This document shows positions 1 to 64,000 of a stretch of 64,000 nt of DNA, piece after piece. This DNA is from Halorhabdus utahensis DSM 12940. GTDB lineage: Archaea > Halobacteriota > Halobacteria > Halobacteriales > Haloarculaceae. How positions within the stretch are numbered: the stretch's first letter is position 1; every line of letters begins with the position of its first letter. The translations under genes were made by a program, and so were the position numbers. The DNA lies in assembly GCF_000023945.1 (NCBI RefSeq), contig NC_013158.1:930001-994000 (forward strand), in the 5' to 3' direction. The notes beneath the pieces are model-generated. The model worked only from the letters and a program-made list of their open reading frames with translations. It ran no database searches and was not told the DNA's origin.

Positions 1-313
1 TCACGACGACGTCGGCCGCGACCTCCTGGGCGTAGGCACAGATCTCCGCAGCCGGCCGTCCCTCTCTGACAGCCGTGACCACCGATCGATCAGTCTGTTG
101 GGTCAGTTGGGCAAGCACATCCTCACCGTGCTGCTGAAGCGCGGCTTCGAGATCGTCCCGGACCGCCGCCGGGGAGGCGTCGACCTCGCTCGCGTCAGTC
201 ACGTACAGCGCATGGACCGTCGCGTCGAATCGACGGGCGAGATCAAGGCCGACTGTCACCGCCCGGTCAGCGCTCTGGGAGCCGTCAGTCGCCAGAACCA
301 CCGTGTCGTACAT
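1..313 (-). CDS. Universal stress protein (UspA family), 3' end outside window
   Basis: The protein begins MYDTVVLATDGSQSADRAV, the classic first beta strand and loop of the UspA fold, and about 104 residues are visible before the window edge cuts off the C-terminus, so the nucleotide-binding G-2x-G-9x-G(S/T) motif cannot be checked. The ATG at 313 is supported by a TATA-like element reading CTTTATAC on the minus strand about 27 bases upstream, which would give a nearly leaderless transcript. It is divergent from another UspA gene. UspA proteins are cytoplasmic and help survival under stress; nothing here indicates the ligand. Confidence 0.9.
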   Translation of the reverse strand, partial: MYDTVVLATDGSQSADRAVTVGLDLARRFDATVHALYVTDASEVDASPAAVRDDLEAALQQHGEDVLAQLTQQTDRSVVTAVREGRPAAEICAYAQEVAADVVV

Positions 314-334
314 AGACGAGCATGGCGGTCGGTT

Positions 335-344
335 CGTATAAAGG
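335..344 (-). promoter_or_regulatory. TATA-like promoter element of the first usp gene
   Basis: On the minus strand this reads CCTTTATACG, about 27 bases before the ATG at 313. That is the distance expected for a haloarchaeal leaderless transcript. The call rests on motif and spacing only. Confidence 0.45.
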
Positions 345-470
345 TTCAGTGACCGCCCACGGAGGACCTGTCCAACCTTGATCAGGACTGGAGATGCAGT
401 TCGATAGGGAAACGGTCCGAGAGTCGTCCCTCGGTGGGTTTTTTGAGGGGTCACGCCGCAGGAGAGGATA

Positions 471-923
471 ATGGCTGTCGAAATCGACACGATACTGGTA
501 CCGGTCGACGGCACGGACCGTTCTGATCGGGCCGTCAAGCACGCATTGCCGATCGCCGACCGGTACGATGCCGAGGTACACATCCTGTACGTGATCGAGG
601 AGACGGTCGCTGCGGGGCTCGAACAGGGAGATATCGAAGCCGACAGTGTCGCGAACGAACACCGGGCGTTCATGGACGCCGTCCGGGAACAGGTGCGTGC
701 GGACGGCCACAACATCGACCTCTCACAGTCGACCGTCTTTGGCTATTCGGCAAGTTCACTGACTCGGCACCCAGTCAGCGTCGTGTTGGACGCCGCCGAG
801 GACATCGGCGCGGACTTCATCGTCATTCCCCGCCAGTCCGTCATGGACGAACCTGGCGCAATGCTCGGCAAAGTCGCCGAATACGTCCTCACGTACGCGA
901 GTCAACCCGTTCTCTCGGTCTAG
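471..923 (+). CDS. Universal stress protein (UspA family)
   Basis: This 150-residue protein starts MAVEIDTILVPVDGTDRSD, the UspA strand 1 and D-G-S/T loop. The C-terminal half (GADFIVIPRQS, then GAMLGKVAEYVLTYASQPVLSV) fits the fold, but the ATP-binding G-2x-G-9x-G motif is degenerate, so it may not bind ATP. A Shine-Dalgarno-like AGGAGAGG lies just before the ATG, so this gene probably has a leader, unlike its divergent neighbour. Its end overlaps the end of the convergent acetyltransferase gene by 4 bases. UspA proteins are cytoplasmic dimers linked to stress tolerance. Confidence 0.9.
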   Translation: MAVEIDTILVPVDGTDRSDRAVKHALPIADRYDAEVHILYVIEETVAAGLEQGDIEADSVANEHRAFMDAVREQVRADGHNIDLSQSTVFGYSASSLTRHPVSVVLDAAEDIGADFIVIPRQSVMDEPGAMLGKVAEYVLTYASQPVLSV

Positions 924-1549
924 GGTTCGTCGTCGGGTTCACGTTCGGCATCGTCATCTGCGTCGGAAGCCGAATCGGTTCCTGTGTTGGCCGCCTCGGA
1001 AGCCGAATCGTCACCACTGGAGTCGGCGATCCGGATCGCCATCTCCAGTTCGAAACTCTCGGTGTTTCGGATCTCGAAGCCGACTTTCTGGTAGAGCCCG
1101 ATGGCGGGTTCGTTCCAGCGCTCGACCGTCAACCAGACGCGATCGATGCCGCTGTCTTTGCCGTAACCGAGCAGCGTCTGGAGTAACTCCGTGCCGATAC
1201 CCGCCGACTGGTGACTGCCGAGGACGAAAATCGCCAGTTCGGATGCTCCCTCCTCGTCCGGGACTAGCATTGCATGGCCGACGGCATCACCGTCGTGCCA
1301 GGCGATCGTGTTCAGGCAGTCAGGCTCGAAGACGCGTTCGAGCCATCGCCGGATCGACTCCTCGCCGACCGGCGGGATGCCCTGGGCCCGGTCCTCCGAG
1401 TCGAACGCCTTGTACATCTCGACGAGTGCCTCTCGATCGTCGTCGGCGACCCGGACCACGATCTCCCGACCGATGCCGTCGATGAACCGATGTGGCGGAG
1501 TCGGAAACGGCCCGGATATCTCCGCCGGGTAGGATCGATCTCCGTTCAT
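920..1549 (-). CDS. GNAT-family N-acetyltransferase with acidic tail
   Basis: A 209-residue GCN5-related acetyltransferase. Residues about 28-165 hold the GNAT core: LAIFVLGSHQSAGIGTELLQ is motif A (the acetyl-CoA pyrophosphate loop Q/R-x-x-G-x-G/A) and WNEPAIGLYQKVGFE is motif B. The last 40 or so residues are a low-complexity Asp/Glu/Ser tail. Its ATG overlaps the stop of the upstream usp gene (ATGA), so the two are probably cotranscribed and translationally coupled. The acceptor substrate cannot be told from sequence. Confidence 0.88.
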   Translation of the reverse strand: MNGDRSYPAEISGPFPTPPHRFIDGIGREIVVRVADDDREALVEMYKAFDSEDRAQGIPPVGEESIRRWLERVFEPDCLNTIAWHDGDAVGHAMLVPDEEGASELAIFVLGSHQSAGIGTELLQTLLGYGKDSGIDRVWLTVERWNEPAIGLYQKVGFEIRNTESFELEMAIRIADSSGDDSASEAANTGTDSASDADDDAEREPDDEP

Positions 1550-1914
1550 CGGATGAGTGTCACCGGGGTTTCGGCGTTGAGTATCACGAACTCGGCGATG
1601 GATCCGAGCTGGATCTTCCCGAGAGGACTCCGCTGGCCGCCACCGATCACCAGTCTGTCGAAGTCCCCCTCGTCGGCCAGCCCGACGAGGTCACCGGCTG
1701 GATGGCCCGACAGACGATGGATCTCCGCATCCACGCCGGCCGAGTCGAGAACGTCACGGACGTCGGACTCGATCTCGGTCGTCGTCGCGTCGACGTCTTC
1801 GGCGTCGAAGATCGCCACCGCCAGCTCGTCGCCAGTTTCCTGCACCCGCTCGACGGTGTCCTCGAGCGCGCGTCGGGAGCGTTCACTCCCGCCGACTCCC
1901 AACAGGATTTTCAT
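1546..1914 (-). CDS. Universal stress protein (UspA family)
   Basis: A 122-residue UspA protein. The start MKILLGVGGSERS at 1914 is chosen because the fold begins there; a longer reading frame only adds non-homologous residues. The C-terminal LVIGGGQRSPLGKIQLGSIAEFVI carries the full G-2x-G-9x-G(S) nucleotide-binding pattern, suggesting an ATP-binding UspA. It is the first gene of a two-gene unit with the GNAT enzyme (ATGA overlap), which hints at acetylation as part of a stress response, although that link is inference. Confidence 0.9.
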   Translation of the reverse strand: MKILLGVGGSERSRRALEDTVERVQETGDELAVAIFDAEDVDATTTEIESDVRDVLDSAGVDAEIHRLSGHPAGDLVGLADEGDFDRLVIGGGQRSPLGKIQLGSIAEFVILNAETPVTLIR

Positions 1915-2030
1915 ATGTCTCCCATTGGGGTAGCGCCTAAAAAGTCTCTGTTCCTCGGTACACGTCCCGGCAGGGTTTGCCAGAGATTTCCGGCGACATA
2001 CTTTTTCCCACCGGGTCCACAGGTCATCGC

Positions 2031-2792
2031 ATGGACGACCGCTCACCGCCCGCAGACGAGGAAGAGCCGACCGATGGTTCGTCGTCACCGACCGAAGACG
2101 TGACCGATCCGGCGGCGAGCGCGAACCGGCCCGCCGACCAGCGCGACGCGACCGCTGACGCCGTCGACAACGCGAAGGACCCGACCGAGGCGGACGACCC
2201 GATTGATCGCTCCGACGAGACGGGGGCCTCGACGGCGGAGGGCGAGACAGACGAGGACGTCCCGGCGGACGTCCGCTCGTACGAACGCTTCCAGAAGATC
2301 GACGGCGGCACCTACGAGCGGGCCAACGACTTCCTCCGGGAACGTACCTACATCACTGCCCGCGAGTGGGCCATCGCCCGCCTCTGTGCGGACTTCCGGA
2401 CCGAGACCGGGGTCGAGATGACCAAGATCGGCGAGAACCTGCCAGAACTCGTCCCGTTCATGACCGACACCTACTCGCCGCAGGCGGTCAATCAGGCCCG
2501 GGCTTCGTTCGAGGAGAAAGTCCGGATGGCCGGCGCGACCTTTCTCTATGGCGCGATGAGTGACTTCTTCACCGCCGACGAACTCGACGATCTGATGTAC
2601 GAAGCCACGGAAGTGGCGAAGTTCCTCCTGGAAGTCGAGGGCGTCGAACTGAGCGTCGGCGAGGAACTCGAAGCCGAGGATCGGATCTCGGAGGTCATGC
2701 GCGAAGTGCGCGATCAAAGTGTCGCCCTGCGCCACGACGAGGCCGAGTGCCCCGAGTGCGGGCATACCTTCGAAGTCGCCGTCGACGAGTAA
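2031..2792 (+). CDS. DUF5806 family protein
   Basis: A 253-residue haloarchaeal protein of unknown function that I recognise as DUF5806. The first 80 or so residues are acidic, low-complexity and probably disordered. The conserved domain follows, with YERFQKIDGGTYERAND, a hydrophobic helical region (LPELVPFMTDTYSPQ) and FLYGAMSDFFTADELDD. The C-terminus has a single CPECGH knuckle, half of a zinc ribbon, so a dimeric zinc site is possible. The ATG at 2031 is preferred over an upstream in-frame start because the leader residues do not resemble the family. It converges on pyrC with a 7-base gap. Confidence 0.8.
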   Translation: MDDRSPPADEEEPTDGSSSPTEDVTDPAASANRPADQRDATADAVDNAKDPTEADDPIDRSDETGASTAEGETDEDVPADVRSYERFQKIDGGTYERANDFLRERTYITAREWAIARLCADFRTETGVEMTKIGENLPELVPFMTDTYSPQAVNQARASFEEKVRMAGATFLYGAMSDFFTADELDDLMYEATEVAKFLLEVEGVELSVGEELEAEDRISEVMREVRDQSVALRHDEAECPECGHTFEVAVDE

Positions 2793-2799
2793 GGGGTGG

Positions 2800-4266
2800 T
2801 TACTGGACCTCGTCGCCCGGCTCCGCGACCACGTCGTCGGTTTCAGTATCGTCGCCGCTCGGTTCCGCGACCTCGTCATCTGCCCCGGTATCGTCCAAGT
2901 CAGGTTGGGCTGTCCCGGCCGAGGCACTCGACAGTTCCCCGTCACTGGTCGTCTGCTCGTCCGGTTGTGGTGCCTCTTGGGTTACGTCGCGCGCGAGACG
3001 AACGTTCCGTCCCTGATGGTCGGCGAAGTCCTCGTCGTCCCGTTCGTAGACGACGGCCCCTCGAACCATCGTGACCTCGGGGAAGACGGCCTGCCAGCCC
3101 TCGAAGGGCGTCCAGTCACACTTCGTGTGGAGGTCGGCGGCCCGGATCTCCCGTGTGGCTTCGGGATCGACGAGGACGAGGTCGGCGTCGTAGCCAGGTG
3201 CGATCCGACCCTTCCTCGGCAGGTCGAACAGCGCAGCCGGGTTCGCGGCCATCAGATCCCGAACGCGTTCGTAGGTGAGATGGTCCCGACGGGCCTCTTC
3301 GAGCAGCAGCGGGAGGGCCGTCTCGACGCCGGGGACTCCACTCGGCGCGTCCCAGATGTCGGCGTCCTTCTCCTCGCTGGTGTGGGGGGCGTGGTCCGTG
3401 GCAATGATGTCGACCTGGCCGTTGCGGACCCGATCGTAGACACGCTCGCGGCGCTTCTCGCGGCGGAGGGGTGGATTCATCCGGCCATGCGTCCCGAGGT
3501 CACCCAGAGACGAGCGGGAGAGAAACAGGTGATGGGGCGTGACTTCGGTGCTGATCCCGGCCGCGCCCGCGGCGTCGATCGCTTCCGGGGTACTCGCATG
3601 GGCGATGTGGAGGTCGACGTCGTACTCACTCGCGAGGGCACAGACCCGTTCGACCGCGTCGATCTCGGCTCGGGCCGCGCGATAGGCCGACCAGGCGTCG
3701 GCGTCGATTCGGTCACGTGCGCCCAGGTTGAACCGACTCGCGTCCTCGGCGTGGACGGTGACGGTCACGTCCGCCTCGGCGGCAGCGGCGAGCGCGTCCC
3801 GGAAGCGACGCTCGTCGATCCCCATGTCGCCCGTCGAATCCGCCAGGAACACTTCTCCCAGGGCGAACACCGGCCGGTCGAGCAGCGAATCGGGGTCCCA
3901 CGCCGGGGAGACGCCGCCGTTGAGGCCGAAATCGACCAGCGATTCGGCCGCCAAATCGGCCTTCCGGTCGAAGGCATCCCCGTCGACAGTCGGCGGGTCG
4001 GTGTTGGGCTGGTCGACGACGGTCGTCACCCCGCCGGCGGCCGCGCTCTGCGAGCCGGTCGTCCAGGTCTCCTTGTGCGGATAGCCGGGTTGCCGGAAGT
4101 GGACATGGGCGTCGATCATGCCCGGCAGAAGCCGTTTGTCCGTCGCGTCGATCTCCCGCTCGCCCTCTGCCCCCGATAGAGCCTCACCGACGGCCCCGAT
4201 CTGTTCGCCGTCGACCCGGACGTCCCGGCGGCGACCGTCCGGAAGCGTCGCGTTCCTGATGAGCAT
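2800..4266 (-). CDS. pyrC: Dihydroorotase
   Basis: A 488-residue amidohydrolase closing carbamoyl-aspartate to dihydroorotate in pyrimidine synthesis. The metal-binding DAHVHFRQPG motif (HxH) is at about residue 47, later metal histidines are in VTVHAE and LHIAHAS, and the catalytic aspartate is in IIATDHAPH. The start MLIRNATLPDG at 4266 matches the family. After the usual end at VRLARDV the protein continues for about 65 acidic low-complexity residues with a near-repeat (DDEVAEPSGD, DDVVAEPGDE), an unusual tail. No other pyr genes are nearby, as is common in haloarchaea. Confidence 0.92.
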   Translation of the reverse strand: MLIRNATLPDGRRRDVRVDGEQIGAVGEALSGAEGEREIDATDKRLLPGMIDAHVHFRQPGYPHKETWTTGSQSAAAGGVTTVVDQPNTDPPTVDGDAFDRKADLAAESLVDFGLNGGVSPAWDPDSLLDRPVFALGEVFLADSTGDMGIDERRFRDALAAAAEADVTVTVHAEDASRFNLGARDRIDADAWSAYRAARAEIDAVERVCALASEYDVDLHIAHASTPEAIDAAGAAGISTEVTPHHLFLSRSSLGDLGTHGRMNPPLRREKRRERVYDRVRNGQVDIIATDHAPHTSEEKDADIWDAPSGVPGVETALPLLLEEARRDHLTYERVRDLMAANPAALFDLPRKGRIAPGYDADLVLVDPEATREIRAADLHTKCDWTPFEGWQAVFPEVTMVRGAVVYERDDEDFADHQGRNVRLARDVTQEAPQPDEQTTSDGELSSASAGTAQPDLDDTGADDEVAEPSGDDTETDDVVAEPGDEVQ

Positions 4267-4332
4267 GGACTCGGGTCGTCGCCCCGCGACCCTAAGTGTT
4301 CCCAAGGCGGTCGAGAATCGGCCCCTCTCACG

Positions 4333-4806
4333 TCACAACGGCTTCTCGTATTCCAGCAGCGTGTACCCGTTCACCCGGCGCGTCCCCACGAGTTCGTACC
4401 CCCGGGCGGGATAGAACGCCGTCGCCGCCTGCTGGCGCCGGGCAGTCGTGAGGACAACTCGCACACAGCCCTGGCTCTCGGCGCAAGCCTCCAGACCGTC
4501 GAGGATCGCGGTCCCGTACCCCGATCGCTGGTGTGCGGGATCGACGGCGATCCGCATGAGTTCGGCCGTTTCCCCGCCGACGAGGAGGCCACCGCAGGCG
4601 ACGATCTGGCCGTTGTCTTCGGCGACCAGAAACGTCCCGCCGGACCTGCAATACGTCTCTTCGATCCACCGGAGATCCTGGTTGCCGGGGACGTCCTCGG
4701 GATCTGTGCCTTCGACGCGGAGCGCGTCCCGGTGGACGCGCCGCACGTCGGGGCCATCGCCGGGCTGAAACCGCCGGACAGTCGAATCGCTGGAACGGCC
4801 GGTCAT
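4333..4806 (-). CDS. GNAT-family N-acetyltransferase
   Basis: A 157-residue acetyltransferase whose GNAT domain fills most of the chain. AELMRIAVDPAHQRSGYGTA contains the acetyl-CoA loop (Q-R-S-G-Y-G) and AATAFYPARGYELVG is motif B. The start MTGRSSDSTVRRF at 4806 overlaps the stop of the upstream isochorismatase-fold gene by one base (TGATG), so the pair is probably an operon. The acceptor is unknown. Confidence 0.88.
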   Translation of the reverse strand: MTGRSSDSTVRRFQPGDGPDVRRVHRDALRVEGTDPEDVPGNQDLRWIEETYCRSGGTFLVAEDNGQIVACGGLLVGGETAELMRIAVDPAHQRSGYGTAILDGLEACAESQGCVRVVLTTARRQQAATAFYPARGYELVGTRRVNGYTLLEYEKPL

Positions 4807-5378
4807 CACGCGAATTCGATCGACTCGCGGTCGAGTACCTCCCCGAACAGCCAGTCGGCGTGCTCCAAGGCGTACTCGCGGTGATCCTCTTTCAGGTACC
4901 CAACGGCGTCCTCGACGAGGACCGGGCGGTAGTCCCGGAGTCCGGCGCTGGCGGCCGTATGGAGGACGCAGACGTTCGCCAGCGTCCCACAGATCAGCAG
5001 GTCGTCGATCCCGTGGGCCGTGAGCCACCCGTCGAGTTGGGTCTCGTGGAAGGCGTCGTAGGTGTGTTTCTCGACGATCAGATCGGCATCGCGGGATTTG
5101 AGCTTCGAGACCAGTTCGGCATCCCAGGTGCCCTCGCGGACGTGTTCGCCCCAGCGGTCGAACTCGTCGTAGTAGTGGGCGTCCTCGAACTGCTCGTCGG
5201 TGTGGACGTCGCGAGTGTAGACGACTGACGCGCCCATTTCACCGGCGCGATCGACCAGTTCGACGCAGGGGTCGATCGCGTCTTCGCTCGGCGGTGCGTA
5301 GAGGCTCCCCTCCTGGTGACAGAAGCCGTTCTGCATGTCCACGACGACCACGGCGGTCGAATCTGGATCGAATATCAT
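4806..5378 (-). CDS. Isochorismatase-family cysteine hydrolase (possibly nicotinamidase)
   Basis: A 190-residue cytosolic hydrolase. The catalytic triad of the superfamily is complete: Asp in AVVVVDMQNGF, Lys in LIVEKHTYDAF and Cys in ICGTLANVCVLHT. The segment TRDVHTDEQFEDAHYYDEF supplies a D-x-H and a further His like the metal site of PncA, which would make it a nicotinamidase. A nicotinate phosphoribosyltransferase gene about 4.7 kb away fits that pathway, but the assignment is inference. The start MIFDPDSTAVVVV at 5378 is where the fold begins. It is the first gene of a two-gene operon with the GNAT enzyme. Confidence 0.85.
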   Translation of the reverse strand: MIFDPDSTAVVVVDMQNGFCHQEGSLYAPPSEDAIDPCVELVDRAGEMGASVVYTRDVHTDEQFEDAHYYDEFDRWGEHVREGTWDAELVSKLKSRDADLIVEKHTYDAFHETQLDGWLTAHGIDDLLICGTLANVCVLHTAASAGLRDYRPVLVEDAVGYLKEDHREYALEHADWLFGEVLDRESIEFA

Positions 5379-5502
5379 TTCACGATCTGATTGGCACGTG
5401 ACGCGCAAAATGGTTTCCCGACATCGGTTCGGTCGCGTCGGGCCGCACCGCCGAGTGGGTGACGCCCGTACGAGACAAAAAGGAAAATACTTATTACTAT
5501 AG

Positions 5503-5518
5503 GTAAAGGGGGCTTTAC
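5503..5518. promoter_or_regulatory. Palindrome GTAAAG-GGGG-CTTTAC in a promoter region
   Basis: A perfect 6-base inverted repeat around GGGG lies between an AT-rich TATA-like stretch (about 5487-5501) and the ATG at 5524. Its position at the expected transcription start suggests an operator for the surface-protein gene. No regulator is identified. Confidence 0.4.
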
Positions 5519-5523
5519 ACACG

Positions 5524-7356
5524 ATGCGACGAAGGTATACAAAGATCCTGACTGCCCTGTGCGTTGTCGTGCTGGCACTCCAGCCAGTCACCGCAGCGAC
5601 AGCGATGGCAGGCGACGTATCGACACCGGCAGCGAGTGAATCACTCACAGCAGCCGACGTTGCCGAAACGGGGACAAACGAGACGATTTCGAACGAAACC
5701 CATCCACCGGACCCTGAAGCGGACGTCCTGGGGTGGGAGAACGGCTACTGGTACAACGAAACGATCGACGTTACCCCAGAAGACGGACTGAACGAGTCGG
5801 AACTCGACGCTGTCGTCGCCCGGAGTATGGCCCGCGTCGAGCAGATCCGACAACTCGAATTCGAGGAGACGGTCCCGGTAGAAGTGATCTCTCGGGAGGA
5901 ACACAGCGAACAGATCACTAACCGGTCGACGAACGCGACCACTGCACAGCGCCTGAGTGCGAACGTCATATACGAAGCGCTATTCATGGTCAACGAATCG
6001 GCCAACGCGGTCCGCAATGTAGAACAGAATCAGGCCAATTGGCGCGGCTACTACGACCCGTCGGCTGGTGAGATCAAGATTATCTCGGCGAACGCCTCGA
6101 CGCCGAAGATGGATGAAATCGTCCTGTCACAGGAACTGTTCCACGCGCTGCAGGACCAGCGTTTCAACCTCTCGTCGTTCAATGGGCCCACACAGGAACT
6201 CCGTAACGCCAACGACGGCATCATCGAAGGTGACGCCAACTACGTGGATTATCGCTACCAGGAGCGATGTGAGAACGAGTGGAGCGGGACCTGCATTGTC
6301 CCTGAACGGTCACAGAGTGGATCGAACAGCGACACCCACGTCGGCCTCTACCAGATTTTCCTCCAGCCATACGCTGACGGCCCGGCGTTCGTTCGAGACC
6401 TCCACCAATCCGAGGGCTGGGATGCGGTGAATGCGGTCTACGAGAACCCGCCAGCCTCGACCGAGCAGACGATCCACCCCGAAAAGTACGGTGAAGACGA
6501 ACCGTCGCCAGTTCCCATCGAAGATACCAGCGACGACCGCTGGCGACCACTCGATATCAACGCGAGCATCAACTACGCCTCCTTCGGCGAGGCTGGACTG
6601 TTCGTGGCGCTTTGGTATCCGGGCTACGAGAGCCAGCTCTCGACAGAGATCATTCCCTACCGGGACCACGTGAATATCGGTGCCGATGGTGCCCTCGACG
6701 AGTTCGATCCCTACGACTACGACCACCGGTACACGGCAGGATGGGACGGCGACAAACTCCTGCCGTACGTGACCGAGGAGTCGAGCGAGACCAACGAGAC
6801 CGGCTACGTCTATAAGACGGTCTGGGACTCGCCGGACGACGCCGAAGAGTTCCAAAATGGGTACGAGCAACTCCTCGCCTTCCACGGCGCTGAATCCGTC
6901 GAGGGCCACGAGAACGTCTACCGGATTCCCGAGGGAGAGGAGTTCGACGACGCCATCTCCCTGAATCGGACCGGCGAGACGTTCACGATCGTCAACGCGC
7001 CGAGCGTCGATGAACTCTCGGCCGTCCGGGAGGGGGCAACTCCTGAAGTCGAGGAATCAACCGAGTCAGACGAGACGACCGAGACAGACGGTTCGACGAC
7101 TGACACTGACGAAACAACCGAGACAGACAAATCGACCGAGTCTGACACAGCGACCGACGAACCTGATTCGACGACTGAGAGCGGTGATGAAACCGCGGAC
7201 GAATCGGAAACGGCAGAGTCACCGACGACTGAGAGTCAAGATGAGACCGACGAACAGTCAACCGAGACGACGACAGCGTCCGGTCCTGGGTTCACGTTCG
7301 GGGCGGCAGTTGTCGCGCTCGTCGCGCTGATCGGGACGGCGCGACGCATCGACTGA
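5524..7356 (+). CDS. Hvo_1808-type surface protein, PGF-CTERM anchored (copy 1)
   Basis: A 610-residue exported protein. It has a Sec-type signal peptide (about residues 1-30), a conserved luminal domain opening with DPEADVLGWENGYWYNE, a Thr/Glu/Asp-rich stalk (about 505-580) and a C-terminal SGPGF followed by a hydrophobic helix and basic end, the PGF-CTERM signal for archaeosortase processing and lipid anchoring. Residues 203-207 are QELFH, which aligns with the HExxH metallopeptidase motif seen in related proteins but with Gln for the first His. Glu235 in IIEGDANY sits where a third metal ligand would be. So it may be a non-catalytic relative. The next gene is a close tandem duplicate. Confidence 0.85.
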   Translation: MRRRYTKILTALCVVVLALQPVTAATAMAGDVSTPAASESLTAADVAETGTNETISNETHPPDPEADVLGWENGYWYNETIDVTPEDGLNESELDAVVARSMARVEQIRQLEFEETVPVEVISREEHSEQITNRSTNATTAQRLSANVIYEALFMVNESANAVRNVEQNQANWRGYYDPSAGEIKIISANASTPKMDEIVLSQELFHALQDQRFNLSSFNGPTQELRNANDGIIEGDANYVDYRYQERCENEWSGTCIVPERSQSGSNSDTHVGLYQIFLQPYADGPAFVRDLHQSEGWDAVNAVYENPPASTEQTIHPEKYGEDEPSPVPIEDTSDDRWRPLDINASINYASFGEAGLFVALWYPGYESQLSTEIIPYRDHVNIGADGALDEFDPYDYDHRYTAGWDGDKLLPYVTEESSETNETGYVYKTVWDSPDDAEEFQNGYEQLLAFHGAESVEGHENVYRIPEGEEFDDAISLNRTGETFTIVNAPSVDELSAVREGATPEVEESTESDETTETDGSTTDTDETTETDKSTESDTATDEPDSTTESGDETADESETAESPTTESQDETDEQSTETTTASGPGFTFGAAVVALVALIGTARRID

Positions 7357-7447
7357 CCGGCGACACGGTGGCTAGACCGACTGCCGGGTTTCGTCGGTAC
7401 GCCACCGGTACCGAGAATTTTTAACCGACTCGCCCTCCAGTCGAGGT

Positions 7448-9223
7448 ATGGTCTCCCGAACACAGATCTTCGTGATGGTCGTCGGGCTCGCACTGGTGGG
7501 CGTACCAGTCGCCGCGGCGGCCGGCTCCCCGAACACAGCCGCTGCCCCAGACAGCTCTCCAACCAGCACAGATCTCTCGAACGTGACGAGTGACGCCACC
7601 GTTGCTGATCAGCATCCGCCCGACCCCGAGTCGGACGTCCTCGGCTGGGAGAGCGGCTACTGGTACAACGAGTCGATTGCCGTCACGCCCGACGATGGGC
7701 TGAACGACTCTGAACTCGACGCGGTGGTCGCCCGCGGGATGGCACGCGTCGAGCAGATCCGGCGTCTGGAGTTCGAAGAGACGCCGCCCGTCGAAGTGAT
7801 CAGCCGGGAGAACTACACCGAGCGTGTCGGCAATCAGACGGCGAGCGTGACCACCGCACAGCGTCTCCACCAGAACGTCAAATACGAGGCGCTGTTGATG
7901 ATCAACGAGTCGACCGACGCGATCGCCGCCCAGGAACGGAATCAGGCTGGTGGTGTCGGTGGGTTCTACGATCCCTCGAACGGCGAAATCAAGATCGTCT
8001 CCGAGAACGCCACGACGCCGAAGATGAACGAAATCACCCTCTCACAGGAACTGTTCCACGCGCTGCAGGACCAGCAGTTCAACATCTCGTCGTTCAACCA
8101 GTCGACCCAGGAACTCCACAACGCCAAAGACGGGATCATCGAAGGCGACGGCAACTACGTCGACCGGCTATACCAGCAGCGATGCGAAGGTGAGTGGCAA
8201 GGCGACTGTATCATGCCCGGGGAGTCACAGACGCCGGCGAACTTCAGTCCGCACATCGGCCTCTACCAGATCACCCTCCAGCCCTACAGTGACGGCCCGG
8301 CATTCGTTCGAGACCTCCACCAGTCCGAAGGCTGGGACGCGGTGAACGCGGTCTACGAGAACCCGCCGGCCTCGACCGAGCAGACGATCCACCCCGAGAA
8401 GTACGGTGAAGACGAGCCGTCGCCGGTTCCCATCGAAGATACAAGCGACGACCGCTGGCGACCACTCGACATTAACGCGAGTATCAACCACGCCTCCTTC
8501 GGCGAGGCTGGACTGTTCGTGACGCTGTGGTATCCGGGCTACGAAAGCAGCACTGCGACCCAGATCATCCCGTATCGAGCCCACCTGAACATCGGCGCTG
8601 ACGGGCTCAACGAACTCGACCCATACAACTACAACCACACCTACACCAACGGCTGGGACGGGGACAAGTTACTGCCGTACGTGACTGAGGAGTCGAGCGA
8701 GACCAACGAGACCGGCTACGTCTACAGGACTGCCTGGGACTCGCCGACAGACGCCGAAGAGTTCCAGAACGGCTACGAGCAACTCCTTGCGTTCCACGGC
8801 GCTGAATCCGTCGACGATCACGAGAACGTCTACCGAATCCCCGACGGCGAAGGGTTCAACGACGCCTTCTACCTCGATCAAAGCGGCGAGACGCTCACGA
8901 TCGTCAACGCGCCGACCCTTGCAGAACTGTCGGGCGTAGATGTATCGGCCCCGCAGATCGAGGAATCCACAGAGACGACGCCCGACGACGGAACGACCAC
9001 TGAGGCGGACGACGACGAACCGACGACCGACGACAGCGAGGACGAGACCACGACGTCCGACGGCGAGACGACGACGGACGAACCTGACGACAGCGAGACC
9101 ACCCAGTCGACAGACACCGACGACTCGACCGACGCGACGACGACCAACGGCCCCGGATTCGTCGCCACGAGCGCGCTGATCGGCCTTCTCGCCGTTGCAC
9201 TCCTGGCGCTCCGGCGACGGTAA
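7448..9223 (+). CDS. Hvo_1808-type surface protein, PGF-CTERM anchored (copy 2)
   Basis: A 591-residue paralogue of the preceding protein, 91 bases downstream and in the same direction. It has a signal peptide, the same ectodomain, a Thr/Asp/Glu stalk and a PGF-CTERM tail (NGPGF plus helix plus RRR). A block from LHQSEGWDAVNAV through RWRPLDINASIN is identical in the two proteins, whereas signal and stalk regions have diverged. QELFH (200-204) again replaces HExxH. A TATA-like TTTTTAA 26 bases before the ATG suggests its own promoter. The ectodomain function is unknown. Confidence 0.85.
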   Translation: MVSRTQIFVMVVGLALVGVPVAAAAGSPNTAAAPDSSPTSTDLSNVTSDATVADQHPPDPESDVLGWESGYWYNESIAVTPDDGLNDSELDAVVARGMARVEQIRRLEFEETPPVEVISRENYTERVGNQTASVTTAQRLHQNVKYEALLMINESTDAIAAQERNQAGGVGGFYDPSNGEIKIVSENATTPKMNEITLSQELFHALQDQQFNISSFNQSTQELHNAKDGIIEGDGNYVDRLYQQRCEGEWQGDCIMPGESQTPANFSPHIGLYQITLQPYSDGPAFVRDLHQSEGWDAVNAVYENPPASTEQTIHPEKYGEDEPSPVPIEDTSDDRWRPLDINASINHASFGEAGLFVTLWYPGYESSTATQIIPYRAHLNIGADGLNELDPYNYNHTYTNGWDGDKLLPYVTEESSETNETGYVYRTAWDSPTDAEEFQNGYEQLLAFHGAESVDDHENVYRIPDGEGFNDAFYLDQSGETLTIVNAPTLAELSGVDVSAPQIEESTETTPDDGTTTEADDDEPTTDDSEDETTTSDGETTTDEPDDSETTQSTDTDDSTDATTTNGPGFVATSALIGLLAVALLALRRR

Positions 9224-9269
9224 ATACCCAAGGTCCGACGGCGCCACGACCGTCTTTTTGCTGGTCAAT

Positions 9270-9671
9270 CTACGCCCAGACAGTATCGTCGGCAGCGAAC
9301 GCGTCATCGTTGGTGACGATCGCCTCGGTGCCGCGAACGCGGTGATTCCCGATCAACAGCGCGTCGTGGAGCGTATGGTGGTCGAGCAAACTCCCGTAGA
9401 CCGCGAGGTCCTGCTCGTCGGTCGGCGCTACCTGTACTGGGCCGTCGTTCACGAGGCCGCGCAGTACCGCGTTCGGCGTTGTCTCGACGTCGACGCCGGC
9501 GATCGTTCCCTTGTTGACCGCCGTCCAGATCGCCTCGCTGACGGCCACCGTCGGCGCTTCGATCACGTCGATACCCTGCTCGGCCCGCTCGAACACGTCG
9601 TCTGCGGCCGTCGGGAGTCGATCGACGAGGTACCGAGCCATCGCGACGCCGTCGACAGTGTAGCGAGTCAC
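9270..9671 (-). CDS. PIN-domain ribonuclease toxin (VapC-like)
   Basis: A 133-residue PIN domain. Acidic residues expected for the metal site are Asp in YTVDGVAMA, Glu in VAVSEAIW, Asp in HTLHDALLIG and Asp in IVTNDDAF, so it is probably active. The GTG start at 9671 is chosen because it forms a GTGA overlap with the stop of the upstream antitoxin gene; an alternative GTG lies three codons upstream. VapC toxins cleave tRNA or rRNA and are held inactive by the partner VapB. Targets cannot be predicted here. Confidence 0.82.
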   Translation of the reverse strand: MTRYTVDGVAMARYLVDRLPTAADDVFERAEQGIDVIEAPTVAVSEAIWTAVNKGTIAGVDVETTPNAVLRGLVNDGPVQVAPTDEQDLAVYGSLLDHHTLHDALLIGNHRVRGTEAIVTNDDAFAADDTVWA

Positions 9672-9946
9672 GGCTGCCACTCCGAACGGCGCTGCTCGCG
9701 GATCTCAGCAGCCATCTCTTCGGCCATCGCCTCTCGCTTTGCTTCGGAGATGTCTTCGTCGACGAGCATGCCGCGACCCGCCGACTGCGTCGCCTTCCGC
9801 ACTCTGATGCCGTCTTCGGCTTTCTCCCAGCGGACCTCGTCGCCCTCCTCGAGACCGAACTCATCGCGGAGTTCCTTCGGGATCGTGACTTGCCCCTTCC
9901 GAGTGACGCGTGTCGTCTCGCTTTCGGTATCGTTGTCAGTTCTCAT
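9668..9946 (-). CDS. AbrB/SpoVT-type antitoxin (VapB-like)
   Basis: A 92-residue protein with an N-terminal swapped-hairpin AbrB domain (TRVTRKGQVTIPKELRDEFG, about 12-55) and a C-terminal charged helix that would wrap the toxin. It is the first gene of the pair and overlaps the PIN gene. Autoregulation is likely: a perfect inverted repeat sits 5 bases upstream of its ATG. Confidence 0.85.
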   Translation of the reverse strand: MRTDNDTESETTRVTRKGQVTIPKELRDEFGLEEGDEVRWEKAEDGIRVRKATQSAGRGMLVDEDISEAKREAMAEEMAAEIREQRRSEWQP

Positions 9947-9951
9947 ATGGA

Positions 9952-9970
9952 GTACTACGAACTGTAGTAC
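9952..9970. promoter_or_regulatory. Inverted repeat GTACTAC-N5-GTAGTAC, probable antitoxin operator
   Basis: Perfect 7-base arms separated by GAACT, just upstream of the vapB-like ATG on the minus strand. VapB/AbrB antitoxins normally bind such dyads to repress their own operon, so the position fits. Binding is inferred. Confidence 0.55.
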
Positions 9971-10060
9971 CTAAGTGTTTGGCCACGATCCCGTTCTCAG
10001 TTCTCGCGCGACGCGACGACCCGGGAGGTTTTTGCGACGCGGCGAGAACCGAGTGGCAAG

Positions 10061-11227
10061 ATGACCGAAGAGACGCCGTTCGACATCGTCGGCCCCGAGG
10101 CGATCACCGCGGGACGGGCGACGGACGCCTACTTCGACCGGACGATGGAAGCGCTCGAACACGCCGGCAAGAACCCGAACGTGGTCGCGGAGGTGTCGGC
10201 CGATCAGTTTCCGACCGGCGAGTTTGCCGTCCTCGCCGGGCTGAAAGACGCCGCCCACCTGCTGGAAGGACACCCCGTCGACGTCGACGCGCTTCCCGAA
10301 GGCCAACTGTTCGATCACGGGCCAGTGATGCGGATCGAAGGCCAATATCAGGAGTTTGCTCGTCTGGAAACGTCGCTGCTGGGCTTTCTCTCTCATCCAA
10401 CCGGAATCGCGACGAACGCACTCCGGGCACGCCGGGCCGCTCCCGAGTCGACAGTGCTGAGCTTCGGGTCCCGGCACGTCCACCCGTCGCTGGGTGCGAT
10501 GGTCGAGCGCAGCGCGCTGATCGGTGGGCTCGACGGCATCTCGAACGTCGCCGCCGGCGAGGTGATCGACCGCGAGGCTGGCGGAACGATGCCCCACGCG
10601 CTGGTGATCTGCTTCGGGCGGGGCAACCAGGAGGCAGCCTGGCAAGCCTTCGACGAGGCTGTCGGGCCAGGCGTTCCACGGGTCGCGCTGTGTGACACCT
10701 ACAGCGACGAGGTCGACGAGGCGATCCGGGCCGTCGAGGCCGTTCCAGATCTCGACAGCATCCGGCTGGACACCACGAGTTCACGCCGCGGGGACTTCCG
10801 CCGGATCGTCCAGGAAGTCCGGTGGGAACTCGACGCCCGCGGGCACGACGACGTGGGCATCTTCCTCAGCGGCGGGCTCGATCCCACGACGCTTCGGGAA
10901 CTGCGGGATGTCGCCGACGGGTTCGGCGTCGGCGGGTACGTCTCCAACGCAGAGCCGAAAGACTTCGCGCTGGACATCGTCTCGATCGACGGCGAGCCGG
11001 TCGCCAAGCGGGGAAAACTCTCCGGAAAGAAGGCCGTTTACCGAACGGACACCGGCAGTCACGAGGTCGGACTCGCCGACGAAGAGGGGCCGGGCGACGC
11101 CGAGTCCCTGTTCGAGCCACTGCTTCGGGACGGCGAGCTCGTCCGGGAGTTCGATATCGACGACGCGACGCGTCGGGCACGCAAAGACGCCGAGGCCGTC
11201 GGATTCGGAGATCACGCCGACCAGTAG
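10061..11227 (+). CDS. pncB: Nicotinate phosphoribosyltransferase
   Basis: A 388-residue enzyme joining nicotinate to PRPP to give nicotinate mononucleotide in NAD salvage. Family features are FDIVGPEAITAGRATDAYF near the N-terminus, the substrate-binding FGSRHVHPSLG loop, CDTYSDEVDEAI and the phosphate-binding FLSGGLDPTTLREL in the C-terminal barrel. The length fits archaeal and type II enzymes. It is monocistronic, convergent with the downstream kinase gene. Confidence 0.9.
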   Translation: MTEETPFDIVGPEAITAGRATDAYFDRTMEALEHAGKNPNVVAEVSADQFPTGEFAVLAGLKDAAHLLEGHPVDVDALPEGQLFDHGPVMRIEGQYQEFARLETSLLGFLSHPTGIATNALRARRAAPESTVLSFGSRHVHPSLGAMVERSALIGGLDGISNVAAGEVIDREAGGTMPHALVICFGRGNQEAAWQAFDEAVGPGVPRVALCDTYSDEVDEAIRAVEAVPDLDSIRLDTTSSRRGDFRRIVQEVRWELDARGHDDVGIFLSGGLDPTTLRELRDVADGFGVGGYVSNAEPKDFALDIVSIDGEPVAKRGKLSGKKAVYRTDTGSHEVGLADEEGPGDAESLFEPLLRDGELVREFDIDDATRRARKDAEAVGFGDHADQ

Positions 11228-11237
11228 CGTTCGCCAG

Positions 11238-12926
11238 TCACTCCTCGGACATGATTGTCAGCGTGATCGCTGTTCCATCGTCTCCAGTCTCGATGTCCAA
11301 CGAACCCTGCAGCGAGTGTGCAATCCAGGAGACGAGCCAGAGCCCGACACCACTACCGTGTGACAGCTGAGTCTCCTGCCCGTTCGTGATCGGTTCGAGT
11401 TCGTACGCCGGAATGCCGGGACCGGAGTCAGTGACGACGATTGTCGCCTGTCGGTCCTCGACAGTCGCGGTGACTCTCACGGCTGGCGCGTCACTGGGAT
11501 CGTGTTCGATCGCGTTCGTCAGCAGTTCCTCAAGGGCGATCCGGAGTCGCTCCTGCCCGTCGAAAGACATGGTCGTCTCCGGCATGTCCACCGTCAGCTT
11601 GGCATCCGGATAGGCCGTCCGGACGTCGTCGACGACGGCTTTCAGGAGTGTATCCAGGGACTTACACGTGTAGCTGTCGCGTTCGAAGGTCCTGAGGACG
11701 CGATCGAGCTTTTCCTGTTTGTCCATCATCGCCGCGGCGTTGTCCTCGATGACGGCGAGTCGCTCCCGGACCTCGTCGTCACGGGCCCTCTCGGCGGCGT
11801 ACTCGGCGTTGCCATGGATCGTCGTCACAGTGTTCGAGAGGTTGTGCCGGAGCAGCCGATTGAGGACGCTCACTTGCTGTCGGTTGTGCTGGCGAGCAGT
11901 CACGTCCCGGAGTGCAAGCAGTAGTCCGGAATCAGCCACCGCTTTCTGGGAGAGCGGGGTCACCTGGATGTCGTAGTACCGGTCGACGTTGTCGACCTCG
12001 TAGGAGATGGTTTGCTCGGCGCGGTCGCTGTCGAGCCAGTCAGCCAGTTTTGGGGAGACAGCCGAGAGGCCTCGGCCGATGACGTCCATCCGCTCGGCGG
12101 CGAAAACGTCCACAGCCGCTGGATTCAGATCGACCACATGACGCTCGTCGTCGATGACGACGACCGGGTCATCGAGCGTCTTGATCAACTCCGTGCGAGC
12201 GAGTTGTCTGGCTGCCGGAACGATTTCGAGAAATCGGTGGCGATAGACGGTCATGAGCAGGAGCAAACAACTCAACACGATCCCGAGGATCGTCGGATCG
12301 TACGGCGTCTGAATCACGTTGGCGAGATAGAGCGCGTTCGCACTCCACGGTGCAACGACAGCCATCAGAAGAACCCCTGCCTGTGCCCGGTAAAGGAGGT
12401 CCGCGTTCACGACGAGCTCAACAAGCAAGTACGATCCAACCGCAAGGAGCGAGTAGGAATACGCGGCATGGAGCCAGAAAAGCGGACCGTACTGGGAGGA
12501 CCCAGCAGTCCCTGAACCGTCCGTCATAAATCCGAGGTCCTGCCAGAATAGCGAGTGGATCCCGTAGGGCTCGTTCGTGATGGCCGCCAACATGGTGATC
12601 ACAGGAACAACACCCAGCAGAACGAGTCGGGAGCGCGAGAGCCAGGCTCGTCGTCCGGTGTACGCGAGAACGAACACCACCCAGGCGACAGGGACGACAG
12701 CGATACCGAAGTAGGTGGCTTTCGTCAGGACGACGCTCGTGAACAGATCAGTCCGGAAGAGTTCAACGCCAGCCAGCAACGACCACCACCCGGCGGCGAC
12801 CGCGATCACCCCGAGCGCACGCCCACCCGGCGCATCACGCTTCCTGAAGACAGCGATTGCGACGGCTGTGGCGACCAGCGTCGCGGCAAACAACGGCACG
12901 ACACCCAGCGAAAACTGCCAGACCAT
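11238..12926 (-). CDS. Sensor histidine kinase with N-terminal 7TM domain, PAS and HATPase
   Basis: A 562-residue membrane kinase. Residues 1-230 hold about seven hydrophobic helices of the histidine-kinase 7TM type, 245-345 a PAS domain (LDDPVVVIDDERHVVDLN), and the H-box follows with His361 in NRLLRHNLSNTVTTIHG. The catalytic domain has an N box (LLTNAIEHD), G1 (DSGPGIP) and G2 (HGSGVGLWLV). It should autophosphorylate and pass phosphate to an unlinked response regulator. No receiver gene is adjacent and the stimulus is unknown. Confidence 0.9.
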   Translation of the reverse strand: MVWQFSLGVVPLFAATLVATAVAIAVFRKRDAPGGRALGVIAVAAGWWSLLAGVELFRTDLFTSVVLTKATYFGIAVVPVAWVVFVLAYTGRRAWLSRSRLVLLGVVPVITMLAAITNEPYGIHSLFWQDLGFMTDGSGTAGSSQYGPLFWLHAAYSYSLLAVGSYLLVELVVNADLLYRAQAGVLLMAVVAPWSANALYLANVIQTPYDPTILGIVLSCLLLLMTVYRHRFLEIVPAARQLARTELIKTLDDPVVVIDDERHVVDLNPAAVDVFAAERMDVIGRGLSAVSPKLADWLDSDRAEQTISYEVDNVDRYYDIQVTPLSQKAVADSGLLLALRDVTARQHNRQQVSVLNRLLRHNLSNTVTTIHGNAEYAAERARDDEVRERLAVIEDNAAAMMDKQEKLDRVLRTFERDSYTCKSLDTLLKAVVDDVRTAYPDAKLTVDMPETTMSFDGQERLRIALEELLTNAIEHDPSDAPAVRVTATVEDRQATIVVTDSGPGIPAYELEPITNGQETQLSHGSGVGLWLVSWIAHSLQGSLDIETGDDGTAITLTIMSEE

Positions 12927-13039
12927 ACGCTATGCTGCGTGAAAGATGGGAGAACGAACGGAAGACAGTACCGGCCCAATTCTCACGATCAATAACCCAC
13001 GTTCAGCCCGATTGACGAGCGTAACCACTAAGGCATCCG

Positions 13040-13218
13040 GTGGCGGGAATAGACACATGCTGGCGACACCCCGACGTCAGGCTGGTTCCGGGCAGCCACG
13101 CTGCGGGGTGGCCCTCGATCGGACTGGGGCAGACCGTCGGGACGGCCCACGTCCGAAGCGCAAGCGTGCGTAAGTGACTCGGGGCGAGCGTGGCACACTC
13201 GTTTCGGGTCGGTTTTTT
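13040..13218 (+). ncRNA. Candidate structured non-coding RNA upstream of dapA
   Basis: This 331-base gap (12927-13257) has no convincing gene but is dense in stems. CACCCCG (13067-13073) pairs with CGGGGTG (13104-13110) and encloses GGCTG/CAGCC (13080-13084 with 13093-13097). CCGT-CGGG-ACGG (13134-13145) is flanked by GGG/CCC. A CTCG/CGAG hairpin follows and the block ends at T6 (13213-13218), an archaeal-type terminator. I could not match it to SRP RNA, RNase P RNA or C/D sRNA. It could instead be a dapA leader with attenuation. Ends are approximate. Confidence 0.4.
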
Positions 13219-13257
13219 GGTGCGGCCCGTCAATCATCCAGTATCCCGATCAGATCC

Positions 13258-14181
13258 ATGCCACCACAACCACTGTTCGAAGGCGTCTATCCCGCGATGA
13301 CGACGCCCTTCGAAGACGACGAACGCATCGATTTCGACCAACTGCGGGCGAACGCTCGACGGCTCGAAGCTGCCGGCGTCGACGGGGTCGTCCCCGTCGG
13401 CTCGACCGGCGAGAGCGCGACGCTCTCTCACGACGAACACGTCGAGGTGATCGAAGCAGTCGCCGGGGCACTCAAGGACGTGCCCGTCATCGCCGGGACC
13501 GGGAGCAACAACACCCGCGAAGCACTTTCCCTGTCCCGCCGGGCTCGAGACGCCGGTGCGGACGCCCTCCTGCTCATCTCGCCGTACTACAACAAGCCCG
13601 AGCAGCGCGGCCTCCGCGAACATTACCTGACGATCGCCGACGAGATCGACCTGCCACAGATCGTCTACAACGTCCCCTCACGAACGGGGCGCAACATCGA
13701 CCCCGACACGGCGGTCGCCCTCGCTGATCACGAGAACATTCAGGCGTTCAAGGCAGCCTCTGGCGATCTCGGCCAGATCACTGAGATCGTGGAGCGGACG
13801 CGCGAGAAGGACTTCACCGTCCTCTCGGGCGACGACGCGCTGACGCTGCCGATGCTATCGATCGGTGCGCGTGGCGCGATCAGTGTCGTCGCCAACGTCG
13901 AACCCGTCCGGACCTGTGCGATGGTCGGGGCGGCGCTGGCGGGTGACTTCGAACGCGCTCGCGAGTTGCATCACGAACTCGGGCCGCTCGCCCGGGCGCT
14001 GTTCGTCGAGACGAACCCGATCCCGGTCAAGGAGGCGATGGCGATCCGTGGCCACGGCTCGCCGGAACTCCGGTCGCCCCTGACCCGGCTCGCCGAGGAA
14101 CACCGAGCACACCTCCGGGACGTCCTCGACGAGCTCGATCCGATCGACGTCGAGACGCCGGTCGAGACGACGGATCGATAA
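13258..14181 (+). CDS. dapA: 4-Hydroxy-tetrahydrodipicolinate synthase
   Basis: A 307-residue class I aldolase condensing pyruvate with aspartate semialdehyde, the first committed step of lysine synthesis. GVYPAMTTPFEDDERID, VPVGSTGESATLSHDEH (substrate loop), IVYNVPSRTGRNI (catalytic Tyr) and AFKAASGD (Schiff-base Lys) are all present. The ATG at 13258 is where the family begins; a longer in-frame start adds unrelated residues. It leads the dapA-dapB-dapD cluster. Confidence 0.93.
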   Translation: MPPQPLFEGVYPAMTTPFEDDERIDFDQLRANARRLEAAGVDGVVPVGSTGESATLSHDEHVEVIEAVAGALKDVPVIAGTGSNNTREALSLSRRARDAGADALLLISPYYNKPEQRGLREHYLTIADEIDLPQIVYNVPSRTGRNIDPDTAVALADHENIQAFKAASGDLGQITEIVERTREKDFTVLSGDDALTLPMLSIGARGAISVVANVEPVRTCAMVGAALAGDFERARELHHELGPLARALFVETNPIPVKEAMAIRGHGSPELRSPLTRLAEEHRAHLRDVLDELDPIDVETPVETTDR

Positions 14182-14212
14182 CCATTCCGGGACCGAGGAC
14201 GGAGCGAGGGGT

Positions 14213-14971
14213 ATGATACGAGTTGGCGTCACCGGCGCGGCAGGTCGCATGGGACGGACAGTCATCGAGACGGCGGGCGATCGCGAGGACGTGACGGTCG
14301 TCTTCGCCGTCGACGCCACCGACGAGGAGACGGTCGCCGGCACCCCGGTCCACGAGCCGGATGATATCGGGGCGCTGCTGGCGACCCACGAACCAGACGC
14401 GATCGTCGACTTCTCCGTCCCCAAGGCGACCGTTGCGTTCGCCGAGGCCTGCGCTGCGGCCGGCGTCCCGCTCGTGACCGGGACGACTGGTTTCGAGGAC
14501 GACCAGCTCGACGCGCTGGAGGGGGCCAGCGAGGACGTGGCCGTCCTGAAGGCCGCGAACTTCGCCCGCGGGATCCAGGCCCTGTTGTCTACCGTCCACG
14601 CGGCTGCCGAGGCACTGCCAGGCTACGACGTGGAGTTGACGGAAACCCATCACAACGGCAAGCAGGACGCGCCGAGCGGGACCGCAAACACCCTCCTCGA
14701 CGCGCTCGCCGAGGAACGCGATTTCGAGGAAACGTATGGTCGCGAGGGGATGCAGCCGCGGGAAGCGGGAGAAGTCGGTGTCCATGTCCGACGGGCCGGT
14801 GATGTCCGTGGCGAGCACGAGCTCATGTTCGCGGGCAACGACGAAGTAGTGACGCTGACCCATCGCGCCGAGGATCGCGGGGTTTTCGCCGCTGGCGCAA
14901 TCGATGCCGCGGTCTGGATAGCTGGCCGGGATCCGGGATTCTATACCTTCGGGGACGTAATCGAGGGCTAA
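14213..14971 (+). CDS. dapB: 4-Hydroxy-tetrahydrodipicolinate reductase
   Basis: A 252-residue NAD(P)H-dependent reductase, the second lysine-pathway enzyme. The N-terminal Rossmann motif is VTGAAGRMGRTVIE. ELTETHHNGKQDAPSGTA is the signature with catalytic His-His and Lys, and PSGTA binds substrate. It lies 31 bases after dapA and 1 base before dapD, consistent with one operon. Confidence 0.93.
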   Translation: MIRVGVTGAAGRMGRTVIETAGDREDVTVVFAVDATDEETVAGTPVHEPDDIGALLATHEPDAIVDFSVPKATVAFAEACAAAGVPLVTGTTGFEDDQLDALEGASEDVAVLKAANFARGIQALLSTVHAAAEALPGYDVELTETHHNGKQDAPSGTANTLLDALAEERDFEETYGREGMQPREAGEVGVHVRRAGDVRGEHELMFAGNDEVVTLTHRAEDRGVFAAGAIDAAVWIAGRDPGFYTFGDVIEG

Positions 14972-14972
14972 C

Positions 14973-15800
14973 ATGAGTCTGGAAAGCGATGTCGAGGCGC
15001 TATGGGATCGATCGGACGACCTGACGCCCGCAGACCTTGCCGAGGACCAGCAAGCCACCCTGGATCGCTTCCTCGAAGCCCTGGAGGCCGGCGAGGTTCG
15101 GGCGGCCGAGAAGCGCGAGGGCACCTGGGAGGCAAACGCCTGGGTCAAGCAGGGCATTCTGCTGAATTTCACTCTTCGAGAAACCGAAGCCCGGGAGTAC
15201 GGCGACGTGACCTACCACGACGTGCTTCCCCTTCGAGAGACTGCTGACCTTGGCGAGCGTGGCACCCGAAACACACCTGACGGGACCGTCATCCGACGCG
15301 GTGCCTACGTAGGCAGCGACGCGATCTTGATGAGTCCTGCGTTCGTGAACATCGGCGCGCACGTCGGCGACGGCACGCTCGTGGACTCCAACGATGTCGT
15401 CGGGTCGTGCGCTCAGATCGGTGACGACGTGAAGCTCGGCGCGAACACCGTCATCGGTGGCGTGCTCGAACCCGTCGAGGATGCGCCGGTGATCGTCGAA
15501 GACGGCGTGGCACTGGGAGCCGGAAGCCGCGTCACGTCTGGATTCGTCGTCGGCGAGAACTCAGTGGTCGGTGAGGACACGCTGCTGTCACCCCGGATTC
15601 CCGTCTACGATTTGGCCGAGGAGGAGATTCTCTATGGCGAATTGCCGCCGGAACGGCGGGCCTTCCAGCGGTTCGTCGAGTCCTCCGTCGGCGAGCACGA
15701 TCTGTTCGACGGCGGCGCGTTCAAGCCGGCCGTGGTTGCGACCCACGTCGAGGAGGAAACGTTGGAGGGGGCAGAGCGAGAGGACGCGTTGCGGGAGTAA
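14973..15800 (+). CDS. dapD: Tetrahydrodipicolinate N-succinyltransferase
   Basis: A 275-residue left-handed beta-helix (hexapeptide) acyltransferase transferring succinyl from succinyl-CoA to tetrahydrodipicolinate. An N-terminal helical part (LDRFLEALEAGEVRAAEK, then VKQGILLNFTLRE) precedes repeats such as GAHVGDGTLVDSNDVVGSCA and GDDVKLGANTVIGG. The end LPPERRAFQRFVESSVGEHD fits the family. This choice means the cell uses the succinylase branch. The later genes (dapC, dapE, dapF, lysA) are not here: the cluster stops at a short tandem duplication and a toxin-antitoxin pair. Confidence 0.9.
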   Translation: MSLESDVEALWDRSDDLTPADLAEDQQATLDRFLEALEAGEVRAAEKREGTWEANAWVKQGILLNFTLRETEAREYGDVTYHDVLPLRETADLGERGTRNTPDGTVIRRGAYVGSDAILMSPAFVNIGAHVGDGTLVDSNDVVGSCAQIGDDVKLGANTVIGGVLEPVEDAPVIVEDGVALGAGSRVTSGFVVGENSVVGEDTLLSPRIPVYDLAEEEILYGELPPERRAFQRFVESSVGEHDLFDGGAFKPAVVATHVEEETLEGAEREDALRE

Positions 15801-15821
15801 GAGAGAAAACGCGTTGCGGGA
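15784..15821. repeat. Direct repeat ACGCGTTGCGGGA x2 at the dapD stop
   Basis: The 13-mer occurs at 15784-15796, covering the last dapD codons, and again at 15809-15821 after the stop, a 25-base period. It looks like a small tandem duplication of the gene end. Confidence 0.7.
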
Positions 15822-15846
15822 AGAGCATCCGCGTGCAGGAACGCAA

Positions 15847-16224
15847 TTACTGGGATTCCGCTTCGATCGGAATACGGTCGTTGGTGAGGTCGTCAAACGC
15901 TTTGTCCGAGGAGACGATGGGATCGGTGTCAGCATAGGCGACGTGGTAGGCGTCGAATGCCGTGAGGTCGTACTGTTCCATGTAATCCGCCGCCTGAAAG
16001 AGAACGGATTCGTCCTCGGGAACGTCCGCGATTTCGAGGACGTAGCTGAGTGCCTCGAAGCGATCGAACGCGAATCGATCGGAGATCATCAACAACTCGA
16101 GCAGCGTTGCCCGTGACGTGTAGATCTGCCCATCGTTCTCCCGGGCGATCGAGACAGCACGCTCCTGGAGCCAGTCGTCGTCTTTGACCAGCGCGATGAA
16201 AAAGTCGGTATCGGCGTAGATCAT
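15847..16224 (-). CDS. PIN-domain ribonuclease toxin (VapC-like)
   Basis: A 125-residue PIN domain beginning MIYADTDFFIALVKDDDW. The four expected acidic positions are Asp in ADTD, Glu in RATLLELLMI, Asp in LTAFDAYHVAYA and Asp in IVSSDKAFDD, so the nuclease site is intact. Its ATG overlaps the antitoxin stop (ATGA). It lies between dapD and the hairpin mobile element. Confidence 0.85.
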   Translation of the reverse strand: MIYADTDFFIALVKDDDWLQERAVSIARENDGQIYTSRATLLELLMISDRFAFDRFEALSYVLEIADVPEDESVLFQAADYMEQYDLTAFDAYHVAYADTDPIVSSDKAFDDLTNDRIPIEAESQ

Positions 16225-16481
16225 TGCGACGAGTCCGAGAGATCCTCGACCGCTGCTTCCCTGGCGGCCGTCCGCGCCTGCTCTTTGATCTCGGCGATCG
16301 AATTTCCGTCGAACGCATCGCCGACGGCATCTCGAAGCCCTTCGATTGGATCCCGGTTGATCGGAATGAGTTCGACCCGATCATCGAGTTCGACGACCCG
16401 ATACCGATCGCCGTGCTTCTCTCGGATTTCATGCGGAATGACGATCCGCCCCCGATCGTCGGCCTCGGCGGTTTTGCTCAT
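16221..16481 (-). CDS. AbrB/SpoVT-type antitoxin (VapB-like)
   Basis: An 86-residue protein starting MSKTAEADDRGRIVIPHEIR, a typical AbrB swapped-hairpin domain with the RGRIVIP core. It has a helical C-terminus rich in Ala/Glu for toxin binding. The ATG at 16481 is preferred over an upstream in-frame ATG that would add 21 non-homologous residues. A TATA-like ATATTTATTC on the minus strand lies about 25-35 bases upstream, next to a GTGAATA direct repeat (16482 and 16503). Confidence 0.82.
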   Translation of the reverse strand: MSKTAEADDRGRIVIPHEIREKHGDRYRVVELDDRVELIPINRDPIEGLRDAVGDAFDGNSIAEIKEQARTAAREAAVEDLSDSSQ

Positions 16482-16629
16482 GTGAATATGGCTACTCGGG
16501 GAGTGAATAAATATCTTCCCACAATACTCACTGAGATCCCGCAAGGTCGAATCTATTCAAGAATAGACAGCGATCACAGCGCGAAGGTGCAGGAATATCG
16601 TCGTGGGAGAAGGCAGCCGGATGTTCGCA

Positions 16630-16637
16630 CCCTGAAT
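16630..16637. repeat. Left target-site duplication CCCTGAAT
   Basis: The same 8-mer flanks the other end of the element at 17230-17237. Eight bases is the target duplication length of several IS families, including IS6. Confidence 0.75.
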
Positions 16638-16654
16638 GGTAGTGTTCAGATAAG
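16638..16654 (+). repeat. Left terminal inverted repeat
   Basis: GGTAGTGTTCAGATAAG. The last 13 bases are perfectly complementary to 17213-17225. Confidence 0.8.
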
Positions 16655-16720
16655 GATTCGAGATGATTGAAACCAGCCAGAAAGCCCTCGTCAGTTCCGG
16701 TCCCGCGGCTCGCTGTGCGT

Positions 16721-16778
16721 GGTTCGAGAGAGCTTCGCTCTCTCGTCATCACGAAAGACCGCAGGTCTTTCGAACGAC
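16721..16778 (-). ncRNA. Double-hairpin motif resembling a TnpB guide-RNA scaffold segment
   Basis: Two 9-base-pair hairpins (16725-16745 with loop TTC; 16752-16772 with loop GCA) are joined by TCATCA. The 58-base block has the same length, the same flanks (GGTTCGAGAGA, TCTCTCGTCATCACGA, TCGAACGAC) and the same pairing as 33035-33092 at the end of the tnpB element, but the distal stem bases differ with pairing kept. On the minus strand it could end a lost tnpB (EVVR, nine further codons, stop). A functional RNA is inferred. Confidence 0.5.
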
Positions 16779-17158
16779 TTCGGCCGCGTTGCGGCCTGCA
16801 GTGTCTGCTCACGGGCGCGAAGCGCCCGTATGCTCGCGGGCTGATGGCCCGCTCGCATTGTTCGTGGGAGCTTCGCTCCCACGCTATTCGCACGGGCCAT
16901 GCGCGGCGCTGTGCGCCGCGAGTTCGAGGCGGTGAAACCGCCTCGCAAGGCGGCTCTGCCGCCTCGCGGCTTGCGTCGCCGGGGTTCCCGGAAAGGGAGG
17001 TCGGCGTCGCCGACCTCCGCAAACCGTGGCGGCAGGGAGACGGCGTCGCCGTCTCCATTCGAGGCGGTGCAACCGCCTCGCAGCCGCCACGCGTGCCTCG
17101 CCCTTTCATTTTACCAGAAGACGCAGTCTTCTGGTCGCCCGAAAATCTTCGATTTTCG
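16725..17158. repeat. Array of about 15 perfect short inverted repeats
   Basis: Hairpins (loop): 16725-16745 (TTC), 16752-16772 (GCA), 16782-16796 (GTT), 16811-16829 (GAA), 16836-16852 (TGATG), 16863-16883 (TTC), 16902-16920 (TGT), 16925-16945 (GAA), 16948-16964 (TCT), 16979-16991 (GTT), 16996-17018 (GTC), 17036-17056 (GTC), 17060-17080 (GCA), 17113-17135 (GCA), 17140-17158 (TTC). An outer stem CGTGGCGGC/GCCGCCACG (17025-17033 with 17083-17091) encloses two of them. Arms are 5-10 bases and perfect, but sequences differ, so this is not a CRISPR or simple tandem repeat. Confidence 0.85.
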
Positions 17159-17212
17159 CAGGCCACCAGGATTTAGCCGATTCGCCGGCAGAAATAGGCT
17201 CTTTGATCGGTG

Positions 17213-17229
17213 CTTATCTGAACACCGCC
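17213..17229 (-). repeat. Right terminal inverted repeat
   Basis: Reads GGCGGTGTTCAGATAAG on the minus strand, matching the left end except at the third and fourth bases. Confidence 0.8.
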
Positions 17230-17237
17230 CCCTGAAT
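17230..17237. repeat. Right target-site duplication CCCTGAAT
   Basis: Identical to 16630-16637; it ends 8 bases before the rnhB stop codon. Confidence 0.75.
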
Positions 17238-17244
17238 ATGCCCA

Positions 17245-17997
17245 TCAATCAAAATCATCGAGAGCGGCCTGCCCGGCCGCGTTACGGACGTCGCGGCTCG
17301 TCTGCCAGGATTCCCGCGCACACGCCGGGAGTTCACCGTGTTCCGCGATATAGTCCTCCAGAAAGTCCCGGGTCGTCGAATCGCCGGGGTAGCCGCTGCC
17401 GAGGTCGCCGTACTCGGCCGCAAGCTCCGCAACGTGGGCGTCGCGTTCGACTTTGGCGATGATGCTCGCCGCCCCGACGATCGGGTAAGCGGCGTCGGCA
17501 CCGTGTTCGGCCCGGAGGTCAAGGTCGGCCTCGATCCGGTCGGCGACGCGGCGCTCGAAGCGGACGGCGTTGGTGTCCCCAGCGTCGAGGTAGGTGGCGA
17601 GTCCGTCGCTGGCGACTGGTTCGAGTGCTTCGGCGTGGGCCACGACGGTGAGAGTGTTCATGTCGGTCTCGGTATCGTCGATCCGCGCGACCGGAATCTC
17701 GCTGACTGCCACGGCGTGCGCTCGATCGCGAATGACGGTCGCGAGTTCCTCGCGACGCTCGGCCGAGAGGTCCTTCGAGTCGTCGACGTCGTCGGGCAAG
17801 TCGGCGGGGTCGGCGACGACACAGGCGGCGAACATCGATCCCAGGACCGGGCCCTTGCCGGCCTCGTCGACGCCAGCCCGAAGATCGCTCTTGCCGTCGT
17901 CGGTCCAGTCATCGAGGCACGTCCGTTCACCGGGGGCTTGCTCGTCCACGTCGGCGGAGTCCTCACCGGCGGTCGAACCGTCGCCACTCCCCGTCAT
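17245..17997 (-). CDS. rnhB: Ribonuclease HII
   Basis: A 250-residue enzyme that nicks RNA in RNA-DNA hybrids and removes misincorporated ribonucleotides. The catalytic GVDEAGKGPVLGS (DEAGKG) is at about 42-54, with DSKDLS and the later acidic residues present. The basic C-terminal DSWQT-like end (RESWQTSRDVRN) fits archaeal RNase HII. About 40 acidic residues precede the domain; the upstream start is supported because its ATG overlaps the pus10 stop (ATGA). The mobile element inserted just past its stop codon. Confidence 0.93.
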   Translation of the reverse strand: MTGSGDGSTAGEDSADVDEQAPGERTCLDDWTDDGKSDLRAGVDEAGKGPVLGSMFAACVVADPADLPDDVDDSKDLSAERREELATVIRDRAHAVAVSEIPVARIDDTETDMNTLTVVAHAEALEPVASDGLATYLDAGDTNAVRFERRVADRIEADLDLRAEHGADAAYPIVGAASIIAKVERDAHVAELAAEYGDLGSGYPGDSTTRDFLEDYIAEHGELPACARESWQTSRDVRNAAGQAALDDFD

Positions 17998-19343
17998 TCC
18001 GCTCGGGCGTCCCGGAAGAACGCCTCGCGTTCGAACGGTTCGTCCTCGCCCTCGACCTGGAGGACGTCGAGAGCTGTCACCTCAGCGGGCGTGTCGAGTA
18101 CTCCGGCAAGACTCGGCTCCGTTCGGCCCTCGTCCCCCGAGATCAGTTCCTTCACGTAGAGGCCCCCCTCGCCGTGGACCTCGATCGTCGCGTGGTTGGC
18201 TGTGGACGTGCCGGAGTCGTCGGCTTCCGCTCCGACGGACAGGTCCATCCCCGCCCCGTCCGGGTCGAGTTTGCCATCGATGGCGTAGACGTCACGCGTG
18301 CGGACGATGTCGCCGCGGCGGTGAGCAACGCGGTTTGGCGTCCGCTGCTCGATCGTCTTCCCTTCGAGTTCCGCGAGGGCCGCTTCGAGGGTCGGCGCGT
18401 CGACATCCTTGTCGAGCGCGACCGTCATCCGGTAGGTCTTGCTCGCATCGTGTGCCTTGACGCGCTCGACCATGTCGTGGGTCGCGAGGGCGAGCCCGTC
18501 GACTTCGACCTTCCCATCGGCGAACTCGTTGATGTCGTCCTGGAGGTCGCCGACATCCACGTCGCGCGTCCGGGGTTCCTTGACCTCGATCACGAACGGG
18601 CGACCGGTGCCGAGCATGCGCGCGTCGACGTCCTCGCGGCCGGCTCCGTGGAAGACCGCCCGGGAACCGTCCATCGCCTCGCGGACGACCGGCGCGGTGA
18701 GTTCCTCGACGCTCTCGTCGTAGCGATAGCCCGTTCCGCCACAGCCCTCACAGGGCTCGCCGTCGACGGTGCCGGTGGCGTTGCAGTCGTTGCAGGGCCA
18801 CTCAGTCTGTGGGATGTCGCGCTTGATCTTTCGGTAGCGACCGTAGACGAACGCCGAGTTGACCTGGACCTCGATCTGGTCAGCGTCGAGGTCCAGAAGC
18901 AACTGGACGTCCGGCCGATCGAAGTCGACCTCGGCGTCGATCTGCCCGCCCAGGCGCTTGCCGACCTCGCGGTTGAACTCCCCCTTGAGCGGTTCGCCCG
19001 CGTCGGGTGCGAGGCCGGCGTCTTCTCTGAGCAAGCGCTCGTTCTCCTCGATCAGTGCGGGGACGCGCGTCCCGACCTGATAGGTGTCGAAATCGTATTC
19101 GGCGATGGCGTCCGCGGCGCGGTCGGCCCAGTCGTCGAAATCCTCGCAGGCACCCTCACACACCCAGCACTCGTCGGGAGCGTCGATCGGTTCGTCGTCG
19201 TCCAGTGCGACGGTGGTCCGTAACGCACGGCCGCGCTCGGTGTTCGTGAGTCCGAAGCTCCGGTCGGCGACCGGCCGGCCGAGACACGCGTCACAGAGCG
19301 GGCCGGTCGCGCGGGCGGCCCGGGCGAATTCGAGGAGATCCAT
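17994..19343 (-). CDS. pus10: tRNA pseudouridine synthase Pus10 (positions 54/55)
   Basis: A 449-residue archaeal enzyme making pseudouridine 54 and 55 in the tRNA T-loop. CDACLGRPVADRS and CWVCEGACEDFDDW give the N-terminal Cys pairs, and CNDCNATGTVDGEPCEGCGGTG forms a second zinc-ribbon-like site. The catalytic domain carries GREDVDARMLGTGRPFVIEV with the essential Asp. It is the first gene of a two-gene unit with rnhB. Confidence 0.92.
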   Translation of the reverse strand: MDLLEFARAARATGPLCDACLGRPVADRSFGLTNTERGRALRTTVALDDDEPIDAPDECWVCEGACEDFDDWADRAADAIAEYDFDTYQVGTRVPALIEENERLLREDAGLAPDAGEPLKGEFNREVGKRLGGQIDAEVDFDRPDVQLLLDLDADQIEVQVNSAFVYGRYRKIKRDIPQTEWPCNDCNATGTVDGEPCEGCGGTGYRYDESVEELTAPVVREAMDGSRAVFHGAGREDVDARMLGTGRPFVIEVKEPRTRDVDVGDLQDDINEFADGKVEVDGLALATHDMVERVKAHDASKTYRMTVALDKDVDAPTLEAALAELEGKTIEQRTPNRVAHRRGDIVRTRDVYAIDGKLDPDGAGMDLSVGAEADDSGTSTANHATIEVHGEGGLYVKELISGDEGRTEPSLAGVLDTPAEVTALDVLQVEGEDEPFEREAFFRDARAE

Positions 19344-19518
19344 AGGGAACGTGTATCGGCAGGGGCGTATTTCCCTTTCGTGTTCGGCTCGGACGAATTC
19401 ATCCCAAGCCGGGAAACGGGCCGACCGGACAGTGAGTACTGCTCCGTACGATCACCCGGCGTCGGGTGAGAACTTATATGCCCGTGAGTGGCTAACTCCC
19501 GGGTAGGCACGCGGGCCC

Positions 19519-20376
19519 ATGAGCGAGGAAGAACGAAAGATCCTGGACATCGCCGGAGACTACCGGCAGGTCCGCCGCGACGGCCAGCCGGTCGAGGATC
19601 CCGACTGGCAGTCCGCACGGATCGTCCTGACGGACAGACGGCTCGTCCTCGCGGGCAACGGATCGAACCGGACGATCCCCCACGGGCGGGTCACGATCCC
19701 GGACGACCTCGATGGGGCCGAAAACGCCGCCGAGACGCTCGTTTTGCAAATGGGCTCGACCGTGATCGAAGTGTCCCCCGCGGGTGAGACGGATTTTCAA
19801 GACGCGTACTATCGGGCAAACCTCGCCGGCGAGGTCGTCCTCGTGAATCATCCAGCAGTCGTCGGCGGTGTCGTCCAGGAGGACGCAGCGTGGGAGAAAG
19901 CGAAGTTCTCGACCACCGAAGACGGGTTCTCGCTGACGTTTCCCGGCGGGGATCGCGTCAGGTGTGACTTCGCTGACGTCGGGACCGTCGAGACGGGATC
20001 GCGATCGGTCATGGGAGAGACACGACCGGTCGTCGAGATCGAACACACCGACGATGATGACCGGAGCGTCGAGACCCACCTCTCCGGGACGGAGCGACAC
20101 ACGTCCGTCCTCCGGGAACTGTTCGAGGAACGCGTCGCCGAACGCGACGAGGATTACGAACTCACCGAGACAGAGAGCCAGGTGTTGATGGCACTGTACT
20201 CCGGCGTCTCCCCGTTCGAGATGAGCGACTTCGTCGGCCTCAGCGTCGATGAAGTCGAAGAAATCTACCAGAAGCTGCTCGACGTCGGTGCGGTCGACAA
20301 AGTCCGCACCCGCACGGAAGTCTCACTCAACGCTCAGGGCCGCAACATGGCCAGCGAGGCGATGAGCGAGCAGTGA
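19519..20376 (+). CDS. cheF: Taxis protein CheF (paralogue 1)
   Basis: A 285-residue haloarchaeal CheF (DUF439). In Halobacterium, CheF proteins link the bacterial-type Che system (CheY, CheD, CheC2) to the archaellum motor. The N-terminal part starts EERKILDIAGDYRQV with DWQSARIVLTDRRLVLAGN. The C-terminal domain is helix-turn-helix-like (LTETESQVLMALYSGVSPFEM to VSLNAQGRN). A TATA-like ACTTATATG lies about 44 bases upstream. No che or arl genes are nearby. A second copy lies 6 kb downstream. Confidence 0.87.
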   Translation: MSEEERKILDIAGDYRQVRRDGQPVEDPDWQSARIVLTDRRLVLAGNGSNRTIPHGRVTIPDDLDGAENAAETLVLQMGSTVIEVSPAGETDFQDAYYRANLAGEVVLVNHPAVVGGVVQEDAAWEKAKFSTTEDGFSLTFPGGDRVRCDFADVGTVETGSRSVMGETRPVVEIEHTDDDDRSVETHLSGTERHTSVLRELFEERVAERDEDYELTETESQVLMALYSGVSPFEMSDFVGLSVDEVEEIYQKLLDVGAVDKVRTRTEVSLNAQGRNMASEAMSEQ

Positions 20377-20527
20377 GCTCGGTGTGTTTGAATTGCTTCC
20401 TGACGGTAAATGATATCAAATGGTCATACTTTTCGGCGGAAGTCCCACGCAGGTTGTGCGATTCGACGACTATTTTTCCCAAAACACTAAGTAAAATCGT
20501 GACGAACCAACCAACCGCTATACACAG

Positions 20528-23455
20528 ATGACAGACGATAGATTACACGTTCACGGCGACAGGCGGACGTTCCTGAAGTCCGTCGGGGCACTGGGGGCGG
20601 CAACTGCAGTCGGGTCGGGGACAATTGGGTCAGTGGCAGCCGATGGCCACCTCGACGAGTATCACCAGACGCTGCAGAGTGAACTCCAGGAGCAGTACGA
20701 CTTGCCGGCTGGGTCGTTCCTGTTCGGGGCGACCGAGCAGGCGACGATCGACAGCTTCGAATTCCAGTCGGGGGATAGCGGGAATCTCTCGGAGATCTCG
20801 ATCGACAACGACAGCGTCCCGATCACACAGGGCGTCCAAATCGAGGTAAACGAGGAAGGCGCAGACTCCTGGTCGTACTCCTACCAGCGGTTCCTCACGG
20901 AGCAGGACTTCGCGCAAGGTGACGTCCTCCTCGGTGTCGCGTACCTCCGGAGCGAGTCGGACAACGCGGAGACGGAAGGGTTCTTCAAATATCGGTACAA
21001 GGACGCCGAAGGCGACGACTGGAGCTATCAGAACGCGAACTACATCACGGACAACTCGGCCGTCCAGCCCGGCTCGGAGTGGACGCGCTATTACTTCCCG
21101 ATCGAAGTCGGGTCCCGCCCGGGTTCAATCCGGGACGCATACGTCGAATTCTGGCTCGGGATGGCCCAGCAGACCGTCGAGTTCGGCGGGATGGCGCTGA
21201 TCGACTACAGTGACGCCGACGTCGGGATCGGCAACCTCCCGAGCGGGGAGGCGGTGCCGCCCGAGGAGAGCAGTGGCTATCAGATCTGGACGGACACTGA
21301 CGACCCGTACTACTCGGATCTCGTCAGCGACCTCAAGGGGTACAACCTCGGTGGGGCGGGTAAGTTCGCCTACGGGACGACCGAAGCCGCGACCTTCGAC
21401 GCCTACGAGGTCGCCGGCGGCAGTTCCGACCTCGCCAACCAGGAGTCCATCGATGTCGGCGACGACGTCCCGTTCTCGGAGGCGACCCGGATCGAAGTGA
21501 CCGAGCAAGCCGACGACGACTGGCTCGTAAACCTCAAGGCGTACGGCGATCGGGCACTCGAGAGTGGTGACGCGTTGCTCGGCGTCGCGTACATGCGCGC
21601 CCCCGAGGGAGACACATCGATCACCTACAAGATGACCTCCTCGGGTGACGAGTCGGCCAACTACGTCACCAAGCCGCGCCCGCCGCTCACCGGCGAGTGG
21701 AAGCGGTTCTACTTCCCGATCGAGGCCGGAAGCGCCGCCGCATCGGGCGAGTGGTGGACCGAGATCTGGCTCGGCGCACAGGCCCAGACCGTCGACATCG
21801 GCGGCCTCGCCGTGGTCGACTTCGCCAAGGGTGTCTCGGTCGGTGACCTCCCTGCCTGGGAGCAAGAGATCAACGAGGAATGGGAAGACGAAGCCGATGC
21901 TCGGATCGAGGAACACCGCAAGACCGACGTCGCGGTCGAAGTCGTCGACGGCGACGGCAGCGCCGTCGAGGGGGCCGACGTCGAGGTCGCGATGCAGGAA
22001 CACGACTTCAGCTTCGGCACCGAGGTCACGGCCGACCACCTGATCCAGAACACCGAACCGGGTGATCAATATCGACAGGTCATCACGGAGAATTTCAACA
22101 CCGCCGTCCTGGGCAACCATCACAAGTGGCGCTTCTTCGAGGAGGCACAGGACATCGCCGACTCGGCGACCGAATGGCTCGTCGAGCAGAACATGCGGAT
22201 CCGCGGGCACGTCTGTCTGTGGGCAGCCGTCGACTCCTACGCCGTGCCGGAAGACGTCGTCGCGGCGATGGGGCGCGAGTGGTCGGAAGTCGAGAATCCC
22301 GAGCTCGATCCGGAGTACGTCCGCGATCGGACGATGTCTCACATCGAGGAGATCATCAACCACTACGCGGACTTCCAGGACTACGGCAGCGTCATCGACG
22401 AGTGGGAGGTTCACAACGAGACCACCCACGTACCCGGATTCATCAAGGCGGTCCGCGGTGTCGGTCCCGACGAGGAACTCGACATCAACGCCGTCGAAGC
22501 ACCGGTCCTCGCCGAGTGGCACAACCACGCCGAGGATGTCGCCCCCGACGACGTCGGGATCGCGATCAACGACTACAACACCATCGAGGGGCCGTATCAG
22601 TCGACGCGTGACAACCACAAGCGGATGGCCGAGTTCCTGATCGAGAACGACGTCGATCTCGACGGGATCGGCCTCCAGAGCCACTTCAGCCAATCGTCGG
22701 CACTCACGCCATCCGAGATCTGGGAGGCCCTGGAGTTCTACAGCGGCCTCGGTGCCGGCATCCGGATCACCGAGTTCGACATGGCCGACGACACCTGGAT
22801 GGAAGCCGACAAGGCCACCTTCTTCAAGCAGTTCCTGAAGATAACGTTCAGCCATCCGAACGCGGAGACCTTCATGGTGTGGGGCTTCCAGGACTCCCTC
22901 CACTGGCGGGACGACGCTCCGTTCTTCGACTCCCAGTGGAACCCCAAGCCGGCCCTGGACGTCTGGCAGAACCTCATCTTCGACGAGTGGTGGACCGAGG
23001 AATCCGGCAGCACGGACGCCGACGGAATGTTCGCGACGGACGCCTTCAAGGGCACGTACCACATCACCGCGACCCACGGCGAGGAGACCGTCGAGCGCGA
23101 GGTCGAGATCAGCGACGACACCGACACCCTGACGATGACGGTCGGCGAAGGCGATGGCGAGCAAGACGACGGCGAAGCAGACGACGGCGAAACAGACGAC
23201 GGAGAGGACGATGGCGAAGAAACGCCGCCCGGTGCACTGCCCGGCGGCAAGGGAGCCCCCCAGGACCTCGACGGTGACGGCCTCCACGAGGACGTCAACG
23301 GCGACGGCAACGCTAACATCGCCGACGTCCGGTCGCTGCTGAACAATCGTAACAACGAGATGGTCCAGTCGAACGCCGACGCCTACGACTTCACTGGAGA
23401 CGGCAAAGTCGGCGTCAGCGACGTCCTGGAGCTGTTCCGGAAGCTCTACCGGTAA
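20528..23455 (+). CDS. Exported GH10 endo-1,4-beta-xylanase with two CBM-like modules and a dockerin-like tail
   Basis: A 975-residue modular enzyme. The Tat signal is DRRTFLKSVGALGAA (about 11-40). Two related beta-sandwich modules follow (about 50-240 and 255-445), probably CBM4/9- or CBM22-like. A GH10 lead-in (VAVEVVDGDGSAVEGADVEV) and barrel (about 490-840) come next, with acid/base Glu631 in WEVHNE and nucleophile Glu749 in RITEFD. A Gly/Asp/Glu linker leads to a dockerin-like end with two Ca-binding loops (DVNGDGNANIADV and DFTGDGKVGVSDV). It should hydrolyse xylan outside the cell. Confidence 0.92.
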   Translation: MTDDRLHVHGDRRTFLKSVGALGAATAVGSGTIGSVAADGHLDEYHQTLQSELQEQYDLPAGSFLFGATEQATIDSFEFQSGDSGNLSEISIDNDSVPITQGVQIEVNEEGADSWSYSYQRFLTEQDFAQGDVLLGVAYLRSESDNAETEGFFKYRYKDAEGDDWSYQNANYITDNSAVQPGSEWTRYYFPIEVGSRPGSIRDAYVEFWLGMAQQTVEFGGMALIDYSDADVGIGNLPSGEAVPPEESSGYQIWTDTDDPYYSDLVSDLKGYNLGGAGKFAYGTTEAATFDAYEVAGGSSDLANQESIDVGDDVPFSEATRIEVTEQADDDWLVNLKAYGDRALESGDALLGVAYMRAPEGDTSITYKMTSSGDESANYVTKPRPPLTGEWKRFYFPIEAGSAAASGEWWTEIWLGAQAQTVDIGGLAVVDFAKGVSVGDLPAWEQEINEEWEDEADARIEEHRKTDVAVEVVDGDGSAVEGADVEVAMQEHDFSFGTEVTADHLIQNTEPGDQYRQVITENFNTAVLGNHHKWRFFEEAQDIADSATEWLVEQNMRIRGHVCLWAAVDSYAVPEDVVAAMGREWSEVENPELDPEYVRDRTMSHIEEIINHYADFQDYGSVIDEWEVHNETTHVPGFIKAVRGVGPDEELDINAVEAPVLAEWHNHAEDVAPDDVGIAINDYNTIEGPYQSTRDNHKRMAEFLIENDVDLDGIGLQSHFSQSSALTPSEIWEALEFYSGLGAGIRITEFDMADDTWMEADKATFFKQFLKITFSHPNAETFMVWGFQDSLHWRDDAPFFDSQWNPKPALDVWQNLIFDEWWTEESGSTDADGMFATDAFKGTYHITATHGEETVEREVEISDDTDTLTMTVGEGDGEQDDGEADDGETDDGEDDGEETPPGALPGGKGAPQDLDGDGLHEDVNGDGNANIADVRSLLNNRNNEMVQSNADAYDFTGDGKVGVSDVLELFRKLYR

Positions 23456-23545
23456 CGCCCGTCCCGCAGCCTATCCGGTCCGGGAATCGACTTCGCTTGA
23501 ACACCGTTCGATGGCGGCGTATTCGATAACTAACCTTTTGTCCTG

Positions 23546-23569
23546 TGTGCGCGAAGCAGCATTCGCACA
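23546..23569. repeat. Hairpin TGTGCG/CGCACA downstream of the xylanase gene
   Basis: Six-base arms with a 12-base loop, about 90 bases after the xylanase stop and after a T-rich CCTTTTGTCC. The 402-base gap between the xylanase and S-layer genes otherwise holds promoter-like AT stretches (CTTAAATG near 23618, GCATTTACC near 23739) and the S-layer leader. Confidence 0.35.
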
Positions 23570-23729
23570 GCCGGCAGCGTGACATCAAACCGGGGCGGAC
23601 CCGGGCGATTCGACACCCGACTTAAATGCTTTGTGGGAGCGACCGCGATCGAAGAGGAAGAAACCGGGAATAGAGTGACGTTCGCGGCCAGTCGTGGGGC
23701 TTGCGGGGGTCGGGCATACCCGGCCTGAA

Positions 23730-23753
23730 CCAGAAAGCATTTACCACATCTGG
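23730..23753 (+). promoter_or_regulatory. Probable S-layer promoter with flanking dyad
   Basis: A TATA-like GCATTTACC is framed by CCAGA (23730-23734) and TCTGG (23749-23753). Transcription from here would give a leader of about 90 bases before the ATG at 23858. Confidence 0.4.
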
Positions 23754-23773
23754 TAGATGGATTACAACGTGAA

Positions 23774-23837
23774 CCGTCAGTCCCGTCTACCACTGGAGGG
23801 CCGACGCAATGTGTCCCCAGTGGCAGGGTGCTGACGG
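23774..23837 (+). promoter_or_regulatory. Nested stem-loop in the S-layer mRNA leader
   Basis: CCACTGG (23790-23796) pairs with CCAGTGG (23817-23823), inside CCGTCAG (23774-23780) with CTGACGG (23831-23837). The structure ends 20 bases before the ATG. As I recall, S-layer mRNAs of other haloarchaea also have long structured leaders, so a role in mRNA stability or translation is plausible. Confidence 0.5.
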
Positions 23838-23857
23838 GGACAGACACACTACAAACT

Positions 23858-26314
23858 ATGACAGACACAACAAGCAAACTCCGCGCGCTGTTCCTCGCAG
23901 CGCTGATGGTCTTCAGCGTCTTCGCTGGGACCGTCGCGCTGAGTGGCAGTGTCGCGGCAGCGGAATCAGGAAACACCAGCGGCGTTGACGGCCCGGTGTT
24001 CCAGGGAGAAGAGCTTACAGTTGACTCGGGAACCTATTCGGCCCAAGGTGGCGGCGACGACGTGATCGTCGGGAACGGCGACCTCGTCCAGGTTCGAAGA
24101 GGTATCCTCGGCGACCAGGACTCGACGCAGGAGGCCGTTGCCGAGGTTGAGAGCGGATCGGCCGTATTCTCGGGTAGTCAGATGGATCTCGAGACGGGGT
24201 ACTACTTCCTCCGTGCAAACGGGTCGAACCTTCAGGGTACCCAGTTCGAGATCGTCCAGCAGGACCTCGAGGTATCAAACTGGGGAGGCGTCTATTACGA
24301 TGACGAGGCCGGATTCGACGACAACGGTCTCAACGTCAAGACGGACAACCTCGGCGTCGCCGAGGGATCCTTCAACATTCTCGTCAACTCCACGAGCCTC
24401 GACCAGAGCGAACTGAACACGGTCTTTGGCGGGGCAGCATCGGCCCACGGAGACCACAAGATCCAGCTGACCGTTGACTCGTCGGACAAGTACTTGGGTG
24501 TCAACTTCTCCAGCCTGGACCTCGGCACGTACGACTTCACGGTGGAGTCCCAGACCTCGAATGCCGAGGGCACGTTCAGCATCGAGTACAAGACGGCCGG
24601 AGAAACCACGGCATCCTTCGAGAACAACGTCTTCAGCCAGGAAGTCGGTGACAACGCCGCGTTCACCGTCAACATGGAGAACACCGACACGGCGACGGTC
24701 AACATCACCGACGATTCCGGTGAATACTGGGCCAACCTCACCGTCATGGACAGCACCAACGGCGGCGACGCCGACGACGGTCAGGTCACTGTCCAGATGA
24801 ACACCTTCCTCGCCGGCGGACACGGAAACGCATTCTCGCCGGCAGAGGGTGCAGACACCGTGAACGTTGACTACGAAGAATCCATCGGAGACTTCCGCCT
24901 CGCGACCGGCTCGTACGACCTGACGGTCAACGCCGGTAACGAGGAGCAGGACGTCGCGACGCTCGCGCTGAACCCGCGTGAAACGGTCAGTGCATCGACG
25001 ATCGTCGCGCCGATGAACGACAACTTCGAAGATGTCTCCGAGATCACGAACGGGACCGAGATGTCCCACGTCGCCTTCGGTGACAACCTCGCAGTCGAGG
25101 TCGAGGCATCCGGTGTCTTCGCCTACCTCGGTAGCGCCACCAGCGACGGACTCAACGTCACGTTCAAGCAGGAGAACTTCGACGGCAAGTACGGCAACGC
25201 GCCCGAATTCGACATTAGCGGGGACGACTTCAGCATCGAGCCGGACGCTGCCAACAACCGCTTCTTCGTCGTCGTTGATACGGACGCACAGACTGGCCTT
25301 CCGGACACGCAAGACATCAGTGCCGGGGAGGAGTACTCGGTCACCTTCGAAGTCGACGGCGATAACAACCCGTACGTCGCCAGTGGTGAAACCGAAACCG
25401 TGAGCACGGACATCACGTTCGCCGAGCGGAGTAGCTCCTTCGACCTGGTCGAGTCTCCGTACGATGTCGAGAACGTCGACAGCGCCGAGATCAAGGGTAG
25501 CAGCAACCTTGCGCCCGGCACCACGATCACGGTCCAGGCGCTGAAGTCCGGTGACTTCCTCGAACAGGACACTGACGTCGAAGTCATGGACAACGGCACG
25601 TGGACTGCCCAGTTCGACTTCGGCGACCGCGAGGTTGGCGAAGAGTTCGAACTCTCGCTGAAGCGCGCCGGTAACACGGACGCTGTCGACGCGGTCTTCT
25701 CGGACACGCCCGAATGGGAGACCCAGGAGTCCGCCGAGGCACTCCAGGCCCAGATCGACGAGCTCGAGACGCTCCTCAACAGCACGATGGACGAGCTGAA
25801 CGCGACCGAGAGCATGCTCGAGCAGAAGAACGCCACGATCGAAGAGCTCGAACAGGAGCTCAACGAGACCGGTGGCGCAAGCCAGGAACTCCTCGACCAG
25901 AAGAACGCAACCATCGCGGAGCTCCAGAACCAGACCGAGGAGCTGAACCAGCAGCTCGCGGACGCTGAGAGCCAGCTTCTCAACCAGACGACCACGATCG
26001 CGGACCTCGAGTCCGAAGTCAGCGCGATGAACCTCTCGGCCCGGAAGTGGGAAGCGGAAGCCTCCGACCTCCAGAACCAGACCGAGAGTCTCCAGAGCAT
26101 GCTCGAGGCCAAGAACTCGACGATCTCCGAGCAGGAGTCGACGATCTCCGAGCGAGACTCGACGATCAGTGAGCTCGAATCCGATGTCTCCGATCTCGAG
26201 AGTCAGATCGAAGACGCACAGAGCACGACCGCCAGCGGCCCCGGCTTCACGGCCGTGCTCGCGCTGGTCGCACTGATGGGCGCCGCACTGCTCGCAGTCC
26301 GCCGCCAGCAGTAA
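23858..26314 (+). CDS. S-layer-like surface glycoprotein with coiled coil and PGF-CTERM tail
   Basis: An 818-residue exported protein. Its start TSKLRALFLAALMVFSVFAG matches the haloarchaeal surface-glycoprotein signal peptide. The ectodomain to about residue 620 is beta-rich and acidic with many N-x-S/T sites. Residues about 625-785 are a long coiled coil (LEQKNATIEELEQELNETGG and similar) dotted with more NxT/S sites. The tail SGPGF plus helix plus RRQQ is PGF-CTERM for archaeosortase lipid anchoring. A coiled coil in place of the usual Thr-rich stalk is unusual. The ATG at 23858 is chosen because the signal peptide starts there. Confidence 0.85.
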   Translation: MTDTTSKLRALFLAALMVFSVFAGTVALSGSVAAAESGNTSGVDGPVFQGEELTVDSGTYSAQGGGDDVIVGNGDLVQVRRGILGDQDSTQEAVAEVESGSAVFSGSQMDLETGYYFLRANGSNLQGTQFEIVQQDLEVSNWGGVYYDDEAGFDDNGLNVKTDNLGVAEGSFNILVNSTSLDQSELNTVFGGAASAHGDHKIQLTVDSSDKYLGVNFSSLDLGTYDFTVESQTSNAEGTFSIEYKTAGETTASFENNVFSQEVGDNAAFTVNMENTDTATVNITDDSGEYWANLTVMDSTNGGDADDGQVTVQMNTFLAGGHGNAFSPAEGADTVNVDYEESIGDFRLATGSYDLTVNAGNEEQDVATLALNPRETVSASTIVAPMNDNFEDVSEITNGTEMSHVAFGDNLAVEVEASGVFAYLGSATSDGLNVTFKQENFDGKYGNAPEFDISGDDFSIEPDAANNRFFVVVDTDAQTGLPDTQDISAGEEYSVTFEVDGDNNPYVASGETETVSTDITFAERSSSFDLVESPYDVENVDSAEIKGSSNLAPGTTITVQALKSGDFLEQDTDVEVMDNGTWTAQFDFGDREVGEEFELSLKRAGNTDAVDAVFSDTPEWETQESAEALQAQIDELETLLNSTMDELNATESMLEQKNATIEELEQELNETGGASQELLDQKNATIAELQNQTEELNQQLADAESQLLNQTTTIADLESEVSAMNLSARKWEAEASDLQNQTESLQSMLEAKNSTISEQESTISERDSTISELESDVSDLESQIEDAQSTTASGPGFTAVLALVALMGAALLAVRRQQ

Positions 26315-26337
26315 GACACCCATCCGAATCACGACTG

Positions 26338-26376
26338 ACCGCCGAAAGCGGTTCTGACGCGCGATCTTCATTTTTT
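26338..26376 (+). terminator. Probable terminator of the S-layer gene
   Basis: Hairpin ACCGC-CGAAA-GCGGT (26338-26352) is followed by T6 at 26371-26376, 24 bases or more after the stop codon. Confidence 0.55.
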
Positions 26377-26485
26377 GGTGCGCTACGTCGGACAGCGATA
26401 GCTCCGTCCGCGACACCGATAGGCCAACGGCCGAAACGCCTAATCACCCGGGTGCCGTATCTCGAAGAGAGCGAGATCACTATCG

Positions 26486-27349
26486 ATGAGCGAGGGCGAG
26501 CGTAAACTGATGGACGATCGGGGGCAGTACCTCCAGGCAGCCACGGACGGCAGAGACATCCAGGATGCCGACTGGACGCAGTGCCGAATCGTACTCACGA
26601 CAAAGCGGATCGTCCTCATCGCCGACGAGAAGCAGGTGATTCCACTGACCGACGTCGACGACGTCGGTGGTCGCTTCGACGTCAACCAGAACGCGGCCGG
26701 CGTCGCGAATTACGTCACGCTCCATATCGACGATGACGTCATGCTCCTGCGGGCACCTGAACAGGAGGCTTTCGAGACGGACCTCTACCGGGCGTTTCTC
26801 GATAATACGCTCATCTACGTCCAGCATCCGGCGGTCAAGGGTGGCGTCGTCCAGGGAACGGAATGGCAACGGGCGAAGGTCAAGCTCACAGACGAGGCGA
26901 TCAAACTCGCGGTCGCCGACGGGCAATACGTCACCATCGGCCGGGACGACATCGGTGACGTCGAGACCGACGAACGGACTGTCGACGGGGCCGAACGACG
27001 GATCTTCGAGGTCGAGCACACCGACAGCGAGGACCGGAGCGTCGAGACCCACATCACCGGTGAAGGCCAACAGATCACGATCCTGGAGGCGATTCTGGAA
27101 GAAGGTGTCGAGCGAAACCGCGCGAACCTCGACCTCTCGCCGACCGAACAGCAGATCGTGATGGCGCTCCACACGGGCGTCTCGCCCTTCGATATCCCCG
27201 ATTTCGTCGACGAAGACGTCAGGGAGATCGAGGAGATCTTCGATCGGCTGATCGAACTCGACGTGATCGAAACGATCCGCGAGCGGACCGAAGTCGAGAT
27301 GACCTCCCGAGGGCGACAGGTCGCGAGCGAGGAGATGGGGTCACAGTAA
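26486..27349 (+). CDS. cheF: Taxis protein CheF (paralogue 2)
   Basis: A 287-residue paralogue of the protein encoded at 19.5 kb, sharing the whole architecture. It opens EGERKLMDDRGQYLQAATDG, has DWTQCRIVLTTKRIVLIADE, and ends with LSPTEQQIVMALHTGVSPF and VEMTSRGRQVASEEM. Both copies appear intact. In Halobacterium two CheF proteins also exist, so the pair may divide taxis adaptor roles. It probably has its own promoter after the S-layer terminator. Confidence 0.86.
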   Translation: MSEGERKLMDDRGQYLQAATDGRDIQDADWTQCRIVLTTKRIVLIADEKQVIPLTDVDDVGGRFDVNQNAAGVANYVTLHIDDDVMLLRAPEQEAFETDLYRAFLDNTLIYVQHPAVKGGVVQGTEWQRAKVKLTDEAIKLAVADGQYVTIGRDDIGDVETDERTVDGAERRIFEVEHTDSEDRSVETHITGEGQQITILEAILEEGVERNRANLDLSPTEQQIVMALHTGVSPFDIPDFVDEDVREIEEIFDRLIELDVIETIRERTEVEMTSRGRQVASEEMGSQ

Positions 27350-27446
27350 CGTCACGTGGCCGTCCGATCCGGAGTCGTGGCTGGCAATTCTCGCAGAAAT
27401 TGTGTGAACCCATCAGGTTGAAACCAGGTCCACGCGTCTGTCCGAT

Positions 27447-28640
27447 ATGAGCTGTCAGACAGCCATCGTCCTCGCAGCCGGAGAAGGCACGCGTCTCCGG
27501 CCGCTGACACACAACCGCCCGAAGCCCATGCTCCCCGCGGGAAATACGCCGATTCTGGAGTACGTCCTCGACGCACTCGTCGAGGCTGGTGTCGAGGAAC
27601 TCGTCCTCGTCGTCGGCTACGAGCGCGATCGGGTCCAGAATCACGTCGGGCCGACCTACCGGGGGCGGCCGGTCACGTACGTTGACCAGACGAAACAACT
27701 CGGCACGGGTCACGCACTCCTCCAGGCCCAGGCAGCCGTTGAGGGATCGTTCCTCGTCGTCAACGGCGACACTCTCATCGACCCGACAATCGTCGAGGAC
27801 GTCACCGACCAGTTCGAAGAGAGTGAGCCGCGAGCGACGTTGGCCGTCCTCGACGGTCCCGACCCCACGGATTATGGAGCTGTCCTCGTCGAGGATGGGC
27901 TTGTCACGAATCTGGTCGAGAAACCGGACGCTGGCGAGTATCGCTACATCAACGCTGGCGTCTACGCGTTCGAGCCGTCGATCTTCGAGATGATCGAACG
28001 GACGCCGCGCGAGGCGGGCGAGTTGGCGCTGACCGACACCCTGGCACGGCTGATCGACGATCGCAGCGTCGGCGCAGTCGAGACCGACGGCACGTGGGTC
28101 GACGCAACCTATCCGTGGGATCTGCTCGAACTCGCACGAACGGTCCTCGCGAACGGCCGGCTCGATCCCCCGGAGTCTCGCGACCAGGTCTGGATCGACG
28201 CGAGTGCGTCTGTCCACGAGGCAGCGACGATCCAGCCACCGGCAGTCATCGGTCCGGATAGTGAGGTCGGTGCAGGTGCGGTGATCGGGCCAAACGTCGC
28301 GATCGGTCGGAACGTCACCGTCGGTGCCAACGGGACGATCGCCACAGCCGTCCTCGACGACGACGCACGCGTCGGCCCGGGTTCGACCCTGATCGATGCG
28401 ATCGTCGGCCAGGCCGTCACTCTGGGTCCGAATGCCGTCGTCTCGGGTGGACCGGGCGACGTCCGGATCGGAACGGCGATCTACGAGGACGAGCCACTCG
28501 GCGCACTACTGGCCGACCGGGTGGAGGCAGGGGGCGACGTCAGCTTCGCACCAGGGACACTCGTCGGGCCGAACGCACATCTGGCGACCGGCGTCAGCGT
28601 CGAGGGGTGTGTCACCGAAGGGGCGGAGGTGCGGCGCTGA
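27447..28640 (+). CDS. Bifunctional sugar-1-phosphate nucleotidylyltransferase/acetyltransferase (GlmU-like)
   Basis: A 397-residue two-domain enzyme. The N-terminal nucleotidyltransferase has AIVLAAGEGTRLRPLTHNRP (G-x-G-T-R and Lys of RPKP) and VVNGDTLID. The C-terminal half is a left-handed beta helix (GPDSEVGAGAVIGPNVAIG and similar). It most likely makes UDP-GlcNAc from glucosamine-1-phosphate, as in archaeal Sto0452-type enzymes. The stop overlaps the glmS start (TGATG), which strongly supports that role. Confidence 0.88.
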   Translation: MSCQTAIVLAAGEGTRLRPLTHNRPKPMLPAGNTPILEYVLDALVEAGVEELVLVVGYERDRVQNHVGPTYRGRPVTYVDQTKQLGTGHALLQAQAAVEGSFLVVNGDTLIDPTIVEDVTDQFEESEPRATLAVLDGPDPTDYGAVLVEDGLVTNLVEKPDAGEYRYINAGVYAFEPSIFEMIERTPREAGELALTDTLARLIDDRSVGAVETDGTWVDATYPWDLLELARTVLANGRLDPPESRDQVWIDASASVHEAATIQPPAVIGPDSEVGAGAVIGPNVAIGRNVTVGANGTIATAVLDDDARVGPGSTLIDAIVGQAVTLGPNAVVSGGPGDVRIGTAIYEDEPLGALLADRVEAGGDVSFAPGTLVGPNAHLATGVSVEGCVTEGAEVRR

Positions 28641-30448
28641 TGTGCGGGATTATCGGCTGTGTGGGTCACGACACGGAAACGACCGACGTCCTCGTCGAAG
28701 GTCTCTCGACCCTCGAGTATCGCGGGTACGACTCGGCGGGGGTCGCACTGGCAGACGGCCAGCTAGCGGTCACGAAGCGATCGGGCACGATCGACGAACT
28801 GCGGAAGGCAGTCGACATCGAGCAGCCCGACGGGCCAGTCGGCATCGGCCACACGCGCTGGAGTACCCACGGCCCGCCGACCGACGAGAACGCGCATCCC
28901 CACACCGATTGTACGGGTGACGTCGCCGTCGTCCACAACGGGATCATCGAGAACTATCAGGAACTCAGAGACGAACTCGGCGAGGACCACACCTTCCTGA
29001 GCGAGACCGACACTGAAGTGGTTCCACACCTCATCGAGGAAGCCCTGGAAACCGGTGCCGATCCGGAGACTGCAGTGCGCCAAGCTGTCTCCCGGCTGGA
29101 AGGAAGCTTCGCCGTCGCCGTCGTGATCGCCGGTCTGGAGACCGTCTTTGCCGTTCGAAACGACTCGCCGCTCGTGCTCGGACTCGGCAGCGACGGCGGC
29201 GAGGGGCCGGCAGACGCCTACTATCTCGCGAGTGACGTCCCGGCGTTCCGTGCGTACACTGATCGCGTCGTCTACCTGGACGACGGCGAGTTCGCCCGGA
29301 TCGATCCGGACGGGTGGACAGTCTCGACGATCGCTGGTGAACCCGTCGAGAAGACGGTCGATACCGTCGAGTGGGACCCCGAAGAGACGGGCAAGGCCGG
29401 CTACGATCACTTCATGGCCAAGGAGATCAACGAACAGCCCCGGTCGTTGCGCCAGGGTCTCTCCGAACGGGTCGACGAACTCGCCGGCGAGGTCGATATC
29501 GGCGACCTGGCGTACCTCAACCCGCGCGGGGTTCAACTGGTCGCCTGTGGCACGAGCTATCACGCGGCAGTGTACGGCGCTCAACTGTTCCGGGACGCCG
29601 GCGTCCCGGCACAGGCCTTCCTGGCTCACGAGTACGCGAGCGCGCCACCGCCGGTCGGCGACGATCTGGTGATCGGTGTGACCCAGAGCGGCGAGACGGC
29701 CGATACGCTCTCGGCACTGCGAGCGGCCCGATCGAAGGGCGCAACGACGCTCGCGGTCACCAACGTCGTGGCTTCGACAGCCGCACGGGAGTGCGATCAC
29801 GTCTTCTACATCAAAGCGGGCCCGGAGATCGGCGTCGCCGCGACCAAGACCTTCGCCTCGCAATTGACAGCGCTCAACCTGCTGGCGACCGGAATGGTCC
29901 CGACCAAGGACGATCGCGAGTCGATCGCCGCACTCAGAGATCTGCCCGCCGACGTCCAGGAAGTCCTCGACGAATCGCAGGCCGAAGCGGTCGCCGAAAC
30001 GTATCTCGACAGCGACGCCTACTTCTTCCTGGGTCGAGGACTCCAGTACCCTGTCGCCCTGGAAGGGGCACTCAAGATGAAGGAGATCACGTACAAACAC
30101 GCCGAGGGGTTCGCCGCCGGTGAGTTGAAACACGGTCCGCTCGCGCTCGTGACGGCGAACACCCCGGTGTTCGCGATGGTGACTGGCGACGGCGAGCAGG
30201 CCCGCAAGACCATCGGCAACGTCAAAGAAGTGGAAGCGCGGGACGCGCCGGTCGTCGCCGTGACTGACGGTCAGAGCGACGTCGAACGCTACGCCGATCA
30301 CGTCCTCTCGGTTCCCGAAAGTCCGCCTCGGACGGCCGCGGTCCTGACGAACGTGCAACTCCAACTCGCGGCCTACCACACGGCCGCGAAACTCGGTCGC
30401 CCCATCGACAAGCCCCGGAATCTGGCGAAAAGTGTAACTGTCGAGTGA
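28640..30448 (+). CDS. glmS: Glutamine--fructose-6-phosphate aminotransferase (isomerizing)
   Basis: A 602-residue enzyme making glucosamine-6-phosphate from fructose-6-phosphate and glutamine. Met-Cys2 (MCGIIGCVG) supplies the glutaminase nucleophile, with THGPPTDENAHPH downstream. Two SIS domains follow (VACGTSYHAAVYGAQ and FFLGRGLQYPVALEGALKMKE), and the C-terminal LAKSVTVE is canonical. The start at 28640 is fixed by Cys2 and the overlap with glmU. Together they give UDP-GlcNAc for glycans. Confidence 0.95.
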   Translation: MCGIIGCVGHDTETTDVLVEGLSTLEYRGYDSAGVALADGQLAVTKRSGTIDELRKAVDIEQPDGPVGIGHTRWSTHGPPTDENAHPHTDCTGDVAVVHNGIIENYQELRDELGEDHTFLSETDTEVVPHLIEEALETGADPETAVRQAVSRLEGSFAVAVVIAGLETVFAVRNDSPLVLGLGSDGGEGPADAYYLASDVPAFRAYTDRVVYLDDGEFARIDPDGWTVSTIAGEPVEKTVDTVEWDPEETGKAGYDHFMAKEINEQPRSLRQGLSERVDELAGEVDIGDLAYLNPRGVQLVACGTSYHAAVYGAQLFRDAGVPAQAFLAHEYASAPPPVGDDLVIGVTQSGETADTLSALRAARSKGATTLAVTNVVASTAARECDHVFYIKAGPEIGVAATKTFASQLTALNLLATGMVPTKDDRESIAALRDLPADVQEVLDESQAEAVAETYLDSDAYFFLGRGLQYPVALEGALKMKEITYKHAEGFAAGELKHGPLALVTANTPVFAMVTGDGEQARKTIGNVKEVEARDAPVVAVTDGQSDVERYADHVLSVPESPPRTAAVLTNVQLQLAAYHTAAKLGRPIDKPRNLAKSVTVE

Positions 30449-30457
30449 AATCGGGGT

Positions 30458-30943
30458 TCAACGAGTTCGCTCTCTTGGGTCCGGATCGGCCTTATCACCG
30501 CCATCGGACAGTTCAGGCGGTTCAAACACTGTCTGGAGCACCTGGGCCGTTCGGGAGTTTGCCGCGGTTGTGGTGAGACCACCGGGTCCGTCCCCGGGTG
30601 CGAGTCGCGACCCACGATACCACTGGGAAAGAATCGACCCAAGTGGCTGAACCAGTCGAAGAACGGGGCCGACAGTCACCGTCTCTCGGAGGTCGATCAC
30701 GATCACGTCGGCGTCAGGTTCAGACGTGAGCCAGCGATAGATCGGGGAGTGGCGAAGGAAACGCTGGATCGTTCGGAACAACCTGCACGCGGCCGATGAC
30801 CGCCGACCGGCCCCAAAGAGCATGCCGACGAAGACGACGAACTCGCGTAGCCGTGACCGACTGACAGCCCGTCGAAACGTGGTGCTGTAGTTGTCGACGG
30901 CACCGATCACCTGCGATGACTGAGTCATGGGTCGATCGGTCAT
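30458..30943 (-). CDS. Conserved haloarchaeal protein of unknown function (161 aa)
   Basis: I do not recognise a family. The protein has a basic N-terminal half (FRRAVSRSRLREFVVFVGMLFGAG) and a middle stretch DADVIVIDLRETVTVGPVL, then an acidic tail. One membrane-associated helix is possible. Its ATG overlaps the stop of the DUF4330 gene (ATGA), so the two are coexpressed, next to polysaccharide genes. Confidence 0.7.
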   Translation of the reverse strand: MTDRPMTQSSQVIGAVDNYSTTFRRAVSRSRLREFVVFVGMLFGAGRRSSAACRLFRTIQRFLRHSPIYRWLTSEPDADVIVIDLRETVTVGPVLRLVQPLGSILSQWYRGSRLAPGDGPGGLTTTAANSRTAQVLQTVFEPPELSDGGDKADPDPRERTR

Positions 30944-31425
30944 CCTGGTTCAGATGCAAAGCTCGTGACCGTTCCGTTGACGGAGACACGCCCGAAGTCA
31001 AACGTGACGCTACGGCCGATCTCGAGCGGCTCGTCGTTGAAACGATACGCCGTCACTCCGTCGTCGGGTACCTCACTAACGGAGAGGGTCACCGCCATCG
31101 TCACAGTGCGATTCAACGGATGGTCACGTTCGTGTAACGTCCCGTTGTCGGCTCGAACGGCAACGGTCGTCGGTCTGATCGACTTGTTGTGAACGGCTAC
31201 GACCGAACTGCCGTCAACTGAGCCTTCGGGAATAGCTGCGGCGACGTACGGCTGGACGGGTGGCGTTTGTGCGGAGATGGTTATTTCCCGGGGTTCAGCT
31301 GGAGACTCCTGGCCAACGACCAGGGCCGCGCCGGCGACAACTGTCGAAAGGACGACAAGGACGACCAGCGCGTCGATGACGTTGACAGTGCCGAACAGTC
31401 GACCCTGCTCGTCGATGACATCCAT
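30940..31425 (-). CDS. DUF4330 family membrane-anchored protein
   Basis: A 161-residue protein starting MDVIDEQGRLFGTVNVIDALV, the signature of DUF4330, followed by one transmembrane helix (LVVLSTVVAGAALVVG) and an extracytoplasmic beta domain with N-x-S/T sites. The ATG at 31425 is chosen over an upstream one because the family begins there. DUF4330 proteins sit next to envelope-polysaccharide genes in many genomes. It is divergent from the sugar phosphotransferase gene. Confidence 0.8.
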   Translation of the reverse strand: MDVIDEQGRLFGTVNVIDALVVLVVLSTVVAGAALVVGQESPAEPREITISAQTPPVQPYVAAAIPEGSVDGSSVVAVHNKSIRPTTVAVRADNGTLHERDHPLNRTVTMAVTLSVSEVPDDGVTAYRFNDEPLEIGRSVTFDFGRVSVNGTVTSFASEPG

Positions 31426-31559
31426 CGTAGTAGTAGCGACACGCGGTTGTCGGATAGACTTTTCGCGTCGAAACGAATCCAGGCACGAGGAGTTGTCATG
31501 GGAAAATATATTCCACACGGGCGCAGGATTTATTCGATCCGGTAACGCACACTACGTCG

Positions 31560-32982
31560 ATGGAAACCCACTGGCGGTACCGGATTACGGGCGTGTTCGG
31601 AACCGCCATCATCGCGTTCGTCGGGGTCGTCCTGTCGAACGAGCCACTTATCCGATCGGTTACCGGTCTGGTGCCGGTGTTGTCGACACTGCCGGCCGAT
31701 CGGGCGGTCGGCGGTGAACTCCTCTTCGAGGCCACGACGGCGACGGTCGTGGTGCTCGCGGCGATGGCACCGCTGTACAAACCGCGCCCACGCCGGATCC
31801 TGGACACGTGGATGAAGGCCGTCCGTCGGACGATACTGGCGTTACTTTCGCTTGCGACCATCGGCTACTTCGATTACACCTATCAGCTTCCACGGGCGAC
31901 GTTGCTTGTAACCGGTGGCTTCCTGCTGGTGGCCCTGCCGCTTTGGTTCGTGGCGATCCGGCGTCGACCGGCCGAAACCGGCGAGCGCACGATCATCATT
32001 GGCGACGACGCAGCGCCAATCCGGGAGATCTTGCGCGCCGTGGATCGACGTGTCATCGGCTACGTTTCACCACCATCCGCGTACGTGGGAGACGACCAGC
32101 CACCGGCGGTGCGCGCCCGAAAGACGGACGGTGGAGAAGTGCCGAGCCCTATCGAGACCCTGTCGTATCTCGGGGGGCTCTCACGGCTCGAAGAGATCCT
32201 GCTCGATTACGACATCGACACGGCCATCCTCGCGTTCGACCGACCGGACCGTGCGGAGTTTTTCGGAGCATTAGACACCTGTTATAAGCACGGTGTCGCC
32301 GCGAAGGTACACCGGGATCACGCCGATGTCGTCCTGACCAACGGGGCCGCAGGCAGCGAACTCGTCGACGTCGAACTCGAACCCTGGGACTGGCAAGACC
32401 ATCTGATCAAGCGCGCGTTCGATCTCGCGTTCGCCACAGTGGGATTGATCGTCCTCTCGCCGATGATCGGGCTGATCGCCGTCGCGATCAAACTCGAAGA
32501 TGGGGGCTCAGTTCTCTACAGTCAGGACCGGACGGCCACGTTCGGGGAGACGTTTACCATCTATAAGTTCCGAAGCATGGTGCCTGATGCCGAAAGTGAG
32601 ACCGGCGTGAAACTGAGCGAAGAAGACAGCGGAGGACGCGACCCCCGGGTGACCAGAACGGGCCGGATCATCCGTCAGACACATCTCGACGAGATCCCAC
32701 AGTTGTGGTCAATACTGGTCGGAGACATGAGCGTCGTCGGCCCGCGTCCGGAGCGGCCCACACTGGACGACGATATCGAGAGTACCGTCTCCGAATGGCG
32801 ACGACGGTGGTTCGTGAAGCCCGGATTGACGGGACTCGCCCAGATCAACGATCTGACCGGAACCGAACCCGCACAGAAGTTCCGCTACGACATGACGTAT
32901 ATCCGCAAACAGTCCTTTTGGTTCGACCTGCAGATCGTGGTTCGGCAAATTTGGAAGGTGCTGGGTGACCTCTGTAAGCTAA

Positions 32983-32993
<11 letters not shown>
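31560..32993 (+). CDS. Polyprenyl-phosphate sugar-1-phosphate transferase, 3' end altered by an IS
   Basis: A 477-residue membrane enzyme of the bacterial sugar transferase (WbaP/PglC) family that loads the first sugar onto a lipid carrier. About four N-terminal helices (1-125) and a Rossmann-like middle precede the catalytic domain: KRAFDLAFATVGLIVLSPM (membrane re-entrant part), FRSMVPDAESETG with the catalytic Asp-Glu, and VVGPRPERP. The last residues (CKLTHG) and the stop are encoded in the end of the TnpB element, so the native C-terminus is lost or replaced. Confidence 0.88.
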
Positions 32994-33029
<36 letters not shown>

Positions 33030-33034
33030 GATTT

Positions 33035-33092
33035 GGTTCGAGAGACCTCCGGTCTCTCGTCATCACGAGACGGCTTTGCCGTCTCGAACGAC
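33035..33092 (-). ncRNA. Double hairpin overlapping the tnpB stop, probable omega-RNA segment
   Basis: Hairpins CGAGAGACC-TCC-GGTCTCTCG (33039-33059) and CGAGACGGC-TTT-GCCGTCTCG (33066-33086) flank the tnpB stop codon on the minus strand. TnpB guide RNAs derive from the 3' end of tnpB plus the right end, so these stems probably belong to the guide scaffold. The same double hairpin, with different but compensated stems, is found at 16721-16778. Confidence 0.5.
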
Positions 33093-34292
33093 CTCGGTAG
33101 GAGGCTCAAACTCTCCGTTCGCGTTCAGCGTCCCGCTGTTCAAGCGCACGCCTACGGGTGCGCCTCCACCAGAACCAGTTTGGTTCCGGCGGAGATACCG
33201 CAAACCGATATTCTTCGCCGCATTGTAATCCGCGTGGTTTTCGTAGCCACACTTCAGACACTCGAACGATTCACTCTCACGATTATCCGGGTGCGTGAAC
33301 CCACACTCAGAGCAACGCCGCGACGTGTTCTCGGGATCAACTTGTTCAACCGTGATCCCGTACTCGGCGGCTTTGTACTCGACATATTCGTACAGGCGGT
33401 TAAACGCCCACTTGTGGCCCCACGACGCGCCAGTACGCTCGCGAATGTCAGTCAGGTCTTCAAACGCTATCACCGAACAGCCGTTCTCGCGGGCTTCAGC
33501 CACCAACTCGTTCGAGATACGGTGAAGCGTTATCTTGAACCGACCTTCTTCCTTGCGTCCGACAGCCTGCATATTCTCGTGTGCCCACCGCGTGCCGTGT
33601 TCCTGTAAGTCCCCACGCCGTTTCTCGTATTCCCGTTGCCAGTGGTCGAATTCGTCGCCCGTCCAGAACGTGCCCGTCGAGGCAACTGCGAGATTGTTCA
33701 CGCCGAGGTCTACCCCGAGAACTGTGCTGTTCTCGGTGGCATCCTGTTCCGGCGTGTCAGGCTCCACGTCCGTCTTGCAGTGGATGTGAAGCATCCAATT
33801 ACCGTTGCTGTAGTGCAGTTCTGCCCCCGTGGTTTCGTACTCGTCGGAGAAGAAATAGTCCGCGTGGGGCGTGTCTCGCTTTTCGTCAGGGAGCACGTAG
33901 TCGGCTTCGATGCGCCCGTCAACCGTTGCTAACGACACGTACTCGTCGTGGAAGGTGGCTGTTCGGTGGTCGTAGACGAGGTGCGGGCTGGTGAAGTGGG
34001 GCATCGACGCCTTCTTCCCCTGTTTCCACTTTTTGACCACGCTTTTACAGGCGTCAGCGGCCTTGTTCCGGGCGGCTTGGACGTGATTACTGTGTAACGC
34101 CGTCCCATCGCGCACGTCTTCGTAAGTGTCGTCGTGGAGCGTGGTCTTGCTCGTGGTAACGTATTCGCCCTCGAAAGCGTGGCGTGTGACGTAGTTAGCC
34201 GCCCACAGAAACTCGTCTACGGTGTCTTCGAGGAGTGCGGCGTCGTCACTGTCCACGTCGAGTTTGACCGGGACAGTCCGCCGCTTCTCCAT
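33063..34292 (-). CDS. tnpB: RNA-guided endonuclease TnpB
   Basis: A 409-residue IS605-type TnpB. The RuvC-like site looks intact: Asp in [15 protein letters not shown], Glu in [13 protein letters not shown] and Asp in [15 protein letters not shown] four-Cys zinc finger (CSECG and CLKCG) precedes the last motif. The N-terminal helical domain is typical. TnpB proteins use a guide RNA from the element end to cleave DNA. The last codons ([10 protein letters not shown]) lie in a hairpin. ATG at 34292 follows a TATA-like stretch. Confidence 0.93.
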
Positions 34293-34462
34293 ACATCATA
34301 TGTATGCTTGATAGTTCAAAAGCGTTGGGGAGTCAGCCCTGTCGTCGTTAGTCGATTGTCGCACGGAGCGGACGCGCTTCCTCCCACCCGTGAACGGGTA
34401 GGTTTCCGCGCTGTATCCGCTATGAGATGGTTGTCGGGACTGAGAGCAGTCGAATCTGAGTT

Positions 34463-35383
34463 TCACTGATCGAACAGCGTCGCGAGACCCGTTTCGAGTG
34501 GGACAGAAGGTTCGTATCCGAGCCGTTCGCGCGCCGTCGTGATATCAGCACGACTCCGTTGGATGTCCCCCGGTCGCGGATCGCCGTGAACGATCGGCGA
34601 ATCAGTGCCGACCGTCGCCTGGATCGTTTCGGCGAGTGATCGGATCGACGTCTCCCCGCCAGTGCCAATATTGTAGGCTGTCCCGACGTGTTCAGTCGTC
34701 GCGGCCAGCAGGTTGGCTGTGACCACGTCGGAGACGTGAACGAAGTCTCGGGTCTGGGTGCCATCACCGTTGACGGTGATCGGTTCGCCAGCGCGGGCCT
34801 GCTCGCCGAAGATGCTGATCACACCACTGTAGTCACTCGCGGTCTGACGCGGCCCGTAGGCGTTGAAATAGCGGAGTGCGACGGTCTCCAGCCCGTAGAG
34901 GTCGTGATACGCCCGGAGGTACTGGTCGGCGGCACACTTATCGATCCCGTATGGGGATTGTGGATCCACTGGATCGGATTCGGTGATCGGGAGAGTGTCG
35001 GGGTCGCCGTAGATCGCCGCACTCGAGGCGAAGACGACACGCGCATCCACCCGTCGCGCCGCCTCAAGGAGTGTCAGCGTCCCGTCGAAGTTCACCTCGT
35101 GAGAGAACGCCGGCTCGTCGATCGATCGCTCGACACTGACGACGGCGGCTTTGTGGAAGATCAGGTCGACCCCATCGGAGACGTCGGCGACCACATCCGC
35201 ATCACGGACGTCGCCCTCGACGAAGGTCGCGCCGTCAGGGACGTTCTCCCGTTTCCCAGTGGAGAGGTTATCGAGGACGATCACGTCGTTGTGCTCGACA
35301 AGTGCGTCAGCGAGGTGGCTCCCGATGAATCCGGCACCGCCGGTGATCAGGACGGTCTGTCCGCTCACCCGAGGTTGGCTCAT
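34463..35383 (-). CDS. NAD-dependent nucleotide-sugar epimerase (GalE-like)
   Basis: A 306-residue extended SDR. The NAD loop is LITGGAGFIGSH, FHKAAVVSVERS and the active-site Ser (FASSAAIYGDP) plus YGIDK (Tyr-x3-Lys) follow, and RYFNAYGPRQ and GDGTQTRDFVHV are family signatures. It probably interconverts UDP-hexoses or UDP-GlcNAc/GalNAc for surface glycans, in keeping with glmS and the sugar transferase on the other side of the IS. Exact substrate is uncertain. Confidence 0.88.
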   Translation of the reverse strand: MSQPRVSGQTVLITGGAGFIGSHLADALVEHNDVIVLDNLSTGKRENVPDGATFVEGDVRDADVVADVSDGVDLIFHKAAVVSVERSIDEPAFSHEVNFDGTLTLLEAARRVDARVVFASSAAIYGDPDTLPITESDPVDPQSPYGIDKCAADQYLRAYHDLYGLETVALRYFNAYGPRQTASDYSGVISIFGEQARAGEPITVNGDGTQTRDFVHVSDVVTANLLAATTEHVGTAYNIGTGGETSIRSLAETIQATVGTDSPIVHGDPRPGDIQRSRADITTARERLGYEPSVPLETGLATLFDQ

Positions 35384-35424
35384 GACAATAGCAGCGAACC
35401 ACGACGTACAATAAGGTAGTGATA

Positions 35425-36090
35425 TCAGTCGACGTAGCCGAGCGCACGTTCGATCCGACCGAGCTCCGGCCCGGTCGTGTCCTGCCCGACCACATAGCCG
35501 TTCCCGTTGGCGACCAGCCCGGAACCGACGAGCGGGCCACCGTAGTTGATGGTTCCGACGTCCGTCGGCACGTCCAGCAGATCAGCCACCCGGTCGAGTT
35601 CGGTATCGGTCGCCTTGGGATGGCAGAGTGCACCCCGGTTGGTCGCAACGGCCGCCGCCCCAACCGTCTGGGTACCGCCAATGTCACCGCGTTCGACGGG
35701 GACATCCAGCGCATCTTTGACGGCCTGGACGGCGTCTCGTGAGAGATCAGGGTGGACGAACGCGCCGTTGTCGTTCGCGAGGACGACGTTCCCGGCGGCG
35801 TTGATCCGCCCCGGGAGTTCGACGACCGGGGCGTCGATCGACGCTTCGATCCGGTCGCGTTCCTGTTCGGTCACGCGACTCGTCACGAGCAGCCCGTTCT
35901 CGTTGCCGGCGGCGAGGGCACCCACGGTCCCGGCCCCGCCGATCGTCGTCTCGACGATCGGGACCGACAGCTCCGAACCGAAGGCGTCGATGACGTCCTC
36001 GTCGGCGTCGGGGCGGACCAGAATATACTCGTCAGTAGCGCGTGCATAGACACCGACGTACGCCGATCCGGCGAAGGCCGTGCGGAGCAA
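35425..36090 (-). CDS. eif6: Translation initiation factor 6 (aIF6)
   Basis: A 221-residue ribosome anti-association factor that binds the large subunit. The pentein repeats begin [19 protein letters not shown] and each repeat shows G-N/T-x-N-G patterns such as [23 protein letters not shown] and [11 protein letters not shown]. Its ATG is 2 bases after the L31e stop, completing an L39e-L31e-aIF6 operon that is common in archaea. Confidence 0.95.
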
Positions 36091-36092
36091 GT

Positions 36093-36371
36093 TTACTCGG
36101 CGGGTTCAGCTTCGACGACGCTCTCGCCCGCTTCCTCGAAGCGCGCAGCGCGAACCCGGATCGAACTCGGCGGGTTCGAGCGGCCGTCCGCCCAGATCTC
36201 CTCGTTGATCGACGGGTCGAGGCGGACGTCATCGCCAGCGACCGAGAAGTGCTGTGCGAGGTGCTCACGGACCAGCGACATGGCCCTGCCGGCCCGGTCG
36301 CCGCTCGGTACGGCCTGGACGTCGCGGAGCGGGACAGTGACGACCCGCTCTTCGAATTCTTCGGCGCTCAT
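36093..36371 (-). CDS. rpl31e: 50S ribosomal protein L31e
   Basis: A 92-residue protein starting [19 protein letters not shown], with [14 protein letters not shown] and [20 protein letters not shown] typical of L31e near the exit tunnel. The ATG at 36371 is chosen over a longer frame because it overlaps the L39e stop (ATGA) and matches the family. The C-terminus is acidic (EAEPAE), as in other haloarchaea. Confidence 0.95.
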
Positions 36372-36520
36372 TCGTCGGTATCGTTCCGTCGCCAGTGGCG
36401 TCGTTTCGGGTTGCGCTGTACGTCCTGATCGGTCTTCATCACGACCCACGCGGGGACGCGGCTGTTCTGGCGTTCGAGCTTCGCCAGACGCTGCTTCTTG
36501 CCCTTTGATTTCTTACCCAT
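36368..36520 (-). CDS. rpl39e: 50S ribosomal protein L39e
   Basis: A 50-residue highly basic protein reading [19 protein letters not shown] and ending [14 protein letters not shown], the universal archaeal/eukaryotic L39e. The conserved VPAWVVMKT segment is present. It is the first gene of the L39e-L31e-aIF6 operon and overlaps L31e by four bases. Confidence 0.96.
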
Positions 36521-36569
36521 TGTACAGCCTCGTTCGCTGTCGTCGTTTATAGTTGTGTTCTTTCGGCCC

Positions 36570-37373
36570 TCAGATCAACGCGAGCGGAACCATGATCGCC
36601 ACCCCGACGACGACGCCGGCAGTCAGTTCCGGCCGTCCCCGGGAGGGCAGGTCCGCGCCCGTCTCCAAGGCCTCGGGAATGAACTCCGTCAGGACGAGGT
36701 AGATCATCGCCCCCGCAGCGAACCCAAAGCCGTAGGGCAGAAAGTCCCTGGCTACCCGGACGAACGCGAACGCGAGGACGGCCCCGATCGGCTGGGGGAG
36801 ACTCGAGAACACCGCCCACCAGACCATCCGCCACTCGCCGACGTCCATCGACCGTAGCGGGATGGCGATCGCCGTCCCCTCCGGGACGTTGTGGATCGAG
36901 ATGGCGATCGTCATGAAGACTGCCAGGATGGGGACCGTCACGCCGAAGAGTATCGGGCCTTCCGCGCCCTCCAGCCCCAGTTCGGCGAAGGAGACGCCGA
37001 CGGCCACGCCCTCGGGGAAGCTATGGACGGTCAGAATGCCGAGGATAAGCACGAGCTTCTTGTAATCGGCCTCCGCGTACTCCTGGGGGTCGATCTCCGC
37101 ACCGTCGAGGACGCGATGGGCGAGGACGACCAACACGACGCCCGCGGCCATCCCGATCGCGATCTCGATCGCCGTTCCCTCGGCGAGCCCCTCGAAGATC
37201 AGGCCAAAGAGCGACGCGGCCACCATGATCCCCGAGGCGAGGCCCCACAGCGCCACATACCACTGGTCGCTGATGTCCTCGACCAGGAAAAACGGCAGCG
37301 CGCCCAGTCCGGTCGCCAGCGCGGTGATGAATCCCGCGACGAACACCAGCGTCAGATTCGCCAGCAAACTCAT
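36570..37373 (-). CDS. ZIP-family metal transporter
   Basis: A 267-residue membrane protein with about eight helices. [10 protein letters not shown] and [14 protein letters not shown] are the ZIP metal-site motifs in helices IV and V (H-x-x-P-E-G twice). It probably imports zinc or another divalent metal. Two palindromes lie upstream of its ATG (37418-37435 and 37466-37480), consistent with metal-responsive control. Confidence 0.9.
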
Positions 37374-37417
37374 TAGACGATGGTTGGGTCGGGACGCACT
37401 TAAGAATTATCAATATA

Positions 37418-37435
37418 CCAACCAATTTTGGTTGG
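37418..37435. promoter_or_regulatory. Palindrome CCAACCAA-TT-TTGGTTGG upstream of the ZIP gene
   Basis: Perfect 8-base arms about 45 bases before the ZIP ATG, immediately upstream of a TATA-like ATATTGATAATTC on the minus strand. The position suits a repressor or activator that overlaps the BRE/TATA. The cognate regulator is unknown. Confidence 0.55.
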
Positions 37436-37465
37436 CCTAAGTCGTTTGTCCGGCCTAAATCGCCA

Positions 37466-37480
37466 TCTAATCCGATTAGA
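37466..37480. promoter_or_regulatory. Palindrome TCTAATC-C-GATTAGA
   Basis: Perfect 7-base arms in the same intergenic region, about 95 bases before the ZIP ATG. Two GGCCTAA words (37434 and 37453) lie between the palindromes. It may be a second regulatory site. Confidence 0.4.
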
Positions 37481-37547
37481 GCCGATATTTATTGGAAGTC
37501 CCCTGTTCCAGAATACACCATATTTCTTATATTACACACCACAGGCG

Positions 37548-38105
37548 TCACAGTTCGAACGATTCGAGCGTCGAATATTCGGGGCCACCGTCGGTGAGGA
37601 CGCTCTCGGTCAGGCGGACCTCGGTAACGTCGAGGGTTCCGACGGTCGGATCTGCCTCGCGAAGGACGGTCTGGACCTGCTCCTTCCCGCCAGCGTGGTC
37701 CATCCGGGCGATGGTGACGTGGGGCGTGAACTCGTGGTCTTCCGGGTCAAAGCCCATCGCGACGGTTCGGTCCTCGATGGCTTCGTGGAGGGCTGTCATC
37801 GCCGGGCCGCCCTCGCGGACGCCGACCCAGACGACGGTGATGTACTCCTCGCTGGGGAACGCGCCGAGGCCACCAAATCGGGCCTCGAAGGGGGCGACGC
37901 CGCTCTCTTCGACTGCCGCGGTGAGTTCATCGGTGAGTTCGGGGAGGCGGTCCGGATCGGTGTCACCGAGGAACTTCAGCGTGACGTGGGCCCCCTCGGG
38001 ATCGACGAAGTTCAGGCCCGAAGCACCCTCGAAGCGATCCTGGACGGCCGCGAGCGCCTCGGCGAGGCCGTCAAGATCGATGCTGACGAACAGTCGCTTG
38101 CCCAT
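37548..38105 (-). CDS. thpR: RNA 2',3'-cyclic phosphodiesterase (ThpR/LigT-like)
   Basis: A 185-residue 2H phosphoesterase that opens 2',3'-cyclic phosphates. Both H-x-T motifs are present: HVTLKFLGDTD and HVTIARMDHAGG. GKRLFVSIDL is the usual N-terminus, so the ATG at 38105 is chosen; an ATG three codons earlier is also possible. It is divergent from the TPR gene. Confidence 0.9.
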   Translation of the reverse strand: MGKRLFVSIDLDGLAEALAAVQDRFEGASGLNFVDPEGAHVTLKFLGDTDPDRLPELTDELTAAVEESGVAPFEARFGGLGAFPSEEYITVVWVGVREGGPAMTALHEAIEDRTVAMGFDPEDHEFTPHVTIARMDHAGGKEQVQTVLREADPTVGTLDVTEVRLTESVLTDGGPEYSTLESFEL

Positions 38106-38158
38106 ACCAGCCATTGGTGACGCAGGCCTTAACCATTTGACTGCCGTAGACGGTCTAC

Positions 38159-38914
38159 ATGACTGAGGAACCCGAAGACCACGAGTTCTCGGAGGGGCAG
38201 GGCTTTTCAGAGCCCTACGAAGGGTTCGACCTCGAACCGCCGGAACTCAACGTCGACCCCGACAGCGTCGACCCGGTCGACTCCCGCGTCGTGAGCGACC
38301 TCCTCGACGAGCGATCGATCGGTGGGGACGAAGTCGACGCCGAGGAATTGCTCGACGTCGGCATCAGCTACACTCGGATCCAGCGCTTCGAGGAGGCGAC
38401 CGAGACCCTCGAACGCGCCGCCCGCTACGCCGAGGACGACTCGGTCGCACAGGAGGCCTGGGCGAACAAAGGAGCCGCCCACGCCGAGTTGGAGGAGTAC
38501 GACGCCGCGATGGGGGCCTACCGCGAGGCGATCGAGATCGATCCCGACTCCGAGCACGCCGCGACGGCCGAGACCAACCTCGCGTACGCGCTCTGGGAGT
38601 CCGGCCGCTCCGAGCAGGCGCTCGAACACGCCGAGCGCGCCGTCGAGATCGACCCCCGATTCCCGCAGGCGTGGTACAACCGCGGCTTCTTCCTGCTCGA
38701 ACGCGGCCTCGCAGAGGAAGCCATCGACGCCTTCGACAACGCCATCCGCCTCGGGTTCCGCAACGCGACCCTCCTGGAGGAGAAAGCCCGCGCCCACGAG
38801 GAGGTCGGCGAGGACGAACGCGCCGAGGAACTCGTCGAGGAGGCCGAAGAGCTCCGCCAGGAGACCGAAGAGGAGTTGATCGACGACGGCGCACAGACGG
38901 AACTCTACGAGTAA
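38159..38914 (+). CDS. Tetratricopeptide-repeat protein
   Basis: A 251-residue acidic protein with a disordered N-terminus (about 1-65) and four or so TPR motifs. Examples are AWANKGAAHAELEEYDAAMG, LAYALWESGRSEQALEHAER and AWYNRGFFLLERGLAEEAID. TPRs build protein-binding superhelices. The next gene (DUF424) follows after 1 base, so the two are coexpressed. The partner is not known. Confidence 0.88.
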   Translation: MTEEPEDHEFSEGQGFSEPYEGFDLEPPELNVDPDSVDPVDSRVVSDLLDERSIGGDEVDAEELLDVGISYTRIQRFEEATETLERAARYAEDDSVAQEAWANKGAAHAELEEYDAAMGAYREAIEIDPDSEHAATAETNLAYALWESGRSEQALEHAERAVEIDPRFPQAWYNRGFFLLERGLAEEAIDAFDNAIRLGFRNATLLEEKARAHEEVGEDERAEELVEEAEELRQETEEELIDDGAQTELYE

Positions 38915-38915
38915 G

Positions 38916-39248
38916 ATGACCGACGACGAGGGAACGGACGCGCCGGCGGATGCCAAACTCCTGCTCACCGAGCGCGAGACCGAGGAGGGACTGCTCGTCT
39001 CGGTGTGTGACGCGGACGTGCTGGGCGAGACGTTCGAAGATGGCGAGCTCTCGCTTTCGGTGACCGAGGAGTTCTACGGCGGGGATTCGGCGAGCACCGA
39101 GGCGGTCGCTGCGAGTCTGGCCCGGTGTGATACGGCGAATCTCGTCGGTGAGATGGCCGTCGAGATCGCCATCGATGAAGGGTTCGTCGACGAGGCGAAC
39201 GTCCTCGACATCGACGGGACCCGCCACGCACAGTTGCTGTGGATGTGA
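38916..39248 (+). CDS. DUF424 family protein
   Basis: A 110-residue small archaeal protein with the DUF424 features LLLTERETEEGLLVSVCDAD, VLGETFEDGELSLSVTEEFYG and NLVGEMAVEIAIDEGFVDE. The function is unknown, although related proteins have been linked to translation. It is coupled to the TPR gene. Confidence 0.87.
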   Translation: MTDDEGTDAPADAKLLLTERETEEGLLVSVCDADVLGETFEDGELSLSVTEEFYGGDSASTEAVAASLARCDTANLVGEMAVEIAIDEGFVDEANVLDIDGTRHAQLLWM

Positions 39249-39275
39249 TTGCTCGACAGCGGCGCGGGCTGTGAC

Positions 39276-40292
39276 TCACTCGACGAGCGGCTCGAGTTCC
39301 TCGGCGAGGTTGTGCCCGATCTCGACCATCCCGGCGTCGCCGGGGTGGAGGATATCGTCCATCAGCCCGGGCACAGAGAGGAGCTTCGAGCCGTCGATAA
39401 ACGAGAGGTTGTCGTGGGCCGATTCGGTGACGAGTGTCTCAAGCGTCTCCCGGTAGGCCGCCGCTCGTTCCGGGTCGTCGCCCGCAACGACATCGGCATG
39501 GTACGGGAACAGCGAGACGGCGACGATCGGCTTTTCGGGGTGTGCGCCGGCCACCGTATCGAGCAGCTGGTCGGCGCTCTCACGGAACTGCTCGACAGTG
39601 AATCCCCGATTCGACATGTTGACCGAGACGGCGATCGTGGCGAAGTCCCAGTCGTCTCGGCCGGCGATGTGGTCGGCGATTGCCGGTTCGCAGTACGCCG
39701 ACCCGGCCATGCCGAGGTTGATCGGATCGACGCCGAGCTGTCGAGCGGCGGTGGCGACGTACGCCAGGTGTGGATTCGAGAGCGCCCCCTCGGTGATGGA
39801 GGTGCCGTAAGCGAGATACCGGGTGTCGGGGAGTTCTGCGTCTCGGGGTGGACGAGCGTCACCGGCGACGTCGTGGAGCGCAACCCGTGACCACGCGTCG
39901 AAACGAAGGCGGCAGATTCGGGTGTCATACGCGGCGTCCTCGGCAGCCGCCGGATCGAGGTTCCGGACGCGGTCCGGGACGGAGAAGGTGTGCGTCGAAG
40001 GGTCCGGGCCGATCTCGAACGGTTCGGCCCCCTGGAACGGCCCCCAGAAGGGCTGGACGGTCGTCTCCCCCGCAGCCGAGAGCGTCACCTCGACAGTCGC
40101 GTCGTCGCCGTCGGGGACGAACCGAATCTCACTACCCGTCGGGCTCTGGACGCGGTCGCGGGCCATGACGTTGAGGTTCGCGGCCACGTCCCGCGGGACC
40201 CGATGGAGATGACCGCCGCCGTTGGTCCAGTCGGCCGGGGCGAGTTCGGCGACGTTGTGCAAGGACACGGACGGAAAGGCCTCGAGTTGCAT
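39276..40292 (-). CDS. SGNH/GDSL-family hydrolase with N-terminal beta-sandwich domain
   Basis: A 338-residue esterase-like protein. The N-terminal half (about 1-145) is beta-rich. The SGNH domain has LAYGTSITEGALS (catalytic Ser, block I), INLGMAGSAYCEP (block II Gly), AVSVNMSNRG (block III Asn) and DDILHPGDAGM (Asp-x-x-His). No signal peptide is evident. A carbohydrate esterase acting on acetylated sugars is plausible given the xylanase elsewhere, but that is inference. Confidence 0.85.
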   Translation of the reverse strand: MQLEAFPSVSLHNVAELAPADWTNGGGHLHRVPRDVAANLNVMARDRVQSPTGSEIRFVPDGDDATVEVTLSAAGETTVQPFWGPFQGAEPFEIGPDPSTHTFSVPDRVRNLDPAAAEDAAYDTRICRLRFDAWSRVALHDVAGDARPPRDAELPDTRYLAYGTSITEGALSNPHLAYVATAARQLGVDPINLGMAGSAYCEPAIADHIAGRDDWDFATIAVSVNMSNRGFTVEQFRESADQLLDTVAGAHPEKPIVAVSLFPYHADVVAGDDPERAAAYRETLETLVTESAHDNLSFIDGSKLLSVPGLMDDILHPGDAGMVEIGHNLAEELEPLVE

Positions 40293-40385
40293 GCGGACGC
40301 CCGGAAGATTCCGGCGACGGGCACAAATAGCTACGGTTGTCCCGTCATGGAATCCCGAGCGAGAAGATCGCGATCGAAGACGCCC

Positions 40386-41264
40386 TCAAACCGTCTCCAT
40401 CTCGCGTTCGAGTTCCTGGAGGCGATCGATTCGCTTCTCCGTCGAGGGGTGGGTCCGGAAGAGGTTGGCGATCATCCCCTTCGAGATCGGGACGATGAAG
40501 AAGGCGTTCATCTCCGACTGGCTTCGGAGGTCCTCCTTGGGAACGCGGTCCATCCGATTGTCGATCTTCGCCAGCGCGGAGGCCAGCGCCGAAGGTTGGC
40601 CGGAGATGATCGCGCCGCCTCGATCGGCCGCGTATTCCCGGTACCGCGAGAGGGCCCGGATCAAGATGTACGAGACGATCCAGACGACCAGCGAGACGGC
40701 GATCGCGACGAAGATACCGCCGCCACCGCCCCGGCGGTTGCGCCCGCCGCCGAACAGCCATCCCCACCGGACGATCATGAACGCGATCGTCGAGAGGAAG
40801 GAGGCGATCGTCATCACCACGACGTCGCGGTTCTTGATGTGGGCGAGTTCGTGGGCGATGACACCCTCGAGTTCGTCTTGCTCCAGGGTCTCCATGATTC
40901 CCGTCGTCACACAGACCGTCGAGTTCTTCTTCGAGCGCCCGGTCGCGAAGGCGTTCGGGACCGAGGAGTCGGCGACGGCGACGTCAGGCTTGGGGAGGTC
41001 GGCCTGCTGGGCCAGCCGGGAGACGCTCCGGTGGAGGTCGGGGTACTCGTTCTCGTCGACCCGTTTCGCGCCCATGCTCCGCAGGGCGAGTTTGTCGCTG
41101 AAGAACAGCTGACCGAACGAGAACAACCCCATCACGACGACGATACCCACGAGGCCGACGCCAGCGGACGCGAGGACGCCGACGAAGACGATGTAGAGGG
41201 CAAACAGCAGGAACATCGTCACGACCATGCGCCCGCGCAGCCCCCAGTCCGGTTGCCACTGCAT
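40386..41264 (-). CDS. htpX: Membrane zinc metalloprotease HtpX (M48)
   Basis: A 292-residue M48 protease with four hydrophobic segments and the zinc motif VIAHELAHIKNRDVV. NAFATGRSKKNSTVCVTTGI and a Gly/Arg loop (GGGRNRRGGGGG) are typical. HtpX degrades misfolded membrane proteins under stress. A degraded copy of its first codons and upstream region lies at 42764-42839. Confidence 0.93.
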   Translation of the reverse strand: MQWQPDWGLRGRMVVTMFLLFALYIVFVGVLASAGVGLVGIVVVMGLFSFGQLFFSDKLALRSMGAKRVDENEYPDLHRSVSRLAQQADLPKPDVAVADSSVPNAFATGRSKKNSTVCVTTGIMETLEQDELEGVIAHELAHIKNRDVVVMTIASFLSTIAFMIVRWGWLFGGGRNRRGGGGGIFVAIAVSLVVWIVSYILIRALSRYREYAADRGGAIISGQPSALASALAKIDNRMDRVPKEDLRSQSEMNAFFIVPISKGMIANLFRTHPSTEKRIDRLQELEREMETV

Positions 41265-41408
41265 ACGGGGGTCGTAGGCGGTCAGGGAAGAAAACCCCTC
41301 CGGGCACGGATACGGACCGGCCGACTGCCTCCACCGGAGCTATCACTCACCCCCAATATCAGGGGTACAGGTGGGAACACTCTTGGGGGAGACGCCGGAT
41401 TGGGCTGT

Positions 41409-42638
41409 ATGGTCGAAGGGTACGACGTGGTGATCGCGGGCGCCGGCCCGGCCGGGTGCCAGTGTGCACGTGACGTTGCGAGGCGGGGGTACGACGTGGT
41501 TGTCCTCGAAGCGGAATCGGCGGCCGAGTTCCCGCGCGGGAGCAACAAGTCCACGGGAGGGACGTTCCCGCCGATGCTTGCGAGTTTCGGCATCCCGGAC
41601 GACGTGGTGATGCAGTTCACCGATAGCGTGGTCATCGAGTCCCCAACGGAGTATTTCCGGGCGGACCAGGTCGGTGCGGTCCTCGAGTTCGGTGCGTTCA
41701 AGGAGTTCCTCGTCGCGGACGGACGCGAGGCAGGGGCCGAGTATCGCTTCGACGCACGGGTCAGCGAGCCCCTGCTGGACGGCGACGACGTCATCGGCGT
41801 CCGATACAACGGTTCCGAGGAGGTCCACGCCGACGTCGTGATTGACGCCACGGGACCGGCCGCGCCCCTCGCCACGGCGCTCGGGGTCTCCGACCTCGAG
41901 CGAACGCGGCAGGCGATCGGGATCGAGTACGAGCTAGAGGGCGTGACCCTCGACGCCGACGGGATGGCCGACCTCACTGACGCGATGATGCTCCGCCTCG
42001 ATCACGAGGTGGCCCCCGGCGGGTACGCGTGGGTCTTCCACACCGGCGACGATACCGCCAAGGTCGGCGTCTGTTACATCAACAACGAGGGCTATCAGCG
42101 CCACGCCACCGACGATCGAACCATCGACGGGTACCTCGACCACTGGTTGACGATCGACGACCGCTTCGCGAACGCGACGCGGATCGAGGGTCGACAGCAT
42201 CGCGGTTCGGCACACATCCAGTCGCCGGGACGGATGACGACGGCCGGGTTCATCGCGATCGGCGACACGGTGCCGTCGCTCGACCCGCTGTGGGGCGAGG
42301 GCATCCACAATTCGATGCAGTCCGGGCGGGCGGCAGCGGTCACCGTCGACCAGGCGTTGACACCATCGCAGCCGGACACGAGTGCCGAGGCCATGGCGTA
42401 CTACGAGTCGATCTGGCACCGGAAGATCGCGCCACGGATGGACTCGCGCCTCCGGATGACCGAGTTGCTCTACCTCGCGTCGAACGACCGATACGACCGG
42501 CTACTCGCCGAACTCCAACGTCTCGACGACGAGACGCTTTCGGCCGTCAACCAGGGGAGCTGGCGGGCCGTCGCTAAGCTGTTACACATCGAGGACGTCC
42601 CGCTGCTGGCGAAGTTCGTCAAAAAGCACGTCACGTAG
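41409..42638 (+). CDS. Geranylgeranyl reductase-family flavoprotein
   Basis: A 409-residue FAD enzyme. The dinucleotide motif is DVVIAGAGPAGCQCARDVARR, and FPRGSNKSTGG, IDATGPAAP and AIGDTVPSLDPLWGEGIH are family hallmarks. Relatives saturate archaeal lipid or isoprenoid double bonds (digeranylgeranylglycerophospholipid reductase). The ATG at 41409 matches family starts; the very long frame upstream is an antisense artefact. After its stop comes a fossil duplication. Confidence 0.85.
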   Translation: MVEGYDVVIAGAGPAGCQCARDVARRGYDVVVLEAESAAEFPRGSNKSTGGTFPPMLASFGIPDDVVMQFTDSVVIESPTEYFRADQVGAVLEFGAFKEFLVADGREAGAEYRFDARVSEPLLDGDDVIGVRYNGSEEVHADVVIDATGPAAPLATALGVSDLERTRQAIGIEYELEGVTLDADGMADLTDAMMLRLDHEVAPGGYAWVFHTGDDTAKVGVCYINNEGYQRHATDDRTIDGYLDHWLTIDDRFANATRIEGRQHRGSAHIQSPGRMTTAGFIAIGDTVPSLDPLWGEGIHNSMQSGRAAAVTVDQALTPSQPDTSAEAMAYYESIWHRKIAPRMDSRLRMTELLYLASNDRYDRLLAELQRLDDETLSAVNQGSWRAVAKLLHIEDVPLLAKFVKKHVT

Positions 42639-42682
42639 CGAGAACGCGCCGCTTTTAGACGCCTGTCCCCTGCGGAAACCCA

Positions 42683-42763
42683 ATGACGCGATCGGGTGCG
42701 TTCTGTCCGCGCTGTGGCGATCCAATCGAGTGCGGCCCTGGCAAACGGCCGGACCACTCGGCC
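42683..42763 (+). pseudogene. Fossil 5' fragment of nmd3
   Basis: The first codons here (MTRSGAFCPRCGD) and the bases upstream repeat the start of intact nmd3 at 44748. The first 39 bases differ at only one position. Similarity fades after about 80 bases and the frame soon stops. Confidence 0.75.
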
Positions 42764-42839
42764 GCCCGCGCAAGTCCCAGTCCGGTTGCCACTGCAGACG
42801 GGCACACGTAGGCAATTCAGGGAAGGACACCATCCGGGC
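42764..42839 (-). pseudogene. Fossil 5' fragment of htpX with its upstream region
   Basis: On the minus strand this encodes LQWQPDWDLRGR, against MQWQPDWGLRGR at the HtpX start (41264). The ATG has become CTG (42794-42796), and the upstream bases also align with 41265-41305. It joins directly to the nmd3 fragment. Confidence 0.7.
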
Positions 42840-42976
42840 GGCGGTGTCGGACAGCGGACATGTCGAGTAAACGACCCTCCCGGCCACCGATCATCGGGTG
42901 GTTCAGACCCACCGGTTTCATCCCGCGCCCGAAGGGGCACCCGCCTCGACTCAGTATGACACAGATGGCCCAAATA

Positions 42977-43082
42977 GTTCGCCAATATAGCCGAATGTAG
43001 TATTAGTTCGCTTTCTAAGCCGAATACATGATTGATTCACTTCTAAAGCCGAATGTGTGGTTTGTTCGTCCTGATCACGAAC
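42977..43082. promoter_or_regulatory. Four phased dyads, 29-base period, upstream of the satD-like gene
   Basis: Dyads of the form (R)TTCG-N9/10-CGAA(Y) start at 42977, 43006, 43035 and 43064, exactly 29 bases apart. The first three share AGCCGAAT; the third has TTCA for TTCG, and the fourth is the palindrome GTTCGT-N7-ACGAAC. A BRE/TATA-like CGAAATACTGATAT follows (43095-43108). The array looks like a multi-site operator for the downstream operon. Confidence 0.65.
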
Positions 43083-43139
43083 TCCGACCGCAGTCGAAAT
43101 ACTGATATGAGTTGGCCCAAAAACCCGAACCTGGTCCCA

Positions 43140-43159
43140 ATTCGGCAAATGAGGCGAAC
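43140..43159. promoter_or_regulatory. Fifth dyad, inverted, abutting the satD-like start
   Basis: ATTCGGC-N6-GGCGAAC is the inverted complement of the first dyad's outer bases. It ends 2 bases before the ATG, covering the ribosome-binding position. Occupancy would block expression, suggesting autoregulation. Confidence 0.55.
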
Positions 43160-43161
43160 AA

Positions 43162-43827
43162 ATGAACGAGGACAGTGCCACTCCCCGATACGTCGCACTG
43201 ATCGGAGACATCCGCGGTTCCCGGGAGCTGGCGGACCGCAACGAAGTACAGAATGAATTCAAAAGCGTTGTAGACTCCCTCAACAATCACGTTCCGGACA
43301 GGTCTATCGCGTCACCGTTCACCGTGACGACAGGAGACGAGTTCCAGGTACTCCTCACGGATGCCAAGGCTGGCGTCGAAGCTGCGGTCTCGGCGAGCGA
43401 TCAGTTCCACCCGGCCGGATTGCGATTTGGGATCGGCCAGGGCGAACTGGACACGGCGGTTAATCCGGATCAAGCCATCGGGATGGATGGCCCATGCTTC
43501 CACCGAGCCCGGGAAGCGATCAACTCGGCTCGAAAGGACGGGGCGTGGATCCGCGTGGCCGGTTGGTCGAACGGGATCGACGACCACGTCAATTCGATGT
43601 TCGACCTGGTGCAATGTGTCCGTGAGGATTGGACGGACCGACAGGCCCAATTTGGGCGGGCACTGAAGGAAGAAGACACGCAAAAACGTGTCGCGAGCCG
43701 CTATGGGGTCTCGAAATCCACCGTCAGCGAATCACTCAGTGCCGGACACGTCCATGCGGTACGGGCTGGGGAGAACTCGCTTGGGACGTTACTACAGGAC
43801 ACCTTCCCCGGCGGTGAGAGCCCATGA
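43162..43827 (+). CDS. SatD-like protein with palm-like motifs and a C-terminal helix-turn-helix
   Basis: A 221-residue protein I assign to the SatD family. Residues 10-26 (YVALIGDIRGSRELADR) place Asp16 after a hydrophobic strand, and 56-63 (TTGDEFQV) give a G-D-E turn like the GGDEF or cyclase palm. This is a resemblance, not proof of nucleotidyl cyclase activity. Residues about 170-192 (TQKRVASRYGVSKSTVSESL) form a helix-turn-helix that could bind the dyads upstream. It overlaps the DUF3307 gene (ATGA). SatD is named after a streptococcal acid-tolerance locus. Confidence 0.75.
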   Translation: MNEDSATPRYVALIGDIRGSRELADRNEVQNEFKSVVDSLNNHVPDRSIASPFTVTTGDEFQVLLTDAKAGVEAAVSASDQFHPAGLRFGIGQGELDTAVNPDQAIGMDGPCFHRAREAINSARKDGAWIRVAGWSNGIDDHVNSMFDLVQCVREDWTDRQAQFGRALKEEDTQKRVASRYGVSKSTVSESLSAGHVHAVRAGENSLGTLLQDTFPGGESP

Positions 43828-44579
43828 CCGGGTGGTTGACCGCGCTCGGGCCGGAGGGGACGGCCCTCGCATTGCTCCTTCTGGGTCACGTCCTCGGCGA
43901 CTTCGTCTTCCAGACGGATGCACTGGCACGGAACAAACACAGATGGGGGCCACTGCTCGCTCACGCCGGGATCGTCCTCCTCGTCCACGGTGTCGCGTTC
44001 ATCCCGCTATTGACTCCCCAAACGGTCCTGATCATCGGCTTCGTCGGCGCCTTTCATTTCCTCATCGACGCCGTCTCGGCCCGGATACGAAAGCAGAGGG
44101 CGGCGTCTGCGCATCTCTTTCTCGGGGATCAGATGGCTCACCTGGTGGTCCTTCTCGTTGGCTGGTCCCTGATCGACCCCTCGGCCTGGACGAACGCGCC
44201 GGTTGTGACCAGCCTCGGCGGGGAAACCTCCCTACCCTGGTCAGAAATGACCATCGGGGCGGTGTACCTCTCCGCGTTCGTCTTCGCTCACGAAGGCGGA
44301 AACACGATCGTCCGCGGAATCCTCCCGGCAGACGGCCCCGAATCTCCGGAAGGGGATCTGGAGGCTGGTTCCCTCATCGGGAGCTTAGAACGGTGGCTCA
44401 TCCTCGTCCTCGGCCTGGCTGGCCGCTGGGAAGCGGTCGCGCTCGTGGTGGCGGTCAAGTCGATTGCTCGTTTTGAGGAGCTAAAGCAACGTCCGTTCGC
44501 CGAGTACTTCCTCGTCGGAACCCTGGCCAGTGTGCTGGTGGCAATCGCGCTGGTAGTACTCGTCTCTGTCCTGGTGTGA
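43824..44579 (+). CDS. DUF3307 integral membrane protein
   Basis: A 251-residue protein with six or seven hydrophobic helices and the DUF3307 signature. Polar residues recur inside helices: His22 and Asp26 (GHVLGDFVFQ), His78 and Asp82 (FHFLIDA), and Asp102, Gln103, His106 (GDQMAHL). This suggests a membrane metal site, perhaps a membrane hydrolase. The function is unknown. It is coupled to the satD-like gene, so the two probably act together. Confidence 0.8.
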   Translation: MTGWLTALGPEGTALALLLLGHVLGDFVFQTDALARNKHRWGPLLAHAGIVLLVHGVAFIPLLTPQTVLIIGFVGAFHFLIDAVSARIRKQRAASAHLFLGDQMAHLVVLLVGWSLIDPSAWTNAPVVTSLGGETSLPWSEMTIGAVYLSAFVFAHEGGNTIVRGILPADGPESPEGDLEAGSLIGSLERWLILVLGLAGRWEAVALVVAVKSIARFEELKQRPFAEYFLVGTLASVLVAIALVVLVSVLV

Positions 44580-44747
44580 GAACGGGGGCGACACCTGCTT
44601 GCCGAAGACAGTGTCGTAGATATGAACCCCACGGGAACTGAAGCAACGACAACGTCGACAGACACCGAACACTCCTGAGAGAAGCCCACAGATCCAGGAC
44701 GACCGAACCCGCGCCGTTTTTACAGACCAATCCCCTACCGCAGTGTA

Positions 44748-45884
44748 ATGACGCGATCGGGTGCGTTCTGTCCGCGGTGTGGCGATGCGATCGAGAGCGA
44801 CCCGACCGAGCGGCCGGGCCAGCCTGGCGCGCACGATCCCGACAGCGTGCTGTGTGACGCCTGCTACTTCGAGGAGTTCGACCTCGTGGACGCGCCCGAG
44901 CGGATCGAGGTCCGCGTCTGTTCGCGGTGTGGGGCCGTCCACCGGGGCAATCGGTGGCTCGACGTCGGTGCGGAGGACTACACCGACGTCGCGATCGAGG
45001 AAACCAGCGAGTCGCTGGGTGTCCACCTCGATGCGACCGACGTCTCCTGGCAGGTCGCGCCCGAGCAGGTCGACCGCAACACGATCCGGATGCACGCGAC
45101 GTTTTCGGGGGTCGTCCGCGGGACGGCGGTCACCGAGGAGGTGGTCGTCCCCGTGAAGGTCTCCCGGCAAGTCTGCACGCGGTGTGGCCGGATCGCCGGT
45201 GGGTCCTACGCCTCGACCGTCCAGGTGCGGGCACGCGACCGGACGCCGACCGACGACGAGATCGAACGTGCCAAAGCGATCGCCCACGAAATCGTCGCCG
45301 ACATGGAAGCGACGGGCGCTCGTGACGCGTTCGTCACCGAGGTCGGCGAGGACGACGACGGGGTGAACATCAAGGTCTCGACGACGAACATCGGCAAGCA
45401 GATCGCCAGCCGGATCGTCGGCGAGTTCGGCGGATCCTTCTCGGACTCGGAGACGCTGATCACCGAGGACGAGGACGGCAACGAAGTCTACCGGGTGACC
45501 TACGCCGTCCGGTTGCCGCCCTATCGACCAGGCGAGGTTATCGACCCGGAGGACAGTGACGGGCCGGTCATCGTTCGGAGCGTCCAGGGCAATCTCAAGG
45601 GAACGCGGCTGAAGACCGGCGACGCCTACGAGGCGAGTTTCGAGGCGGGTAATGCACCCGACGCCCGACGGCTTGGCGATCAATCCGACGGCGTCGAGAC
45701 GACGCTGGTGGCGATCGAGGACGACCACGCCGTGCAGGTGCTCGATCCCGAGACCTACGAGACCAAATCGATCCCGCGACCGGACTATCTCGACGCCGAC
45801 GCCGAGACAGTTCCGGTGTTGAAATCGCGAGCCGGGTTGCACGTCCTCCCGAGCGGCGAGGCGGACGAGATCAACGATGAGTGA
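44748..45884 (+). CDS. nmd3: Nmd3-like ribosome-associated zinc protein
   Basis: A 378-residue archaeal Nmd3 homologue; the eukaryotic protein is the 60S subunit export adaptor. Cys motifs are FCPRCGDAIES, LCDACYFEEFD, VCSRCGAVHRGNRW and VCTRCGRIAGG, making two zinc sites, followed by an OB/SH3-like region (VVRSVQGNLKGTRLKTGD). It overlaps the next gene by 8 bases. Its first codons are duplicated as a fossil at 42683. Confidence 0.9.
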   Translation: MTRSGAFCPRCGDAIESDPTERPGQPGAHDPDSVLCDACYFEEFDLVDAPERIEVRVCSRCGAVHRGNRWLDVGAEDYTDVAIEETSESLGVHLDATDVSWQVAPEQVDRNTIRMHATFSGVVRGTAVTEEVVVPVKVSRQVCTRCGRIAGGSYASTVQVRARDRTPTDDEIERAKAIAHEIVADMEATGARDAFVTEVGEDDDGVNIKVSTTNIGKQIASRIVGEFGGSFSDSETLITEDEDGNEVYRVTYAVRLPPYRPGEVIDPEDSDGPVIVRSVQGNLKGTRLKTGDAYEASFEAGNAPDARRLGDQSDGVETTLVAIEDDHAVQVLDPETYETKSIPRPDYLDADAETVPVLKSRAGLHVLPSGEADEINDE

Positions 45885-46974
45885 CGACAGTCCGATTCCG
45901 GACGACGAAGAGGAGGTGTCCGAGGTTCTCAGCGGCGAAAGTGAAGGGGCCGGGGTTCTCACCGGGGAATCTGAGGGTGAGCTCGCCGTCGTCGTCGAGA
46001 AACCCCGCGCCCAGCAAGCCATCGACGCCCTGACCGACGAGGGCGTCTACGACGCAGACCGGCGCGTCCGGGCCTACGGCGACGGCGGCGTCTCGATCCC
46101 CGTGACGGCCGTCCCCGAAACCGTCGACTTTCACGAAGTCGTCCGGCAGGTCGGCGATCCTCGACTGCGGACGCTGGCCGATCACCTCCGCGAGCGCGGG
46201 TGGACCGGAGCGGAGGTCGACCGTGCGCCGTCGTCGTGGGCCGTCGTCGGGAGCGTGATCCTCGTCGACGTGGGTGACGCGCCGCGACCGGCAGAAGTGG
46301 GTGAAGCGCTCCTCGACCTCCACGGCGAGGCCGACACCGTCCTCCAGCGCCACGGGATCGCCGGCGAGCATCGCGAGCCGAACGTGTCCGTCCTCGCTGG
46401 CGAGGGCGACACGGAAACGATCCACACCGAGCACGGCACGCGCTACGCGTTGGACCTCGCGAAAGTCATGTTCTCGCCGGGCAACAAGGAGGAGCGGTCC
46501 TACATGGGAGACAGAGTGGGAGACGACGAGACCGTTCTGGACATGTTCGCCGGGATCGGCTACTTCACGCTCCCGATGGCCCGTGCCGATGCTGACGTGA
46601 TCGCCGTCGAGCGCAATCCGACGGCGTTCCAGTATCTGCTCGAAAACGCCCGGCTCAACGACGTGACCGACCGGGTCCAGCCCTACCGGGCCGACTGTCG
46701 CGACGTCGTCGACGGGGTCAGTGTCGATCGCGTTGTGATGGGTTACTACGACGCGTACAAGTATCTCGACAGCGCGCTCGATGCGCTCGAACCCGGCGGC
46801 GTCCTCCACCTCCACGAAGCGACGCCCGAAGACCTGATCTTCGAGCGGCCGATCGACCGGCTGGAGGCGGCCGCGAGCGATCGAGGCCGGTCGGTCGAGG
46901 TACTCGACACCCGCCGGGTGAAGTCCTACAGCGAGGGGGTCGACCACGTCGTCGTTGACGCTCGCGTCGACTAA
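45877..46974 (+). CDS. taw2: TYW2/Trm5-like tRNA(Phe) G37 modification enzyme
   Basis: A 365-residue class I methyltransferase-fold protein. VMFSPGNKEERSYMGD and TVLDMFAGIGYFTLPMA (SAM-binding motif I) are shared by Trm5 and TYW2. The absence of the Trm5 catalytic N-P-P-Y-like motif (DRVVMGYYDAYKYL instead) favours TYW2 (Taw2), which transfers the aminocarboxypropyl group in wybutosine synthesis. An acidic 35-residue N-terminus precedes the domain. Trm5 remains an alternative. Confidence 0.8.
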   Translation: MSDDSPIPDDEEEVSEVLSGESEGAGVLTGESEGELAVVVEKPRAQQAIDALTDEGVYDADRRVRAYGDGGVSIPVTAVPETVDFHEVVRQVGDPRLRTLADHLRERGWTGAEVDRAPSSWAVVGSVILVDVGDAPRPAEVGEALLDLHGEADTVLQRHGIAGEHREPNVSVLAGEGDTETIHTEHGTRYALDLAKVMFSPGNKEERSYMGDRVGDDETVLDMFAGIGYFTLPMARADADVIAVERNPTAFQYLLENARLNDVTDRVQPYRADCRDVVDGVSVDRVVMGYYDAYKYLDSALDALEPGGVLHLHEATPEDLIFERPIDRLEAAASDRGRSVEVLDTRRVKSYSEGVDHVVVDARVD

Positions 46975-47037
46975 CAGAGACGGTAGTCATCGCGATGAGA
47001 GGGCAACATCTATTCGTCCCGGCCGTCAAGCAGCGAT

Positions 47038-47124
47038 ATGGACCGACAGCAGATCCTCGCGATCATCCTCGTCGTGCTGATGGTCGGCTCGTCGTTCGCC
47101 TACGCGGCAGCCAGCATGTTCTGA
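47038..47124 (+). CDS. Small membrane peptide (28 aa)
   Basis: A 28-residue frame beginning MDRQQILAIILVVLMV and ending in a short polar tail: one transmembrane helix with a charged N-terminus. It lies 63 bases after the tRNA-modification gene. Similar tiny frames seem to recur in haloarchaea from memory. The function is unknown. Confidence 0.55.
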   Translation: MDRQQILAIILVVLMVGSSFAYAAASMF

Positions 47125-47167
47125 GCCGACCCGGGACGGTCGCTATTCGAGTGCCGAGAGCCGACGC

Positions 47168-47995
47168 TCACTCGAGTTCCGGGAAGCGCTGGAGCAGCGC
47201 CGTCACGTACGTCCGCAGATCGTCCTCAATCGTCTTGATCGTCTCGACGACCTCCTCGTGGGAGAGCGGGTCCCCGACCACGCCGGCAGCGTAGTTCGTG
47301 ATCGTGGACATCCCGACGACGTCCATCCCCAGTTGGTTGGCGACGATCACCTCCGGCACGGTCGACATCCCGACGGCGTCAGCACCGACGGTGTCAAGCA
47401 TCTCGATCTCGGCCGGCGTCTCGTAGCTTGGCCCCGGCATCCCCGCGTAGACGCCGCCGTCATGGATCGTGAGAGAGGAGTCAGCGGCGAGGTCGCGTGC
47501 CGCCGCGAGCAGGTCCGGGCTGTAGGCGTTGGTCATATCCGGGAACATCGGGCCGTCGCCCAGCCCCGCCCGGCCGATGAGCGGGTTGGTCCCCTGCATG
47601 TTGATGTGATCCTCGATGAGCATCACGTCCCCGGGTTCGTAGTCGGCGTTGATCCCGCCGGCGGCGTTCGTGATGAGGAGGCGCTCGCAGCCGAGTTCCC
47701 CAAGGGCCCGGATGGGCGCGACGATCGGGTCCATGTCCCCGGTTTCGTAGTAGTGGACGCGGCCGTCCATCCCCAGGACGCTGACCTCGCCGACCGTGCC
47801 GACGACGAACCGCCCTGCGTGCCCCTCGACGGTCGAGGCTTCGAGCGTCGGGACGTCCTCGTATGGCACGGACAGTTCGATCTCCATCTCGTCGGTCATC
47901 CCACCCAGCCCGGAGCCGAGAATCATCGCGGTCTCGGGGGTCAAGAGATCGTTCGCCTGGAGCTGTTCGCTGAGGTAGTCGGCCGGTGTCGTCAT
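47168..47995 (-). CDS. Purine-nucleoside phosphorylase (class I)
   Basis: A 275-residue trimeric-type phosphorylase that splits purine nucleosides with phosphate. MILGSGLGGMTDEME binds phosphate, VEGHAGRFVVG and LLITNAAGGINADYEPGDVM are signatures, and AGMPGPSYETPAEIEML with GADAVGMSTVPE completes the site. The ATG at 47995 is preferred to one 14 codons earlier. A guanosine/inosine preference is inferred from family. Confidence 0.9.
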   Translation of the reverse strand: MTTPADYLSEQLQANDLLTPETAMILGSGLGGMTDEMEIELSVPYEDVPTLEASTVEGHAGRFVVGTVGEVSVLGMDGRVHYYETGDMDPIVAPIRALGELGCERLLITNAAGGINADYEPGDVMLIEDHINMQGTNPLIGRAGLGDGPMFPDMTNAYSPDLLAAARDLAADSSLTIHDGGVYAGMPGPSYETPAEIEMLDTVGADAVGMSTVPEVIVANQLGMDVVGMSTITNYAAGVVGDPLSHEEVVETIKTIEDDLRTYVTALLQRFPELE

Positions 47996-48072
47996 GGTCG
48001 ATTTTGCGACTGACTCCCTATAAACGGGTGTGTTCACGGATCGCCGCCGGATTGTGCGGCCGCGACGCGCCC

Positions 48073-49839
48073 CTATTCCGTGTCCCAGACGTCGGCGACG
48101 GGGTTCGATTGCGACCGGGAGGAACTGGACCGGCGCGATCGCCGTGAGCCGCCCGACCCTGACCGACCGCTCCCGCCGTTCGACCGGCCGTCGGTCAGTC
48201 CAGCGAGCGCAGCGTCAGGATCGGCCGCCGGGAGATCGGGGCGCTCCATCCGGTCGACCTGCTCGGCGAACCACTCCGGCATGTCGGTCCGGGCGCGATC
48301 GAAGAGGTCCAGCAGGCTCGCGTCGGCGAGGTAGGTCACCCCGTGATCCTCGGGCGAGCGGACGATCCGCCCGGCAGCCTGAATCACCGTCCGGAGCGCA
48401 CTCCGGTAGTACCACGCCCAGTCGCCGTCTTCCAGGCGACGCGCGACCCGTGAATCCCGCGTGTTGGGGTAGGGAGCCTTGCAGAGCAGTTGCCACCGAC
48501 AGAGATCACCGTCGAGATCCAGGGCTTCTTCCATCTTCACCGAGAGAAAGACCGTCGGGTCGTCGCTGCGCTTCCAGGCGGCGAGTTGGCCGTCGCGGTC
48601 CTCGCTGTCGTGAGAGCGGACCCGATCGCCGACGCCGAGCGCATCGAGTTCGTCGGCAAGGGCATCCTGGATCGCGTAGGAGTGACAGTGCACCAGCCCG
48701 GGTTCTTCGGGATGACGGGCCATCAACGAGACGAGCGTCTCGGCGACCTTCGGAATCGTCGCATCGCGTTCCTCGTAGGTCATCTTCCCCTGCGTGACGT
48801 CCACTAGCGGTCGGTTCTCGACGGGGAAGGTGTGTTCGAGGTCGACCAGCGCCACGCGGCCGGGATCGAGACCGGCGCTCGCGCAGAAGGCGTCCTTGTT
48901 GAGGATCGTCGCCGAGAGCAGCGCGAACTTGTTCCCACGATCCCAGACCGTATGCGAGAGAAAGCGTTCGGGATTGAGGGGTTTAAACGTGGTTCGACCT
49001 CCCTCGCCGTCGGGCTGATCGACGACCCACGTCGTCGGACTGTCCGGATCGCGGACGGCCTCCTGGAACCACGTCAGATCCGACCGGAGTTCCTCCAGCC
49101 GGTCGCGTTCGGCGGCCTCCTCGGGTTCGAGTTCGACCTGGGCGCGGAGGTCGGTCAGCCGACGATCACAGACCCGGGAGAGCCCCGCGGCATAGTCAGC
49201 AGCCGTCTCGACATCGTCGATCTCAGGGGGCGGACGGGCGTCCCAGACGGGGACCGTATCGGGTGCGAGGTCGATCGCGGCGTACATCTCGGCCCACTCG
49301 CCCAGGCCGTGGGCCTCGTCGATGACGACCACGTCGCGCGTGCCGAAGACGTCCGAGCCGGCGGTTTGCATGAAATAGGCGAGCGTCATCGCGGCGATCG
49401 ACTGGTTGGCGGCGATCGATCGATCCGAGAAGTACGGACACCGGTGTTTGACCTGGCAGTCGAACTCCCGCTCCCGGGCACAGGGTGCCTGGGTGACAGG
49501 GGTATCAGTCTCCCCCGAGAGGATGCACTTGTAGTTCGATTTCCCGCGGATGATCGAGAGGTCGTCGAGTAGGGGGTCGGCCGCCACGTCGTCGAGTTGG
49601 GAAACCTGCGGGGTGGTGTAGTAGGCCCCGATCGCGTCGGTCGCGCTGGCCTGGCTGCCCTGGCGGGCACACCCGGCGATGGCTCGCGCGAGCAGAGACT
49701 TGCCGCTGCCGGTCGGCGCGCGGACGAGGACGACGTCGTTGCCGGCCTCGAACGCCGCCCGGATGCGACGCAGGGCGTCCTCCTGGTTGCCACGGTAGGA
49801 CGGCGCAGGGAAGGCCGACTCGATACGGGAGGGATCCAC
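48073..49839 (-). CDS. XPD/Rad3-like ATP-dependent DNA helicase
   Basis: A 588-residue superfamily 2 helicase. Walker A is VRAPTGSGKSLLARA and the DEAH box is VVVIDEAHGLGEW. Four cysteines (KCILSG, APCARER, DCQVKHRCPYF) fit the iron-sulfur cluster of XPD/DinG helicases. Motif VI is AAGRIVRSPEDHG. The last 50 residues are a disordered Gly/Ser/Arg-rich tail. It should unwind DNA 5'-3' in repair. Confidence 0.9.
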   Translation of the reverse strand: MDPSRIESAFPAPSYRGNQEDALRRIRAAFEAGNDVVLVRAPTGSGKSLLARAIAGCARQGSQASATDAIGAYYTTPQVSQLDDVAADPLLDDLSIIRGKSNYKCILSGETDTPVTQAPCAREREFDCQVKHRCPYFSDRSIAANQSIAAMTLAYFMQTAGSDVFGTRDVVVIDEAHGLGEWAEMYAAIDLAPDTVPVWDARPPPEIDDVETAADYAAGLSRVCDRRLTDLRAQVELEPEEAAERDRLEELRSDLTWFQEAVRDPDSPTTWVVDQPDGEGGRTTFKPLNPERFLSHTVWDRGNKFALLSATILNKDAFCASAGLDPGRVALVDLEHTFPVENRPLVDVTQGKMTYEERDATIPKVAETLVSLMARHPEEPGLVHCHSYAIQDALADELDALGVGDRVRSHDSEDRDGQLAAWKRSDDPTVFLSVKMEEALDLDGDLCRWQLLCKAPYPNTRDSRVARRLEDGDWAWYYRSALRTVIQAAGRIVRSPEDHGVTYLADASLLDLFDRARTDMPEWFAEQVDRMERPDLPAADPDAALAGLTDGRSNGGSGRSGSGGSRRSRRSSSSRSQSNPVADVWDTE

Positions 49840-49986
49840 GCTTGCCCCGAACGGACGGACGGTCCTAAGCGCACCGATCGACGGTGTGGGTCGCCGGGAC
49901 TCTCACCGTCACCCGCCTCACGTCGCCGAACGCAACGGTTCCGGCCCACCCACACGTCTTTGGTTCACGATAGCGTCTACCGAGAC

Positions 49987-50844
49987 ATGGAGGTCGACTG
50001 CGAGGGGTGTGCGGGCTGTTGCATCGACTGGCGACCGCTCGCCGCAGGGGACATCGACCACGAGCGCCGCGGCCCCTACGAACCGCTCGACGACGAGTAC
50101 AACCTCGTCCCCCTCCATCGCGACGAGGTTCGTGGGTTCGTCGAGGAAGGGCTGACCGACGCGCTCGTCCCACGACTCTTCGCGAGCGAGAACGGGATCG
50201 ACGTCGGCGGGATCTCCGTCGCGGCGATCGACGGCCGCCCGGCGTTTTTCGTCGGCCTGCGGTCGGTCCCGAAGCCAGTAGCTCCGTTCGGCCACGAGCC
50301 GACCTGGCTGTCGAGTTGCGTCTTCCTCGACCCGACGACGTTGCAGTGTCGGATCCACGATACCGAGCACTATCCGGCAACCTGCTCGACCTATCCGGGT
50401 GAGAATCTGGTGCTCGACGTCGAAACGGAGTGTGAGCGCGTCGAGGGCGAACACGGCGGCGACCGGTTGCTCGACGACGAACCACCCGCGGACGCGACGC
50501 CGAACTTCGGTCCCGCGGCGATCGGGGAGACAGTCTTCGCCCATCCGGATCCGGATCGGATCGAGGACGCGATCAGACGCCTTCGCGACGGTGACTCGAC
50601 GAAGCAAGACCGCGCGGAGTTCGTCGCCGTCGCCGCGGCGTCGAGTCCGGGCACGCTCGAGATCGAACCGACCGAGTACGAACAGGTTCGCGGGCGGGCA
50701 GCGACCGCAGAGTCATGGGTCAGTGCGGCGATTACCGACTGGCGACGGCGGGGAGGAATTGAGACGGCCGACCCGGCACTCGCGACCACGGTCGAAACCC
50801 AGCGCGGAGCGACACCGACGCCCGGCTGGAACCGCGACCACTGA
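49987..50844 (+). CDS. YkgJ-family cysteine cluster protein
   Basis: A 285-residue protein with the YkgJ cysteine pattern: VDCEGCAGCCIDW near the N-terminus, then LQCRIHDTEHYPATCSTYPG. These clusters probably bind zinc or iron-sulfur. The ATG at 49987 is where the family begins. No specific role can be assigned. It is divergent from the helicase gene. Confidence 0.85.
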   Translation: MEVDCEGCAGCCIDWRPLAAGDIDHERRGPYEPLDDEYNLVPLHRDEVRGFVEEGLTDALVPRLFASENGIDVGGISVAAIDGRPAFFVGLRSVPKPVAPFGHEPTWLSSCVFLDPTTLQCRIHDTEHYPATCSTYPGENLVLDVETECERVEGEHGGDRLLDDEPPADATPNFGPAAIGETVFAHPDPDRIEDAIRRLRDGDSTKQDRAEFVAVAAASSPGTLEIEPTEYEQVRGRAATAESWVSAAITDWRRRGGIETADPALATTVETQRGATPTPGWNRDH

Positions 50845-51028
50845 TCGTGCCAGGAGTGAGTCCTCCCCAGACCGGCCGAGTGCAGGCCCGGATCATGACG
50901 GTTGACTCTTCGGGCGTCCGTGCGAGGAGCGTCGCCGGCTGGACCTGCTGGCGAACCAGATCGGATCGTCGATTCAACGTGCAAGCGACCCGCGAAACCA
51001 GCGCCAATGCAGCCGGAGATACTTCGCG

Positions 51029-52972
51029 TTACTGCCGCCGGGCGAGCAGCGCCGCGCTCACAACACCGATCAGCCCCGCGACGACACCGAATCCTGGGCC
51101 GGACTCGTTGGTGACCGCCTCGATGTCAACGTCTTTGTCGAGGTACTCGGCGGCCGCCTCAGTGTTCGGCTGTGGGAACTCCCGGTCCCACTCGGCAGGC
51201 AGGTGGACGGTAGTGCGCTCGCTCACGCTCGTGAGAGCGTGGACGTCAGCGGCCGTCACGGCCGTCCCGTCATCCACGAGATCATCGGCGAAGACGTACA
51301 GGGTAGCGGTGTCGCCATCCGTCTCGCTCGACGCGCCGGTCGGCGTGCCATCGAGGCGAGTCGGCATCATCGCAGCCGCATCTTCGAACCGGGCACCGAC
51401 CTCCATTTCGGCTCCATCTTCCCCGGCGCTCATGTCCATCCTGGCGATGTCGGGGTCGGCCGCGTCGATCGAACCCGCCAGCGTCTGCATCTCGGGACCC
51501 ATCGTCCGGTCCTCAGCGATCATCTCGAACATGCTACCGACGAGGTCCTCCTGATTGACGGTAAGGGCCCCGTCGGCGGTGATCTCCTCGCCCTGTGTCG
51601 CGGCCTCCAGGGAGAACGCCATGCCAGTCCCGATGTCGATGCCGCGGTCTTTGAGTTCCGCAACGTAGTTGTCCCAGTTGTCCGTGTCACTGGAGACCAT
51701 CGCCTCGATGACGAGATCCTCCTCCTCCTCAGTAGCCATCGAGGCGTTCCAGGTGAACTCGGTCGCCAGATCGGATGCCTGCTGGGCCGTCAGAATTGCC
51801 TTGAGATCCGCAAGCTCGTCCGTGTCGACACCCTCGGTATTGGCGACGTCAGCCGACTCGATCAGGGAGATCAGCGCCGTCGTCATGCTGTCAGTTTCCT
51901 CGAGTGCGATGTCCCAGCTTACGTCCGTCGTGGTCGCGGATTCCGCCATGGAGAACTCGAAGGTCTCGATGTGCAGGTCAGTGATCGAGGCGGCGATCTC
52001 CCGGGCATCGTCCTGGGTCACGTTGAGATCGGACTCCTGGAGGAGCTGTCCGGCCAGCATGTTCTCCAACCCGTCCTCGATGCCAGTGTACTCGACGGTG
52101 AACGCAACGTCGATCCAGTAGGTACCGTCATCGAGTCTCTCGAAGTCGTGACTCTCGAGGGTCAACTCGCCTTGCCCGCCCATCATCTGGGCGGTGGCAA
52201 CATACTGAGATTTGAGGGTTTGGCGGGCCTGCTGTTCGCTCTCCCATCCACCAGCCTGGAACTCGCTGACAGCCTGTTTCTGGGTCACCGAGGCAGTATA
52301 GCCCTCGTCAGTGTCATCGACCGAGAGTTCGAGAACCTCGGTGCGGTTGGGACCGTCACTAAGCCCCATCTGCTGTTCGATCGAGAACTCGCCGCTGGTC
52401 GCGATCGTGTCCGACGTCGTCGTGAGATCGCCGCTAGTCGCGATATCGCCGAACAGCATTGCCATACCGCCCGACTCGGCGATCGTCATCGAGAGGTCGC
52501 CGTCGAAATCGTTGCCCTCATCGGAGACCTCACCCGAGAGGTCAACCGAGAGGTCGGCGAGATTCTCCGGGCGCTCGGCGGTCATCTCACCATCCACCCC
52601 GAAGCGATCGCTCTCGAGGACGCCGGTCATCTCACCGCTAACGTTTTCGAAGTCCGAGTTCACGTCCTCACTGCCCACCGTCGCGTGGAACAGCCCCTCG
52701 GCCACGTCGGCGTTGACCGCTGTGGATTCACCGTCCTCGAGGTCGGTCTGGTAGGCGAAGACGGCATCACCGTCTTCCTCGACGTAGACGTCGTCGGCAT
52801 CGCCCCAGCCCCCGGCAAAGACCTCCGTCTCGCCAAGTTGCTGGCTGTCGGCCGCCACGATACCACCCGTTAGCACCACCGCACCGCACAATCCCACGAC
52901 GAGCACGACCATGACCGACGCCGGCCACGAGCCGTTCCCGTCGGAGTCTGTCGTCCGTGACTGTCGAGCCAT
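51029..52972 (-). CDS. Secreted PGF-CTERM protein of unknown function
   Basis: A 647-residue exported protein. A Sec-type signal (ASVMVVLVVGLCGAVVLTGG) follows a charged N-terminus, and the end SGPGF plus helix plus RRQ is PGF-CTERM for archaeosortase anchoring. The ectodomain is rich in Asp, Glu, Ser and Thr, with no recognised fold; weak repetition appears (SGDLTTTSDTIATSGEF). Start 52972 is chosen because the signal begins there. Three other PGF-CTERM proteins lie in the window. Confidence 0.8.
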   Translation of the reverse strand: MARQSRTTDSDGNGSWPASVMVVLVVGLCGAVVLTGGIVAADSQQLGETEVFAGGWGDADDVYVEEDGDAVFAYQTDLEDGESTAVNADVAEGLFHATVGSEDVNSDFENVSGEMTGVLESDRFGVDGEMTAERPENLADLSVDLSGEVSDEGNDFDGDLSMTIAESGGMAMLFGDIATSGDLTTTSDTIATSGEFSIEQQMGLSDGPNRTEVLELSVDDTDEGYTASVTQKQAVSEFQAGGWESEQQARQTLKSQYVATAQMMGGQGELTLESHDFERLDDGTYWIDVAFTVEYTGIEDGLENMLAGQLLQESDLNVTQDDAREIAASITDLHIETFEFSMAESATTTDVSWDIALEETDSMTTALISLIESADVANTEGVDTDELADLKAILTAQQASDLATEFTWNASMATEEEEDLVIEAMVSSDTDNWDNYVAELKDRGIDIGTGMAFSLEAATQGEEITADGALTVNQEDLVGSMFEMIAEDRTMGPEMQTLAGSIDAADPDIARMDMSAGEDGAEMEVGARFEDAAAMMPTRLDGTPTGASSETDGDTATLYVFADDLVDDGTAVTAADVHALTSVSERTTVHLPAEWDREFPQPNTEAAAEYLDKDVDIEAVTNESGPGFGVVAGLIGVVSAALLARRQ

Positions 52973-53197
52973 GCACAAATGAATTCTACAGCTTTCATTA
53001 AGTTTTGGTATTCCCACAATCAAGATCTTCTCACGGCTGAACGGGTCTGTGGATCCAGGCTGGGGCCGTCTGCGTTTGCGCACCGACCATTGAACGGCCA
53101 CGTGACGATGGCTCAGGTGGTTCCTGACCGACAGCGCACAGGCTACCGATAGCGAACACTCAGGGGCGGCACTGTCACCGGCGAGCAAGCGGGGCGA

Positions 53198-53371
53198 TCA
53201 ATCGGACTGGATCTCCTTGAACGTCTCCAGCAGTTCTTCGGTCGAGTCGTCGCTGTCGTAATCGACACTGCCGTGGTAGTCCGTTCGGTCGTCGTCGAAA
53301 CTCGCATCGACCGAACTGTTCTTGCGTTCACGGCGCTCGTGTTCCTCGTCGTCGTACGCACCCATAGACAT
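53198..53371 (-). CDS. DUF5786 family protein
   Basis: A 57-residue acidic protein starting MSMGAYDDEEHERRERKN and ending ELLETFKEIQSD, which I recognise as DUF5786, a small haloarchaeal family of unknown role. A second Met two codons later is an alternative start. A short palindrome (ATGGT-GT-ACCAT, 53370-53381) covers the start region. Confidence 0.8.
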   Translation of the reverse strand: MSMGAYDDEEHERRERKNSSVDASFDDDRTDYHGSVDYDSDDSTEELLETFKEIQSD

Positions 53372-53554
53372 GGTGTACCATACCGACCTTCACGATATAT
53401 CCCTATCAATGTAACGGTCTCCCACGGGGGAGTGACACACGGGATTGAACGCGGAATATGATCGTCAAGCAGGCGTCGCGTGGCCAATTCGGGGCCCGCT
53501 GGCCAAATTTGCGGCACGCCGAACTGTTTTGAATCCCTCCGACAGAAAGCAGGT

Positions 53555-54292
53555 ATGGAACCGAAGACCTGTGTCGTGACGGGTGCATCACGAGGGATCG
53601 GCCGTGGAATCGCCGAACGGTTCGGCGAGGCAGGCTGTAAGGTCGCTGTCAACTACCGAAGCTCCGGCGAGGCCGCCCGTGAGGTCGTCGAGACGATCGA
53701 AGACGCCGGTGGGTCGGCGATCGCCGTCAAAGCCGACGTGACCGAACCCGAACAGGTGCAAGCGATGGCCGAGGACGTCGAAGACGCCTTCGGGACAGTC
53801 GACGTGCTGGTCAACAACGCCGGCATCAATCAGGACGTCTTCTTCAAGGAGATGAGTCACGAGCAGTGGGACACCGTCCTCGACGTCCACCTGGACGGGG
53901 CCTTTCACTGCACCCAGACCTTCTACGACGACATCGCGGCCGCTGAGAGCGGTCGCCTGATCAACATCTCCAGCATCGTCGCCAAGGGCGGTAATCTTGG
54001 GCAGGCCAACTACGCGACGGCCAAGGCCGGCATCTTCGGGTTCACCCGGACGCTCGCCCAGGAACTCGCCCGCGAGGGATCGACGGCCAACTGCGTCGCC
54101 CCCGGGTTCATCGAGACGAGCATGGTGACCGACCTGCCCGAGTCGATCATCGAGCAGGTCGAGGAAGACACCCCACTCGGCCGGATCGGCGACGTCGAGG
54201 AAGTCGCCGACGTCGTCGCCTTCCTCGCGAGCGAGCGGTCATCGTTCATCACCGGCGAGGTCATCGACGTCAACGGCGGGATGGATCTCTGA
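53555..54292 (+). CDS. 3-oxoacyl/acetoacetyl-CoA reductase-type SDR (FabG/PhaB-like)
   Basis: A 245-residue short-chain dehydrogenase. The NADPH motif is VVTGASRGIGRGIAE, NNAGIN follows, and the catalytic Ser-Tyr-Lys is in ISSIVAKGG and NYATAKAG. The full-length SDR end SFITGEVIDVNGGMD is present. In haloarchaea such enzymes commonly serve polyhydroxyalkanoate or fatty-acid metabolism, but no pha genes are here. ATG 53555 matches the family. Confidence 0.88.
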   Translation: MEPKTCVVTGASRGIGRGIAERFGEAGCKVAVNYRSSGEAAREVVETIEDAGGSAIAVKADVTEPEQVQAMAEDVEDAFGTVDVLVNNAGINQDVFFKEMSHEQWDTVLDVHLDGAFHCTQTFYDDIAAAESGRLINISSIVAKGGNLGQANYATAKAGIFGFTRTLAQELAREGSTANCVAPGFIETSMVTDLPESIIEQVEEDTPLGRIGDVEEVADVVAFLASERSSFITGEVIDVNGGMDL

Positions 54293-54368
54293 TCGTGGTC
54301 ACCGTGGGCGGTGCCCGCCGGAGTCGGAACCCATCGAATTGATGGCCGTGGCGGGCCCCTGTATCGGC

Positions 54369-54857
54369 ATGGCCGACGAAGCACTCGCGCTCGATCCGAT
54401 CGGCACGATCCACTCGCCGTTCGAGTCGGCGGTCGATATGCCGATCCAGCCGGCCGGGTCCGATGCCCGCGGGACAGTCGAACTCGAAGGAAGGTACGCC
54501 GACGGCCTCGCGGACCTCGGGGGCTTTTCGCACTGCATCCTCCTCTATCACTTCCACGAATCACCTGCGGACGCGCCGCTGTCCGTCGAGCCGTTCCTCG
54601 ACGATCGGCCGCGGGGCCTCTTCGCGACGCGCGCCCCACGACGGCCCAACAGCGTTGGCCTCTCGGTCGTTCGGATCGAAGCCGTCGACGGCCCCACCAT
54701 CGACGTCTCGGGCATCGACGTGGTCGACGGGACCCCGCTGCTCGACGTGAAACCCCTCGTCGGCCGCTTCGACGTGCCCGACAGCGTCGACGACGGCTGG
54801 ATCGCTGCGAGCGACGACGCGGTCGAGCAGCGCCGGGCGGACGACCGCTTTCTCTGA
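54369..54857 (+). CDS. trmO: tRNA (t6A37)-N6-methyltransferase TrmO (TsaA-like)
   Basis: A 162-residue beta-barrel SAM-dependent enzyme that methylates t6A37. PIGTIHSPFES is the usual N-terminal motif, then GGFSHCILLYHFHES, DRPRGLFATRAPRRPNSVGL (the family signature) and LLDVKPLVGRFD. The ATG at 54369 is chosen because family starts are close to the PIG motif. Confidence 0.88.
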   Translation: MADEALALDPIGTIHSPFESAVDMPIQPAGSDARGTVELEGRYADGLADLGGFSHCILLYHFHESPADAPLSVEPFLDDRPRGLFATRAPRRPNSVGLSVVRIEAVDGPTIDVSGIDVVDGTPLLDVKPLVGRFDVPDSVDDGWIAASDDAVEQRRADDRFL

Positions 54858-54977
54858 CGGAGACATACGACATACGTCTAATTCTATTTCAAATTACTGG
54901 TAGGAAACCCAAACGACATCGAAACTATTGCTATCTTCCAATTATTATTTCCGCTTTCTGGTCGAGTTCGTCGATTG

Positions 54978-55379
54978 ATGTACACGGTACTGATGCCGGT
55001 CGACAGTAGTCGCGCCCGTGGAACAGCCCAGGCCGAGACCGTCAAGGCCCTGCCTGATGCCGCCGAATCCGTCGACGTGACGGTGCTGTACGTCTTCGCC
55101 GACGAGGCCGACGCCGATGGGCAGACGGTGGCGGACGTCCCCGGCGGCGAGGCGGCGATCGAGCGTCTCGAGGGGACCGACGTCGAATACGAGGTCGAGT
55201 CCCGGATCGGCGATCCCGCCTCGGAGATCCTGAACGTGGCCGAGGAACTCCCCGCAGACCAGCTCGTCCTGGGCGGCCGCAAGCGCTCGCCGTTCGGCTC
55301 GCTTCTGTACGGCAGCGTCACGCAGGCCGTCGTTCTCGACGCCGACCTGCCCGTGACGATCACCGGCCGCTCGAAGTGA
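54978..55379 (+). CDS. Universal stress protein (UspA family)
   Basis: A 133-residue UspA protein. MYTVLMPVDSSRARG starts the fold and LVLGGRKRSPFGSLLYGSVTQAVV has the G-2x-G-9x-G(S) ATP-binding motif. The ATG at 54978 is preferred to the in-frame TTG one codon earlier. An AT-rich 120-base gap upstream (ATTATTATTT) holds the likely promoter. Confidence 0.9.
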   Translation: MYTVLMPVDSSRARGTAQAETVKALPDAAESVDVTVLYVFADEADADGQTVADVPGGEAAIERLEGTDVEYEVESRIGDPASEILNVAEELPADQLVLGGRKRSPFGSLLYGSVTQAVVLDADLPVTITGRSK

Positions 55380-55413
55380 GCGGGCGATCCCGGGTACGGG
55401 ATCGCACCTTCGA

Positions 55414-56472
55414 TCACGGACATCGGTTCGGCTCGTCCGGGAAGATGTGCAGCGCGGTGGGGTCGATCGCGATCGAGCGACGGTCGCCCGTGGCGATCTG
55501 TTCGGCGGTCCTGGCCGTGAGTCGCCCGAGGCCGTCGGCCGCGAGGACGACCGTCGCGCCGTCCCGTCCCGGCACCACGCGCTCGACCTCGACATCGAGG
55601 GTGTTCTCGGCGTTAGCCCCGTTCGCGAACTCGATCGCCGTGGGTCGGAAACCGACGACCACCTGCTCGATGCCAGTTTCGACTCTATCCGCCACGCGCA
55701 GTGTCGTCCCCCCGATCTCGACCGTCGTCCCGCCGACATCGGCCGTCGTCGCCTCACCGTCGCGACGCTCGCGGACGGTCCCCTCGAGGAGGTTCTCCAC
55801 TCCCAGAAAGCGTGCGACCGTCGGCGTCGCCGGGTCGTCGAAGACGGTCCCGACGGGCCCCGCCTGGCGGATCGTCCCGTCGAAGAGCACGGCGACGCGA
55901 TCGGCGACGACCGCGGCCTCCTCCTGATCGTGGGTGACGTAGACGACCGGAACGTCGAGACCGGACAGGATGTCCCGGAGGTCGAGGCGGAGTCGCCGCC
56001 GGATCGGTGCGTCCAGGCTCGAGAGCGGTTCGTCGAGCACCAGCGCGTCCGGATCGGTTACCAGTGTCCGCGCCAGGGCGACACGCCGGCGTTCCCCACC
56101 CGAGAGCGTCGTCGGGTCCCGATCCAGGAGGTCGCCGATCCCCAGCGTCCGGACCGTCCTCTCTATGTCGGCCCCCTCGGGCGCGCCGTATCGCAGGTTC
56201 CCGGCGACACTGAGATGCGGGAAGAGCGCGGCGTCCTGAAAGACCATGCCGACGTTTCGCTCCTCCGGCGGCAGTCCGTCGATCCGGGTTCCAGCCAACG
56301 AGACCGTCCCCGACTCCGGCGTCTCGAACCCGGCGATCACTTCCAGTAGCGTGGACTTCCCCGCGCCCGAGGGACCGAGCACCGCGGTCACGCCGTCTTC
56401 GACCGAAAGCGAGAGCGGGCCCAGCGAGAAGTCCCTCCGGGTCGCCTCGATGCCGGCCAGCGCCAGGCTCAT
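55414..56472 (-). CDS. ABC transporter ATP-binding protein, tungstate/molybdate type
   Basis: A 352-residue ATPase. Walker A is GPSGAGKST, the signature LSGGERRRVALART and Walker B DALVLDEPLSSLD, and a C-terminal TOBE-like part follows (VENLLEGTVRERRDGEATT and beyond). It overlaps the permease gene (ATGA). With the binding protein and a ModE-like regulator next door, tungstate/molybdate uptake is likely. Confidence 0.88.
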   Translation of the reverse strand: MSLALAGIEATRRDFSLGPLSLSVEDGVTAVLGPSGAGKSTLLEVIAGFETPESGTVSLAGTRIDGLPPEERNVGMVFQDAALFPHLSVAGNLRYGAPEGADIERTVRTLGIGDLLDRDPTTLSGGERRRVALARTLVTDPDALVLDEPLSSLDAPIRRRLRLDLRDILSGLDVPVVYVTHDQEEAAVVADRVAVLFDGTIRQAGPVGTVFDDPATPTVARFLGVENLLEGTVRERRDGEATTADVGGTTVEIGGTTLRVADRVETGIEQVVVGFRPTAIEFANGANAENTLDVEVERVVPGRDGATVVLAADGLGRLTARTAEQIATGDRRSIAIDPTALHIFPDEPNRCP

Positions 56473-57308
56473 GGCGAGAACTCCAGGGACGTACCCAGCA
56501 ATCGAAGGACGAGCACGACCGCCACGCCGGCACTCAGCAGCGCGACCACCAGCGGGACCGTCGCGTCGGTCCCGCCGGCGACGAACTCGACCCAGATCCG
56601 CGTCGGCATCGTCTCGGGCGGATGGCCAAGCAGCATCGTCGCGCCGAACTCACCCAGCGCGCGGGCGAACGTCAGGACGATCCCGGCGACGATGCTCCCC
56701 CGTGCCAGCGGCAGCGAGACCGTCCAGACCGTCGCCAGCGGCCCCTTTCCGAGGTTCCGGGCCGCCCGCTCCAGATCGCGATCGACCGACGCGAACCCCG
56801 AGCGGGCGGTCACCACGAGAAACGGCGCGGCGACGAACGTCTGGGCGAGGACCACCCCGGCGTAGCCCTGCGTCAGCGGGAGGCCGAGCGCCGCGGCGGC
56901 GCTCCCGATCGGCGTCAGCCGGCCGAAGGCACTCACCAGCACGACGCCGCCGACGACCGGCGGCGTCACCAGCGGCAGGATGACCAGTGCTTCCAGGAGT
57001 CGCTTGCCCCGGAAACTGTACCGGGCGAGGACGTACGCCAGCGGGACGCCGAAGACCGTCGCCAGCAGCGTCGCCACCGGCGCGGTCACCAGCGAGGTGA
57101 CGATCGCCGACCGGACCGCCGGATCGGCGAATGCGCCGGGGGCGGGAAGTCCGTGCTCCAACAGGAACGCGACGAACGGCCCCAGGAGGTACGCCACGAG
57201 GACGGCCCCCAGCAGTGCGACGATGGTCCACTGGCCGGTCGCGCCCGGCGTCGGGAGCGTCCGGTTGCCGCCGGTGGCCGATTCCCGGCCCCGATCGGTG
57301 GCGCTCAC
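56469..57308 (-). CDS. ABC transporter permease, tungstate/molybdate type
   Basis: A 279-residue permease with about six helices and the EAA-like cytoplasmic loop LERAARNLGKGPLATVWTVSL. The GTG start at 57308 has no better in-frame alternative. The stop overlaps the ATPase start. A hairpin separates it from the binding-protein gene. Confidence 0.87.
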   Translation of the reverse strand: MSATDRGRESATGGNRTLPTPGATGQWTIVALLGAVLVAYLLGPFVAFLLEHGLPAPGAFADPAVRSAIVTSLVTAPVATLLATVFGVPLAYVLARYSFRGKRLLEALVILPLVTPPVVGGVVLVSAFGRLTPIGSAAAALGLPLTQGYAGVVLAQTFVAAPFLVVTARSGFASVDRDLERAARNLGKGPLATVWTVSLPLARGSIVAGIVLTFARALGEFGATMLLGHPPETMPTRIWVEFVAGGTDATVPLVVALLSAGVAVVLVLRLLGTSLEFSP

Positions 57309-57334
57309 GGCCGTCCCTCCCGCTCGATGCTTTC

Positions 57335-57356
57335 CGGGACCGTCGAATCGGTCCCG
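57335..57356. terminator. Intergenic hairpin CGGGACCG/CGGTCCCG between binding protein and permease genes
   Basis: Eight-base perfect arms with a 6-base loop, in the 49-base gap right after the binding-protein stop. It could attenuate or stabilise the message so that the binding protein is made in excess. No T-run follows, so a full terminator is doubtful. Confidence 0.45.
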
Positions 57357-57357
57357 A

Positions 57358-58314
57358 TCACGGTAGCACCCCGTCCGGCACGTCTCCGTGCCCCTTCGGA
57401 ACGCCGTCGGGCACGACCAGCCCCGACTCCCGGAGAGGGGCCGGCCGCTCGGCGAGCAACCGGACGAACCGCCGGCCCGCCTCGGGGTGCTCGGCGTTCG
57501 CCGGGACGGTCGCGTTGTATCGGATCGGCCGCCCGGGCAGCGAGGTGCCGTCCTCGGTCGTGTAGGTCGCGGTGGCGTAGTGGTCGGCCAGCCCGGGGTC
57601 GGCGAAGTTCAGCTCCGGCGGGAGTTCGACGCTTGGCACGTCCCAGTCGTGGGCCATGTTTCGGTAGGCGACGGCGGCGGCCCGCTCGCCGCTCTCGACG
57701 GCCGCGAGTAGTTGCGGTTCCTCGGGCTCGATCACGGTGTTGGCCCGGAGGGCCCCGGCCAGTCCGGGCTCGTCGTAGTACGATTCGGCGAGGTCGAACA
57801 GCTGGATCGCCCGATAGCCGAGCGGATCCAGGTCCGGATCGGTCCGTGCGATCCGTCCGTCCGCAGCGGCCAGTACCGCGTGCCAGGGTTCGCCGTCGGC
57901 GAGTCGGGCCCCGATGTCGGTCTCGGGGTTGTACGCGATCACGAGCGCGTTCGTCGCGAAGACCACGTCCCAGTCAGCGAGTGTCGGCTGGAGTCGCTCA
58001 CGAAGCAGTTCCGCGTCGGCACTGACGACCACGTCCGGGCGACGCTGGCCGTCCTCGACCAGTCGCATGACTGCACGGGACCCGTAGTACGTCCCCTGGA
58101 ACCCGAAGTCAGTCGCTTCCTCGAAGGTCGACCCGACCCGCTCCTCGAAAGCCGACGCCAGACTCCCCGCCGAGAGGACCGACACCGTGCTCGCGCTGCT
58201 GGCGAGACACCCTCCAAGTGTCCCCACACCCAGCGTGGCCGCTCCCGCGAGGAACCCGCGGCGCGAAACCCGCTCCAGGCCCCCGGATCCCGGGTGATCG
58301 TTCCGTTGTTCCAT
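57358..58314 (-). CDS. wtpA: Tat-exported lipoprotein, tungstate/molybdate-binding (WtpA-like)
   Basis: A 318-residue substrate-binding protein. SRRGFLAGAATLGVGTLGGC is a Tat signal with a lipobox ending at Cys, so the mature protein is lipid-anchored outside. VSVLSAGSLASAFEE, GTYYGSRAVMRLVEDG and FATNALVIAYNPE are typical of WtpA/ModA-type oxyanion binders. ATG 58314 is chosen because it precedes the signal; the longer frame is not conserved. Confidence 0.87.
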   Translation of the reverse strand: MEQRNDHPGSGGLERVSRRGFLAGAATLGVGTLGGCLASSASTVSVLSAGSLASAFEERVGSTFEEATDFGFQGTYYGSRAVMRLVEDGQRRPDVVVSADAELLRERLQPTLADWDVVFATNALVIAYNPETDIGARLADGEPWHAVLAAADGRIARTDPDLDPLGYRAIQLFDLAESYYDEPGLAGALRANTVIEPEEPQLLAAVESGERAAAVAYRNMAHDWDVPSVELPPELNFADPGLADHYATATYTTEDGTSLPGRPIRYNATVPANAEHPEAGRRFVRLLAERPAPLRESGLVVPDGVPKGHGDVPDGVLP

Positions 58315-58321
58315 TCGAGAT

Positions 58322-58360
58322 ATAACGACGATGTGTCTTCTCGGACATAACGGTTGTGTC
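58322..58360. promoter_or_regulatory. Direct repeat ATAACG...TGTGTC, possible ModE-like site
   Basis: ATAACG occurs at 58322 and 58347, each followed by TGTGTC (58332 and 58355), in the gap between the transporter and the regulator. ATAACG resembles half sites of bacterial ModE operators. The resemblance is suggestive only. Confidence 0.4.
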
Positions 58361-58420
58361 GAACCCAATAGTTGCCCGGCGGTGGAAACCTCTATGCCCG
58401 GCCCGGGGCTAGGCGCCGAC

Positions 58421-59101
58421 ATGGACGCGGGGTTTTCCGCCCACCTGCGGATCGGCGGGGTCACCTTCGACGGCGACGACGCCGCGCTGTTGCGGGCGAT
58501 CGAGGATCACCGGTCGCTCAATGCCGCGGCCGAGGCCCTCGGACGGTCGTATTCGCGGGCCCACCAGCGCGTGACCGACCTCGAGTCGGCCGTCGGCCCG
58601 CTGGTCGAGCGCCGCCGTGGCGGGGCCGACGGCGGCGGCAGCGAACTCACGGACGACGCCCGGGACCTCCTGGCGCGGTTCGCCCGCCTGCAGGCCGCAC
58701 TCGAGGGGACCGCCCGGACCGAAGAGGTCGTCCTCTCGGGGACCGTCCGCGAGCGCGACGGCGAACTCGCCACGATCGAGACCGGTGCAGGGATGGTCCG
58801 CGCGCTGCTGTTCGAGGACGCGACGGACGTCGAAGTCCTGTTCCGGGCCGACACGATCACGCTCCATCGGCCCGACACGGCCCCGCCCGCCGCGGACACC
58901 AGCGCCCGCAATCGCTTCCGGGGGACCGTGACCGATGTCGAGCGCGGCGAGGCGATCGCCCACGTCTCAGTCGCGGTCAGCGAGGAGGTGACCCTGCGGG
59001 TCGTCGTGACTCTCGCCAGCGTCGAGCACCTCGAACTGGCGGCCGGCAGTTCCGTCGTCGCGACGTTCAAAGCGGCCGCGACGCGGGCCGTCCCGCGCTG
59101 A
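58421..59101 (+). CDS. ModE-like molybdate/tungstate regulator with TOBE domains
   Basis: A 226-residue protein. The N-terminal winged helix (AAAEALGRSYSRAHQRVTDLE) resembles the ModE/LysR domain, and two Mop/TOBE-like beta domains follow (VVLSGTVRERDGELATIETG and RNRFRGTVTDVERGEAIAHV). TOBE domains bind molybdate or tungstate. It is divergent from wtpA, so it probably represses the transporter. ATG 58421 is chosen for the domain start. Confidence 0.82.
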   Translation: MDAGFSAHLRIGGVTFDGDDAALLRAIEDHRSLNAAAEALGRSYSRAHQRVTDLESAVGPLVERRRGGADGGGSELTDDARDLLARFARLQAALEGTARTEEVVLSGTVRERDGELATIETGAGMVRALLFEDATDVEVLFRADTITLHRPDTAPPAADTSARNRFRGTVTDVERGEAIAHVSVAVSEEVTLRVVVTLASVEHLELAAGSSVVATFKAAATRAVPR

Positions 59102-59123
59102 ACGGGACCGACTGATGGGCGCG

Positions 59124-61118
59124 CTACTCGAACTTCTCGAGCAATCGTCCGTAGAAGTTCCCCTCGCCGTCCTCGCGATCGTCGCCGTCGGCGAGTTTTT
59201 CGACGATCAACTCGGGCGTCGAGCGCGCCAGCGTGTCCTTCCGGGGCGTCCGGTCGACCTGTAACTCGCCGTCTTCGAGGCCGAGTGCCTGGATGCCGTC
59301 GACACCGATGTCCTGATCGGCCGTCTCGCGGATCTCCCGGGCGAGGTGGGAGACGAACACGGCCGTCTGGTCGCGTTCGGCCAGCGCCTCCAGAATCCCG
59401 GCCATGATCTTCGCGCTCGCGCCGGGTTCGGTGATGCTCTCCAGCTCGTCGACCAGCACGAGTGTCTCACCCTCGTTCGCGGCGTCAGTAACCAACTCGC
59501 CGAACGATCGGAGCGTGCTCTCGAAGGCCCCCGCGTCCAGCGTGCCCTGGGTCTTGGCGTGGTAGTGCAGCGCGTCGATCCGCCCGACTCGGGCCCGGTC
59601 TGCGGGCACCGGTAGCCCCATGTGCGCGAGGATGACAATCAGCGCGAGCAGGTCCAGCGTCGAGGTCTTCCCGCCGCTGTTCACCCCCGAGAGGAGGCGA
59701 ACACCGCTGACCTCATAGTCGACTGGTTCGACGTCAACGAAGTCCACGTCGAGCAGCGGCGACCGACCCCCCTCGATCGTGATCCCGTCGCCGTCGAGTG
59801 CCGGCATCGTCGCGTCGAAATCGGCAGCCAAGCGGGCGATGGCGAGTTCGACGTCCAGTTCGAGCGCGGTATCGACGAGATCCTCGGCCGGCTCTCGCAT
59901 CGACGCCAGTTCGTCGGCCAGCTCGGTTTTGAGCCGTTCGGCCCGGCGGTCCCGGGCCGTCGTGAGCTCCTCCCGGAGTCGGGAGACGACGCTCTCCTCG
60001 CGCTCGACGGGAAACGTGGGTTCGTCCGGGAACGCCCGCTTCGTGATGTCAGCTACGTCCCGCAGGTCGAGTGTGTCGATCACGTGCTCGCGGGCCGCTT
60101 CGACGGCGTCGTCGTACTCGTCGGCCAGTTCCCGGGAGAGCACCTCGTCGACGCCAGCGCCCCGCTCGACGAGCGAGAGCAGGTCCGCCCCCTCGATGGT
60201 GACATCCTGCGCTTCGATCGCTTCCCGGAGGCGGTCGTTGGCGACCGATTCGGCCTCGCTCACGGCGGCGTCGAGGTCGTTGACGGCAGCCTGCAATCGC
60301 GTTAGTTCGTCGTCACCGGTCGGCGTCCCCTCCGCGTCGAGTCGGTCCAGCGCGGCTTCGAGCGCGTCGAGGTCGCACGGCGGATCGAAGTCGGCTGCCC
60401 GGTGGACGGAAATCGCCGCGAGGATGCGGTCGCGGTTGTGCGCGAAAAAGGCAATCGGGCGCTCGGGCACGACCGAGGCCGGATCCTCGAGGGCGTCGGG
60501 TTCGACGCGGACGTCACCCTCGACGTCGACGCCGGCGAAGGAATCGTCCAGTGCGACGACCGTCGCGTATCCGCGGGCGAGTTCCGCCAGATCGCGGCTG
60601 TCCTCGACGACTTCGACGCTCATCTCGGGGATCGCCTCACGGGCGCTGGCGTAGGTCTCGCCGTCGGTCGTCGCGAGACACCGGTCCCGAACACGAACGT
60701 CGCCAGGCCGCTCCAGCGGTTCGACGTCTTCGAGCGCCTCGAGGACGGTCTCGTCGGGATCGCGTTCGATCGCCCGCTCGCTGAGTTGGCGGACTTCGGC
60801 GATCCGAGAATCGCTGGCGCTGGGGTACAGCGTCTCCAGGCGGGCGGCGGCGTAGTCGGTGACGGTGCGTGCTTCGAGCAGTTCCAGAACGTCCCGGTAC
60901 ACTTCCCGGGCGCGCGGCGTCGCCAGGAACTCGCCCGCGTCGCCGTGGCGCTCGCGGATCGCCGCGCGGACGATCCGGGCGGCACGACCCTGACTGATGC
61001 CGGGGGCCCGAGCGACGGCCGCGACGTCGCCGTTCTCGATCGCCGCCGCTGGATCGTCGAGTTCGGCAAGCGACGCCGCGGTCTTCTCGCCGACGCCGGG
61101 GATCGCCGTCAGGTCCAT
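59124..61118 (-). CDS. MutS-related ATPase with N-terminal helix-hairpin-helix
   Basis: A 664-residue protein. Residues 1-50 carry a helix-hairpin-helix pair (IPGVGEKTAASLAEL and APGISQGRAARIV). A long helical clamp-like region follows, then a MutS ATPase with Walker A GVNSGGKTSTLD and Walker B LVLVDELESITEPG. It resembles archaeal MutS-like proteins of the MutS2/MutS5 type, without a Smr nuclease. Its role in recombination or repair is inferred. Confidence 0.85.
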   Translation of the reverse strand: MDLTAIPGVGEKTAASLAELDDPAAAIENGDVAAVARAPGISQGRAARIVRAAIRERHGDAGEFLATPRAREVYRDVLELLEARTVTDYAAARLETLYPSASDSRIAEVRQLSERAIERDPDETVLEALEDVEPLERPGDVRVRDRCLATTDGETYASAREAIPEMSVEVVEDSRDLAELARGYATVVALDDSFAGVDVEGDVRVEPDALEDPASVVPERPIAFFAHNRDRILAAISVHRAADFDPPCDLDALEAALDRLDAEGTPTGDDELTRLQAAVNDLDAAVSEAESVANDRLREAIEAQDVTIEGADLLSLVERGAGVDEVLSRELADEYDDAVEAAREHVIDTLDLRDVADITKRAFPDEPTFPVEREESVVSRLREELTTARDRRAERLKTELADELASMREPAEDLVDTALELDVELAIARLAADFDATMPALDGDGITIEGGRSPLLDVDFVDVEPVDYEVSGVRLLSGVNSGGKTSTLDLLALIVILAHMGLPVPADRARVGRIDALHYHAKTQGTLDAGAFESTLRSFGELVTDAANEGETLVLVDELESITEPGASAKIMAGILEALAERDQTAVFVSHLAREIRETADQDIGVDGIQALGLEDGELQVDRTPRKDTLARSTPELIVEKLADGDDREDGEGNFYGRLLEKFE

Positions 61119-61254
61119 CTATCGATGTCTCGACGCCCCGTGAGAAAAAACCTCACGTCCTGCCCGATCGCCCAGTCACTCCCCAAGTAGTGATGGAGAA
61201 CACCGGTCTCGATTCCGGCCACGGCTCGTCCGATAGTTCTGTGTCCGCCGGGAA

Positions 61255-61473
61255 CTATCGTTCGCAGGTGTCGATGCCAAGCGGCCGGTAGAGCATGCAC
61301 TGGCGGGTCAGCCCCGTCCCGAGCATGACAGCCCCGGCGACCAGCGCGATCGCGCCGACGATCGTTCCCAGACTGGACAGCGGGCCGGCGAAGACGGCAG
61401 CTCCGACGATCCCGAGGACGATACCGATCGCAATGCGGACGGTTCGATCCAGTGACCCGACGTTTGGTTCCAT
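61255..61473 (-). CDS. DUF2892 (YgaP-like) membrane protein
   Basis: A 72-residue protein with two helices. MEPNVGSLDRTVRIAIGIVL and the end CMLYRPLGIDTCER are typical of DUF2892. An ATG three codons earlier (61482) is also possible. The function is unknown. Confidence 0.85.
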   Translation of the reverse strand: MEPNVGSLDRTVRIAIGIVLGIVGAAVFAGPLSSLGTIVGAIALVAGAVMLGTGLTRQCMLYRPLGIDTCER

Positions 61474-61629
61474 TGTACCCATACGTTCGGCGGCTGACCA
61501 TTTACCTGTTGTGGGTGGCTGTGACAATATCGAGAAGCAGAGTCTCTCCAGTATCGCGTTGACTTGCCGCTGTGTGCTCGACATCCCAGATCAGCCCGCG
61601 GAATCACTCGAACGGGACCACCGGTCCGG

Positions 61630-63429
61630 TCATTCGACAATGTCGACACCAGTGAACTCAAAGCGCGCGCCACCGGCCGCCCCGTCTGTCACGTCAACGG
61701 TCCACCCATGGGCCTCGGCGATCTGACGGACGATGGTCAACCCAAAGCCCGTTCCCTCGTCCTGGATCGAGAACCCGGGCTCGAAAACAGTCTCGTGATC
61801 GGCCGCGGGAATTCCGGGGCCGTCGTCTTCGACGTAGAAACCGTCGTCCCCGAGCCGACCGACGCTGATCGTCACGGCCTCGCCAGCGCGCTCGATCGCA
61901 TCTCTGGGAGTCGAAGACGAGTGAGGGGTCCTGGAAGCATGTTCCACGGCATTCCGGAAGAGGTTCTCGAAAACGTGCTGGAGACGGTCGCGGTCAGCTC
62001 GCAGGGAGAACTTGTCGGCGATCTCGAGGGTTGTCTCCCCCGTCGTCACCGCGTCCCAGCACTGCCCGACGAGGTCCGCGATGGCGACCGCTTCGGTCTC
62101 GCCGACGGTCTCGCCTTGCCGGGCGAGCATGAGCGTGTCCTCGATGATCGACTCCATGCGATCCAATGCGTTGACGACAGGGGCGATGTGCTCGTGGTCG
62201 TCGCCACACTCCTCAGCCGCCAGCGTGATTCGGCTCTGGGCGACGTTCAGCGGATTTCGGAGGTCATGAGAGATGACGCCGGCGAACTCCGCGAGTCGGT
62301 CAACCTCCAGTTCGAGCTGTCGTTCCCGCTCCTTCCGAGCAGTGATGTCCCTGGCGACGCTCAAGACGGCCTCCTCGCCGAAGTACGACACCAGACTCGA
62401 CGTGATCTCGACCGGGATTTGCTCGCCGGACGTCGTGAGGTGGACGGTCTCGAATGTCAACTCACCCTCGTCCCGGATCGTCTCGACCGCTTCACTGATC
62501 TGGCCCGTCAGCTGGCCGGCAGTGATATCATGGGGAGTCATACCGAGCAGTTCACCCTCGTCGTATCCGAGCCGCTCACGGGCTGTCTCGTTGACGGCGA
62601 GAAACTGACCGTCGAAATCGTGAACGAAAACGGCGTCGTTGATCCCGTGGAACAGGCCTTCGAAGGTGTCTCTGGTTTCCCGACGCTCGCGCTCGCGTGC
62701 CCGCTGTTCGGTGACCTCCCGCAACGCGGCGACGGCACCCTCCACCGTGTCGTCGTCAGCCACGAGCGGGAAGTACCGGACGTCGAACGTGCGATCGTCG
62801 CCGTCCGGGCCGGGACGCGTGATCTCGTAGGCCAGCGATTCGCCGGCCAGCGCCCGGTCGACAGCGGGCTTGATCGCTTCGAAGGTTTCGGTCCCGTAGA
62901 CGTCCGCGATCGTCAGTTCAGCCGGGATCTCCTCGCCCAGGCCGTGGAATCGCCGGTAGTTTCGGTTGGCCAACTCGTAGGTGTACTCCCGGTCGACGAC
63001 TGCGAGTTGATTGGTCGAACTCTCGACGGTCTGTTCGTACCGGCGGAGGCGTCGCTCGGTTTCGGCCCGCTCGGTGACGTCCGACCCGGAGACGAGCAGG
63101 TGCGTGACCTCGCCGGCGTCGTCGCGAAGCCCGGTGACGTGCCACTTGATGCGTCGGATCTCGCCGTCCACGGTCCGGACCGTGTTCTCGTGGACGTCGA
63201 ACTCGTCGTCGTCTCTGAGGCCGTCGAGAACCGCCGGCAGACCCACGTCACTCTCCTCGGGGACGACGGTCTCGAACCAGTCCGAACCGAGCAGTTCGTC
63301 GCGATCGTACCCGAGGACCGCACACCCGCGGTCGTTGATGCGCTGGATCGTTCCCTCGATGTCCAGCACGAGCATGATCGTGGCTGCCTTCTCGAAGGCT
63401 TTCCGGGCAACTTCGTCGTCAGACGCCAT
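61630..63429 (-). CDS. PAS-domain sensor histidine kinase
   Basis: A 599-residue soluble kinase with three PAS domains (about 8-130, 135-250 and 255-375; examples are MLVLDIEGTIQRINDRG and AVFVHDFDGQFLAVNETA). The H-box is EFAGVISHDLRNPLNVAQS and the ATPase part has N (LFRNAVEHA), G1 (DDGPGIP) and G2 (GTGFGLTIV) boxes. No transmembrane segment is seen, so it senses internal signals. No response regulator is adjacent. Confidence 0.9.
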   Translation of the reverse strand: MASDDEVARKAFEKAATIMLVLDIEGTIQRINDRGCAVLGYDRDELLGSDWFETVVPEESDVGLPAVLDGLRDDDEFDVHENTVRTVDGEIRRIKWHVTGLRDDAGEVTHLLVSGSDVTERAETERRLRRYEQTVESSTNQLAVVDREYTYELANRNYRRFHGLGEEIPAELTIADVYGTETFEAIKPAVDRALAGESLAYEITRPGPDGDDRTFDVRYFPLVADDDTVEGAVAALREVTEQRARERERRETRDTFEGLFHGINDAVFVHDFDGQFLAVNETARERLGYDEGELLGMTPHDITAGQLTGQISEAVETIRDEGELTFETVHLTTSGEQIPVEITSSLVSYFGEEAVLSVARDITARKERERQLELEVDRLAEFAGVISHDLRNPLNVAQSRITLAAEECGDDHEHIAPVVNALDRMESIIEDTLMLARQGETVGETEAVAIADLVGQCWDAVTTGETTLEIADKFSLRADRDRLQHVFENLFRNAVEHASRTPHSSSTPRDAIERAGEAVTISVGRLGDDGFYVEDDGPGIPAADHETVFEPGFSIQDEGTGFGLTIVRQIAEAHGWTVDVTDGAAGGARFEFTGVDIVE

Positions 63430-63531
63430 TGGTCACGGTACGCGTCAGAACTCCTTTAAATATCGCTTCGGCCGAAAACTTGCTTCACCAGCAACTGGCG
63501 ACCCACCCCGTTCGCTGGCCACTCTCACCGG

Positions 63532-64000
63532 TCAACACGGGGCGATCCCGACGCCCTCGGCCAGCAGTTCGTGCGAGCGTAGCGCGTCGTCGTGGTCGGC
63601 GACGACCTGCTGGATCATCATCTCATCGACGCCGACCCTGTCGGCGAGTTGCTCGAGCAGTCCCGCGAGCGTCTCGGGACTCCCCGAGATGGTCCGCGGC
63701 CACTCCCCCGCCTCGAGCGTGGCCGGCGTCGGGTCGGGCACACCGTCGAGTTCGTCGATCGCTTCCTCAATTGAGGGCGTCGAGCCGACGACGCCGCGTG
63801 CCATCCGCTGGAAGGACGCCTCGGCCACCGCCCGCTTGCGCGCCGCTTCCGCGTCGGTCTCGGCGGCGATGGCGTTGACGGCGACCATCCCTTCCGGTTC
63901 GTCGATGCCGCCGTCGCTGTCGGCGGGCTCGAAATGCTCGCGGTAGGTCTCGAAGGCCTGGGTCACGAACCCGGGGCGGATGAACGCCGCGAAACAGTAG
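63532..64000 (-). CDS. Luciferase-like (LLM class) flavin/F420 oxidoreductase, 5' end outside window
   Basis: The C-terminal 155 or so residues are visible. The reading frame is open to the window edge (YCFAAFIRPGFVTQAFETYR), so the gene continues beyond it; an internal GTG at 63966 is not taken as start. HFEPADSDGG, VGSTPSIEEAIDEL (here ISGSPETLAGLLEQLADRVG) and VDEMMIQQVV match LLM-class C-termini. Cofactor (FMN or F420) is undetermined. Confidence 0.8.
   Translation of the reverse strand, partial: YCFAAFIRPGFVTQAFETYREHFEPADSDGGIDEPEGMVAVNAIAAETDAEAARKRAVAEASFQRMARGVVGSTPSIEEAIDELDGVPDPTPATLEAGEWPRTISGSPETLAGLLEQLADRVGVDEMMIQQVVADHDDALRSHELLAEGVGIAPC

Follow-up and report, generated by a model that had tools for sequence, protein, structure and literature searches.

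A fixed-period operator array precedes satD, which is paired with a membrane protein gene across Bacteria and Archaea

The gene satD, which encodes a predicted cyclase-fold protein with a C-terminal helix-turn-helix (HTH), is preceded by a fixed-period operator array that is general across lineages, a new finding. The analysis started from the window, a stretch of 64,000 nucleotides at positions 930001-994000 of a single-contig, 3,116,795-base haloarchaeal genome. The identity of the two genes of the satD cassette, their pairing, the predicted fold of SatD, its metal aspartates, the phased arrays and the co-variation between array and HTH are established here by computation. On these grounds we propose a model, to which we give an even chance, in which SatD is a nucleotide-responsive autoregulator guarding a possibly harmful membrane protein.

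The initial annotation had described a SatD-like/DUF3307 operon, and this is confirmed: both genes are real, and their reading frames are both present and overlap by 4 bases as claimed.

43162-43827, forward strand: satD, 221 aa; PF16264, E 2.7e-30; AF2 pLDDT 94.7, pTM 0.90
43824-44579, forward strand: gene of the partner membrane protein, 251 aa; PF11750, E 7e-17; AF2 pLDDT 94.6, pTM 0.91

The first protein belongs to the SatD family (PF16264; 106 bits against a curated cut-off of 29, covering profile positions 1-196 of 211), and the second carries an N-terminal DUF3307 domain (PF11750; 62 bits against a curated cut-off of 23). The neighbours of the cassette encode an M48 peptidase, an FAD-dependent oxidoreductase with a match to the catalytic domain of geranylgeranyl reductase, and NMD3. 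In the literature searched, SatD (PF16264) and DUF3307 (PF11750) have no described mechanism, pairing or operator array, DUF3307 receiving a single passing mention; satD of S. suis is entered as a DNA-binding protein. Restriction, transport and CRISPR-component mechanisms were dropped, since no domain match was found for them.

The pairing of the two genes was examined from the side of the partner. The SatD alignment was too divergent for scanning collections, and a motif from the C-terminal part of the partner was used instead on 84,980 species genomes, giving at least 535 relatives, the best 80 of which were fetched. A SatD homologue lies directly upstream on the same strand in 80/80 of these loci (the best 80 of at least 535), and many of the pairs overlap by 4 bases. 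The fetched loci span Halobacteria, methanogens, Bacteroidota, Chlorobi, Chloroflexi, Clostridia, Gammaproteobacteria, Alphaproteobacteria, Planctomycetes and others. Among 341 Halobacteria genomes, 39 encode SatD, and 38 of these 39 also have the partner module; in one of the 38 a TnpB-type gene lies between the two. The satD gene and its partner are one unit with obligate pairing, which hundreds of bacterial and archaeal genomes carry without an assigned function. In the neighbourhood survey, no further family adjoined the pair at over a dozen loci, the recurring ones coming mostly from one genus; the neighbourhood is kept across 11 Pedobacter-type loci.

The home genome holds a second, divergent SatD pair at 2575.6-2576.7 kb (locus L002, 1034-2145), in which GVDE replaces GDEF with a one-residue insertion, the partner consists of the C-terminal module only, and the pair adjoins a CobA-like cobalamin adenosyltransferase gene. 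In another locus (L007, 514-1980, minus strand), a haloarchaeal SatD has a fused 270-residue C-terminal extension, and no partner was recognised in that locus.

SatD is laid out as a class III cyclase-like palm (about residues 5-135) followed by the HTH (about residues 157-195). A resemblance to palm-type cyclases had been noted initially from a hydrophobic strand ending in Asp16 and a later GDE turn. The strand (YVALIGD), the turn (G58-D59-E60) and the C-terminal HTH (helices 159-171, 174-181 and 185-194 of the AF2 model) are all present, and structure prediction and fold comparison point to a class III cyclase/GGDEF-type palm. When a profile of 67 SatD homologues was compared with the PDB, its first half matched the cyclases Ma1120 (E 2.9e-5) and Rv1900c (6.8e-4), and its second half matched HipB-type HTHs (HipB HTH, 4e-4). 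The SatD model scored Z 11.8-11.5 against class III cyclases (VIA; Foldseek 9.3e-5), Z 11.3 against GTP cyclohydrolase III and Z 11.1 against GGDEF domains (VIA), and Csm1 and the Panoptes OptS palm polymerase were among its Foldseek matches.

D16, S20 and D59 are invariant in the 67 homologues, and Q62 is kept in 65 of them. The suggested conservation therefore stands for Asp16 (67/67) and fails for Glu60 (S in 34, E in 21), the invariant residue that accompanies Asp16 being Asp59. The printed alignment places D16 and D59 opposite the DI and GD aspartates of Ma1120, which are its metal ligands, and SatD likely binds a metal-nucleotide. Among the same 67 homologues, the base-reading Lys of the cyclases is not conserved (position 55 is mostly I, L or V), and neither are the transition-state Asn and Arg (position 112 is mostly A and position 118 mixed, the register of both being placed by hand from the G110 motif). 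Since these residues are missing, SatD is doubtful as a cyclase-type signal synthase, and the standard cyclase reaction seems doubtful as well.

The dedicated operator array reported in front of satD is real. It comprises six dyads of the form TTCGSC-N6-GSCGAA, for which no strand is assigned.

42978-42995: operator dyad 1, at -184, TTCGCCAATATAGCCGAA
43007-43024: operator dyad 2, at -155, TTCGCTTTCTAAGCCGAA
43036-43053: operator dyad 3, at -126, TTCACTTCTAAAGCCGAA; position common to orthologues
43065-43081: operator dyad 4, degenerate, at -97, TTCGTCCTGATCACGAA, 5-base spacer; position common to orthologues
43112-43129: operator dyad 5, at -50, TTGGCCCAAAAACCCGAA; position common to orthologues
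43141-43158: operator dyad 6, at -21, TTCGGCAAATGAGGCGAA, immediately 5' of the start codon; position common to orthologues

The steps between the six dyads are 29, 29, 29, 47 and 29, and the 3.1-Mb genome contains 7 copies of the exact dyad, two of them in this array. Four sites at about -126, -97, -50 and -21 are kept in six orthologues from other haloarchaeal genomes, with gene starts corrected in two of the six.

The same kind of array is found far beyond the haloarchaea. Of 66 loci, 51 have a significant phased dyad array upstream of satD (p<=0.02; shuffling predicts 1.3), although the loci are phylogenetically related and the p values therefore overstate their independence; about 15 of the 66 show no significant array. 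The lag is 28 in 33 loci, 29 in 14 and 30 in 3. Control lag windows reached at most 7/66, the double period of 55-59 was seen in 36/66, and control stretches from elsewhere in these loci were significant in 7/185. A lag test that makes no assumption about dyads found a lag of 28-30 in 38 of 72 loci (52%) versus 5% of control stretches. The result was replicated in haloarchaeal loci retrieved through SatD instead of the partner (23/26 at p<=0.05).

The half-site sequence depends on the lineage: TTCGGC in haloarchaea, TATCGG in Pedobacter and Chitinophaga, ACAACC in Prevotella, GCAACC in Alphaproteobacteria, TTAGCC in Vibrio and Marinomonas, and ATAAGG in a methanogen. Half-site distance follows recognition-helix distance after cyclase-domain distance has been removed (partial Mantel r 0.22, p 0.0005), and among distant pairs it correlates with the helix (r 0.275) and not with the cyclase domain (-0.06). 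E190 accompanies a TCG half-site in 13/16 cases versus 5/35 (Fisher p 7e-6, ignoring phylogeny). Since the half-sites vary by lineage and track the recognition helix of SatD, SatD itself appears to be the binder. It very probably binds the array upstream of its own gene and very probably switches its own operon through these sites, 28-29 bases apart. Three sites span 84-87 bp, about eight turns of DNA, and such spacing would suit an ordered assembly of SatD. Judged from sequence, the operator array together with the HTH, and hence predicted DNA binding, is the best supported function of SatD, which gains a fold, a partner and, for each lineage, a probable DNA target deducible from sequence.

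The constant part of the partner is its C-terminal module, and the DUF3307 domain is optional. In 69 sequences, G182, I185, G186, E189, R190, K212, S213, R216, F217, G232 and S236 of this module are invariant, and E227 is also listed among its residues. The DUF3307 domain is absent from many partners, including the second haloarchaeal copy, those on Agrobacterium and Sphingomonas plasmids and those of several methanogens, and partners with the C-terminal module only are very small (about 120-150 aa). No Pfam model matches the C-terminal module; DUF3307 is the only domain recognised in the partner, and no nucleotide-binding or cyclic-nucleotide-binding domain was found. Profile and fold searches of the partner against the PDB gave at best a Foldseek E of 0.36 and a VIA Z of 7.1. 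Since these scores lie inside the noise for helical bundles, we claim no fold relative.

The DUF3307 part forms four helices bearing H22, D26, Q30, K38, H47, H78, D82, D102, Q103 and H106. The motifs pointed out in the initial annotation were recovered in predicted helices as H22-x3-D26, H78-x3-D82 and D102-Q103-x2-H106, and the membrane His/Asp residues are conserved at about 93-96%, gaps counted. At window positions 43887-44141 (partner residues 22-106), TM1 and TM3 each bear H-x3-D, with an H in TM2 and D-x3-H in TM4. This pattern looks like a duplicated two-helix metal site within the membrane, and the His/Asp-rich DUF3307 domain is perhaps a metal site.

The cassette was initially placed in an insertion-like island. 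Its absence at this site in the closest congener G006, whose NMD3 is 98% identical and which lacks a 3.4-kb block from the oxidoreductase through the partner, fits that description, as do the flanking repeats.

42645-42770, forward strand: degenerate direct repeat of the NMD3 5' end, second copy at 44710-44835 (126 bp, 76%), apparently a recombination scar bounding the cassette
42763-42802, forward strand: remnant of the htpX 5' end, 90% identical to 41230-41269

Over 42645-42802, between the oxidoreductase gene and satD, the NMD3 and htpX gene-start remnants are fused side by side at 76-90% identity, a donor-like divergence. The description holds only in part. Upstream of NMD3 in the congener G005 (L146), a decayed partner gene with stops and frameshifts remains and satD is gone, the only partner without SatD that was met. 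This pseudogene sits at the same place, which makes this an old site from which the cassette is disappearing within the genus. An old cassette that was repeatedly lost, leaving scars of homologous recombination, seems the simplest account, rather than a fresh insertion.

We consider that SatD would act as a one-component autoregulatory DNA-binding protein. Its palm, which keeps the two metal-ligand aspartates, probably holds a metal-nucleotide, and its HTH would sit, as dimers, on the 18-bp dyads that recur every 28-29 bp over its own promoter. Bound SatD would hold the operon low, and a nucleotide or stress signal may alter the palm so that the array is released. The output would be the co-transcribed membrane protein, with its universal C-terminal transmembrane module (invariant E-R / K-S-x2-R-F / E-Y), often fused to the four-helix DUF3307 domain. 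Unrestrained, this protein is probably harmful, and satD would then be a guard or an antitoxin-type repressor, a suggestion drawn partly from published Tn-seq. Repression, nucleotide sensing and a harmful output are what we infer; SatD may also act as an activator rather than a repressor. The fuller claim is put forward tentatively: a previously undescribed, domain-spanning system in which a cyclase-fold transcription factor, co-operative on a 28-29 bp phased array, would sense a nucleotide via its palm and restrain a membrane effector of new fold, co-transcribed with it and harmful on release. If true, the palm of cyclases, GGDEF proteins and Cas10 would here serve as a repressor sensor and not as a signal synthase.

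In a meta-analysis of S. pyogenes transposon data (Tn-seq), no accessory gene other than satD ranked in the top quarter for essentiality, and satD is present in 178/249 S. pyogenes genomes (PMC11323703). If satD restrains a harmful partner, a gene of this kind, needed wherever tested and yet missing from 29% of strains, is what one would expect, and the guard model would offer a simple explanation for its scoring as essential though dispensable to the species. The one partner gene met without satD, that of G005, is a pseudogene; this, like the S. pyogenes result, is an indirect argument for a guard. In S. mutans, non-polar satD mutants are reportedly viable (work ascribed to Kremer, 2001), which argues against a strict guard in that species. 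A purely regulatory role of SatD alone leaves the invariance of the two metal aspartates unexplained, and this counts against the regulator model.

A milder reading is that SatD is a stress or metabolic regulator, sensing nucleotide level or acid stress and tuning a benign membrane enzyme or transporter, so that the partner is not toxic. Vertical retention in Pedobacter and the housekeeping neighbours agree with it, the conserved His/Asp set of DUF3307 suggests an enzyme or ion path, and the sat name derives from acid tolerance in S. mutans (cited in PMC11323703). We nevertheless regard this reading as somewhat unlikely, since an essential yet accessory satD in S. pyogenes would be odd for a benign regulator and many partners have no DUF3307 domain. 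A Panoptes-like arrangement keeps the guard and moves it to the nucleotide: a nucleotide product of SatD would keep the membrane partner switched off, the partner would be freed once SatD or its product is lost, and DNA binding would set dosage only. The layout of a cyclase-type protein with a membrane protein, the palm fold with D16 and D59 invariant, the OptS match and the essential-accessory behaviour of satD in S. pyogenes are in line with this. It is improbable in our judgment, given the unconserved base-reading Lys and transition-state Asn/Arg, a partner without a recognised nucleotide-binding domain, and the very small size of the C-terminal-only partners.

The initial annotation had read the pair as a signal synthase with a membrane effector, in the layout of defence systems. 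This is upheld in part, by the fold, the gene pairing, the invariant Asp16 and the conserved membrane His/Asp residues; the missing cyclase Lys and Asn/Arg and the absence of a recognised nucleotide-binding domain from the partner speak against it. The defence layout was not borne out, as neither protein was matched up to E 1 by PADLOC-DB, including its PycC and effector models, and the surroundings are mostly housekeeping: 112 flanking proteins compared with PADLOC and Pfam were mainly of this kind, with a few restriction and helicase matches. Searches of viral contigs for partner relatives and of phage records for SatD both came back empty, which makes it unlikely that the cassette is carried by phages. 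On a Sphingomonas insulae plasmid (L020, 3201-7652), a SatD-DUF3307 pair adjoins a TIR gene and a cyclase/effector operon of Pycsar type, and one plasmid copy of the cassette lies near HipA and HEPN genes. The case for a defence role of the cassette is weak; the patchy distribution and these plasmid copies are what speaks for it. Its specific form would be Pycsar-like antiviral signalling, with SatD making a cyclic nucleotide upon infection and the partner acting as an abortive membrane effector. The class III cyclase fold, the membrane partner, the patchy spread among Halobacteria (39/341) and the plasmid copy beside a Pycsar system are in its favour. We hold it to be very unlikely in view of the missing PADLOC matches, catalytic Asn/Arg and cyclic-nucleotide-binding domain, the rarity of defence genes among chiefly housekeeping neighbours, and the neighbourhood conserved in the 11 Pedobacter-type loci.

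Viewed as the nucleotide-responsive autoregulator proposed above, SatD can be set beside several known systems. It has the fold and the two metal-ligand aspartates of class III cyclases (Ma1120, Rv1900c and Rv1264), and differs from them in its minimal size, its HTH fusion and the absence of the base-reading Lys and the transition-state Asn/Arg. It belongs to the same superfamily fold as the palms of GGDEF proteins, Cas10/Csm1 and mCpol (Panoptes OptS) and as GTP cyclohydrolase III; unlike GGDEF and Cas10 palms, it has no GGDEF or GGDD motif and carries instead a GDxFQ hairpin and a predicted C-terminal DNA-binding domain. The cassette resembles Pycsar (PycC with PycTM or PycTIR) in placing a cyclase-fold protein beside a membrane protein, whereas its partner has no cyclic-nucleotide-binding domain, PADLOC gives no match and a strong autoregulatory array is present. 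With autoregulated toxin-antitoxin operons of HipB-type repressors, it shares an overlapping two-gene operon with the regulator first (80/80 loci), an HTH protein with putative operators before its own gene, and the guard-like essentiality reported for satD. It departs from these operons in its cyclase-fold regulator, its long arrays of 28-29 bp period and its multi-helix membrane output, which would be the toxic component.
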